Assembly: GCA_900290335.1 (NCBI GenBank)
Contig: OKRD01000013.1
Span: 87,329-126,048, forward strand
Reading direction: 5' to 3'
Source of the DNA: Burkholderiales bacterium
GTDB lineage: Bacteria > Pseudomonadota > Gammaproteobacteria > Burkholderiales > Burkholderiaceae_F
Length of the DNA stretch: 38,720 nucleotides
Below, piece after piece: positions 1 to 38,720 of the stretch. Positions within the stretch are counted from its first letter, which is position 1; each line of letters opens with the position of its first letter. The notes beneath the pieces were generated by a model. It ran no database searches, was not told the origin of the DNA, and saw nothing but the letters and a program-made list of their open reading frames with translations. Both the position numbers and the translations under genes were made by a program.

Positions 1-1
1 T

Positions 2-1354
2 CACCGGACCGGCGACCAGTGGTGCATCTACCCGATGTACGACTTCACCCACGCGCTCTCCGACGCGCTCGAGTGCATCACGCACAGCATTTGCACGCTC
101 GAATTCGAGGATCACCGGCCCTTGTACGACTGGTGCGTGGAGCGCTGCGTACCAATGCTGCGTGCGCCGCAATGGCGCGAGGCCCTCGATCTGGTGCGCG
201 CCGTGCGCGCGCAGGGCGTAGAGGCGGCCAGAGAATTCGCCCTGCACTGCCACAACTTTGCGCACAAGTTGTTCGCCAGCGAGGCCGAGGCCCAGATGCG
301 GGCCGTCTTCTCGCGCTGGAATCACGACCGCAGCGCGGTGCTGCGCGACCTCGACGCGTTCTTCGACCTGCTGCTGCGCGAGGCAGAGCAATTTGCCCCG
401 CTGCTTGCGCACGCCCTGGAGGAGCGGCGTGCAGATCCTTTCGATCTGCCGAGGCAGTATGAATTCTCCCGGCTGAATCTGGACTACGTGGTGCTGAGCA
501 AGCGCAAGCTCATCCAGTTAGTGGAGGAGCGCCTGGTCGACAGTTGGGACGATCCTCGTATGCCGACGCTGGTCGGGCTGCGGCGGCGCGGCTATACGCC
601 GCAGAGCCTGGCCTTGTTTGCCGAACGCGTCGGCGTGAGCAAGGCCGACTCGCGGATCGATTTCGGCGTCCTGGAACAGGCCGTGCGCGAAGACCTCGAC
701 CCGCGCGCGCCCCGCGCCATGGTGGTCCTCGATCCGCTGCGCCTGGTATTGACCAACCTTGACAGCCAGGCGCAGGAAGAGTGCGTCGCTGCGGTGCACC
801 CGCACCTGCCCGAGCGCGGCTCGCGCACGATTAGCTTGCGTCGCGAGCTCTGGATCGACCGGGACGATTTTCTCGAGCATCCGCCCGCGGACTTCTTCCG
901 GTTGTCCCCGGGTGCGATGGTGCGTCTGCGATATGCGTACGTGATCCGCTGTACCGGGTTCGAAAAGGACGCCGCCGGCAATGTGCTCGTGGTCTACGCC
1001 GAGGTGCTGCCGCAAACGCGCAGCGGCACGGCCGGCGCCAACAGCGTCAAGGTCAAGGGGGCAATTCACTGGCTGCCGATTGCCGACTCGACGCCAGTCG
1101 AGGTCCGGCTCTTTGAACGGCTGTTTGCCCAGGCCGATCCCGACGCCAGCGCGTCGGACTACCGGACATTGCTCGATGCCGGGAGTCGAAGCGTGCTGCG
1201 GGCGTATGCGGAACCTTCGCTGGCCGCCGCGCAGGCCGAGGACCGCTATCAGTTCGAGCGACATGGTTATTTTGTTGCCGATCTGATCGATCATCGGCCG
1301 GGCCGCCCCGTGTTCAACCGGATCGCGACCCTGAGGGACTCCCGCGGACGCTAG
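2..1354 (+). CDS. glnS: Glutaminyl-tRNA synthetase, C-terminal part (5' truncated by window edge), with an unusual internal insertion
   Basis: Frame is open from base 2 ([44 protein letters not shown] ... [20 protein letters not shown] ... [22 protein letters not shown] ... [12 protein letters not shown]), the canonical GlnRS class I signature blocks including the KMSKS-like VLSKR. Confidence 0.95.
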   Translation, partial: [450 protein letters not shown]

Positions 1355-1420
1355 CTGGCGAGGACGCAGGGGGATTGGCGCTATCCTTTTGCCATTCCCA
1401 TCGGTTACAGGTGGCCCACA

Positions 1421-3250
1421 TTGGATACCCTAATTGATTCCGTCGGCCAGATCCGTGCCCGCATCGAGGCCCTGCGCGCGCGCATGGGTGTTCACGGACT
1501 CTCGACCTGGATCACGCTGTCTTCGGATCCGCACCTGTCCGAATACCTGCCCCAGCGGTGGCAATCCCGTCAGTGGTTGACCGGGTTTTCCGGGTCCGCC
1601 GGGACTTTGGTGCTCACCGCCGATTTCGCCGGACTGTGGGTCGACAGCCGCTACTGGGTGGAAGCGGAGGCGCGCCTTGCGGGCACGGGGATTGAAGCCG
1701 TCAAGGCCAGCAGCGCCGCGGGTAGCGCCCTCTTCGACTGGCTCGGGCAGCATGTGGCCAGCGGCTCGGAGGTGGGCGTCGACGGGGCAAGCCTGGGCCT
1801 GTCGCTGGCCCGCTCGATCGAAGCGGCGCTCGAAAAACGCGGGGCGCGCCTGCGCACCGATTTGGACCTGCTCAACGAGATCTGGCCGACGCGCCCGGCG
1901 CTCCCGGATGCCGTCGTGCGCGAGCGAAGCGGCGCGTTCGAGTCGTTGCAGCGACGCGAAAAGCTTGCCAAGGTTCGCGAACAGATGACGGCGCTAGGAG
2001 CGCAGTGGCACTGGATCTCCAGTCTCGACGACATCGCTTGGCTGCTGAACCTGCGCGGATCCGACGTCCCGTTCAACCCGGTGTTCCTGGCGCACGTCCT
2101 GGTGGGACCGAGCGACGTGCGTCTGTTCATTGCGCCGGGAAAGATACCGGCGCCGCTGGGCGAGCGTTTGCGCGCCGACGGCATAACGCTCGTCGATTAT
2201 CGGCAAGCGGCTGCGGCCCTCAGCGCCCTGGCCGCCGGCGAGGCGCTGCTCGTCGATCCGCGGCGGGTGACGCTCGCGATGGTGCGCGCGGTGCCCGCCG
2301 GGGTGCGCATCCTCGAGCAGATCAATCCGACAACCCTGCTCAAATCGCGCAAGTCCGAACTCGAGCTCGCCAATGTACGCCTGGCCATGGAACAAGACGG
2401 CGCCGCGTTATGCAACTTCTTTTCCTGGCTCGAGCAGGCACTAGATCGGCGCGAGCGGATAACCGAGCTGACGATCGACGAGCGGGTGACGGCCGAGCGC
2501 GCCCGGCGCCAGGGATTCGTCAGTCCGAGCTTCGGCACCATCGCCGGATTCAATGCCAACGGCGCCTCGCCGCACTACAGCGCCACCCTCGAGTCGCACG
2601 CCGTCGTCTGCGATGCGACGGGGTGCGGCAACGGCCTGCTGCTTATCGATTCGGGAGGGCAGTATGAGACCGGTACCACCGACATCACGCGCGTTGTCGC
2701 GATCGGCGCCACGTCGGCCGACCAGCGGCGCGACTTCACCCTCGTCCTCAAGGGGATGATCCAGCTCACCAGGGCGCGGTTCCCGCGCGGAACCCGTTCG
2801 CCGATGCTCGACAGCCTGGCGCGCGCTCCCATCTGGGCCGAGGAGGTCGATTACGGTCATGGAACCGGGCACGGCGTGGGATATTTTCTCAATGTGCACG
2901 AAGGACCCCAGGCGATATCCCCGCACCTGCCACCGGAGCCCCAGACGGCGATGGAGCCGGGGATGATCACGTCCAACGAACCGGGCATCTATCGGCCCGG
3001 TCGCTGGGGGGTGCGCATCGAGAATCTGCTGGCGACGGTCCCCGCGGGCGGCGGCGAGTTTGGCGAGTTCCTGAAATTCGAGACGCTCACGCTGTGTCCG
3101 ATCGACCGCCGGTGTATCGACAAGACCCTGCTGCGGGCCGATGAAACGGACTGGCTCGATAGCTACCATCGAACGGTGCGCGAGCGCCTGACCCCCCTGG
3201 TGGCAGGGGACGCGCTCGCCTGGCTGCAGCGCTCCACCGAACCGCTGTGA
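1421..3250 (+). CDS. pepP: Xaa-Pro aminopeptidase (aminopeptidase P, M24B family)
   Basis: 609 aa ORF with TTG start; creatinase-type N-terminal domain plus M24 blocks (LLIDSGGQYETGTTDITRVV, DYGHGTGHGVGYFLNVHEGP, MITSNEPGIY, RIENLL). Confidence 0.9.
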   Translation: MDTLIDSVGQIRARIEALRARMGVHGLSTWITLSSDPHLSEYLPQRWQSRQWLTGFSGSAGTLVLTADFAGLWVDSRYWVEAEARLAGTGIEAVKASSAAGSALFDWLGQHVASGSEVGVDGASLGLSLARSIEAALEKRGARLRTDLDLLNEIWPTRPALPDAVVRERSGAFESLQRREKLAKVREQMTALGAQWHWISSLDDIAWLLNLRGSDVPFNPVFLAHVLVGPSDVRLFIAPGKIPAPLGERLRADGITLVDYRQAAAALSALAAGEALLVDPRRVTLAMVRAVPAGVRILEQINPTTLLKSRKSELELANVRLAMEQDGAALCNFFSWLEQALDRRERITELTIDERVTAERARRQGFVSPSFGTIAGFNANGASPHYSATLESHAVVCDATGCGNGLLLIDSGGQYETGTTDITRVVAIGATSADQRRDFTLVLKGMIQLTRARFPRGTRSPMLDSLARAPIWAEEVDYGHGTGHGVGYFLNVHEGPQAISPHLPPEPQTAMEPGMITSNEPGIYRPGRWGVRIENLLATVPAGGGEFGEFLKFETLTLCPIDRRCIDKTLLRADETDWLDSYHRTVRERLTPLVAGDALAWLQRSTEPL

Positions 3251-4359
3251 TCAGCGCCCTACCTCGATTACCCTGACGCGAACCCGCCGCTCCCGTTCGT
3301 CGCGCACCACCGTCAGTTCGGCGACGCCATCGACACCGATGCGCCCGAGCTCGGCAACGAAGTTCGACAGCCCTTCGACCCGTTTGCCGTTGACGCCAAC
3401 AATCACGTCGCCGGCTTGAGTCCCGCTTCCGCGGCCGGTGTCCCCCGCCGTACCTCAGCAATCACGACGCCCGCGATTCCGGCCTGTTCGACCAGATCGG
3501 GACGCACCGGGGTAATGCCGATGCCTGGCAGCGGCGCCCTGCCGCGCGCGATTAGCGACGGGACCACACGATTGACCAGATCGACGGGAATGGCAAAGCC
3601 GATTCCGGCCGAGCTGCCGGTCTCCGAGCGAATAGCGGTGTTGACGCCCACCAGGCGGCCGGCGCTGTCGAGCAAGGGGCCGCCGGAATTGCCAGGGTTG
3701 ATCGCCGCGTCGGTCTGGATCACGCCGGCGATCTCGCGCTCGTAGCTGGTCGGCAGCTCGCGATCGAGCGCACTGACGATTCCGTGTGTGAGCGTGCGCT
3801 GCAAGCCGAAAGGATTGCCGATCGCGTAGACCGACTGACCGATTTTCAGGTCGCTGGAGGTGCCCAGGCCGATCGGCCGCAAGTTGCGCGGCGTGTGCAG
3901 CAGCTTGATCACGGCAAGGTCGTACTCCGGCGATGCCCCGATCACCTGCGCCTCGATCGGATCGCCGGCATCGAGCTGGACGTAGACATGCGAGGCACCC
4001 TCGACGACGTGGTTGTTGGTCACGATATGACCGGCGCCGTCCCAAACGAATCCGCTACCCGCGCCGCGTGCCACCTCGGCGCCGAAGAAGCCCGCGCTAT
4101 GTATCACCTCCGTCGTGATGTAGGCAACCGACGGGGCGGCAGCTTCGAACAGCGCAACCATTGCCTGCTCCGACGCCAGCAGCGGCCCGCGCGGAGCCAC
4201 CCCGCGTGGCTCCGCGTGCTCGCGCCCGGCTGCCGCGGGCGCGCAAAGCAGCGCAAGCAGCAACCAGAGAACGCCTGGCAGGTAAGAGCGCCCCGCCACG
4301 GGTCCGCGCCCCGGCGCGCTCAGGGCCATGGTCATCAACTTTGCGCTATCCCCCATCAT
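3251..4359 (-). pseudogene. HtrA/Deg-type trypsin-like serine protease with PDZ domain; reading frame interrupted by an apparent 1-nt deletion near 3405-3415
   Basis: Signal peptide-like N-terminus, catalytic blocks TNNHVVEG / DLAVIKL / NPGNSGGPLLD. ORF stops at 3403 after AEAGLKPAT*; shifting one base restores DVIVGVNGKRVEGLSNFVAELGRIGVDGVAELTVVRDERERRVRVRVIEVGR* ending at 3251. May be a sequencing error rather than a true pseudogene. Confidence 0.75.
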
Positions 4360-4469
4360 GCGGTTGGAGGGCACGATTATGGCCTGCGCGCGCAGGCGGC
4401 CCGGAACCGCGCAGTGCCGAACTGGGCCATAATTGCGCCGACCCCCCAACGCTGGCCCGCTCTCCAGAG

Positions 4470-4832
4470 ATGTCCGAAGTCGCCACCCCCAATGCCGGTG
4501 ACCGCAGTTTCGATCTTTCGCTGCGCTTGCTGACCGTGCTGGTCCTGATCGCCCTGGCGGGCAGCGTGAGTTTTCTCGCCTACCGCTTGCTCGCCCCCCG
4601 ATTCTCGCAAAACGACAACGAACGGGTCACCACCACGACTAGCCGCCCGCCGGTCGCGCCGGCCACGACGGTGGCCGGGCCGGCCCACGGAGACGAGGTC
4701 CTCATGGACCCGGGTCGAGTTTTTCGCTGCGAGGAGCAGGGCCGGGTATCGTTTTCCGATCAGGCCTGCCCCAACAGCACCCCGACGGACGACGCGGCCG
4801 GGCGCTCCCGGCCGGCCCGAGGGGCGCATTGA
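4470..4832 (+). CDS. Small single-pass membrane protein with DUF4124-like C-terminal motif
   Basis: ORF from ATG at 4470 (MSEVATPNAGDRSFDLSLRLLTVLVLIALAGSVSFLAY...); one TM segment; VFRCEEQGRVSFSDQACP resembles the DUF4124 signature. Confidence 0.65.
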   Translation: MSEVATPNAGDRSFDLSLRLLTVLVLIALAGSVSFLAYRLLAPRFSQNDNERVTTTTSRPPVAPATTVAGPAHGDEVLMDPGRVFRCEEQGRVSFSDQACPNSTPTDDAAGRSRPARGAH

Positions 4833-4934
4833 CCCGCTAAGAGCTCGAGCGGCATCCTTCCTACGGGGCCCTGGCCCGCAGCGGGTCTAACCCGCCGGGG
4901 CCGGCAGGCCCAGCAAGAGTCGCCAGCAGGGCGG

Positions 4935-5381
4935 TCAGGCGGTTGCCTCCTCGGCGCCCGCGCGCATCGCACCGGCGGGCGCGGCTGCGCCTTCCAGACC
5001 GCGCAGATGGACCGCCAACGCCGCATCCATCGTGTTGGCATGGACCTCGAACCAGTGCGGCAACTCCTGCGCCAGGCGAATGACGATTTCCGAGTCGCCG
5101 GCATCGAAACGGCGCCGTACCTCCGCTACGACTTCGAGCAGCATTTCGTGCTCGCTCTCGTGGCAATCACGGGCCGGAAAGCTCGACTCTCGCATCCACC
5201 GCTCCTCCTGCGAGCAGTGCCGCAGCAGGTGTTCATGCAGCGCCAGCAGTTTCTCCCCTTCATCACCCGGCTGCTGCATCGCAGCGAGCAAGTCGTGGAA
5301 TTCGCGGTGCAAGGCATCCATCGGTTCAAAGCCAACTTCGAAATACCCGAAATCGGCACCCGTCTGCGCGTTGACTGTCAT
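4935..5381 (-). CDS. Bacteriohemerythrin / hemerythrin-like protein
   Basis: 148 aa; ordered His/Glu/Asp ligand pattern: MDALHREFHDLL, LHEHLLRHCSQEERWM, HESEHEMLL, HWFEVHANTMDAAL. Confidence 0.85.
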   Translation of the reverse strand: MTVNAQTGADFGYFEVGFEPMDALHREFHDLLAAMQQPGDEGEKLLALHEHLLRHCSQEERWMRESSFPARDCHESEHEMLLEVVAEVRRRFDAGDSEIVIRLAQELPHWFEVHANTMDAALAVHLRGLEGAAAPAGAMRAGAEEATA

Positions 5382-5569
5382 GTTCCACCCTCCGACGAGG
5401 AATTCACTCTGCGATTAGATAACCGAAGCCGACCGTAGCAGCGTGCGCCCAGGGCCTGCCAACGCCAATAACCTATTCAGGCGCGCTCCGCCAACGTTTC
5501 GGATGGCCGCCACGATCCGGTCCATTGCATATTTTTGCTTCGCACAAGCACGGCGCCGGCGGTGACACG

Positions 5570-6004
5570 CTACCGGTAGACCATAACCGGAACCTTGCTA
5601 TGCGTAAGCACCTTCTGCGTTTCGCTTCCCAGCAGCACGGCGCTGAGCCCGCGGCGCCCGTGGGAGGCCATGAAGATCGCGTCGCACCCCAGCCGCTCGG
5701 TCGTTTCGATGATCGCCTCGAAGGGCGAGAATGAGCGCACCACGGTCGTCTCGACCGCGACGTTGCTCTTATTGGCAATGTTCTCGAGCATCGCCAGGCG
5801 CTCGCGCGCAACCTCGTCCGCCCGTTGCTCGTACTCGGCTATGGTTTCGGGACGGTACTCAGACAGGCTTGCGTAGGCATAGGGTTCCACCACCGTCAAA
5901 CCCAGGATCCGCGCCCCCAGCTTGCTAGCCAGTTCGACCGCACCTTGAATGGCGCGCGCAGACAGTTCCGAACCATCGGTCGGAACGAGGATCTTGCTGA
6001 ACAT
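5570..6004 (-). CDS. Universal stress protein, UspA family
   Basis: MFSKILVPTDGSELSARAIQGAVELASKLGA ... IFMASHGRRGLSAVLLGSETQKVLTHSKVPVMVYR; classic Usp ATP-binding motif. Confidence 0.92.
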   Translation of the reverse strand: MFSKILVPTDGSELSARAIQGAVELASKLGARILGLTVVEPYAYASLSEYRPETIAEYEQRADEVARERLAMLENIANKSNVAVETTVVRSFSPFEAIIETTERLGCDAIFMASHGRRGLSAVLLGSETQKVLTHSKVPVMVYR

Positions 6005-6114
6005 TTTTCTGCTCCCACGCGCCCGCGCCAGGGGCGCAACACCGGGCGACGCACCCTTTGGCGGCACTTGCGCGCTTATGCTAGATCTTCCGCCGCCCGC
6101 ACGCTTGATTGCCG

Positions 6115-6906
6115 TCAAGGGGCCTGAAACTGCTCCAGCGCACAAGCAGCGGCGGCAAACCCCATCGTTGCCGTGACGGTAACGCAAGAACCGTAGCCCC
6201 CGCACGCCAGCGGACTGCCGGCCGGCGGCCCCCCCTCGGGCTCACAGCCCGGAGCCGGTCGGCACAAGGGTTCGTCGGAAAAGATGGCGTCCACACCAAA
6301 GCGCGCCGGGCGCCCGCCGGCAGCCGCGGCGGCATAGCCGTAGTCTCGCCGCAGGCAGTGCCGCAGTTTGGCCAGCAGCCGATCGCCCTGGGCGCGCGCC
6401 AGGTCGTCGCGCCGGATGCGCGCAGGATCCTTGCGCCCGCCGGCGCCGCCACAGGTAACCACGGCGATCGCGTTGCTGCGCGCGTGCGATATGAGTGCCG
6501 CCTTGGCGCGAACCTGATCGATGCAGTCAACCACCAGATCGACTTCCCGCAGCAGATCCCCGACGTTTTCCGGCGTGACGAATTCCTCCACCGCGCGGAC
6601 CTGCGCGCCGGGGTGGATTGCCCGAATCCGCTCGGCCATTGCCTGGACCTTGGCCTTGCCAAAGTCCGCCTCCAGCGCGTGGATCTGGCGGTTGGTGTTG
6701 CTCTCGGCGATGTGGTCGAGGTCGATCAGCGTGAGCTTGCCGACCCCGGAGCGCGCCAGGGCCTCGGCCGTCCACGTACCAACGCCACCGAGACCGACCA
6801 CCGCGATGCGCACGCTGCCAAAGCGCTCCAGGGTGGCCTGGCCATAGAGCCGCGCCACGGCGCCGAACCGTCGGTCAAGCTCCGGCCCGCCGGCGCTCCC
6901 GATCAC
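6115..6906 (-). CDS. tcdA: tRNA threonylcarbamoyladenosine dehydratase (ThiF/MoeB-like E1 superfamily)
   Basis: DRRFGAVARLYGQATLERFGSVRIAVVGLGGVGTWTAEALARSGVGKLTLIDLDHIAESNTNRQIHAL; end to end TcdA/CsdL-like. Start inferred (GTG at 6906; the ORF is open to 6996). Confidence 0.9.
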   Translation of the reverse strand: MIGSAGGPELDRRFGAVARLYGQATLERFGSVRIAVVGLGGVGTWTAEALARSGVGKLTLIDLDHIAESNTNRQIHALEADFGKAKVQAMAERIRAIHPGAQVRAVEEFVTPENVGDLLREVDLVVDCIDQVRAKAALISHARSNAIAVVTCGGAGGRKDPARIRRDDLARAQGDRLLAKLRHCLRRDYGYAAAAAGGRPARFGVDAIFSDEPLCRPAPGCEPEGGPPAGSPLACGGYGSCVTVTATMGFAAAACALEQFQAP

Positions 6907-7001
6907 GGCGCAATCCGTACAATCGTCCCACGGCTGGTACTTTTTCCCTTGCAATCCAAGTCGATCCCCTACCGGACCCGTCCGCGGAGCTGCCACACAT
7001 C

Positions 7002-7640
7002 ATGCCCAAGTCGAATCTTCGCACTGAATATGTACGTTCGGCGCTGCTCGAGGATGATGCCGGGGACGACCCGATCGCACTGTTTGGCCGCTGGTACGAG
7101 GAGGCGGTCCACGCTGGCGGGCGCGACCCCAATGCGATGTCGCTGGCAACAACCGACGCGGGCGGCCATCCGAGCGTGCGTATCGTCTTGTGCAAGGAAT
7201 TTGACCACGCTGGGTTTGTCTTTTTCACCAACTATTCGAGCCGCAAGGGGCGCGACCTGTCCCACAATCCCAACGGCTGCCTGCTCTTTTACTGGCCGGA
7301 CCTCGAGCGGCAAGTGCGCGTCAGCGGGGCAGTGCAGACGATCTCCACGGCCGAGTCGGACGCATATTTTGCGGAACGGCCGCTGGCGGCCCGGATCGGC
7401 GCTTGGGCGTCGCCGCAAAGCGAGCCGATAGCGGGTCGGGAAAGCCTGGAGCGCCGCTATGGCGAAATGGAACAGCGCTTCGCCGGTCAAGCCACGCCCC
7501 CCCGGCCGCCTCATTGGGGCGGCTATCGCCTGGTGCCCGATAGCCTGGAATTCTGGCAGGGCCGGCCGTCGCGACTGCACGATCGACTGCTGTTTTCGCG
7601 CCGCGGGGTGGAATGGGAGCTAGTTCGGCTTGCGCCCTGA
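7002..7640 (+). CDS. pdxH: Pyridoxamine 5'-phosphate oxidase
   Basis: DPNAMSLATTDAGGHPSVRIVLCKEFDHAGFVFFTNYSSRKGRDL ... PPHWGGYRLVPDSLEFWQGRPSRLHDRLLF. Confidence 0.95.
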   Translation: MPKSNLRTEYVRSALLEDDAGDDPIALFGRWYEEAVHAGGRDPNAMSLATTDAGGHPSVRIVLCKEFDHAGFVFFTNYSSRKGRDLSHNPNGCLLFYWPDLERQVRVSGAVQTISTAESDAYFAERPLAARIGAWASPQSEPIAGRESLERRYGEMEQRFAGQATPPRPPHWGGYRLVPDSLEFWQGRPSRLHDRLLFSRRGVEWELVRLAP

Positions 7641-7780
7641 TCGGGCCCGGGCGAATGCCGCGGATGCAAACGGCCGCGGCGGCAGGCTGATCCGAAGGTT
7701 TGCCGCGCCATCGCGGGGTTCGTCGCCGGCGGAGCAACGGGCTATGATAGGTACTTCTCGCATGCCGGAATCGACAAACC

Positions 7781-8470
7781 ATGAGCGCTGACCAGATTTC
7801 GATCATCATTGTCGAAGACGAACCCGAGTTTCGTCGCCGATTTGCTCAGATCATCGATGGCGAACCCACGATGCGACTCGCCGGCGTGGCCGCGAACAAG
7901 CGCGAAGCGCAGGTGCTGATCGATCGCGAGGATTTCGATGTCATGCTCATCGACTTGGGGCTGCCCGATGGTACGGGCATCGACCTCATACGCAGCGTCA
8001 GCCAGCGCAAGCCCGACGTCGATATCATGGTGGTGACGGTGTTCGGCGATGAGCAGCACGTCGTCTCGTCGATCGAGGCCGGAGCAACCGGCTACATCCT
8101 GAAGGACTCGACGCCGGCCGACGTCATATCCTGCATCCGCCTGCTGCGCGCGGGCGGATCACCGGTGAGCCCGGTCGTGGCGCGCAGCGTGCTGCGCGCC
8201 ATCCGCTCCCGAATGGGCGGGGCCGCAGTCGGCAGCACTAGCGCACCGGCGCGTTCCCCGAACACCGAAAACAATCCGCTATCGGCGCGAGAGACCGAGA
8301 TCTTGCAGCTGCTCGCCAAGGGCATGAGCTTCAACGAGATCGGCGAGATCCTTGGCATTTCCCCCCACACGGTAACCGCGCACATCAAGAAGATCTACCG
8401 CAAGCTGGCGGTGCACTCGCGCGGCGAAGCCGTCTACGAAGCAAGCCAGATGGGTCTGCTCAAGTCCTAG
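7781..8470 (+). CDS. Response regulator, NarL/LuxR type (REC + HTH)
   Basis: REC domain (IIIVEDEPEFRRRF, DVMLIDLGLPDGTGIDLI, GYILKDST) plus LuxR HTH (LSARETEILQLLAKGMSFNEIGEILGISPHTVTAHIKKIYRKLAV). Confidence 0.95.
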   Translation: MSADQISIIIVEDEPEFRRRFAQIIDGEPTMRLAGVAANKREAQVLIDREDFDVMLIDLGLPDGTGIDLIRSVSQRKPDVDIMVVTVFGDEQHVVSSIEAGATGYILKDSTPADVISCIRLLRAGGSPVSPVVARSVLRAIRSRMGGAAVGSTSAPARSPNTENNPLSARETEILQLLAKGMSFNEIGEILGISPHTVTAHIKKIYRKLAVHSRGEAVYEASQMGLLKS

Positions 8471-8501
8471 GTCGACGACCCTCGTCTCGGAAAGTCCGCG
8501 T

Positions 8502-10442
8502 TTGCTCGATCGCGCCGCCCCCCGGCCACGAAAATTTGGACCCTACACCGCTCGGGTAATGGCGGTAGCGGTGGCGCTGCTGTGCAGCGGACTGGCCGCC
8601 GCCAGCACGGTGCCGATACGAAAGCTCGACTGGTCCTACTCGGCGCCCGATCCGCTGGCCCCGACCGATGCCAGCGGCGGGGCCTCGCTCTCCTCCTTTG
8701 ATTTGCCGCTGCGCTGGTCCACGGTCGAAGGTTCGCCGCTGCACACGGTTGCGCTGCGCATGCACTTTCACCTCGAGGCGGTTCCCGACCGGACCTGGGC
8801 GGTACTGCTGTCGCATGCCAGCGAGGGCGGACGCCTGAGCGTCAATGGACATTTCATCGGCGCGATCGCCGCGGAAAGCGAAGAGCGTCACGTCGTCTGG
8901 CGGCGCCCGCAGTTGCAGGCGATCGATGCCCCCCTGCTGGTGGTGGGCGAAAATGAGCTGCTGCTCGAGACCTCCTACGGGCCTGGGCCGCACGTCCTCG
9001 CCGGCGTGGAAGTTGGCCCCTTGAGCGAGCTTTGGCATCGCTACGCGGTGCAGTTCATACTGGACTACGTTTCCACCTGGAGCGGCGCCACGATGGCGCT
9101 GCTGACCGCTCTGGTATTTGGCGCGCTCTGGTTGCAGCGGCGCGAAGCAATCTCGAAGCTGCTCGCGTTGGCGGCGCTGTACTGGCTCGTGTACTGCGCC
9201 GCCTGGCTGGTGGAAGTCATGCCGATGGAGCTTCGCCCTTGGGTACGACTGGCCGACATGGCGGCGAAGGCGGCGTTCGGCGCGACGCTCGCCATCACGC
9301 TGCTGCGCCTTTCTTCGCTTTCGCGGCGTCGGGAGGAGTGGCTGATCGGCGCCTACGCGGCACTCGGGCCCACGCTCTCCCTGGCCAGTTCGATGCGCGC
9401 CGATCCCTATCTGCAGCTGTCGTGGGAACCGGGGCTGATTCTGGTGGTGGCAATTGCCACCGGTGTCGGACTTTATCGGCGCACGCATGGGCTCGCCGCG
9501 CCGCACCCGCTGGTCCTGATCGCCGCCGTCGCGCTGCTGTTCGCGGCGCTGCTCGACTTCGGCGGCGTGGTCGGCCTGAACTCGCTCGAGGGCACGCCGG
9601 CGATGAATTTTGCCGGCCCGCTGATGCTGGCGGCACTGGCGACGCCGCTGGTCGATGGCTTCATCAAGATGATGCACGAGGCCGAAACGGCGCGCGCCGA
9701 ACTCGAGACGCGCGTGCGGGAGCGCGAGCAACTGCTGAAGAGAAATTTCGAGCGGCTGCGCGAGAGCGAGCGGATCAAGGTGGAGGCGCAGGAACGGCAA
9801 CGTATCATGCAGGACATGCACGATGGCCTGGGCTCGCAGCTCATGTCCTCGCTGATGCTCGTCGAGCGCGGCGCGGTGAGCAACGATCAGTTTGCCCAGA
9901 TCCTGCGCGAATCGATCGACGACATGCGCCTGGCCATTGACGCCCTGGCGGCCGAGGATGCCGACCTCGCGGCCGCGCTCGGCAATCTTCGCTTCCGCAT
10001 GGAACCGCGGCTGCGGGCCGCGGGGATGGAGTTGACCTGGGACGCACGCCGGCTGCCCGAGGAAGTCGGCCTACACCCGGATGTCGTCCTGCCGATCCTG
10101 CGCATCGTCCAGGAAGCCTTGACCAACGCGCTCAAGCACAGTCGCGCGCGCGCGGTGCGCGTGACGCTTGCCGTCGAGGGCAGCGGCGACGCGCGCTGGC
10201 TCGATATCCGAATTGCCGACAATGGCCGCGGCATAGCCGAGGAGCGGGTCGGCGGCCGCGGCCTGCTGAACATGCGCAACCGTGCACAGAAGATCGGTGC
10301 GCAGCTGAAACTGGAAACGGCGCCGAACGTGGGCACCACGGTGCACCTGCGCGCGCGCATCGGCGCGGCGACCCCGAGCACGAAGACGCAGCAAACGGTG
10401 CTCAACACCCAAGCAATCATCGAGCGGGCACGCCAGCAGTAA
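8502..10442 (+). CDS. Membrane sensor histidine kinase (HisKA_3/NarX-type) with N-terminal jelly-roll-like ectodomain and multi-TM region
   Basis: Signal-like N-terminus, about 200 aa beta-rich ectodomain, about 6-7 hydrophobic segments, coiled coil, H-box RQRIMQDMHDGLGSQLMSSL, N-box EALTNALKHSRA, G-box DNGRGI...GGRGLLNMRNRA. Partner RR immediately upstream. Exact start uncertain (TTG at 8502). Confidence 0.88.
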   Translation: MLDRAAPRPRKFGPYTARVMAVAVALLCSGLAAASTVPIRKLDWSYSAPDPLAPTDASGGASLSSFDLPLRWSTVEGSPLHTVALRMHFHLEAVPDRTWAVLLSHASEGGRLSVNGHFIGAIAAESEERHVVWRRPQLQAIDAPLLVVGENELLLETSYGPGPHVLAGVEVGPLSELWHRYAVQFILDYVSTWSGATMALLTALVFGALWLQRREAISKLLALAALYWLVYCAAWLVEVMPMELRPWVRLADMAAKAAFGATLAITLLRLSSLSRRREEWLIGAYAALGPTLSLASSMRADPYLQLSWEPGLILVVAIATGVGLYRRTHGLAAPHPLVLIAAVALLFAALLDFGGVVGLNSLEGTPAMNFAGPLMLAALATPLVDGFIKMMHEAETARAELETRVREREQLLKRNFERLRESERIKVEAQERQRIMQDMHDGLGSQLMSSLMLVERGAVSNDQFAQILRESIDDMRLAIDALAAEDADLAAALGNLRFRMEPRLRAAGMELTWDARRLPEEVGLHPDVVLPILRIVQEALTNALKHSRARAVRVTLAVEGSGDARWLDIRIADNGRGIAEERVGGRGLLNMRNRAQKIGAQLKLETAPNVGTTVHLRARIGAATPSTKTQQTVLNTQAIIERARQQ

Positions 10443-10475
10443 GACCGCGCTGGCGACGGACGCCGACCTGGCGCC

Positions 10476-11051
10476 TTAGCTCACGTCGGCCCGACGCTTG
10501 CGCGCGAAGGTCCGCCGGAACTTCTCCACCTTGGGCCCGATCACGAACATGCAATAGCCCTGCGTGGGGTTGTGGCGGAAGTATTCCTGGTGGTAGGTCT
10601 CGGCCCGGTAATAGCGGTCGACCGGTTCGAGCTGCGTGACGATGTCGTCTTCGAACAAATGCTGCGCCTCTCGCAGGAACTGCGTCGCGACCGCCTTTTG
10701 CTCCTCACTGTGATACAGGATCGCCGAGCGGTACTGACTGCCGATGTCGTTGCCCTGGCGGTTGGGCGTGGTTGGATCGTGGACCGCGAAGAACACCTCG
10801 AGCAGATCCCGGTAGGCGAGGCGTGCCGGGTCAAATTCGATACGCACCACTTCCGCGTACCCGGTCTCGCCAGCGCACACCTGGCGATAGTCCGGATTCT
10901 CTGTGCGGCCGTTGGAATACCCGGACTCGACGTCAACCACCCCGTCGAGTTCCTCGAACACCGCCTCCAAGCACCAGAAGCAGCCTCCCCCTAATGTCGC
11001 GAATTCATTGCCCGGTCGCGGCGCGGGCCCAAGCGAATTGCCAATTGACAT
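10476..11051 (-). CDS. msrA: Peptide methionine sulfoxide reductase MsrA
   Basis: FATLGGGCFWCLEAVFEELDGVVDVESGYSNG ... TGYAEVVRIEFDP ... DPTTPNRQGNDIGSQYRSAI ... AETYHQEYFRHNP; start at MSIGNSLG. Confidence 0.96.
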   Translation of the reverse strand: MSIGNSLGPAPRPGNEFATLGGGCFWCLEAVFEELDGVVDVESGYSNGRTENPDYRQVCAGETGYAEVVRIEFDPARLAYRDLLEVFFAVHDPTTPNRQGNDIGSQYRSAILYHSEEQKAVATQFLREAQHLFEDDIVTQLEPVDRYYRAETYHQEYFRHNPTQGYCMFVIGPKVEKFRRTFARKRRADVS

Positions 11052-11402
11052 GGTGAACTCCTTGCGGGTCCTGCCTGGGATCGGGGCGACGCCCGGTTGC
11101 CCCGCCTGCTGCGCTACTGGTCCGGCCGGCCCGCGCAACGCTCTGCGCGCGAGCCACTCTCGCCGCTGCCTTGATCACCGCTCGATGCAACCTGGCACCT
11201 AGCTTACCCCCGGAACCATGACAGCGTTTTTGCACTGCAATTTGGGGCTTGCCCCCGCTCAAGGCCGCCTCCAGAATTGCCGAAATACGGACACCGGGGG
11301 ATGGATCCCCTGCGGCAGGGGCGCCGGGCCAGGCCCTGCGCCGGGGGAGCGAGAAGCGCAGGGGTAACTGCCGATGCCGGGGCGCGCGAGTGGAGAAATT
11401 CG

Positions 11403-11813
11403 ATGACCTTCATCAAACCGTATCTGATTCGGCTCTCGCACTGCGACCCCACCGGGACCGTGTTTTACCCCAATTACTTTCACATCTTCAACGCGCTGGT
11501 CGAGGATTGGTTCTACGAGGCCATCGAGATCCGCTTCGATGAATTTCTCATGTCGCGCGGCCTGGCGCTGCCCACGGTGCGCATGGAGGCCACCTTCTCC
11601 AAGCCGACGAAGATGGGGGAGACCGTCGACTTCTGGCTCACCCTATCGCACGTCGGACGCACCTCGGTGCGCTTCACCATGGGCGTCGACAAGGAAGGAG
11701 AGCAGCGCGTGCGGATGAACCGCATCGCGGTCTGCACCTCGCAGGAGACTCGCGAAGCCACCGTCATCCCCGAAGACGTGCGCGAGAAGATGCTCGAATT
11801 CATGCGCGAATGA
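11403..11813 (+). CDS. Acyl-CoA thioesterase, hotdog fold (4-hydroxybenzoyl-CoA thioesterase-like)
   Basis: MTFIKPYLIRLSHCDPTGTVFYPNYFHIFNALVEDWFYEA; catalytic Asp/Tyr-type block (CDPTGTVFYPNYF). Confidence 0.85.
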   Translation: MTFIKPYLIRLSHCDPTGTVFYPNYFHIFNALVEDWFYEAIEIRFDEFLMSRGLALPTVRMEATFSKPTKMGETVDFWLTLSHVGRTSVRFTMGVDKEGEQRVRMNRIAVCTSQETREATVIPEDVREKMLEFMRE

Positions 11814-11868
11814 GGCGCGCGACCGCCAATAGCCGTTGCGCAGCACAGCGCCGCCGTAGCGGCCGGAC

Positions 11869-12687
11869 TCAAGGCGTTGGGCCGCCGGCCGCACTCACCC
11901 AGTGCGGCGCACGTTTGGCGAAGAACGCGGCCATGCCTTCTGCCGCCTCGTCCGTGGTGCGCTGCTGCGCAATCGCGCGCGCGGTGCGCTCGATGACCTC
12001 GTCGGCGATCTCGCGCCCCTCGACCTCGAAGACCAGCGCCTTGGCAGCGGCCTGCGACCTCGGGCCGCCCGCGCACAGCGCTTCGCAGATCTGGCGCACG
12101 CAGCCATCGAGCTCGTCGGCTGCGACCACTTCGTGCGCCAGGCCCATTTGCGCGGCGCGCGCTGCCGAGATGCGCTCCGCGCTCTGCACGTATCGCAGCG
12201 CTTGGCGCGGACCGATCGCACGCACTACGTACGGGCTGATGACGGCCGGAATCAGCCCCAGTCGGGCTTCGGACATCGCGAAGCTCGCATCGTGCGTGGC
12301 GACGCAGATATCGCAGGCCGCGGCTATTCCCATCCCCCCGCCGAGCGCCGCACCGTGCACACGGGCCAGCGTTGGCTTGCTCATGCGCGCAAGGCCGTAC
12401 AGCATCCGGGCAAAGCGGCGCGCGTCCTGCAGATTCTCTTCCATCGTCGCTGCCGCGGCCCGACCCATCCAGTGCAGATCGGCACCGGCGCAGAAGTTGC
12501 GTCCCTTCCCCGCGACGATGACGACCCGAACAGCGGGATCGACCTCGAGGGCACGGCTGGCCGCGTCGAGCTCCTCGATCAAGACCTCGTTGAAGGCATT
12601 GTGCACTTGCGGACGGTTCATCCAGATAGTGGCGGTCGCTGCGCCGCGTTCCACGCTTAGCGTCTGGTACACGTTCTCTCCTTCCAA
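11869..12687 (-). CDS. Enoyl-CoA hydratase/isomerase family protein (possibly methylglutaconyl-CoA hydratase-like)
   Basis: ATIWMNRPQVHNAFNEVLIEEL, VIVAGKGRNFCAGADLHWMGR, KPTLARVHGAALGGGMGIAAACDICVA, FAMSEARLGLIPAVISPYVVRAIG. Confidence 0.9.
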   Translation of the reverse strand: MEGENVYQTLSVERGAATATIWMNRPQVHNAFNEVLIEELDAASRALEVDPAVRVVIVAGKGRNFCAGADLHWMGRAAAATMEENLQDARRFARMLYGLARMSKPTLARVHGAALGGGMGIAAACDICVATHDASFAMSEARLGLIPAVISPYVVRAIGPRQALRYVQSAERISAARAAQMGLAHEVVAADELDGCVRQICEALCAGGPRSQAAAKALVFEVEGREIADEVIERTARAIAQQRTTDEAAEGMAAFFAKRAPHWVSAAGGPTP

Positions 12688-12798
12688 GCCGCGTCAATCA
12701 CTCGACGCCGATTGTCCTCCCCGCCAAGGATCCCGCAAGCCGCTCGTGGACCGGCACATGCTTTAATCGGTTACTTTTCCACCGCTGCCCCCCGTTCG

Positions 12799-13056
12799 AT
12801 GCGATTGCCCGATCTGTTCGGATTTGCCGCTGCCGTCCTGACAACCGTCGCCTTCGTCCCGCAGGTCCTGCACACCTGGAAGACGCGTCACGCGGGCGGC
12901 ATCTCGCTGGGCATGCTTTGCCTGTTCACGCTGGGCGTCGCGCTATGGCTTTGCTACGGTCTGCTCCTCGGCGCATGGCCGGTGATCGCCGCCAACGCGA
13001 TCACGCTTGCACTGGCGCTGTTCCTGCTGGCGATGAAGCTGCGCTTCGGTCGGTAA
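12799..13056 (+). CDS. SemiSWEET-type sugar transporter (MtN3/PQ-loop, 3 TM)
   Basis: MRLPDLFGFAAAVLTTVAFVPQVLHTWKTRHAGGISLGMLCLFTLGVALWLCYGLLLGAWPVIAANAITLALALFLLAMKLRFGR; PQ motif and three TMs. Confidence 0.88.
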   Translation: MRLPDLFGFAAAVLTTVAFVPQVLHTWKTRHAGGISLGMLCLFTLGVALWLCYGLLLGAWPVIAANAITLALALFLLAMKLRFGR

Positions 13057-13073
13057 ATCCGGCGGGCGGTTCC

Positions 13074-14132
13074 TCAATCGGCGTCGATGATCCTGCTCTG
13101 GCTGCCGGCAGCCGCGCGGCGCAGCCGATCGTGGACGGCTTCCCAGGGCTCGCCGCTCGGCGGAATCGCGACCAGCAAACGCTCGGCCGCACTCGCATCG
13201 AGCTGGCGCAGAGCGTCGTACAGCGCATGGGCGTATTCGGCCGGAGCGGCGGCGGCCGCAATGTGCATTGCCAGGTCGCCCGCGGGGAGGCGCCGGAGCT
13301 GCTCCGGCGGTGCCAGCACCGCCAGCGGCAAGGGCCGCAGTTGCGACACCCGCGCCGCCAGGTCCGCCGGTCCCACCAGCTCGAGCAGTTTGCGCGGCGC
13401 ATAGTGCCCGGCAACCCGGCCGGAGGCGCGCGGCGCGGGCTCGGCATCGGCGGCGATCGCTACCGCCGCGCCGAGCGCCGCGCCGATCTGGGCGCGGCCG
13501 ATCGAACCCGGCCTCAGGATGCGCACCCCCCCGGCGGCAAAGTCGACGATGGTCGATTCGATGCCCAGTGCACTGGCACCGCCGTCCAATATGAAATCGA
13601 CCAAACCGCCGGGCTTTTCGCCCAGGTCCGCACGCACGTGGGCGGCCCGAGTCGGGCTGATGCGGCCGTAGCGGTTCGCGCTCGGCGCCGCGATCGCGGA
13701 CGTGTCATCGTGGCGTGCCGCGCACAGGCCGCGCAGCAGCGATTGCGCCCAGGGATTGACCGGGCAGCGCAAACCGACGGTATCCTGGCCACCGGTCAGG
13801 GCGTCGCAGGCGCGCGCGGTGCGCGGCAAGATCAGCGTTAGCGGCCCCGGCCAAAACTGCTTCATCAGTGCCCGCGCGGCCGCTGGGATCTCCCGCGCCC
13901 AGCCCGCCACCGCGGCGGCATCGGCAACGTGGACGATCAGCGGGTGCGCGCGCGGCCGCCCCTTGGCACGGAATATCGCGGCAATCGCATCGGGCTGGTC
14001 GGCGTCGGCACCCAAGCCGTAGACCGTTTCCGTCGGGAAGGCAACCAGGCCGCCGCGGAGCAAGACCTCGACCCCATGACGTACCGCCGCCGCGTCGACG
14101 CCCCCTTCGGTGCCGCCCGCGCGACTTCTCAT
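13074..14132 (-). CDS. L-threonylcarbamoyladenylate synthase (YrdC domain plus C-terminal Sua5 domain)
   Basis: GLVAFPTETVYGLGADADQPDAIAAIFRAKGRPRAHPLIVHV ... SANRYGRISPTRAAHV ... ESTIVDFAAGGVRILRPGSI ... ASGRVAGHYAPR. Confidence 0.93.
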   Translation of the reverse strand: MRSRAGGTEGGVDAAAVRHGVEVLLRGGLVAFPTETVYGLGADADQPDAIAAIFRAKGRPRAHPLIVHVADAAAVAGWAREIPAAARALMKQFWPGPLTLILPRTARACDALTGGQDTVGLRCPVNPWAQSLLRGLCAARHDDTSAIAAPSANRYGRISPTRAAHVRADLGEKPGGLVDFILDGGASALGIESTIVDFAAGGVRILRPGSIGRAQIGAALGAAVAIAADAEPAPRASGRVAGHYAPRKLLELVGPADLAARVSQLRPLPLAVLAPPEQLRRLPAGDLAMHIAAAAAPAEYAHALYDALRQLDASAAERLLVAIPPSGEPWEAVHDRLRRAAAGSQSRIIDAD

Positions 14133-15328
14133 TGCATCGCGGCTTGCGCCACGGAGCGCGGCAGCTCCAGATGCAAGATGTTCGCCACCGAGGCCGCGCG
14201 CTGGCAGGCGAGGCCCATCGACTCGCCTACCACGGTAACGTGCCCCATCTTCCGGCCCCGCCGCGCCTCGCTCTTGCCATACAGGTGCAAGCAGGCCCCG
14301 GGTACCGCCAGGACGCGGTCAAAAGCTGGCGAGCAGACCTGCCCGTCGCGACCGACCCACAGATCGCCGAGCAAATTGAGCATGACGGCGGGAGTCAGCA
14401 GCCGGGAATCTCCCAAGGGCATGCGCGCCAGGGCACGGACCTGCTGCTCGAACTGGCTGCTCACGCACGCCTCGATGGTCGCGTGTCCGCTGTTGTGCGG
14501 CCGCGGCGCGATTTCATTGACCAGCAACTGCCCGTCGGCCAGCTCGAACAGTTCCACGCACAGCACCCCGACGTACGCCAAGCCATCGGCGATCCGCGCG
14601 GCGATCGCGCAGGCGCGCTCGGTCTGGACGGTGTCGATGCGCGCGGGCACGACCGAACACGCGAGTATGCCGTCGCGGTGCTCATTCTCGCTCACCGGGA
14701 AGTAGGCCTTGGCACCGTCGCTGCCGCGGGCGACAATGACCGACAGCTCACGGCGCAGCGCCAGTCGCCGCTCGAGCACGCACTCGACTGATTGCAGTTG
14801 CGCCCAGGCGGCGCCCAGGGCCGCGCGCTCGTCCACGTCGACCTGCCCCTTGCCGTCGTAACCGAGCCGGGCCGTCTTCAGGATGGCCGGAAACAGCGCC
14901 GCATCGAGCGATTGCGGGTCGGTCGCGGCAGTAAGGGCCGCGTGCGGCACGACCTCGACGCCGCAGGAGCGGACGAAGCCCTTTTCCGCGATTCGGTCCT
15001 GGGCGACGGTGACCGCAGCCGCCGACGGCCGGACGGGGCAGTACCGGGCCAGCAGTTCCAGGCTGCGTGCGGGGACGTTCTCGAATTCGGTCGTTACCGC
15101 CGCACAGCACCGGCCCAGTTCCTCCAGCGCGGCGGAGTCGTCGTAGGCGGCAACGATCTGGCGTTCGGCCACCGCCCCCGCCGGCCCGTCGGCCGCCGGA
15201 TCGAGCACACAGACGCGATAGCCCATCGACTGGGCCGCCATGCAGAACATGCGTCCCAGCTGCCCGCCGCCGAGGACGCCAAGCCAGCTGCCGGGCGCGA
15301 TCGCCCCCTCGGCGTCATGGTCGGTCAC
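14129..15328 (-). CDS. purK: 5-(carboxyamino)imidazole ribonucleotide synthase
   Basis: [38 protein letters not shown] ... [29 protein letters not shown]. 4-bp overlap with the upstream (purE) and downstream genes. Confidence 0.96.
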
Positions 15329-15819
15329 AGCGGCAGCGTCATATTGCGCGCCTTCTCGCCCTGGGTTGCGCGGAACTGGGCGAGCTTCATCGCGAGAACC
15401 GGATCGTCGAGTGCCAGCGTCGAGACCGCGAACAGGGCCGCATTGGCAGCGCCGGCCTCGCCGATCGCAAACGTGGCAACGGGTATTCCCTTGGGCATCT
15501 GGACGATCGACAGGAGGCTGTCTTCCCCGCGCAGGTACCGCGACGGCACCGGCACGCCCAGCACCGGGATGAGCGTCTTGGATGCCAGCATTCCGGGAAG
15601 GTGCGCCGCCCCGCCGGCGCCGGCAACGATGATGCGCAGGCCGCGTTCGCGGGCACCCTCGGCATAGGCGAACATGTCGTCGGGCATCCGATGGGCCGAA
15701 ATGACGCGGGCCTCGAAGGCAACGCCAAAGTCCTGCAGGATCTCGCAGGCGTGCTTCATGGTGTCCCAGTCGGATTCGGAACCCATCACCACACCGACCA
15801 GGGCATGGTTACGGCTCAC
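15325..15819 (-). CDS. purE: 5-(carboxyamino)imidazole ribonucleotide mutase
   Basis: [40 protein letters not shown] ... [32 protein letters not shown]. Confidence 0.97.
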
Positions 15820-15864
15820 GAGGCCAGCTCCCGCAGCATCCGCACCCGACCAGAATCCATGTCA

Positions 15865-16785
15865 TCACCCCGCGACGAGTCGATCCAGCGCCTCGCGGTA
15901 TCGCGCGGCGGTCTTGCCGATGATGTCCTGCGGCAGCGCCGGCGGCGGCGGGGTCTTGTCCCACGGCTGCTGCTGCAGCCAGTCGCGCAGGAACTGCTTA
16001 TCGAAGCTCGGGGGAGACACCCCTACACGATACTGATCCACCGGCCAAAAGCGCGAGGAATCCGGCGTGAGCACCTCGTCCATCAAGCGCAATTCCCCGC
16101 GGCGGTCCAGGCCGAACTCGAACTTCGTGTCGGCGATGATGATCCCCCGCCCGCGAGCAATCTCGGCCGCGCTCCGGTACAGGCGCAGCGCAAAGTCGCG
16201 GACGCGTTCGGCCAGCGCGCCACCGATTCGTTCGCAGACCTGGTCAAAACTGATGTTCTCGTCGTGCATCCCAAGCTCGGCCTTGTGCGCAGGCGTAAAC
16301 AGCGGCCCGGGCAGTTGCTGCGCCAGCTGCAGGCCGCCAGGCAGAGCGATTCCGCAGACCCGTCCCTCGCGACAGTAATCGCTCCATCCGGAGCCGATCA
16401 GATAACCGCGCACCACCGCCTCGACCGGCAGCGGCACCAGCCGCTGGGCGACCACCGCCCGCCCCTCTACCTGTCCGCGCTCGTCGGCCTGCACCACGCT
16501 CGCCGGATCGATGCCCGTCAGGTGGTTGGGCCCGAGTGCAGCGAGCCGGGCGAACCAGAAGTTGGACATGGCGTTGAGCACCCGTCCCTTGCCGGGAATC
16601 GGTTCGCGCATGATCACGTCGAACGCCGAGATCCGGTCGGTGGTGATGATGAGAAGGCGGTCCTCGCCGACGGCGTAGGTATCGCGCACCTTGCCGCGGT
16701 ACACCAGCGGCAGCGATTTGAGGCGGGACTCGAATATCGGGGCAGAGGCGTCCGGCGGCTCGACCGCTGCCGTGCCCGCACTCAC
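15865..16785 (-). CDS. purC: Phosphoribosylaminoimidazole-succinocarboxamide synthase
   Basis: [32 protein letters not shown] ... [14 protein letters not shown] ... [13 protein letters not shown] ... [18 protein letters not shown] start overlapping the dgkA stop. Confidence 0.95.
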
Positions 16786-17201
16786 CCGAAGCGTGACCAC
16801 AGGACGGTCACCCAAATGCCGCCGGCCAGCAGCAGCGCCAGCATGACTGCGGCACTGCCCAGATCCTTGGCTCGCTTGGCCAAGGGATTGATCTCGAAGC
16901 TGTGGCGGTCGATCGCCGCCTCGATCGCGGTGTTCAGGAGCTCGACGATCAAAACCAGGACAACCGACCCGACCATCAGCAAGCGCTCGATCACGGCGAT
17001 CGGCAAAAGCACCGCGATCGGGATCAGGGCCGCCGCCAGGAGCAACTCCTGTCGAAAGGCATCCTCCTCGCACCAGGCCGCTATGAATCCGTCGATGGAA
17101 TAGCGAAACGCGTTCCAGACCCGCTGCAGCCCGCGCTTGCCCTTCAGTGCCCGGCTATCGCGCGGCGCCGAAGGGCTTTGCAGCGGGGAGTCCGGATTCA
17201 T
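16782..17201 (-). CDS. dgkA: Diacylglycerol kinase (prokaryotic, membrane)
   Basis: [34 protein letters not shown] ... [36 protein letters not shown]; three TMs. Confidence 0.95.
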
Positions 17202-17209
17202 CTCGACCG

Positions 17210-18274
17210 TCAGCGGATGTGCTGCGCCAGCTCGCCGGCGCGGTAGCGCAGCGCCATCTTAGGCAAAGGCTGGGCGACCAGCTTCGCCGCCATGCCCTCG
17301 CAACCAAACTCCACGTAGCGCTGCTTGCAGATCTTCTTGGTCGCCTCGCGTGCGGGTTTGAGAAAATCGCGCGGATCAAACTTGGACGGATTCTGCGCCA
17401 GGAACTTGCGCACCGCCGCGGTCATCGCCAGGCGAATATCGGTGTCGATGTTGATCTTGCGCACACCGTGCTTGATGGCTTCCTGGATCTCCTCGACCGG
17501 CACTCCGTACGTTTCCTTGATTTCGCCACCGTACTTGCGAATCTCTTCGAGCAGATCCTGGGGAACGCTGGAAGAGCCGTGCATGACCAGGTGAGTGGTA
17601 GGAATCCTGGCGTGAATCTGCTTGATGCGATCGATGGCCAGGATATCCCCGGTCGGCTTGCGCGAGAACTTGTAGGCGCCATGCGAGGTGCCGATGGCGA
17701 TCGCCAGCGCATCGAGCTGCGTACGCTTGACGAAATCGGCGGCCTGGTCCGGGTCCGTTAGCAGCATATCGCGCGTCATCTTTCCCTCGGCGCCGTGGCC
17801 GTCTTCCTTGTCGCCCTCCATCGTCTCCAGCGAACCCAGACAGCCAAGCTCACCTTCGACGCTGACGCCGAGCGCGTGCGCCGTATCGACCACCTTCTTG
17901 GTCACCTGGCAGTTGTAATCGTAATCGGCGACCGTCTTGCCGTCCTCCTTCAAGGACCCGTCCATCATGACCGAGGAAAAGCCCAGGCGCATCGCCGAAT
18001 CGCAGACGGCCGGCGACGCCCCGTGGTCCTGATGCATCGCGACCGGGATATTGGGATACGTCTCGATGGCGGCCTCGATCAGGTGGCGCAGAAAAATCTC
18101 ACCGGTGTATTTGCGGGCACCCGCCGACGCCTGCATGATCACCGGCGAATTCACCTCCGAGGCGGCCTCCATGATCGCCTGCACCTGTTCAAGATTATTG
18201 ACGTTGAACGCCGGAACACCATAGGTGTGTTCGGCAGCATGGTCGAGCATTTGCCGTAATGAAATCAGGGCCAT
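17210..18274 (-). CDS. fba: Class II fructose-bisphosphate aldolase
   Basis: [56 protein letters not shown] ... [10 protein letters not shown] ... SVMMDGSL ... [11 protein letters not shown] ... [13 protein letters not shown]. Confidence 0.96.
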
Positions 18275-18353
18275 TTCCGTCTCTCCTTTGAGTATCTTCC
18301 GCGAACGCAGCGAGTTACCGCTGCCGTTTGTCCATTTCCATGCTGTCGCCGAG

Positions 18354-19559
18354 TCAGCCCGCCGCCGCGCGCTGCTCCAAGACCGCCACCGCCGGCAGGG
18401 GCTTGCCTTCCAGGAACTCGAGAAACGCCCCGCCCCCGGTCGAGATGTAACTGACACGATCGGCGATCCCGTACTTGGCGATGGCGGCCAGCGTGTCTCC
18501 GCCACCGGCGATCGAAAAGGCGCCCCGTGCCGTTGCGCTGGCAATTGCCAGTGCCAGGTCGTGCGTACCCTGCGCAAAGGCGTCGAACTCGAACACCCCC
18601 AGCGGGCCGTTCCAAATGATCGTCCCGGCTTCCTCGACGATGCGTGCCAGGTGCGCGGAGGTCTGCGGTCCGACGTCCAGGATCATCTCGTCGCTCTGCA
18701 CGTCGTCGGCGCGCCGCAACTGCGCCGGGGCGTCGGCGGCAAAACGCTTGGCAACCACCACGTCCATGGGCAGGGGCAGCGTCGCACCCTTCTTCTGCAG
18801 GGTCTCGATGACCTTCTTGCACTCGGGCACCAGGTCCGCCTCCGCCAACGACTTGCCGATCGGCAAGCCCGCCGCCAGCAGGAACGTATTGGCGATGCCT
18901 CCCCCGACGATCAGCCGATCGACCTTCTTCGCCAGATTGTTGAGTATCGACAGCTTGGTGGAAACCTTCGAGCCGGCGACGATGGCAACCAGCGGTCGCT
19001 TGGGTTCGCCCAGCGCCCGGCCCAGCGCGTCGATCTCGGCCGCCAGCAGCGGCCCGGCGCAAGCCACCGGGGCAAAGCGGGCCACCCCATGGGTCGTCGC
19101 CTCGGCGCGATGGGACGTGCCGAAGGCATCGTTCACATAGACGTCACACAGCGCGGCGATCTTGCGCGCCAACTCTTCGCTGTCTTTCTTCTCGCCCTTG
19201 TTGACGCGGCAATTCTCCAGCAGCACGACCTGGCCCGGGGCCACGGAAACACCGTCGACCCAGTTGGCCACGAGCGGCACCGGCCGGCCGAGCAGTTCGG
19301 ACAGACGGGCGGCGATCGGCGCCAGCGAATCGGCCGCCGTCAGGGTCCCTTCGGTCGGGCGCCCCAGGTGCGAAGTGACCATCACCGCCGCGCCCGCGGC
19401 AAGGGCGGCCCGGATCGCCGGCACCGATGCGCGGATGCGGGTGTCCTCGGTGATGTTGCCGTGTTCGTCCTGCGGGACATTGAGGTCGGAGCGGATAAAC
19501 ACACGCTTGCCGCGCAGCTTGTCTTGCTTGCAAAGAGCATCGAGTGTGAGAACTTTCAT
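18354..19559 (-). CDS. pgk: Phosphoglycerate kinase
   Basis: [32 protein letters not shown] ... [12 protein letters not shown] ... [18 protein letters not shown] ... [15 protein letters not shown]. Confidence 0.97.
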
Positions 19560-19837
19560 GACAGTGCTTTCCTTGTGTGGGAAGTCCTCTGCTGCTGCTG
19601 CAGTGCGAGTCAAACCGGCACCGTTTGCGTGCGCACTCGACCTCCAGGGATTATAGGATTTACTGGTAACACGCTACGACGGATCGGTGCAACAAGCCAG
19701 CCTTGCGCTCGCGGCAACAGCGACCACGTTCCCACCATTTGCCGACGATCGTCGGGAACCAGCGCTGCGCCCTCTTGCGCCCGCGTCGGGCCCGAACCCC
19801 ACCGGTCCGCAGCCAGGCCCGGACCCGACTCCCCTCC

Positions 19838-20845
19838 TCAGGCCTTCATCAATGCCACCGTGGTGTCCAGCATGCGATTGCTGAAGCCCCACTCGTTGTC
19901 ATACCAGCTGCTCACCTTTACCAGGCGTCCGGAAACCTTGGTAAGGGTCGCATCAAATATCGAGGAATGCGCATTGTGGTTGAAATCGACCGAAACCAGC
20001 GGCGCATCGTTATAGGCAAGAATGCCACGCATCGCGCCGTCGGCCGCCTCGCGCAGGATCCGGTTGACTTCCTCGACGTTGGTTTCCCGCGCGGCAATAA
20101 AAGTAAGATCTACCACCGAAACATTGATCGTCGGCACGCGGATGGCGAAGCCGTCCAGGCGCCCGTTGAGCTCGGGCATGATCAAGCCGATCGCGGCAGC
20201 GGCGCCCGTCTTGGTGGGGATCATCGAATGGGTAGCCGACCGCGCACGGCGCAGATCCTCGTGATAGACGTCCGTTAGCACCTGATCATTCGTGTACGAG
20301 TGTATTGTGGTCATGAGTCCATTGACCAGGCCGATGCGGTCGTGCAGCGGCTTTACCAGCGGCGCCAGGCAGTTCGTGGTGCATGATGCGTTCGAGATGA
20401 CCGTGTGGCTCCGCGCCAGAACATTGTGGTTGACGCCATAGACGATGGTCGCATCGACGTCCTTGCCGCCGGGAGCGGAAATGATGACCTTCTTCGCACC
20501 CCCTTTGAGGTGGGCGCCGGCCTTTTCCTTGGTCGTGAACAGGCCCGTGCACTCCATGACGACGTCGACTTGCATCGACGCCCAGGGAAGTTGCCCAGGA
20601 TCTCGCATCGACAAAACCTTGATTCGGTCGCCGTTGACAACCAGGGAGTCGCCGTCCACGGCGACCGTCCCCGGGAATGTCCCGTGCACCGTGTCATATT
20701 TGGTCAAGTGGGCATTGATCTTGGCATCGCCCAGATCGTTGATGGCGACGATCTGGACGTCGTGCTTCTTGCCGCCCTCGTAGTGGGCCCGCAAGACGTT
20801 GCGGCCGATGCGTCCGTAGCCATTGATTGCAACTTTGATGCTCAT
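19838..20845 (-). CDS. gap: Glyceraldehyde-3-phosphate dehydrogenase, type I
   Basis: [25 protein letters not shown] ... [40 protein letters not shown] ... [17 protein letters not shown]. Confidence 0.97.
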
Positions 20846-21161
20846 GTTCTGGGTCTCCCCCGTTGATTGACGTGTTTGCGCACCGACCCACCGGGCTGCG
20901 TCTGCGCGCCGTGCCCGACTATGCACTGATGCGGCTAAATCCCTAGGCCGGCGCGCCCCTGGCGTCACCGAAGGGCACCAACCCCCTCGCCTCCCCTCGC
21001 GCCATAGCCGATGCGCGGCCTGCGGCCAAGGGTAGTGATTTTATCATTTGGGAAGCTGATCTTCGTCATGCAGCCGCGCATTACCGGCGAGAAATTGCCG
21101 GGTTTTGGGACCACCGCAACGCGGCGGCAGGCCAGCGCTCGATTCCAGTACGCTGCAGGCG

Positions 21162-21896
21162 ATGACGGCGCCCCGCTTTCTCGTCCCGGAGGTCCTGGCG
21201 GTCGGGCAAACGATCCCGCTGCCCCCCGCCTGCAGCCACCACGCGCGGCGCGTGCTGCGCCTGCGCGCCCAGGATCGGCTGGTTCTTTTCGACGGCCGGG
21301 GCAACGAGTTCGAGGCATTTCTGGTTCCCGACCCCCTCGGGGGGGCGCGCTGCTTCGCCACCATCACGCGCGGCGCGGCGGTGGACCGGGAAGCACGGCT
21401 ACGGATCACGATCGTGCAAGCGCTCAGTGCGCAGGAGAAAATGGACTGGTTGGTGGAAAAAGCCGTGGAGCTCGGCGCCCGTCGCATCATTCTGGCGGCG
21501 GCCGCGCGCAGCGTAGTGCGCCTGAGCGCAGCTCGCCGGGAGCGGCGCGCCGATCGCTGGCAGGACATCGCTGCGGCGGCATGCTCCCAGTGCGGACGCA
21601 ACGAGCTGCCGCGCATCGAGATCGCCGACGACCTGGGCGCGGCGCTGCGCGCCGCCCAGGATTCGAGTGCGCGCTGGGTGCTCGATCCGAGCGCCCGCTC
21701 GGGCCTGGGGCGCGCCAGCGGCGATTCGATCACCTGCGCCGTCGGACCGGAGGGCGGCTTTACCGCCGAGGAACTGGCGCTAGCCCATGCGCTGGGCTAT
21801 GCGGGCGCAAACCTCGGTCGACGCACGCTGCGCACGGAAACGGCGGCACTGGCGGCCATCTGCGCGCTGCTTGCGCTGCACGGCGAATTCTCCTGA
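21162..21896 (+). CDS. rsmE: 16S rRNA (uracil-1498-N3)-methyltransferase
   Basis: HHARRVLRLRAQDRLVLFDGRGNEFEA ... ALSAQEKMDWLVEKAVELGARRIILA ... CAVGPEGGFTAEELALA ... GRRTLRTETAALAAI. Confidence 0.94.
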   Translation: MTAPRFLVPEVLAVGQTIPLPPACSHHARRVLRLRAQDRLVLFDGRGNEFEAFLVPDPLGGARCFATITRGAAVDREARLRITIVQALSAQEKMDWLVEKAVELGARRIILAAAARSVVRLSAARRERRADRWQDIAAAACSQCGRNELPRIEIADDLGAALRAAQDSSARWVLDPSARSGLGRASGDSITCAVGPEGGFTAEELALAHALGYAGANLGRRTLRTETAALAAICALLALHGEFS

Positions 21897-21936
21897 GGCG
21901 ATCGCGACGTCATGGCCGGCGCCCCCGCTGGTGGCC

Positions 21937-23211
21937 TCAGACCACGACGACGCGGGAGACGGCAGCACCCTGCGGTTCGTGGCGCTCGGTGAGAAAGGCG
22001 AGCACCGCATCGCGGCGCGCCAGCGTGTCGCGGTAGCCCAGGTCGATCAGCGCCCGCGTAAATGGCGCCTCGAAGAGCAGGTAGCTCGCCAGCCCGGCAC
22101 CGCTGGAACGGTAGGTTCCTATCGCCTCGAGCATGGCGCGGATCGGGCCCGGCAGCGCCCCGACATATTGCATCGCGATGCCATCGAGGCGTTCGCTCGG
22201 GGAGATCGTGAGCGTCTCGATCGACCGCAGCCCGGCGGCACGCCGCGCGTGCGGCAGCATGGTGTCGACGACCTGATTCATTTTCTCCAGGCGCTCCACA
22301 TCGGTCGCCAAGGCATCGAGAAAGATCGTCGAGAGCGTGTGGCCGGCCACTTGTGCCAGCGACGGATATGCCGCGGCATCGAAATTGGGCAACAGCCCGG
22401 GATTGCCCGGCTGCCCGACACCGATCACCATGATGCGTTCCGCGCCCAGGTGAATTGCCGGGCTGGTCGGCGAAAGCTGCCGCATCGAGCCGTCGCCGAA
22501 ATACTCGACCCCGCCGCTCAGGGACTCGGACAAGTCGAGCGGTACGGCCGGAAATACGAACGGTATGGCCGCCGACGCGAGCAGGTGCGAAACATCGATC
22601 TTGGCGCGGACCGAGACGCGCTGCAGCTTGGTGGGGAAGGAATGCTCGGTCAGCGACTGGTAAAAGGTGACGTGTCTGCCGGAACTGTAACTCGAGGCAC
22701 CCACTGCCAGCGCCCGCAGGTGGCCGCGCTCCAAGGCCAGATCGATGCGCGAAAAATCGATCAGGCGGCCCAGCAGGCCGCGCAGCGGTTCGTTGTCGAG
22801 CAGGGACCGGGGACGCGCCCGTAGCGAGCGCCGGACGATCCAGCCGATCGACAGCAGCGACAGCCAGCGCGCGCCGGTTCGCATGACGCCGAACAGGTCC
22901 GAGCGGTAGACCTGGTCGGCATGGAAGTTCTCCCAGACGGCCACCAGCTGCGCAATGGCAACTTGGAAATTGTCCGACCGGCTCGCCAGGGCGGCGGCGT
23001 TGATGGCGCCGGCCGAGGTACCCACGAGAATGGGAAACGGATTGTGCCCTTGGGCGATTCCCGGGTCCATGCCCCGGCGCGCATCGCGCAACAGCGCGGC
23101 CATGGCCTTAAGGACACCCACTTGGTAGGCCGCGCGCGCGCCGCCGCCCATCAGGATCAACGCGGCCGGCGTCGTTCGCAGCCGGACTCGATCGGGATTG
23201 CGCTCGTTCAT
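21937..23211 (-). CDS. Patatin-like phospholipase family protein
   Basis: ALILMGGGARAAYQVGVLKAM (oxyanion glycine block), PILVGTSAGAINAAALA (GXSXG), DGSMRQLSP (catalytic DG-type). Confidence 0.9.
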   Translation of the reverse strand: MNERNPDRVRLRTTPAALILMGGGARAAYQVGVLKAMAALLRDARRGMDPGIAQGHNPFPILVGTSAGAINAAALASRSDNFQVAIAQLVAVWENFHADQVYRSDLFGVMRTGARWLSLLSIGWIVRRSLRARPRSLLDNEPLRGLLGRLIDFSRIDLALERGHLRALAVGASSYSSGRHVTFYQSLTEHSFPTKLQRVSVRAKIDVSHLLASAAIPFVFPAVPLDLSESLSGGVEYFGDGSMRQLSPTSPAIHLGAERIMVIGVGQPGNPGLLPNFDAAAYPSLAQVAGHTLSTIFLDALATDVERLEKMNQVVDTMLPHARRAAGLRSIETLTISPSERLDGIAMQYVGALPGPIRAMLEAIGTYRSSGAGLASYLLFEAPFTRALIDLGYRDTLARRDAVLAFLTERHEPQGAAVSRVVVV

Positions 23212-23247
23212 CGAAAGACGAGTGGCTCGTGTTGACCGGCGATGCGC

Positions 23248-25548
23248 CTAACGCTGCGAGTTGGCGTCGACCACCGCCAATGCTGCCATGTTGACGATGC
23301 GGCGCACGGTCGCCGACGGCGTCAGAATGTGCACCGGCCGGGCGGCGCCGAGCAGGATGGGGCCGACGGCGACGTTGTTGCCGGATATGGTCTTTAACAG
23401 GTTGTAACTGATGTTGGCGGCGTCGATGCCCGGACACACCAGCAGATTCGCGTCGCCCCGCAGCGTGGAGAACGGCATGATCGACTTGCGCAACCCCGCA
23501 TCGACCGCGCAGTCCGCATGCATTTCGCCATCGATTTCCAGGTTGGGCGCAAGGGCGCGGACCAGTTCCAGCGCGCGCCGCATCTTGGTCGCCGAAGCCG
23601 CGTCGCTGGTGCCGAAGTTGGAGTGGGACAGTAGGGCGGCGCGCGGCGATATGCCCAGGCGGCGCAGTTCCTCGGCAGCGTTGATCGTGATTTCGGCGAC
23701 TTCCTCGGCGCTCGGATCGACGTTGACATGGGTGTCGACGAGCGCGATCTGACGCCCGGGGAGCATCAAGATGTTCATCGCCGCGTACACCTTGGCCCCG
23801 GGGCGCCGCCCGAGCACCTGGTCCAGGTAGCGCAGGTGAATGCCGTGGGTCCCAAAGGTGCCGCAGATCATTGCATCGGCGTCGCCCTGATGGATCAGCA
23901 TGGCGCCGATGAGCGTGTGCCGGCGGCGCATCTCGATGCGCGCATACTGCTCGGTGACGCCGCGGCGGGCCGTCATGAGGTGGTAGGCCCGACAATACTG
24001 CCGATAGCGCGGGTCCGACTCGGGGTTGACGATTTCCATGTCGGCGCCCGGGCGCATACGCAGCCCAAAGCGCTCCAGGCGCCGTTCGATGACGGCGGGC
24101 CGCCCGATCAAGATCGGCCGGGCGACGCTCTCGTCGACCACCACCTGCACGGCTCGCAGTACCCGCTCGTCCTCGCCCTCGGCAAACACGACCCGGCTCG
24201 CGCCGCCGCCCGCATGCGCCTTCTTGGCCATCGTGAAGATGGGCTTCATGAAGGTACCGGAGTGATAGACGAACTGCTGCAGTTGCGCGTGATACGCGTC
24301 GTAATCGGTCAATGGCCGGGTTGCGACCCCGCTGCGCATCGCCGCCTGCGCGACCGCGGGCGCGATGCGCAGCATCAGTCGAGGGTCAAAGGGCTTGGGA
24401 ATAATGCACTCGGGTCCGAAACTCAGGTTGCTCACGCCGTACGCCGTGGCAACCTCGTCGCTGGTCTCCTCCTGCGCCAACTGCGCTATGGCGTGGACCG
24501 CGGCAATTTCCATCTCTCGGGTGATGGTCGTGGCCCCCACGTCGAGCGCGCCACGAAAGATGAAGGGGAAACACAGTACGTTGTTGACCTGGTTCGGGTA
24601 GTCGGAGCGCCCGGTGGCGATCAGCGCGTCGCTGCGCACGGCCTTGACCTGCTCGGGCAGGATCTCCGGCGTGGGATTGGCCAGTGCCAGGATCAAGGGG
24701 GCGGGCGCCATGGCGCGCACCATGTCGCCGGTACATACCCCGCCGGCCGATAGCCCCAGGAAGATGTCGGCGCCCTGCATCAGATCGGCGAGGGTGCGGG
24801 CCTGGGTGGCCTGGGCGAAGCGCGCCTTGTCTTCATCCATGAGCTTGGTTCGCCCCTGGAATACCACGCCCTCGATATCCGCAACCCAGATGTTCTTCCG
24901 CGGCAACCCGAGTTCGACCAGAAGCTCGAGGCATGCCAGCGCGGCAGCGCCGGCGCCGCTGCACACCAACTTGATCTGCGCCAGCGACTTGCCGACGAGT
25001 TGCATGCCGTTGAGCACCGCGGCGCCGACAATGATCGCCGTGCCGTGTTGATCGTCGTGGAATACCGGGATCTTCATGCGCTCGCGCAGCCGCCGCTCGA
25101 CGCGGAAGCATTCGGGCGCCTTGATATCCTCGAGATTGATCGCGCCAAAGGTCGGCTCCAGCGCCGCGATGATCTCTACCAGGCGGTCCGGATCCGTCTC
25201 GCTGATCTCGATGTCAAACACATCGATGCCGGCGAACTTCTTGAAGAGCACCGACTTTCCTTCCATCACGGGCTTGGCGGCGAGCGGTCCGATGGCACCT
25301 AGCCCCAGGACCGCGGTCCCGTTGGTGATCACTCCCACGAGGTTTGCGCGTGCCGTGAGCCGCGCGGCGGCACTCGGATCGGCGACGATCGCCTCGCAAG
25401 CCGCGGCGACGCCGGGAGAGTAGGCAAGCGCCAGATCCCTCTGGTTGATCAGCTGCTTGGTGGGGGTGATCGATATCTTCCCCGGCTGCGGAAACTCGTG
25501 GTACTCGAGCGCGGCACTGCGGAGATCGGCATTGGGGGAGGTAGGCAT
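23248..25548 (-). CDS. maeB: NADP-dependent malic enzyme with C-terminal phosphotransacetylase-like domain
   Basis: 766 aa; [32 protein letters not shown] ... [23 protein letters not shown] ... C-terminal PTA-like [21 protein letters not shown] ... [25 protein letters not shown]. Confidence 0.95.
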
Positions 25549-25768
25549 GGGGGCGGGTCGGCAGATAATAAAAGTGGATTATCGAACGCTCCGGCTGTCG
25601 GCGCGCGGCCAGCACGCGCGCAGCCACTGCAAGGCGCGGCAATGCGGGGCAGGCGAAATGGCCGCCCGCCGTGGCACTTGGTCATGTTCTCCGATCGTTG
25701 CGCCGCTCGGCGGCTTTGCCCGCGCGCCGCTTTGTTCAGCCAAATGCCTGTTTTGCCCTGGACAAAAG

Positions 25769-25798
25769 TTGACCTTGACCCGCACGGGAGGATATATT
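25769..25798 (+). promoter_or_regulatory. Candidate sigma70-type promoter for the sRNA (-35 TTGACC 25769-25774, 18-nt spacer, -10 TATATT 25793-25798)
   Basis: Near-consensus hexamers in an intergenic region, about 15 nt upstream of a structured element ending in a T-run. Confidence 0.55.
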
Positions 25799-25804
25799 TG
25801 CGCT

Positions 25805-25919
25805 GTGTTCTCCAGAGCCTGTCGCAAGGCCTGAGCGCGCAAACCCTTTACTCGGTGCCTCTCCTCCCTCCCTCCTCAACCGATTCTGGGTGCGCTCGGC
25901 CGACAGGCTCTTTTTTTTT
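25805..25919 (+). ncRNA. Candidate small RNA: rod-shaped hairpin with CU-rich anti-Shine-Dalgarno apical loop and intrinsic terminator
   Basis: Perfect 11-bp closing stem 25814-25824 (agagcctgtcg) / 25901-25911 (cgacaggctct) followed by T9. Internal helices 833-838/892-897, 843-846/888-891 and 852-856/879-883 (offsets from 25000). 22-nt loop gcctctcctccctccctcctca carries three overlapping CCTCC. No ORF explains it. Confidence 0.7.
25901..25919 (+). terminator. Rho-independent terminator of the candidate sRNA (3' arm of the closing stem plus 9 T's)
   Basis: cgacaggctc ttttttttt; 5' arm of the stem at 25814-25824. Strongest intrinsic terminator I noticed in the window. Confidence 0.75.
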
Positions 25920-25999
25920 GCCTGCACCAAATCCTTGCAAGGTGATGCGCGTAGCAACGCCACCCGCGCGGGAAGCTTTCGGAGCCTGTGCGCCTCGCC

Positions 26000-26887
26000 T
26001 CAGGCGGGATTTTGCTTGCGCGCGAGCTGGGTCGGCAACTCCGGTGGCACGGCGCTGGTCATGGGAGCATCCATCCCGTCGCCTGCCGGACGGGTATCCG
26101 ATCGCAGGCCCGCGGCGAGCGCCGCGGCCACACCGCCGCCGGCGGCGAGCTTGAGTCGCCCGAACTCGCCCAGAACCCGGCTGGCATAGCCCCCATCGTC
26201 GGAGAGGTTACCGGCACCAACATAGAGCTGCAGGCCACGCTCGACGGAGCCGCCGCGCCGGATTACGTCGCTAAGAATCTGCGATCCGACCTGGATATTG
26301 GTGACCGGATCGAGAGCGGCGATCGCGCCTTTGCGTTCAACGAACTTGCCCCCATGCACGCCGGGCATAACCTGCATGAGACCGGTCGCGCCGACCGGGC
26401 TCTGCGCGAAGGGATTCATGCTCGATTCGACGGCAACGACCGCCAGGATCAGCAGCGGATCGATCTGTTGCTCCTTGCCCGAAGCGTGGGCCGTTGCCAC
26501 CATGACCCGTACCGCCTCGTCTGCGACGTGGTAGCGCCGGGCCAGGTACGAGGCGACCTTGGCATCAGCCGGCTCGAGCACCACCTGCCCTCCGATCCGC
26601 AGCCCGTCCGAATCTTCCTCCGCCGCGTTATCGGGCAGGGCGTCCTCGGTGGCGCGATCGCCAAAGGCTTCCCCGATGCTGGAGCCAAGCTGTGCCATGG
26701 GCGCGCGCAAGCCGGGGGCAAGCGCGACGAACATCAAAACCAGCACGCTGACCAAGCCTATGGCCTCCAGCGCCGCCCGTGCCGCAGTGGCCACGGTATG
26801 CGCCAGATCGCCCCGCGGCCGTCCAGCCCTGGGTCTTCGCATGCCCACCGAATCTGGGCATGCGTTTACAACGTTGGATTCAATCAT
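26000..26887 (-). CDS. Lytic transglycosylase (SLT domain), membrane-anchored
   Basis: N-terminal TM (AIGLVSVLVLMFVALAPG); SLT blocks IDPLLILAVVAVESSMNPFAQSPVGATGLMQVMPG ... NIQVGSQILSDVIRRGGSVERGLQLYVGA. Confidence 0.9.
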   Translation of the reverse strand: MIESNVVNACPDSVGMRRPRAGRPRGDLAHTVATAARAALEAIGLVSVLVLMFVALAPGLRAPMAQLGSSIGEAFGDRATEDALPDNAAEEDSDGLRIGGQVVLEPADAKVASYLARRYHVADEAVRVMVATAHASGKEQQIDPLLILAVVAVESSMNPFAQSPVGATGLMQVMPGVHGGKFVERKGAIAALDPVTNIQVGSQILSDVIRRGGSVERGLQLYVGAGNLSDDGGYASRVLGEFGRLKLAAGGGVAAALAAGLRSDTRPAGDGMDAPMTSAVPPELPTQLARKQNPA

Positions 26888-27210
26888 CCGACCACCCCTT
26901 CCAATCCGCTTTAGCGACTCTTATAAAAGTGAGTCGTCACATACTAGAAATTTTTGCCGCGCGACGTGTTCGTCGTCTTGGGCTATCCGCTTCGCGTCCC
27001 GCGCAACACAAGCGCCGACTTCATTGCGGTAAAGGTGATACTCGGGACCGGTAAACACCGAGCGTCTGGTCCTTCCGATTACGCGGCAGAGTCTCTTTGA
27101 TCACCGCGTTAGCGCGGTCAGAGCCGAGGAAGAACCAACACCGGGACGATTGTACGTTGTAACCTATTTAGGTCAACCGGTATTCGTCACAAAAACCAAT
27201 CGACGTTGGC

Positions 27211-27318
27211 GGGAAAAGTTCCCCACAAAAACGGAATATTCCAGCGCGCAGTAATTAACTGTTAATTATCAAATAGTTATGTTATGTTCACAAAGATGTT
27301 TGCGAGTGCTTGCAAACA
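27211..27318. repeat. Cluster of four inverted repeats upstream of ubiD
   Basis: GGGAA-aag-TTCCC (27211-27223), GGAATATTCC (27233-27242), TAATTAAC-t-GTTAATTA (27252-27268), TGTTTGC-N8-GCAAACA (27297-27318), read directly. Confidence 0.7.
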
Positions 27319-27352
27319 CGTAATATTTTCTTGTATTCGACGGATTGCTAAT

Positions 27353-28876
27353 ATGAAATATACAGATTTAAGGGATTTTGCGCTGAAATTGGAATCTTTA
27401 GGAGAACTTAAGAGAATATCGAGAGAAGTATCTCCTAAGCTCGAAATCACCGAGATCTGTCAGCGTCTGCTGCTCCAGGGAGGCCCGGCGGTGGTCTTCG
27501 AGCGACCTTCGGGACACTCGATTCCGGTCATCGCCAATGTCTTTGGGACGCAGCGGCGAGTTGCCCTCGCCATGGGAGTCGCTTCCACGGCGGAGCTCCG
27601 CCAGGTCGGCGAGTTGCTCGCCGACCTCAAGGAGCCCCAAGCCCCGGAGGGCTTGCGCGACGCCCTGTCCAAGGTCAGTCTGCTCAAGTCGGCACTTTGG
27701 GATATGGCGCCGCGCCGGGTCCGTGGCCCGAGCTGCCAGGAAGTCGTCTGGGAGGCTGCTGAAGTGGATCTGGGCAAGTTGCCGATCCAGGAATGCTGGC
27801 CGGAGGACGCGGGGCCCCTGATTACGTGGGGAATGGTCATCACCCGAGGGCCCCACAAGCGGCGCCAGAACCTGGGGATCTACCGCCAGCAGGTGGTCAG
27901 CCGCAACAAGCTCGTCATGCGCTGGCTCTCCCACCGCGGCGGCGCGCTGGATTTTCGCGACCACCGCCTGGCAAATGGCGCACAGCCCTTCCCGGTCGCT
28001 GTCGCCCTGGGGGCCGATCCCGCTACCCTTCTGGGCGCGGTTACGCCGGTTCCCGACCAACTATCCGAATACCAGTTCGCCGGGCTGTTGCGCGGATCGC
28101 GCACCGAGATCGCCACCTGCCTGGGAAATTCCCTGGACGTGCCGGCCGCCGCGGAAATTGTCCTCGAAGGCCACATACTGCCGGACCCGGCCAACGCCAA
28201 CGGGCAGGTGAGTGCGGAGAACCGCGGGTTCGAAACCGCCGTCGAGGGGCCCTTCGGTGACCACACCGGGTACTACAACGAGACGGAGCGCTTTCCCGTC
28301 TTTACCGTCGAGCGGATCACGATGCGCCGCGCGCCGCTATACCTATCGACCCACACGGGACGGCCCCCGGATGAGCCAGCCGTGCTCGGGGCAGCGCTCA
28401 ACGAGGTTTTTGTGCCGATTCTGCAGCGCACCTTCCCGGAAATTGTCGACTTCTACCTGCCCCCCGAGGGATGCAGTTACCGCATGGCAATCATTTCGCT
28501 GCGCAAGCAATACCCCGGCCACGCCCGCCGCATCATGTTCGGCATCTGGAGCTTTCTGCGCCAGTTCATGTACACGAAATTTGTCGTGATTGTCGACGAT
28601 GACATCGATGTGCGCAGCTGGCCAGACGTGGTGTGGGCGATCAGCACCCGCGTCGATCCCTTGCGGGACACGGTTTTGATCGACAATACGCCTATCGATT
28701 ACCTTGATTTTGCCAGTCCCGTGGCCGGTCTCGGAAGCAAGATGGGTATCGACGCGACCAATAAGCTACCCGGGGAGACCGCCCGCCCTTGGGGCCGTAG
28801 GATCCGGATGAGCGATGCCGTCGTAGATCGGATTGATGCGATTTGGGACCAGCTGGGAATTTCGCCACAATCCTGA
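27353..28876 (+). CDS. ubiD: UbiD family decarboxylase (3-octaprenyl-4-hydroxybenzoate carboxy-lyase)
   Basis: [22 protein letters not shown] ... [36 protein letters not shown] ... [16 protein letters not shown]. An in-frame upstream ATG at 27284 is also possible. Confidence 0.95.
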
Positions 28877-28898
28877 ACCGACCCACCCATCGACCGCC

Positions 28899-29111
28899 AT
28901 GGAACGCAAGAAGATCGGCCGCGGAGGCATTCGATCTGCCGGCTATGACCGCAACAGCCGGGAGCTGGAAGTCGAACTCGACTCCGGCGCGATCGTCCGT
29001 CACAGTGGGGTCGGGGAGGAAATCGCCCGGCGCTTCCTGAACAGCGCAGCGCCTGCGAGCTACTACAAGGACAATATCGAGGAGGAGTTTCCCGCCCGTC
29101 GAAGTCGTTAG
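28899..29111 (+). CDS. KTSC domain-containing protein
   Basis: MERKKIGRGGIRSAGYDRNSRELEVELDSGAIVRHSGVGEEIARRFLNSAAPASYYKDNIEEEFPARRSR; KTSC-like YDxxxxxLEVEF...Y. Confidence 0.8.
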   Translation: MERKKIGRGGIRSAGYDRNSRELEVELDSGAIVRHSGVGEEIARRFLNSAAPASYYKDNIEEEFPARRSR

Positions 29112-29142
29112 CGGGCAAGGCATCGGCTCGCCGCGCCCGGGT

Positions 29143-29724
29143 TCAGATCGGACCTACGCCGGCCAAGGCCAGCCGGAACCGGATCTGCACATCATCGGCA
29201 ACCAGGGACGGGTCGTTCCATTCGCCTTCGCCGATGGCAAACTGCAAGCGACGCACGATCAGCTCGCCCGATGCGATGGTCAGATCGCCGGCCTGCACGA
29301 GCGCCACCGGCACGACGACGTCCTGCACATGGCCCTTGATCGTGAGCCGCCCCGCGATTTCGTAGCGCCCGCGCTGCCCGACGCGGATGGCAGTGGATTC
29401 AAACACCGCGCGGGGAAAGCGCAGCGCGTCAAACCAGTCTGGGCGGACGACCTCGCGGGTCGCGTCGGCAGTGGGCAACTCGACGCTGCTCACATCGACG
29501 CTGATGACAAAGCGGCCCTTCTGCGGCTCGGCCGCATCAAAACTCACCTGGGCATCAAATCTGCGAAAGCTCCCAGCAATGGGTGCCCCCATCTGGTGGC
29601 AAACGAAGCCGATTTCGCTTTGCGCGGCCACAACCGACGGCGCAATGGTTCCGCCACCGGCATCGCCGAGCCCCAGCACCAAAAGCACAGCGGCGCTGGC
29701 GCGGCCGATCGCCAGACGCATCAC
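29143..29724 (-). CDS. YceI family periplasmic protein
   Basis: Signal peptide, SEIGFVCHQMGAPIAGSFRRFDAQVSFD ... VDVSSVELPTADATREVVRPDWFDALRFPRAVFESTAI. Confidence 0.88.
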   Translation of the reverse strand: MMRLAIGRASAAVLLVLGLGDAGGGTIAPSVVAAQSEIGFVCHQMGAPIAGSFRRFDAQVSFDAAEPQKGRFVISVDVSSVELPTADATREVVRPDWFDALRFPRAVFESTAIRVGQRGRYEIAGRLTIKGHVQDVVVPVALVQAGDLTIASGELIVRRLQFAIGEGEWNDPSLVADDVQIRFRLALAGVGPI

Positions 29725-30275
29725 CGGCGAGTCTGCCCCGCCGGATCGCGGTCACGCGCCGGCACCATCCGCAGCAGCAAGGAATCGTGCTCCACGATAT
29801 GGTGCTGCAGCGCGGCGGCCACATGCAGACCCACGAGTGCCGCCAGCGCATAGGACAAAAAAGAATGCAGCCCTTGCAGAAAGCCGGCGAGGGGCTTGTC
29901 GACCGGCACGAAATCCGGCAGCGGGATGAGCCCGAACCAGACGACGGGAAAGCCCGCGGCCGAACTGTATGCCCAGCCGGCGATCGGCACGAGGAAGAAC
30001 ATTAGGTACAGGAGATGGTGCATCCAATCGGCCAGGCGCTTCTGTAGGGCGGGCGGACGGTGGCCCCATCGCCAGCCGAGCCGGAACGCCGAAAGCACGA
30101 GAACGGAGATGCCGGCCCACTTGTGCCAGTTGAAAAGCCGCACGCGAGTGGGCGAGAGCTGCAAGTCGGCCATGTACAGGCCGACGCAAAATACCACCAA
30201 CAAAGCCAGGGCGAGCAGCCAGTGCAGCGCGATGGCAACGTCCGTATAGCGGTCCGAATCTTCTGGCGGCCTCAT
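29721..30275 (-). CDS. Cytochrome b561 family protein
   Basis: YTDVAIALHWLLALALLVVFCVGLYM ... LFNWHKWAGISVLVLSAFRLGWRW ... ADWMHHLLYLMFFLVPIAGWAYS ... LHVAAALQHHIVEHDSLLLRM; paired heme-ligand histidines. 4-bp overlap with the YceI gene. Confidence 0.92.
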   Translation of the reverse strand: MRPPEDSDRYTDVAIALHWLLALALLVVFCVGLYMADLQLSPTRVRLFNWHKWAGISVLVLSAFRLGWRWGHRPPALQKRLADWMHHLLYLMFFLVPIAGWAYSSAAGFPVVWFGLIPLPDFVPVDKPLAGFLQGLHSFLSYALAALVGLHVAAALQHHIVEHDSLLLRMVPARDRDPAGQTRR

Positions 30276-30389
30276 CGCCCAGCACTCCCCGTTGCGTCCA
30301 TTCCCGCGTGTTCGTTCCCACTCGCCCCGGTTTGCTGCCGGTTGCCGACCGCGTTCGCAGTATAAGAGGCACACCGACGCGGCCTCGCC

Positions 30390-31106
30390 TCAGGGAATCT
30401 GCGCAGACGGCGAGGTCTTCTCGATGGCTTCCGCCCGTTGCGACAGGTAGGCGGCGCCGCGATGGTGATCGAAGAACTTGGGACTCGGCAGCATCGCCGC
30501 CATGCGCGCCGCCTGGTTCGGGTCCAGCGACAGCGCCGACACACCGAAGTAGTGCCGTGCGCCCGCCTCGGCGCCGAACACCCCGTCGCCCCATTCCACG
30601 ACATTCAGATACACCTCGAGAATCCGGCGCTTGTCCCAAACCGCTTCGATCATGAGCGCGATCAGCAGCTCCTGGACTTTGCGCAGATAACTGCGGCGTT
30701 GCGAGAGAAACAGGTTCTTCGCCAACTGCTGCGAAATCGTCGATCCGCCGCGAACGGTGCGTCCGCGACGAAGATTTTCCGTATACGCCTTTTCCATCGC
30801 CTCCCAGTCGACCCCTTCGTGGAGGACGAAACGGGCGTCCTCCGACGTTACTACGGCGCGCTTGAGGGCTGCCGAGATGTGCGCGTAGTCGACCCAGGTT
30901 TTCTGCAGCTGGCGCGCAGACCGCGGCGCCGGGGCCTGCTTCTCGACGCGCTCGAGTTCGTGCTGCATAAATGCGGTTTGCACCGGGTTGTGCCATTTCC
31001 AGAACAGCACCCAGCCGAAAAACCACAGCTGCACGGCAAGGACCGCCGCCAACAGCGCAATCGCGGCGCGTCGAACCCAGACCCGCGCCCGCACCGTCTC
31101 CGACAT
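30390..31106 (-). CDS. mtgA: Monofunctional biosynthetic peptidoglycan transglycosylase
   Basis: LKRAVVTSEDARFVLHEGVDWEAMEKAY ... RTVRGGSTISQQLAKNLFLSQRRSYLRKVQELLIALMIE ... KRRILEVYLNVVEWGDGVFGAEAGARHYF (GT51 motifs). Confidence 0.96.
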   Translation of the reverse strand: MSETVRARVWVRRAAIALLAAVLAVQLWFFGWVLFWKWHNPVQTAFMQHELERVEKQAPAPRSARQLQKTWVDYAHISAALKRAVVTSEDARFVLHEGVDWEAMEKAYTENLRRGRTVRGGSTISQQLAKNLFLSQRRSYLRKVQELLIALMIEAVWDKRRILEVYLNVVEWGDGVFGAEAGARHYFGVSALSLDPNQAARMAAMLPSPKFFDHHRGAAYLSQRAEAIEKTSPSAQIP

Positions 31107-31939
31107 CAAGCCGGAGCAGCCCCGAGGTCGAGCAAGCGGCGCATTTCGCGGTACACGCTTGCCGTTTCCGGCTGGACTCCACGCCAAAGGGCAAACGATT
31201 CGGCAGCCTGTTCGATGAGCATTCCCAGGCCATCGCTGATGCGCCGCGCGCCGCCGCTCTTGGCTAGGCACATGAACGGCGTGGCGGAGGGCGCATACAC
31301 CAGATCGTAGGCCAGCAGGCAATCGTCGAAAGTCTCCGGATCGATCGATGGCGCGTCATGATTCAGACTGCTCGAAGTGCCGTTGATGATGAGGTCAAAA
31401 TGTTCGGCCGGCACTTCGTCGAAGCGAATTGCCTCGACGCCGAACTCATCGGCAAGCTCCTGGGCCCGTCCATGGGTCCGGTTGGCCACGGCAATCCACT
31501 TGGGCCGCTCCTCGAGCAGCGAGGCCACGAGGCCGCGAACGCCGCCCCCGGCGCCCAGGATCAGAATCGCGGCACCGGCGATGCGGAAGTCGAGCCGATG
31601 CCGAAGATCCCGCACAAAACCGACACCGTCGGTGTTGTCCCCAAGGATGTCGTCGCCATCGAATTTGAGCGTGTTTACCGCTCCGGCCAGTCGCGCCCTC
31701 GGACTCAGGTCATCGGCGAGCTTCGCCGCATCGATCTTGAACGGGATCGTCACGTTCAAGCCGAGGTACCCGTTGTCGCGCAGACCAAGAGCGAAATCCT
31801 CGAATCCATCCAGCGGTGCCTCTAGCCTCTCGTAACTCAGGCCCTGCCCGGTCGTGCGCGCAAACAGCCGGTGGATCTCCGGCGATCTGCTATGGGAGAT
31901 CGGATTGCCGACAACGGCGTAGCGGTCCGGTGGTTTCAT
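31106..31939 (-). CDS. aroE: Shikimate dehydrogenase
   Basis: DRYAVVGNPISHSRSPEIHRLFARTTGQ ... LGLNVTIPFKIDAAKLADDLSPRARLAGAVNTLKF ... DNTDGVGFVRDL ... ILILGAGGGVRGLVASLLE. Confidence 0.96.
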   Translation of the reverse strand: MKPPDRYAVVGNPISHSRSPEIHRLFARTTGQGLSYERLEAPLDGFEDFALGLRDNGYLGLNVTIPFKIDAAKLADDLSPRARLAGAVNTLKFDGDDILGDNTDGVGFVRDLRHRLDFRIAGAAILILGAGGGVRGLVASLLEERPKWIAVANRTHGRAQELADEFGVEAIRFDEVPAEHFDLIINGTSSSLNHDAPSIDPETFDDCLLAYDLVYAPSATPFMCLAKSGGARRISDGLGMLIEQAAESFALWRGVQPETASVYREMRRLLDLGAAPA

Positions 31940-31942
31940 TGT

Positions 31943-32827
31943 TCAACGGGACGACCCTACGGCCTCGGCGCGCGTGGCGAACTGGTCGTTGGTGAAGATC
32001 CAGCTGCGCGTAATCTCGAGTCGATCGGTGTCGCGTGCCATGTCGGGTGGGAAGGGCGGGAAAGGAGCCGATAGCTTAACAATACGCTGGGCCGCGCTGT
32101 CAAGCACGGCCGAGCCGGAAGATTGTTCAATAATCGAGGCGAGCAAGGAACCATCGCGGTCGATCACGACGGTCATCCGCAGGGTTCCGTAAATTTTCCC
32201 GCGTGCCGCATCGGGGTAATGTTCATTGCCGATCTTTTCGATGCGGGCGCGCCAGTCCTCGAAATAGCGCGCAAAGCGATAGGCCGAGGCGCTGGGCATG
32301 TAATGATGCACCCGCGGACGCTTCTGGTAATCCGATATATCCTTGGCGATTTCGGCCTGCATGCGGGATAGCTGCTGCTGCGAGCGGCGCGCATCCTCCG
32401 GGGTGCGCGCGGAGGGGTCGGAGCGGATTTCGGCGGTCGCCAGTAACATATTCGCCTGGTAGCTCGCGAGCAGTTCGCGCTGCTCGAGCTCGAGCTGCTC
32501 CACGGTCCGCCGGGCGGTGTCGAGCGCCTCGCCGTCGGCCATGGTCGCCGCGTTCGGAAGCGGAGAACTGCGCCGGCCCTGCTCATTGGCACCGCCGCCT
32601 TCGAGGTTGACCTGGGCGTGCGCTTGCGGCGCCGGCGGGCGCTTGTCGCTGCGCGCGTTGACCAGGATTACCTCCAAGGCAGGCGCCGAGGCGACCTGGC
32701 GAAAGAATTCCGGGTCGACGAACCGGATCGTCAACACGGCAAGATGCAGGCCAATCGACACGGCCAGCGCGGTAAGCAAGATACGGTTGCCGAGCAGACC
32801 GTCAGTCGATCGTACGATGGTTCGCAT
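31943..32827 (-). CDS. TonB-like energy transducer
   Basis: N-terminal TM; charged middle region; C-terminal YFEDWRARIEKIGNEHYPDAARGKIYGTLRMTVVIDRDGSLLASIIEQSSGSAVLDSAAQRIVKLSAPFPPFPPDM (TonB C-terminal fold). Confidence 0.85.
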   Translation of the reverse strand: MRTIVRSTDGLLGNRILLTALAVSIGLHLAVLTIRFVDPEFFRQVASAPALEVILVNARSDKRPPAPQAHAQVNLEGGGANEQGRRSSPLPNAATMADGEALDTARRTVEQLELEQRELLASYQANMLLATAEIRSDPSARTPEDARRSQQQLSRMQAEIAKDISDYQKRPRVHHYMPSASAYRFARYFEDWRARIEKIGNEHYPDAARGKIYGTLRMTVVIDRDGSLLASIIEQSSGSAVLDSAAQRIVKLSAPFPPFPPDMARDTDRLEITRSWIFTNDQFATRAEAVGSSR

Positions 32828-32949
32828 TGCCGTCCGGTTGGGAGCGGTCGTCGCTTGGGCAAAATCGCCGGCCGCTGCGGATTGTAGCCATGCACGCGCG
32901 CCGCTCATCTGCGCTCGGCGCGCCGCGCGCACGCTCGCGGCCGCGAGCG

Positions 32950-34905
32950 CTACGCGGGCAGTTCATCGAGTCCGCCATTGCCGATGGCCTCCGGGGCGCC
33001 GGCGACGGGTTCCGCGGCCTCTTGCGCCGATTCCCCGTCGGGCGCCAGCGTCCGCACGATTCTTGCATTGGGCGTCAGGTCAAGCAAATCGACCTGCGTG
33101 ATCTCGAGCTCGAGCCTTTGCCCGCGGACATAGGAGGCGGCCGCGGCGAGTCGCGTCGTCATCGGCAGCCCCTGCAGCCGAACAATGTCGCCCTTGGCGA
33201 CGCGCGCCTCGATGTGCCGGATTCCCTCTTGCTCCATCCAGCGCAGACTCCAGTAGCGCTCCATCAGCTCCTGAAACTCCGCGTACGCGGAATACGCGGC
33301 CTCAAAACCCGAGATCACCGCAAAAAGATCCGCGTCGCCGCGCCGGTGCGGGGCGGCCTGGCCGCGCGCGGCAGCGATCAGTTGACGCTGATTGAGCAGA
33401 TCGACGTAACGCCGCAGCGGCGAGGTGCACCACGCGTAGTGCGAGACGCCGATGCCCTCGTGCGGCGACGGGGTCGTGGACATGCGCACCCGGCCCTGGA
33501 GCTGCGAGCGATAGACGCCCGCCATGCCCAGTTCGTCGAGCCAGGCGCCCCAATGGCTGTTGGCGCGGATCATGAGTTCGGCCACGATGAGATCGAGCGG
33601 AGCATCGCGGCGGCGGACATGCATGCGCACGTGGGCAGCCGGGCCGCTGCCCTCGAGCAGCACCGAAATCTCCTCGCGTCCCTTGGGCTCAGGCTTGCCG
33701 CGCGCCTGTTCCCGCTCCGATCGCAGGCAATTGGCGAACCGCCATAAAACGGCAAGCTCGGCGGCGAAGGGAATCTGCAGATCGCCGCTGTCCAGCCCTT
33801 GCTCGGTTACCTCGGTCTCCAGCTCATCGTGCCGCAGATTGGCCGCTACCCGAACGGCTTCGATCGCACTGCTCGCGCCGCGCAGCGCAAGGGAGCGGGC
33901 ATCGAGTTCAAGGTACAGGGACAGCGCCGGCACCGTCCGGCCTTGGGCAAGAGAAAAGGCGTCGATCCACGGAGCCGGCAACATCGTGTACTTCAGGCCG
34001 GGGGCATAGACCGTCGACATGCGAGCGCGGGCGACACTGTCGAGCGGGTGCCCCGGGACGATTGCCAGCGCGGGCGCCGCGATATGTATGCCGACGGTAA
34101 GGGTCGCCCCCGTCGGGCGCACCGAAAAAGCGTCGTCGATTTCGGTGGTGGCGCTGTCATCGATCGAGAAGACCGGCGCGGCCGCCAACGGCAAATTCCC
34201 GGAATGCTCCTCGGGCTGGGGCAGTTCCGCCGGGAAGTCGACCCCGCGCGGAAATGCGCGCGCCAGGAACGACGCCAAGTGCCACTGATAGGGCGACGCA
34301 ATGGCGCCACGGGCCAGCAGCAGGCGCAAGGGAGTCGTCTGCAATTCGTGAGCAGCCTGTTCCACCGCCTTGTACTCGATAGCGTTGCGATCGAGCTTGA
34401 TCAGCAGGCTTTCACCGATCGCCGCGATGGCCGGCGGTAGAACACCCCGCACCAGGTCGCGCACCATCAGGGCACGCTGTTCCTCCTGCAGGCGCCGCCG
34501 CTCCACGGCCGCCAGGGCGGCTCGCAGCACGTCCGGCGCAGCCGGCCGGAATCGCCCCCGCCCCTTTCGCTGAAAGTAGACCGGCGCCGACTGCAGGGCA
34601 ATGAGGATCGCGGCTGCCTCGATGGGACTCGGGTCGCGACCGCAGTACTCCCTTGCCAGTTGCTCGAATCCGAATTCCTGCTGCGGCGCGCATTGCCACA
34701 GAAAATCCGTTTCTATTTCCGCGGCCTGGGCATGCGCGGTGGCGAGCAGCTCGTCGGCTCGCGGATGCTCGAATCGCAGCAGCACCGCGGCCGCTTTGAC
34801 CTTGACGCGCTTTCCGCTGGTGGAATCGACCTGAAACGACGCCTCCGTCGCTGATCGGACGGTGCCCGCCTTAAGGTCGCCATCGTCCTCAAACAAGACT
34901 TGCAT
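32950..34905 (-). CDS. RNB-domain exoribonuclease (RNase II/R family)
   Basis: VFSIDDSATTEIDDAFSVRPTGATLTVGIHIAAPALAI ... ARARMSTVYAPGLKYTMLP ... HYAWCTSPLRRYVDLLNQRQL; RNB catalytic signature. Confidence 0.93.
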   Translation of the reverse strand: MQVLFEDDGDLKAGTVRSATEASFQVDSTSGKRVKVKAAAVLLRFEHPRADELLATAHAQAAEIETDFLWQCAPQQEFGFEQLAREYCGRDPSPIEAAAILIALQSAPVYFQRKGRGRFRPAAPDVLRAALAAVERRRLQEEQRALMVRDLVRGVLPPAIAAIGESLLIKLDRNAIEYKAVEQAAHELQTTPLRLLLARGAIASPYQWHLASFLARAFPRGVDFPAELPQPEEHSGNLPLAAAPVFSIDDSATTEIDDAFSVRPTGATLTVGIHIAAPALAIVPGHPLDSVARARMSTVYAPGLKYTMLPAPWIDAFSLAQGRTVPALSLYLELDARSLALRGASSAIEAVRVAANLRHDELETEVTEQGLDSGDLQIPFAAELAVLWRFANCLRSEREQARGKPEPKGREEISVLLEGSGPAAHVRMHVRRRDAPLDLIVAELMIRANSHWGAWLDELGMAGVYRSQLQGRVRMSTTPSPHEGIGVSHYAWCTSPLRRYVDLLNQRQLIAAARGQAAPHRRGDADLFAVISGFEAAYSAYAEFQELMERYWSLRWMEQEGIRHIEARVAKGDIVRLQGLPMTTRLAAAASYVRGQRLELEITQVDLLDLTPNARIVRTLAPDGESAQEAAEPVAGAPEAIGNGGLDELPA

Positions 34906-34951
34906 GGGCCAGACAATAGCGCACCGACCAGACCTTGCCGGTGCCCAGGCC

Positions 34952-35692
34952 TCAGATGGTCAAGCCGCCGCCGACCTCGATCACCGCACCATTGACGTAG
35001 CTCGCCTCGTCCGAGGCAAGGAACGAATAGACGTTGGCAACCTCCTCCGGTTTGCCCAAGCGCCGCAGCGGTACGCGATCCTTCAGCTGCGCGAGCACCT
35101 TGTCCGGGATGGTTCCCAACAGCCCGGTGGCGATGAAGCCCGGACAGACGGCGTTGCAGCGTATTCCCCTCGGGCCGAGCTCGCGCGCCCAGGTCTTGAC
35201 GAACCCGATCACGCCAAACTTGCTCGCCGCATAATTCGTCTGGCCGAAGTTGCCGTAAAGACCCACGACGCTGGAGGCGTTCAATATCACTCCGGAGCCT
35301 TGTGCCAGCATGGCGGGGACGACCGCCTGGCTGGCGGTGAACACCCCCTTGAGGTTGACCTCGATCACCTGGTCAAACTGCTCGTCCGTCATGTTCTGCA
35401 GCCGTGCATCCTGGGTGATGCCGGCATTGTTGATCAAGACGTCGATCCGGCCGAACTCGGCGAGCAGTTCCCCGATCATCCGGTCCAGCTGCCCGCGGCG
35501 GGTCACATCCACCGCGAATCCCCGCAGCGACGCCCCGTCGCCATGGAGCTGCGCCACCGCCCCCGCGACGGCCTGCTCCGACCGGTCGGCGAGCGCCACG
35601 CAGGCGCCCTCCGCGAGAAACTTGCGCGCGGTTGCCAGACCGATGCCTTGGGCGCCTCCGGTGACGATCGCCACCTTCGTCTTCAACCGCAT
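34952..35692 (-). CDS. 3-oxoacyl-ACP reductase-like SDR (FabG family)
   Basis: [21 protein letters not shown] ... [35 protein letters not shown] ... [50 protein letters not shown]. Confidence 0.93.
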
Positions 35693-35784
35693 TCGCTTCC
35701 CCCTAGGTGCCGTCTTCCCCAGCGCCCGAACTCGCCCGCCGGGCGGGGCCGCACCGTCGCGCCGGGACGGCGCCACAGCCAGCG

Positions 35785-36387
35785 TCAGGATGGCCCGCGT
35801 TCGCCTCCGCGCGTCGACGGAGAAACTCCGCAAAAGCCCAGTACTTCGGGCAAATACCGGGCGAAGTCCGTCAGGGCATGATCGGAGCCTTCGATCAGAT
35901 GCGTGGGGCAACCCAGGTACTTCTCCACCATTTCCCGGTAATCAATGACCTCATCGCCGGTGGCCGCTATCAGTAGGTAGCGAGCCGGATCGGTCAGGCC
36001 GGGCGTCTCCAGGGCGCGCAGTTCGTCCAGATATTCGGGTCGCACTTCCACCGGCAGCCCACTGCCGTAGGCGCTGCGCCAGCCCAGTTGCGCCCGCAGA
36101 TGCTCGTAGGGGCGGATCGCCGGGTTCAACAACACGGCGCGACAGCCCAGGCGCTCGGCGATCCACGTTGCGTAATAGCCGCCCAGCGAGCTGCCCACCA
36201 GATACAGCTGCCCCGGATCCTCGAGCTGCGCCGACGCGAGGGCGACCTCGGCTGCCGCCCGCGGCGAAACCGGCAGCGGTGGACACAGAAAATCGGCCTC
36301 GCGCCCGGCCTGCGCCAGCGCCGCGCGCAGTTGCCTGGCCTTGCCCGATGCCGGCGAGGAGAGAAAACCGTGCAGGTACAAGATCAC
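35785..36387 (-). CDS. YqiA/YcfP-type alpha/beta-fold hydrolase
   Basis: [20 protein letters not shown] ... [31 protein letters not shown] ... [15 protein letters not shown] ... [20 protein letters not shown]. Confidence 0.88.
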
Positions 36388-37775
36388 ACGGGCACCCCGA
36401 CGTCCGATGCCGACCCGCGTAGCGCGGCCAGAATCTTGTCGTGCACGCCGCCGAAGCTGCCGTTGCTCATCGTCACCACCTGGTCACCGCGGCGCGCGCT
36501 GGCGGCAACGGCCGCCACCAGGTCTTCGAGCTGGTCGAAGACGCGCGCCTTGGCACCCAGCGCTCGCAGCGCATCGCGCGGATCCCATCCGAGCGTGTGC
36601 GGACCGCTGCGGGGGCCGTAGCAAAAGACTAGATCGGCCTCGCCCAGACTGCCCGCGATCAGATCCTGCATGGCCCCCATGCGCATCGTGTTGGAGCGCG
36701 GCTCCAGCAATGCCAGGATCCGCGCCGCGCCAACGCGGCGGCGCAGCCCGGCGAGCGTGGCGGCAATGGCGGTCGGGTGGTGGGCAAAATCGTCGTACAG
36801 GTTGACTCCCTGCACCGTCCCTCGAAGCTCGAGCCGACGACGCACGCCGGCGAACCGGCGCAAGGCCTCGAGCGACTGCGGCACCTCGACACCAACGTGC
36901 GCGGCTGCGGCGATCGCCGCCAGCGCATTGCTGCGATTGTGGTCACCCGCCGGTGCTTGCACCAGATCGCCAAGTCGTCTTGCGCCGCGCCAGATCGAAA
37001 AGGCGTCGGTCCCGTCGGACGATGCGCGCCAGTGCCAGTCCTCGTCGGCATCAAACCATTGCACCTCGCTCCAGACACCGCGCTCCAAGACACGCCGCAG
37101 GGCCGCATCGCGGCCGTTGACGATCACCCGCCCCCGTCCCGGAACACAGCGCAGCAGGTGATGAAACTGCGTCTCGATGGCCGCCAGGTCGGGAAAGATG
37201 TCGGCGTGATCGAATTCGAGGTTGTTGAGAAGGAGCGTCGATGGGAAGTAGTGCACGAACTTGCTGCGCTTGTCGAACAAGGCCGAATCGTATTCGTCGG
37301 CCTCGATCACGAACGCCCGGCCAGTACCCAGGTGCGCGGTCTTGCCAAGATCGAGCGGAACTCCGCCGATGAGAAATCCCGGATCGACCCCCGCGCACTG
37401 GAGAATCCATGCCACCATCGCCGCAGTCGTGGTCTTGCCGTGCGTTCCGGCAACGGCGACGACGTGGCGACCGTGCAGTACCTGCTCGCCCACCCACGCC
37501 GGGCCGGAGGTGAATCGGGCGCCCGAGGAGAGCACTGCCTCGAAGAGCGGATTGCCGCGCGAGACGACATTGCCGACGAGGAACAGGTCGGGACGCAGAT
37601 CGATCTGGTCGGCACCGTATCCCTCGATCACGTCCACGCCGGCCGCGCGCAACTGATCGCTCATCGGCGGATAGACCGCGGCATCGCAGCCGGTGACCCG
37701 GTGACCGGCCGCAAGACCGAGTTGCGCCACGCCCCCCATGAACGTGCCGCAGATTCCCATGATGTGCAAGTGCAC
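36384..37775 (-). CDS. mpl: UDP-N-acetylmuramate:L-alanyl-gamma-D-glutamyl-meso-diaminopimelate ligase
   Basis: VHLHIMGICGTFMGGVAQLGLAAGHRVTGCDAAVYPPMSDQL ... VAVAGTHGKTTTAAMVAWIL ... VIEADEYDSALFDKRSKFVHYFPSTLLLNNLEFDHADIF ... YDDFAHHPTAIAATL. GTG start proposed. Confidence 0.94.
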   Translation of the reverse strand: MHLHIMGICGTFMGGVAQLGLAAGHRVTGCDAAVYPPMSDQLRAAGVDVIEGYGADQIDLRPDLFLVGNVVSRGNPLFEAVLSSGARFTSGPAWVGEQVLHGRHVVAVAGTHGKTTTAAMVAWILQCAGVDPGFLIGGVPLDLGKTAHLGTGRAFVIEADEYDSALFDKRSKFVHYFPSTLLLNNLEFDHADIFPDLAAIETQFHHLLRCVPGRGRVIVNGRDAALRRVLERGVWSEVQWFDADEDWHWRASSDGTDAFSIWRGARRLGDLVQAPAGDHNRSNALAAIAAAAHVGVEVPQSLEALRRFAGVRRRLELRGTVQGVNLYDDFAHHPTAIAATLAGLRRRVGAARILALLEPRSNTMRMGAMQDLIAGSLGEADLVFCYGPRSGPHTLGWDPRDALRALGAKARVFDQLEDLVAAVAASARRGDQVVTMSNGSFGGVHDKILAALRGSASDVGVPV

Positions 37776-37926
37776 GTTGTTTCCCGCGAGAATGCCAAAG
37801 GCGGGGATTCTAAGCGGCCCGGGGCGCTGCGGAGCCGTTCCCGCCCCGGTGCCGCACTGCGGCTCCAACAGCGGCCCGCGACTCGGTAGACTGGCGGGCA
37901 CGGCACGTGCATGCTGGAATCGATCC

Positions 37927-38610
37927 GTGAAGCCTAGTCTGGACCGGGAAAGTCTGCAACGCGAGATCGCGGCGATTGCGGCGCGGCTCATGGTGGAGGA
38001 CGGTCACGATTATGGCCAGGCCAAACGCAAGGCCGCCGCCGAACTGGGTGGCGATCGCGCGCGGTTGCAGGGCATGCTGCCCGATAACGGGCAGGTAGAC
38101 ACCGCGCTGCGGCAATACCTGCGCACCGTTGTCGGTGCGCCGCACCGGGCACTGCTGCACCGGATGCGCAGCCTGGCAGTCGAATGGATGAAGACGCTCG
38201 AGCGTTTCCACCCCTACCTCGTCGGCGCCGTTCTCAATGGCAGCGCAACGAAGTTCTCCCCGCTGGAATTGAATCTATACACCGAGAGCGCCAAGGACGT
38301 CGAAATCGCCCTGCTCGAACGGGGGGTCGATTTCCGCGTGGCGCCGGCCCCCGGCGGCGCGGCGCGGGCCCAGGAAGTCATCGGCTTTTTTGCCGAGCCC
38401 GCGAAGGGCGAACCGGGCCGCTCGCCGAGCCCCATCCTGCTGACCGTATATGACCCGCACGCGCAGCGAATCGCCCCCGGCGCAAGTGCCCGGCCCGCGG
38501 ATCCGCTGCTGCATCCGATCGAGCGCTCCGGCCGCGCCAGCCTGGCAATGACGCGCCAGTTGCTCGCCGAGGCTGACGGCAGCGATTCCCCGCCGGCCCT
38601 TCGTGCGTAG
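37927..38610 (+). CDS. Conserved hypothetical protein, weakly nucleotidyltransferase-like
   Basis: GTG start; MKPSLDRESLQREIAAIAARLMVEDGHDYGQAKRKAAAELG ... RFHPYLVGAVLNGSATKFSPLELNLYTESAKDVEIALLERGVDFRV. Function not recognised with confidence. Confidence 0.7.
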   Translation: MKPSLDRESLQREIAAIAARLMVEDGHDYGQAKRKAAAELGGDRARLQGMLPDNGQVDTALRQYLRTVVGAPHRALLHRMRSLAVEWMKTLERFHPYLVGAVLNGSATKFSPLELNLYTESAKDVEIALLERGVDFRVAPAPGGAARAQEVIGFFAEPAKGEPGRSPSPILLTVYDPHAQRIAPGASARPADPLLHPIERSGRASLAMTRQLLAEADGSDSPPALRA

Positions 38611-38720
38611 CGCAAGTCCTGCCCGCGTATCGAGTGCGGCGGTCGGCATGGCGGTGATCGGCGCGCTCGCCGCGATCGCCATCGCGGTGTGGAACCACGC
38701 CCAAGCGCCCCGACCCGCCG
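38603..38720 (+). CDS. N-terminus of a membrane-anchored or secreted protein, truncated by window edge
   Basis: GTG start overlapping the previous stop: VRSASPARVSSAAVGMAVIGALAAIAIAVWNHAQAPRPA...; one hydrophobic segment. Product cannot be determined. Confidence 0.45.
   Translation, partial: MRSASPARVSSAAVGMAVIGALAAIAIAVWNHAQAPRPA

Follow-up and report, generated by a model that had tools for sequence, protein, structure and literature searches.

The stretch of DNA analyzed here (the window) is 38,720 nt from a Burkholderiales bacterium and contains, between two protein-coding genes of the reverse strand, a candidate sRNA gene on the forward strand at 25805..25919. On its promoter side lies the divergent ORF of maeB (malic enzyme, 23248..25548), a name which comes from the earlier note and the protein sequence, and which agrees with the MaeB searches and with the genes flanking homologues. 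On its terminator side lies the convergent ORF of a lytic transglycosylase-like (SLT) gene (26000..26887), likewise named from that note and the sequence. The ORFs agree with the location that had been described, between the 5' end of maeB and the 3' end of SLT. A -35 hexamer TTGACC (25769..25774) and, 18 nt further on, a -10 hexamer TATATT (25793..25798), which together resemble a sigma70 promoter on the forward strand, were read from the sequence and also recovered by a promoter scan as the sole promoter-like site on both strands of 25560-26000, where shuffled sequences lead one to expect 0.1. Placing the start 7 nt past the -10, we infer a transcript of approximately 115 nt. The 5' arm of a closing (terminator) stem (25814..25824, AGAGCCTGTCG) is the exact reverse complement of its 3' arm (25901..25911, CGACAGGCTCT) over 11 bp, and the T9 run of the intrinsic terminator (25911..25919) follows, its first T belonging to the stem. 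Between the arms, at 25857..25878, are 22 nt (GCCTCTCCTCCCTCCCTCCTCA) with three CCTCC cores on a period of 4 nt. Promoter, stem, T-run and cores are thus present where the earlier note had placed them.

RNAfold analysis of 25806-25919 gave a minimum free energy (MFE) of -47.0 kcal/mol, compared with a mean of -29.2 ± 3.3 kcal/mol for shuffled sequences (z -5.4), and none of 200 shuffles folded as well. The 22-nt loop at 25857-25878 was unpaired and the centroid was identical to the MFE structure, so the open loop claimed from reading the letters was also obtained by computation and the CU-rich segment was not drawn into pairing. Only 10 of the 11 outer closing-stem pairs were formed, as the innermost nucleotides are taken up by the adjoining helix.

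When 60 relatives were searched with blastn, each of the six congeners and seven further members of the family gave a match, with none from 24 genomes of other families. A covariance model (R1) built from 14 homologues identified a single copy of the RNA in each of 17 family genomes out of 67; these include all seven of the genus and represent 7 of 18 genera. The model detected no copy in 387 non-family Burkholderiales genomes (400 were searched, 13 of which belong to the family) or at 28 maeB loci from outside the family, and a class-wide sample of 387 returned only the copy in the window; in searches as large as these only a few candidates per genome are scored, and distant copies could therefore be missed. 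Named records carrying the loop pattern were from Burkholderiales, Betaproteobacteria and unassigned Proteobacteria MAGs, and the pattern was also scattered in unrelated taxa, where it may be due to chance.

The homologues fold as a single rod consisting of the closing stem, a middle helix (rearranged in two congeners), a short helix and an apical stem of 4-6 bp which bears an open CU-rich loop. When the window structure was mapped on an alignment of 17 sequences (A3), 89.3% of cells were paired, compared with 24-46% for slid controls. For the closing stem (helix 1) the figure was 96.7%, with three pairs changed on both sides. Overall 11 of 28 pairs showed changes on both sides, a number that shuffles attained 4 times in 500; the shuffle control ignores phylogeny, so these counts are supportive and not proof, and some were lowered because MAFFT misaligned one sequence (L037). 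Loops were 22, 20, 18 or 17 nt long and contained one to three CCUCC cores. The length steps of 2, 4 and 5 nt are mostly not multiples of three, which argues against coding, and the step from 22 to 18 nt corresponds to one CCTC unit.

Mean identity over 17 genomes was 0.71 for the RNA body, 0.79 for the loop and 0.26-0.27 for the flanks (coordinates in this profile are shifted by one base), and loop conservation centred on CCUCC. The -35 hexamer had a mean identity of 0.86 in the 17 genomes, and the first 14 homologues all have TTGAC. Identity of the -10 was 0.81 in the genus and 0.35 across the family, so that this element is only weakly conserved outside the genus. A T-run was found in every homologue, although it is interrupted in one (G011). 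The homologues, the compensatory stem changes and the conserved open loop give good support to the earlier proposal that an sRNA gene with a promoter and terminator of its own, and with an open anti-Shine-Dalgarno (anti-SD) loop, lies in this intergenic region. We consider it likely that the gene encodes an independent, trans-acting anti-SD sRNA, the first example of a lineage-specific RNA family from an uncultured group of Burkholderiales.

In the mechanism we propose, the transcript would form one rod in which the closing stem and U-tail double as the intrinsic terminator, and the tip of the rod would present the CU-rich loop with its one to three CCUCC cores. The loop would most likely pair with GGAGG-type Shine-Dalgarno (SD) sequences of several mRNAs, blocking 30S binding and lowering translation of those mRNAs. 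Since the loop mimics the sequence with which the ribosome finds its messages, the RNA probably lowers translation of mRNAs with strong ribosome-binding sites. Predicted duplexes of the loop with short SD-like sequences had energies of about -8 to -11 kcal/mol, while an 11-nt complement gave values of up to -24.6 kcal/mol. It is plausible that many mRNAs are affected. Perfect 9-nt complements near ATG were few and differed between genomes, and no conserved extended target was found among them. Neither maeB nor a ubiD-like neighbour has an SD matching the loop, and SLT was the only neighbour with a fair predicted duplex (-16.8 kcal/mol). The RNA might instead serve as a decoy for a ProQ/FinO-type or Hfq-type protein or for ribosomal protein S1. 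The ligands of such proteins are rod-like RNAs with a U-tail and a pyrimidine-rich loop, a general likeness which the present RNA shares. However, conservation of the loop is centred on CCUCC and pairing is how the known anti-SD sRNAs work, and we regard a decoy function as unlikely.

Divergent maeB was the promoter-side neighbour in all homologues for which flanks were read, while the gene downstream of the sRNA varied. In many genera the latter was a codirectional aminotransferase-like gene, which in several of them (for example at L041, L042, L043, L049 and L058) lay within roughly 100-150 nt. This proximity would be expected if the RNA acted in cis on the aminotransferase gene, as its leader or attenuator; termination at the rod would then be regulated, and the copies in the window's own genus would be relics. 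In that genus, however, the downstream gene is convergent (SLT-like in the window) and the congeners read had no codirectional aminotransferase, which rules out leader function there, yet the body (identity 0.79), promoter and terminator are conserved. Moreover, no competing antiterminator fold was seen in the window RNA. A leader function is accordingly quite improbable, and the trans-acting sRNA remains the reading we prefer.

The fixed place beside maeB suggests that this sRNA has a role in adjustment to carbon source or growth. MaeB was also searched for in 22 family genomes that lack the sRNA, of which 16 gave only distant hits, with identities not above about 35%, and 6 gave orthologue-like hits. 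In three of those six (G016, G019, G022) neither the sRNA nor the palindrome described below was present upstream of maeB, and in the sRNA-less G031, which also has an orthologue-like MaeB, the region ends at a contig edge. At one locus of another family (L151) CCTCC-rich stretches and T-runs were observed upstream of maeB, at distances of approximately 60 and 407 bases, with no match to R1. The genome of the window itself carries a second MaeB-like gene, 65% identical, at a contig end (G000:C75:6-1127).

The earlier note had overlooked both this family-wide constancy of the maeB linkage and a conserved palindrome, TTTGCCCTGGACAAA, at 25752..25766. The palindrome, to which no strand is assigned, lies just upstream of the -35 with its centre at about -46 from the predicted start, and the upstream alignments of homologues give a consensus of approximately TTTGwCCwrGACAAA. 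A 33-bp stretch which includes it had a mean identity of 0.51 over 17 genomes, compared with 0.27 further left. The palindrome travels with the sRNA, since both are absent upstream of maeB in G016, G019 and G022. It is probably an operator, and a factor bound there would probably control synthesis of the sRNA. A search for a palindrome regulon found 0-2 other exact-consensus sites per genome, none of them consistent. In a congener, a GGDEF-like gene is preceded, at a distance of about 50 bp, by one perfect copy (TTTGTCCAGGACAAA; L128:1501-1515; G002:C1:1510789-1510803). It is possible, and we put this forward tentatively, that the family is a distinct single-rod anti-SD family, bearing its regulatory loop on the terminator hairpin, which has its own operator-bound regulator and whose function is tied to carbon metabolism through the malic-enzyme branch. 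A search for the inducer and the regulator could start from the constant maeB neighbourhood and the conserved palindrome.

No Rfam 15 family scored above threshold in the window. A weak match to McaS (17.6 bits, cut-off 42) was rejected because the terminator stem accounted for most of it. The Betaproteobacteria toxic small RNA family (RF02278), which includes the double-hairpin RNAs ncS03, ncS05, ncS27 and ncS62 of Burkholderia cenocepacia, resembles the maeB-linked sRNA in being made up of short intergenic sRNAs of Burkholderiales with an exposed CU-rich loop complementary to ribosome-binding sites and a T-rich intrinsic terminator. RF02278 was detected in 40 of 60 Burkholderiales genomes but gave no match in 25700-26000 up to E 10, and the best homologue reached 21.6 bits, far below the gathering threshold of 50. 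Its members have two consecutive hairpins (about 57-92 nt; PMC5688073), one with the CU-rich loop and a separate terminator, whereas the window RNA and its homologues form a single nested rod. They occur in several copies per Burkholderia genome and away from maeB, whereas the maeB-linked sRNA is present in one copy and with the palindrome. When 30 RF02278 loci were fetched from Burkholderiales, maeB was beside none of them, their upstream sequence differed by eye and model R1 aligned mainly at their terminators. The earlier note had left the RNA as a member of this family, a divergent member or a new class; membership in RF02278 is refuted by these findings and we hold it to be very improbable, and a new family is the option that survived. 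Two weak RF02278 matches, both below the cut-off, were seen elsewhere in the window's own genome and are anti-SD candidates on the reverse strand. The first (L002:1501-1555; G000:C8:19424-19478; 30.9 bits) consists of a hairpin bearing a CCCTCCTGTCTCCTCC loop, after which comes a separate terminator hairpin, and the second (L001:1501-1569; G000:C139:45531-45599; 32.4 bits) has a CU-rich, TCCTCC-containing loop and a separate terminator.

Hairpins are frequent in GC-rich DNA, but a chance hairpin or repeat element is hardly credible given the shuffling result, the single copy per genome and the compensatory changes across seven genera.

The open, conserved CCUCC loop and the predicted promoter and terminator of its own are features of trans-acting anti-SD sRNAs, and the maeB-linked sRNA apparently represents a new RNA family of this known functional kind, unlisted in Rfam 15. 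It would extend the short list of anti-SD regulators with a compact type that uses a single hairpin both for termination and to carry the seed loop. In RepG of Helicobacter pylori, too, pairing is carried out by a C/U-rich loop within the terminator hairpin. The target of RepG is a G-repeat in the leader of tlpB, and RepG is unrelated in sequence and lineage (PMC8295292). Exposed CCUCC-type anti-SD motifs are shared with the alpha-r14/NfeR1 and cuckoo RNAs (PMC10746234, PMC10253847), whose regulated promoter with a conserved upstream motif may be likened to that of the maeB-linked sRNA. Those RNAs carry several anti-SD hairpins, in the alphaproteobacterial NfeR1 three, each with CCUCCUCCC, whereas the fold and the homologues here show one; Rfam matches up to E 10 included no cuckoo-type family. 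The NmsRA/NmsRB RNAs of Neisseria have UC-rich anti-SD regions (PMC5362039), as here, but are paired siblings of another order with three stem-loops and the anti-SD sequence partly between hairpins. Overexpression of ncS27 slows growth (PMC5688073), NmsRA represses mRNAs of the TCA cycle and makes E. coli grow more slowly (PMC5362039), and NfeR1 silences mRNAs at the SD (PMC10746234). These three RNAs are functional analogues with experimental support; NmsRA and NfeR1 belong to other bacteria and are regarded as unrelated to the maeB-linked sRNA.
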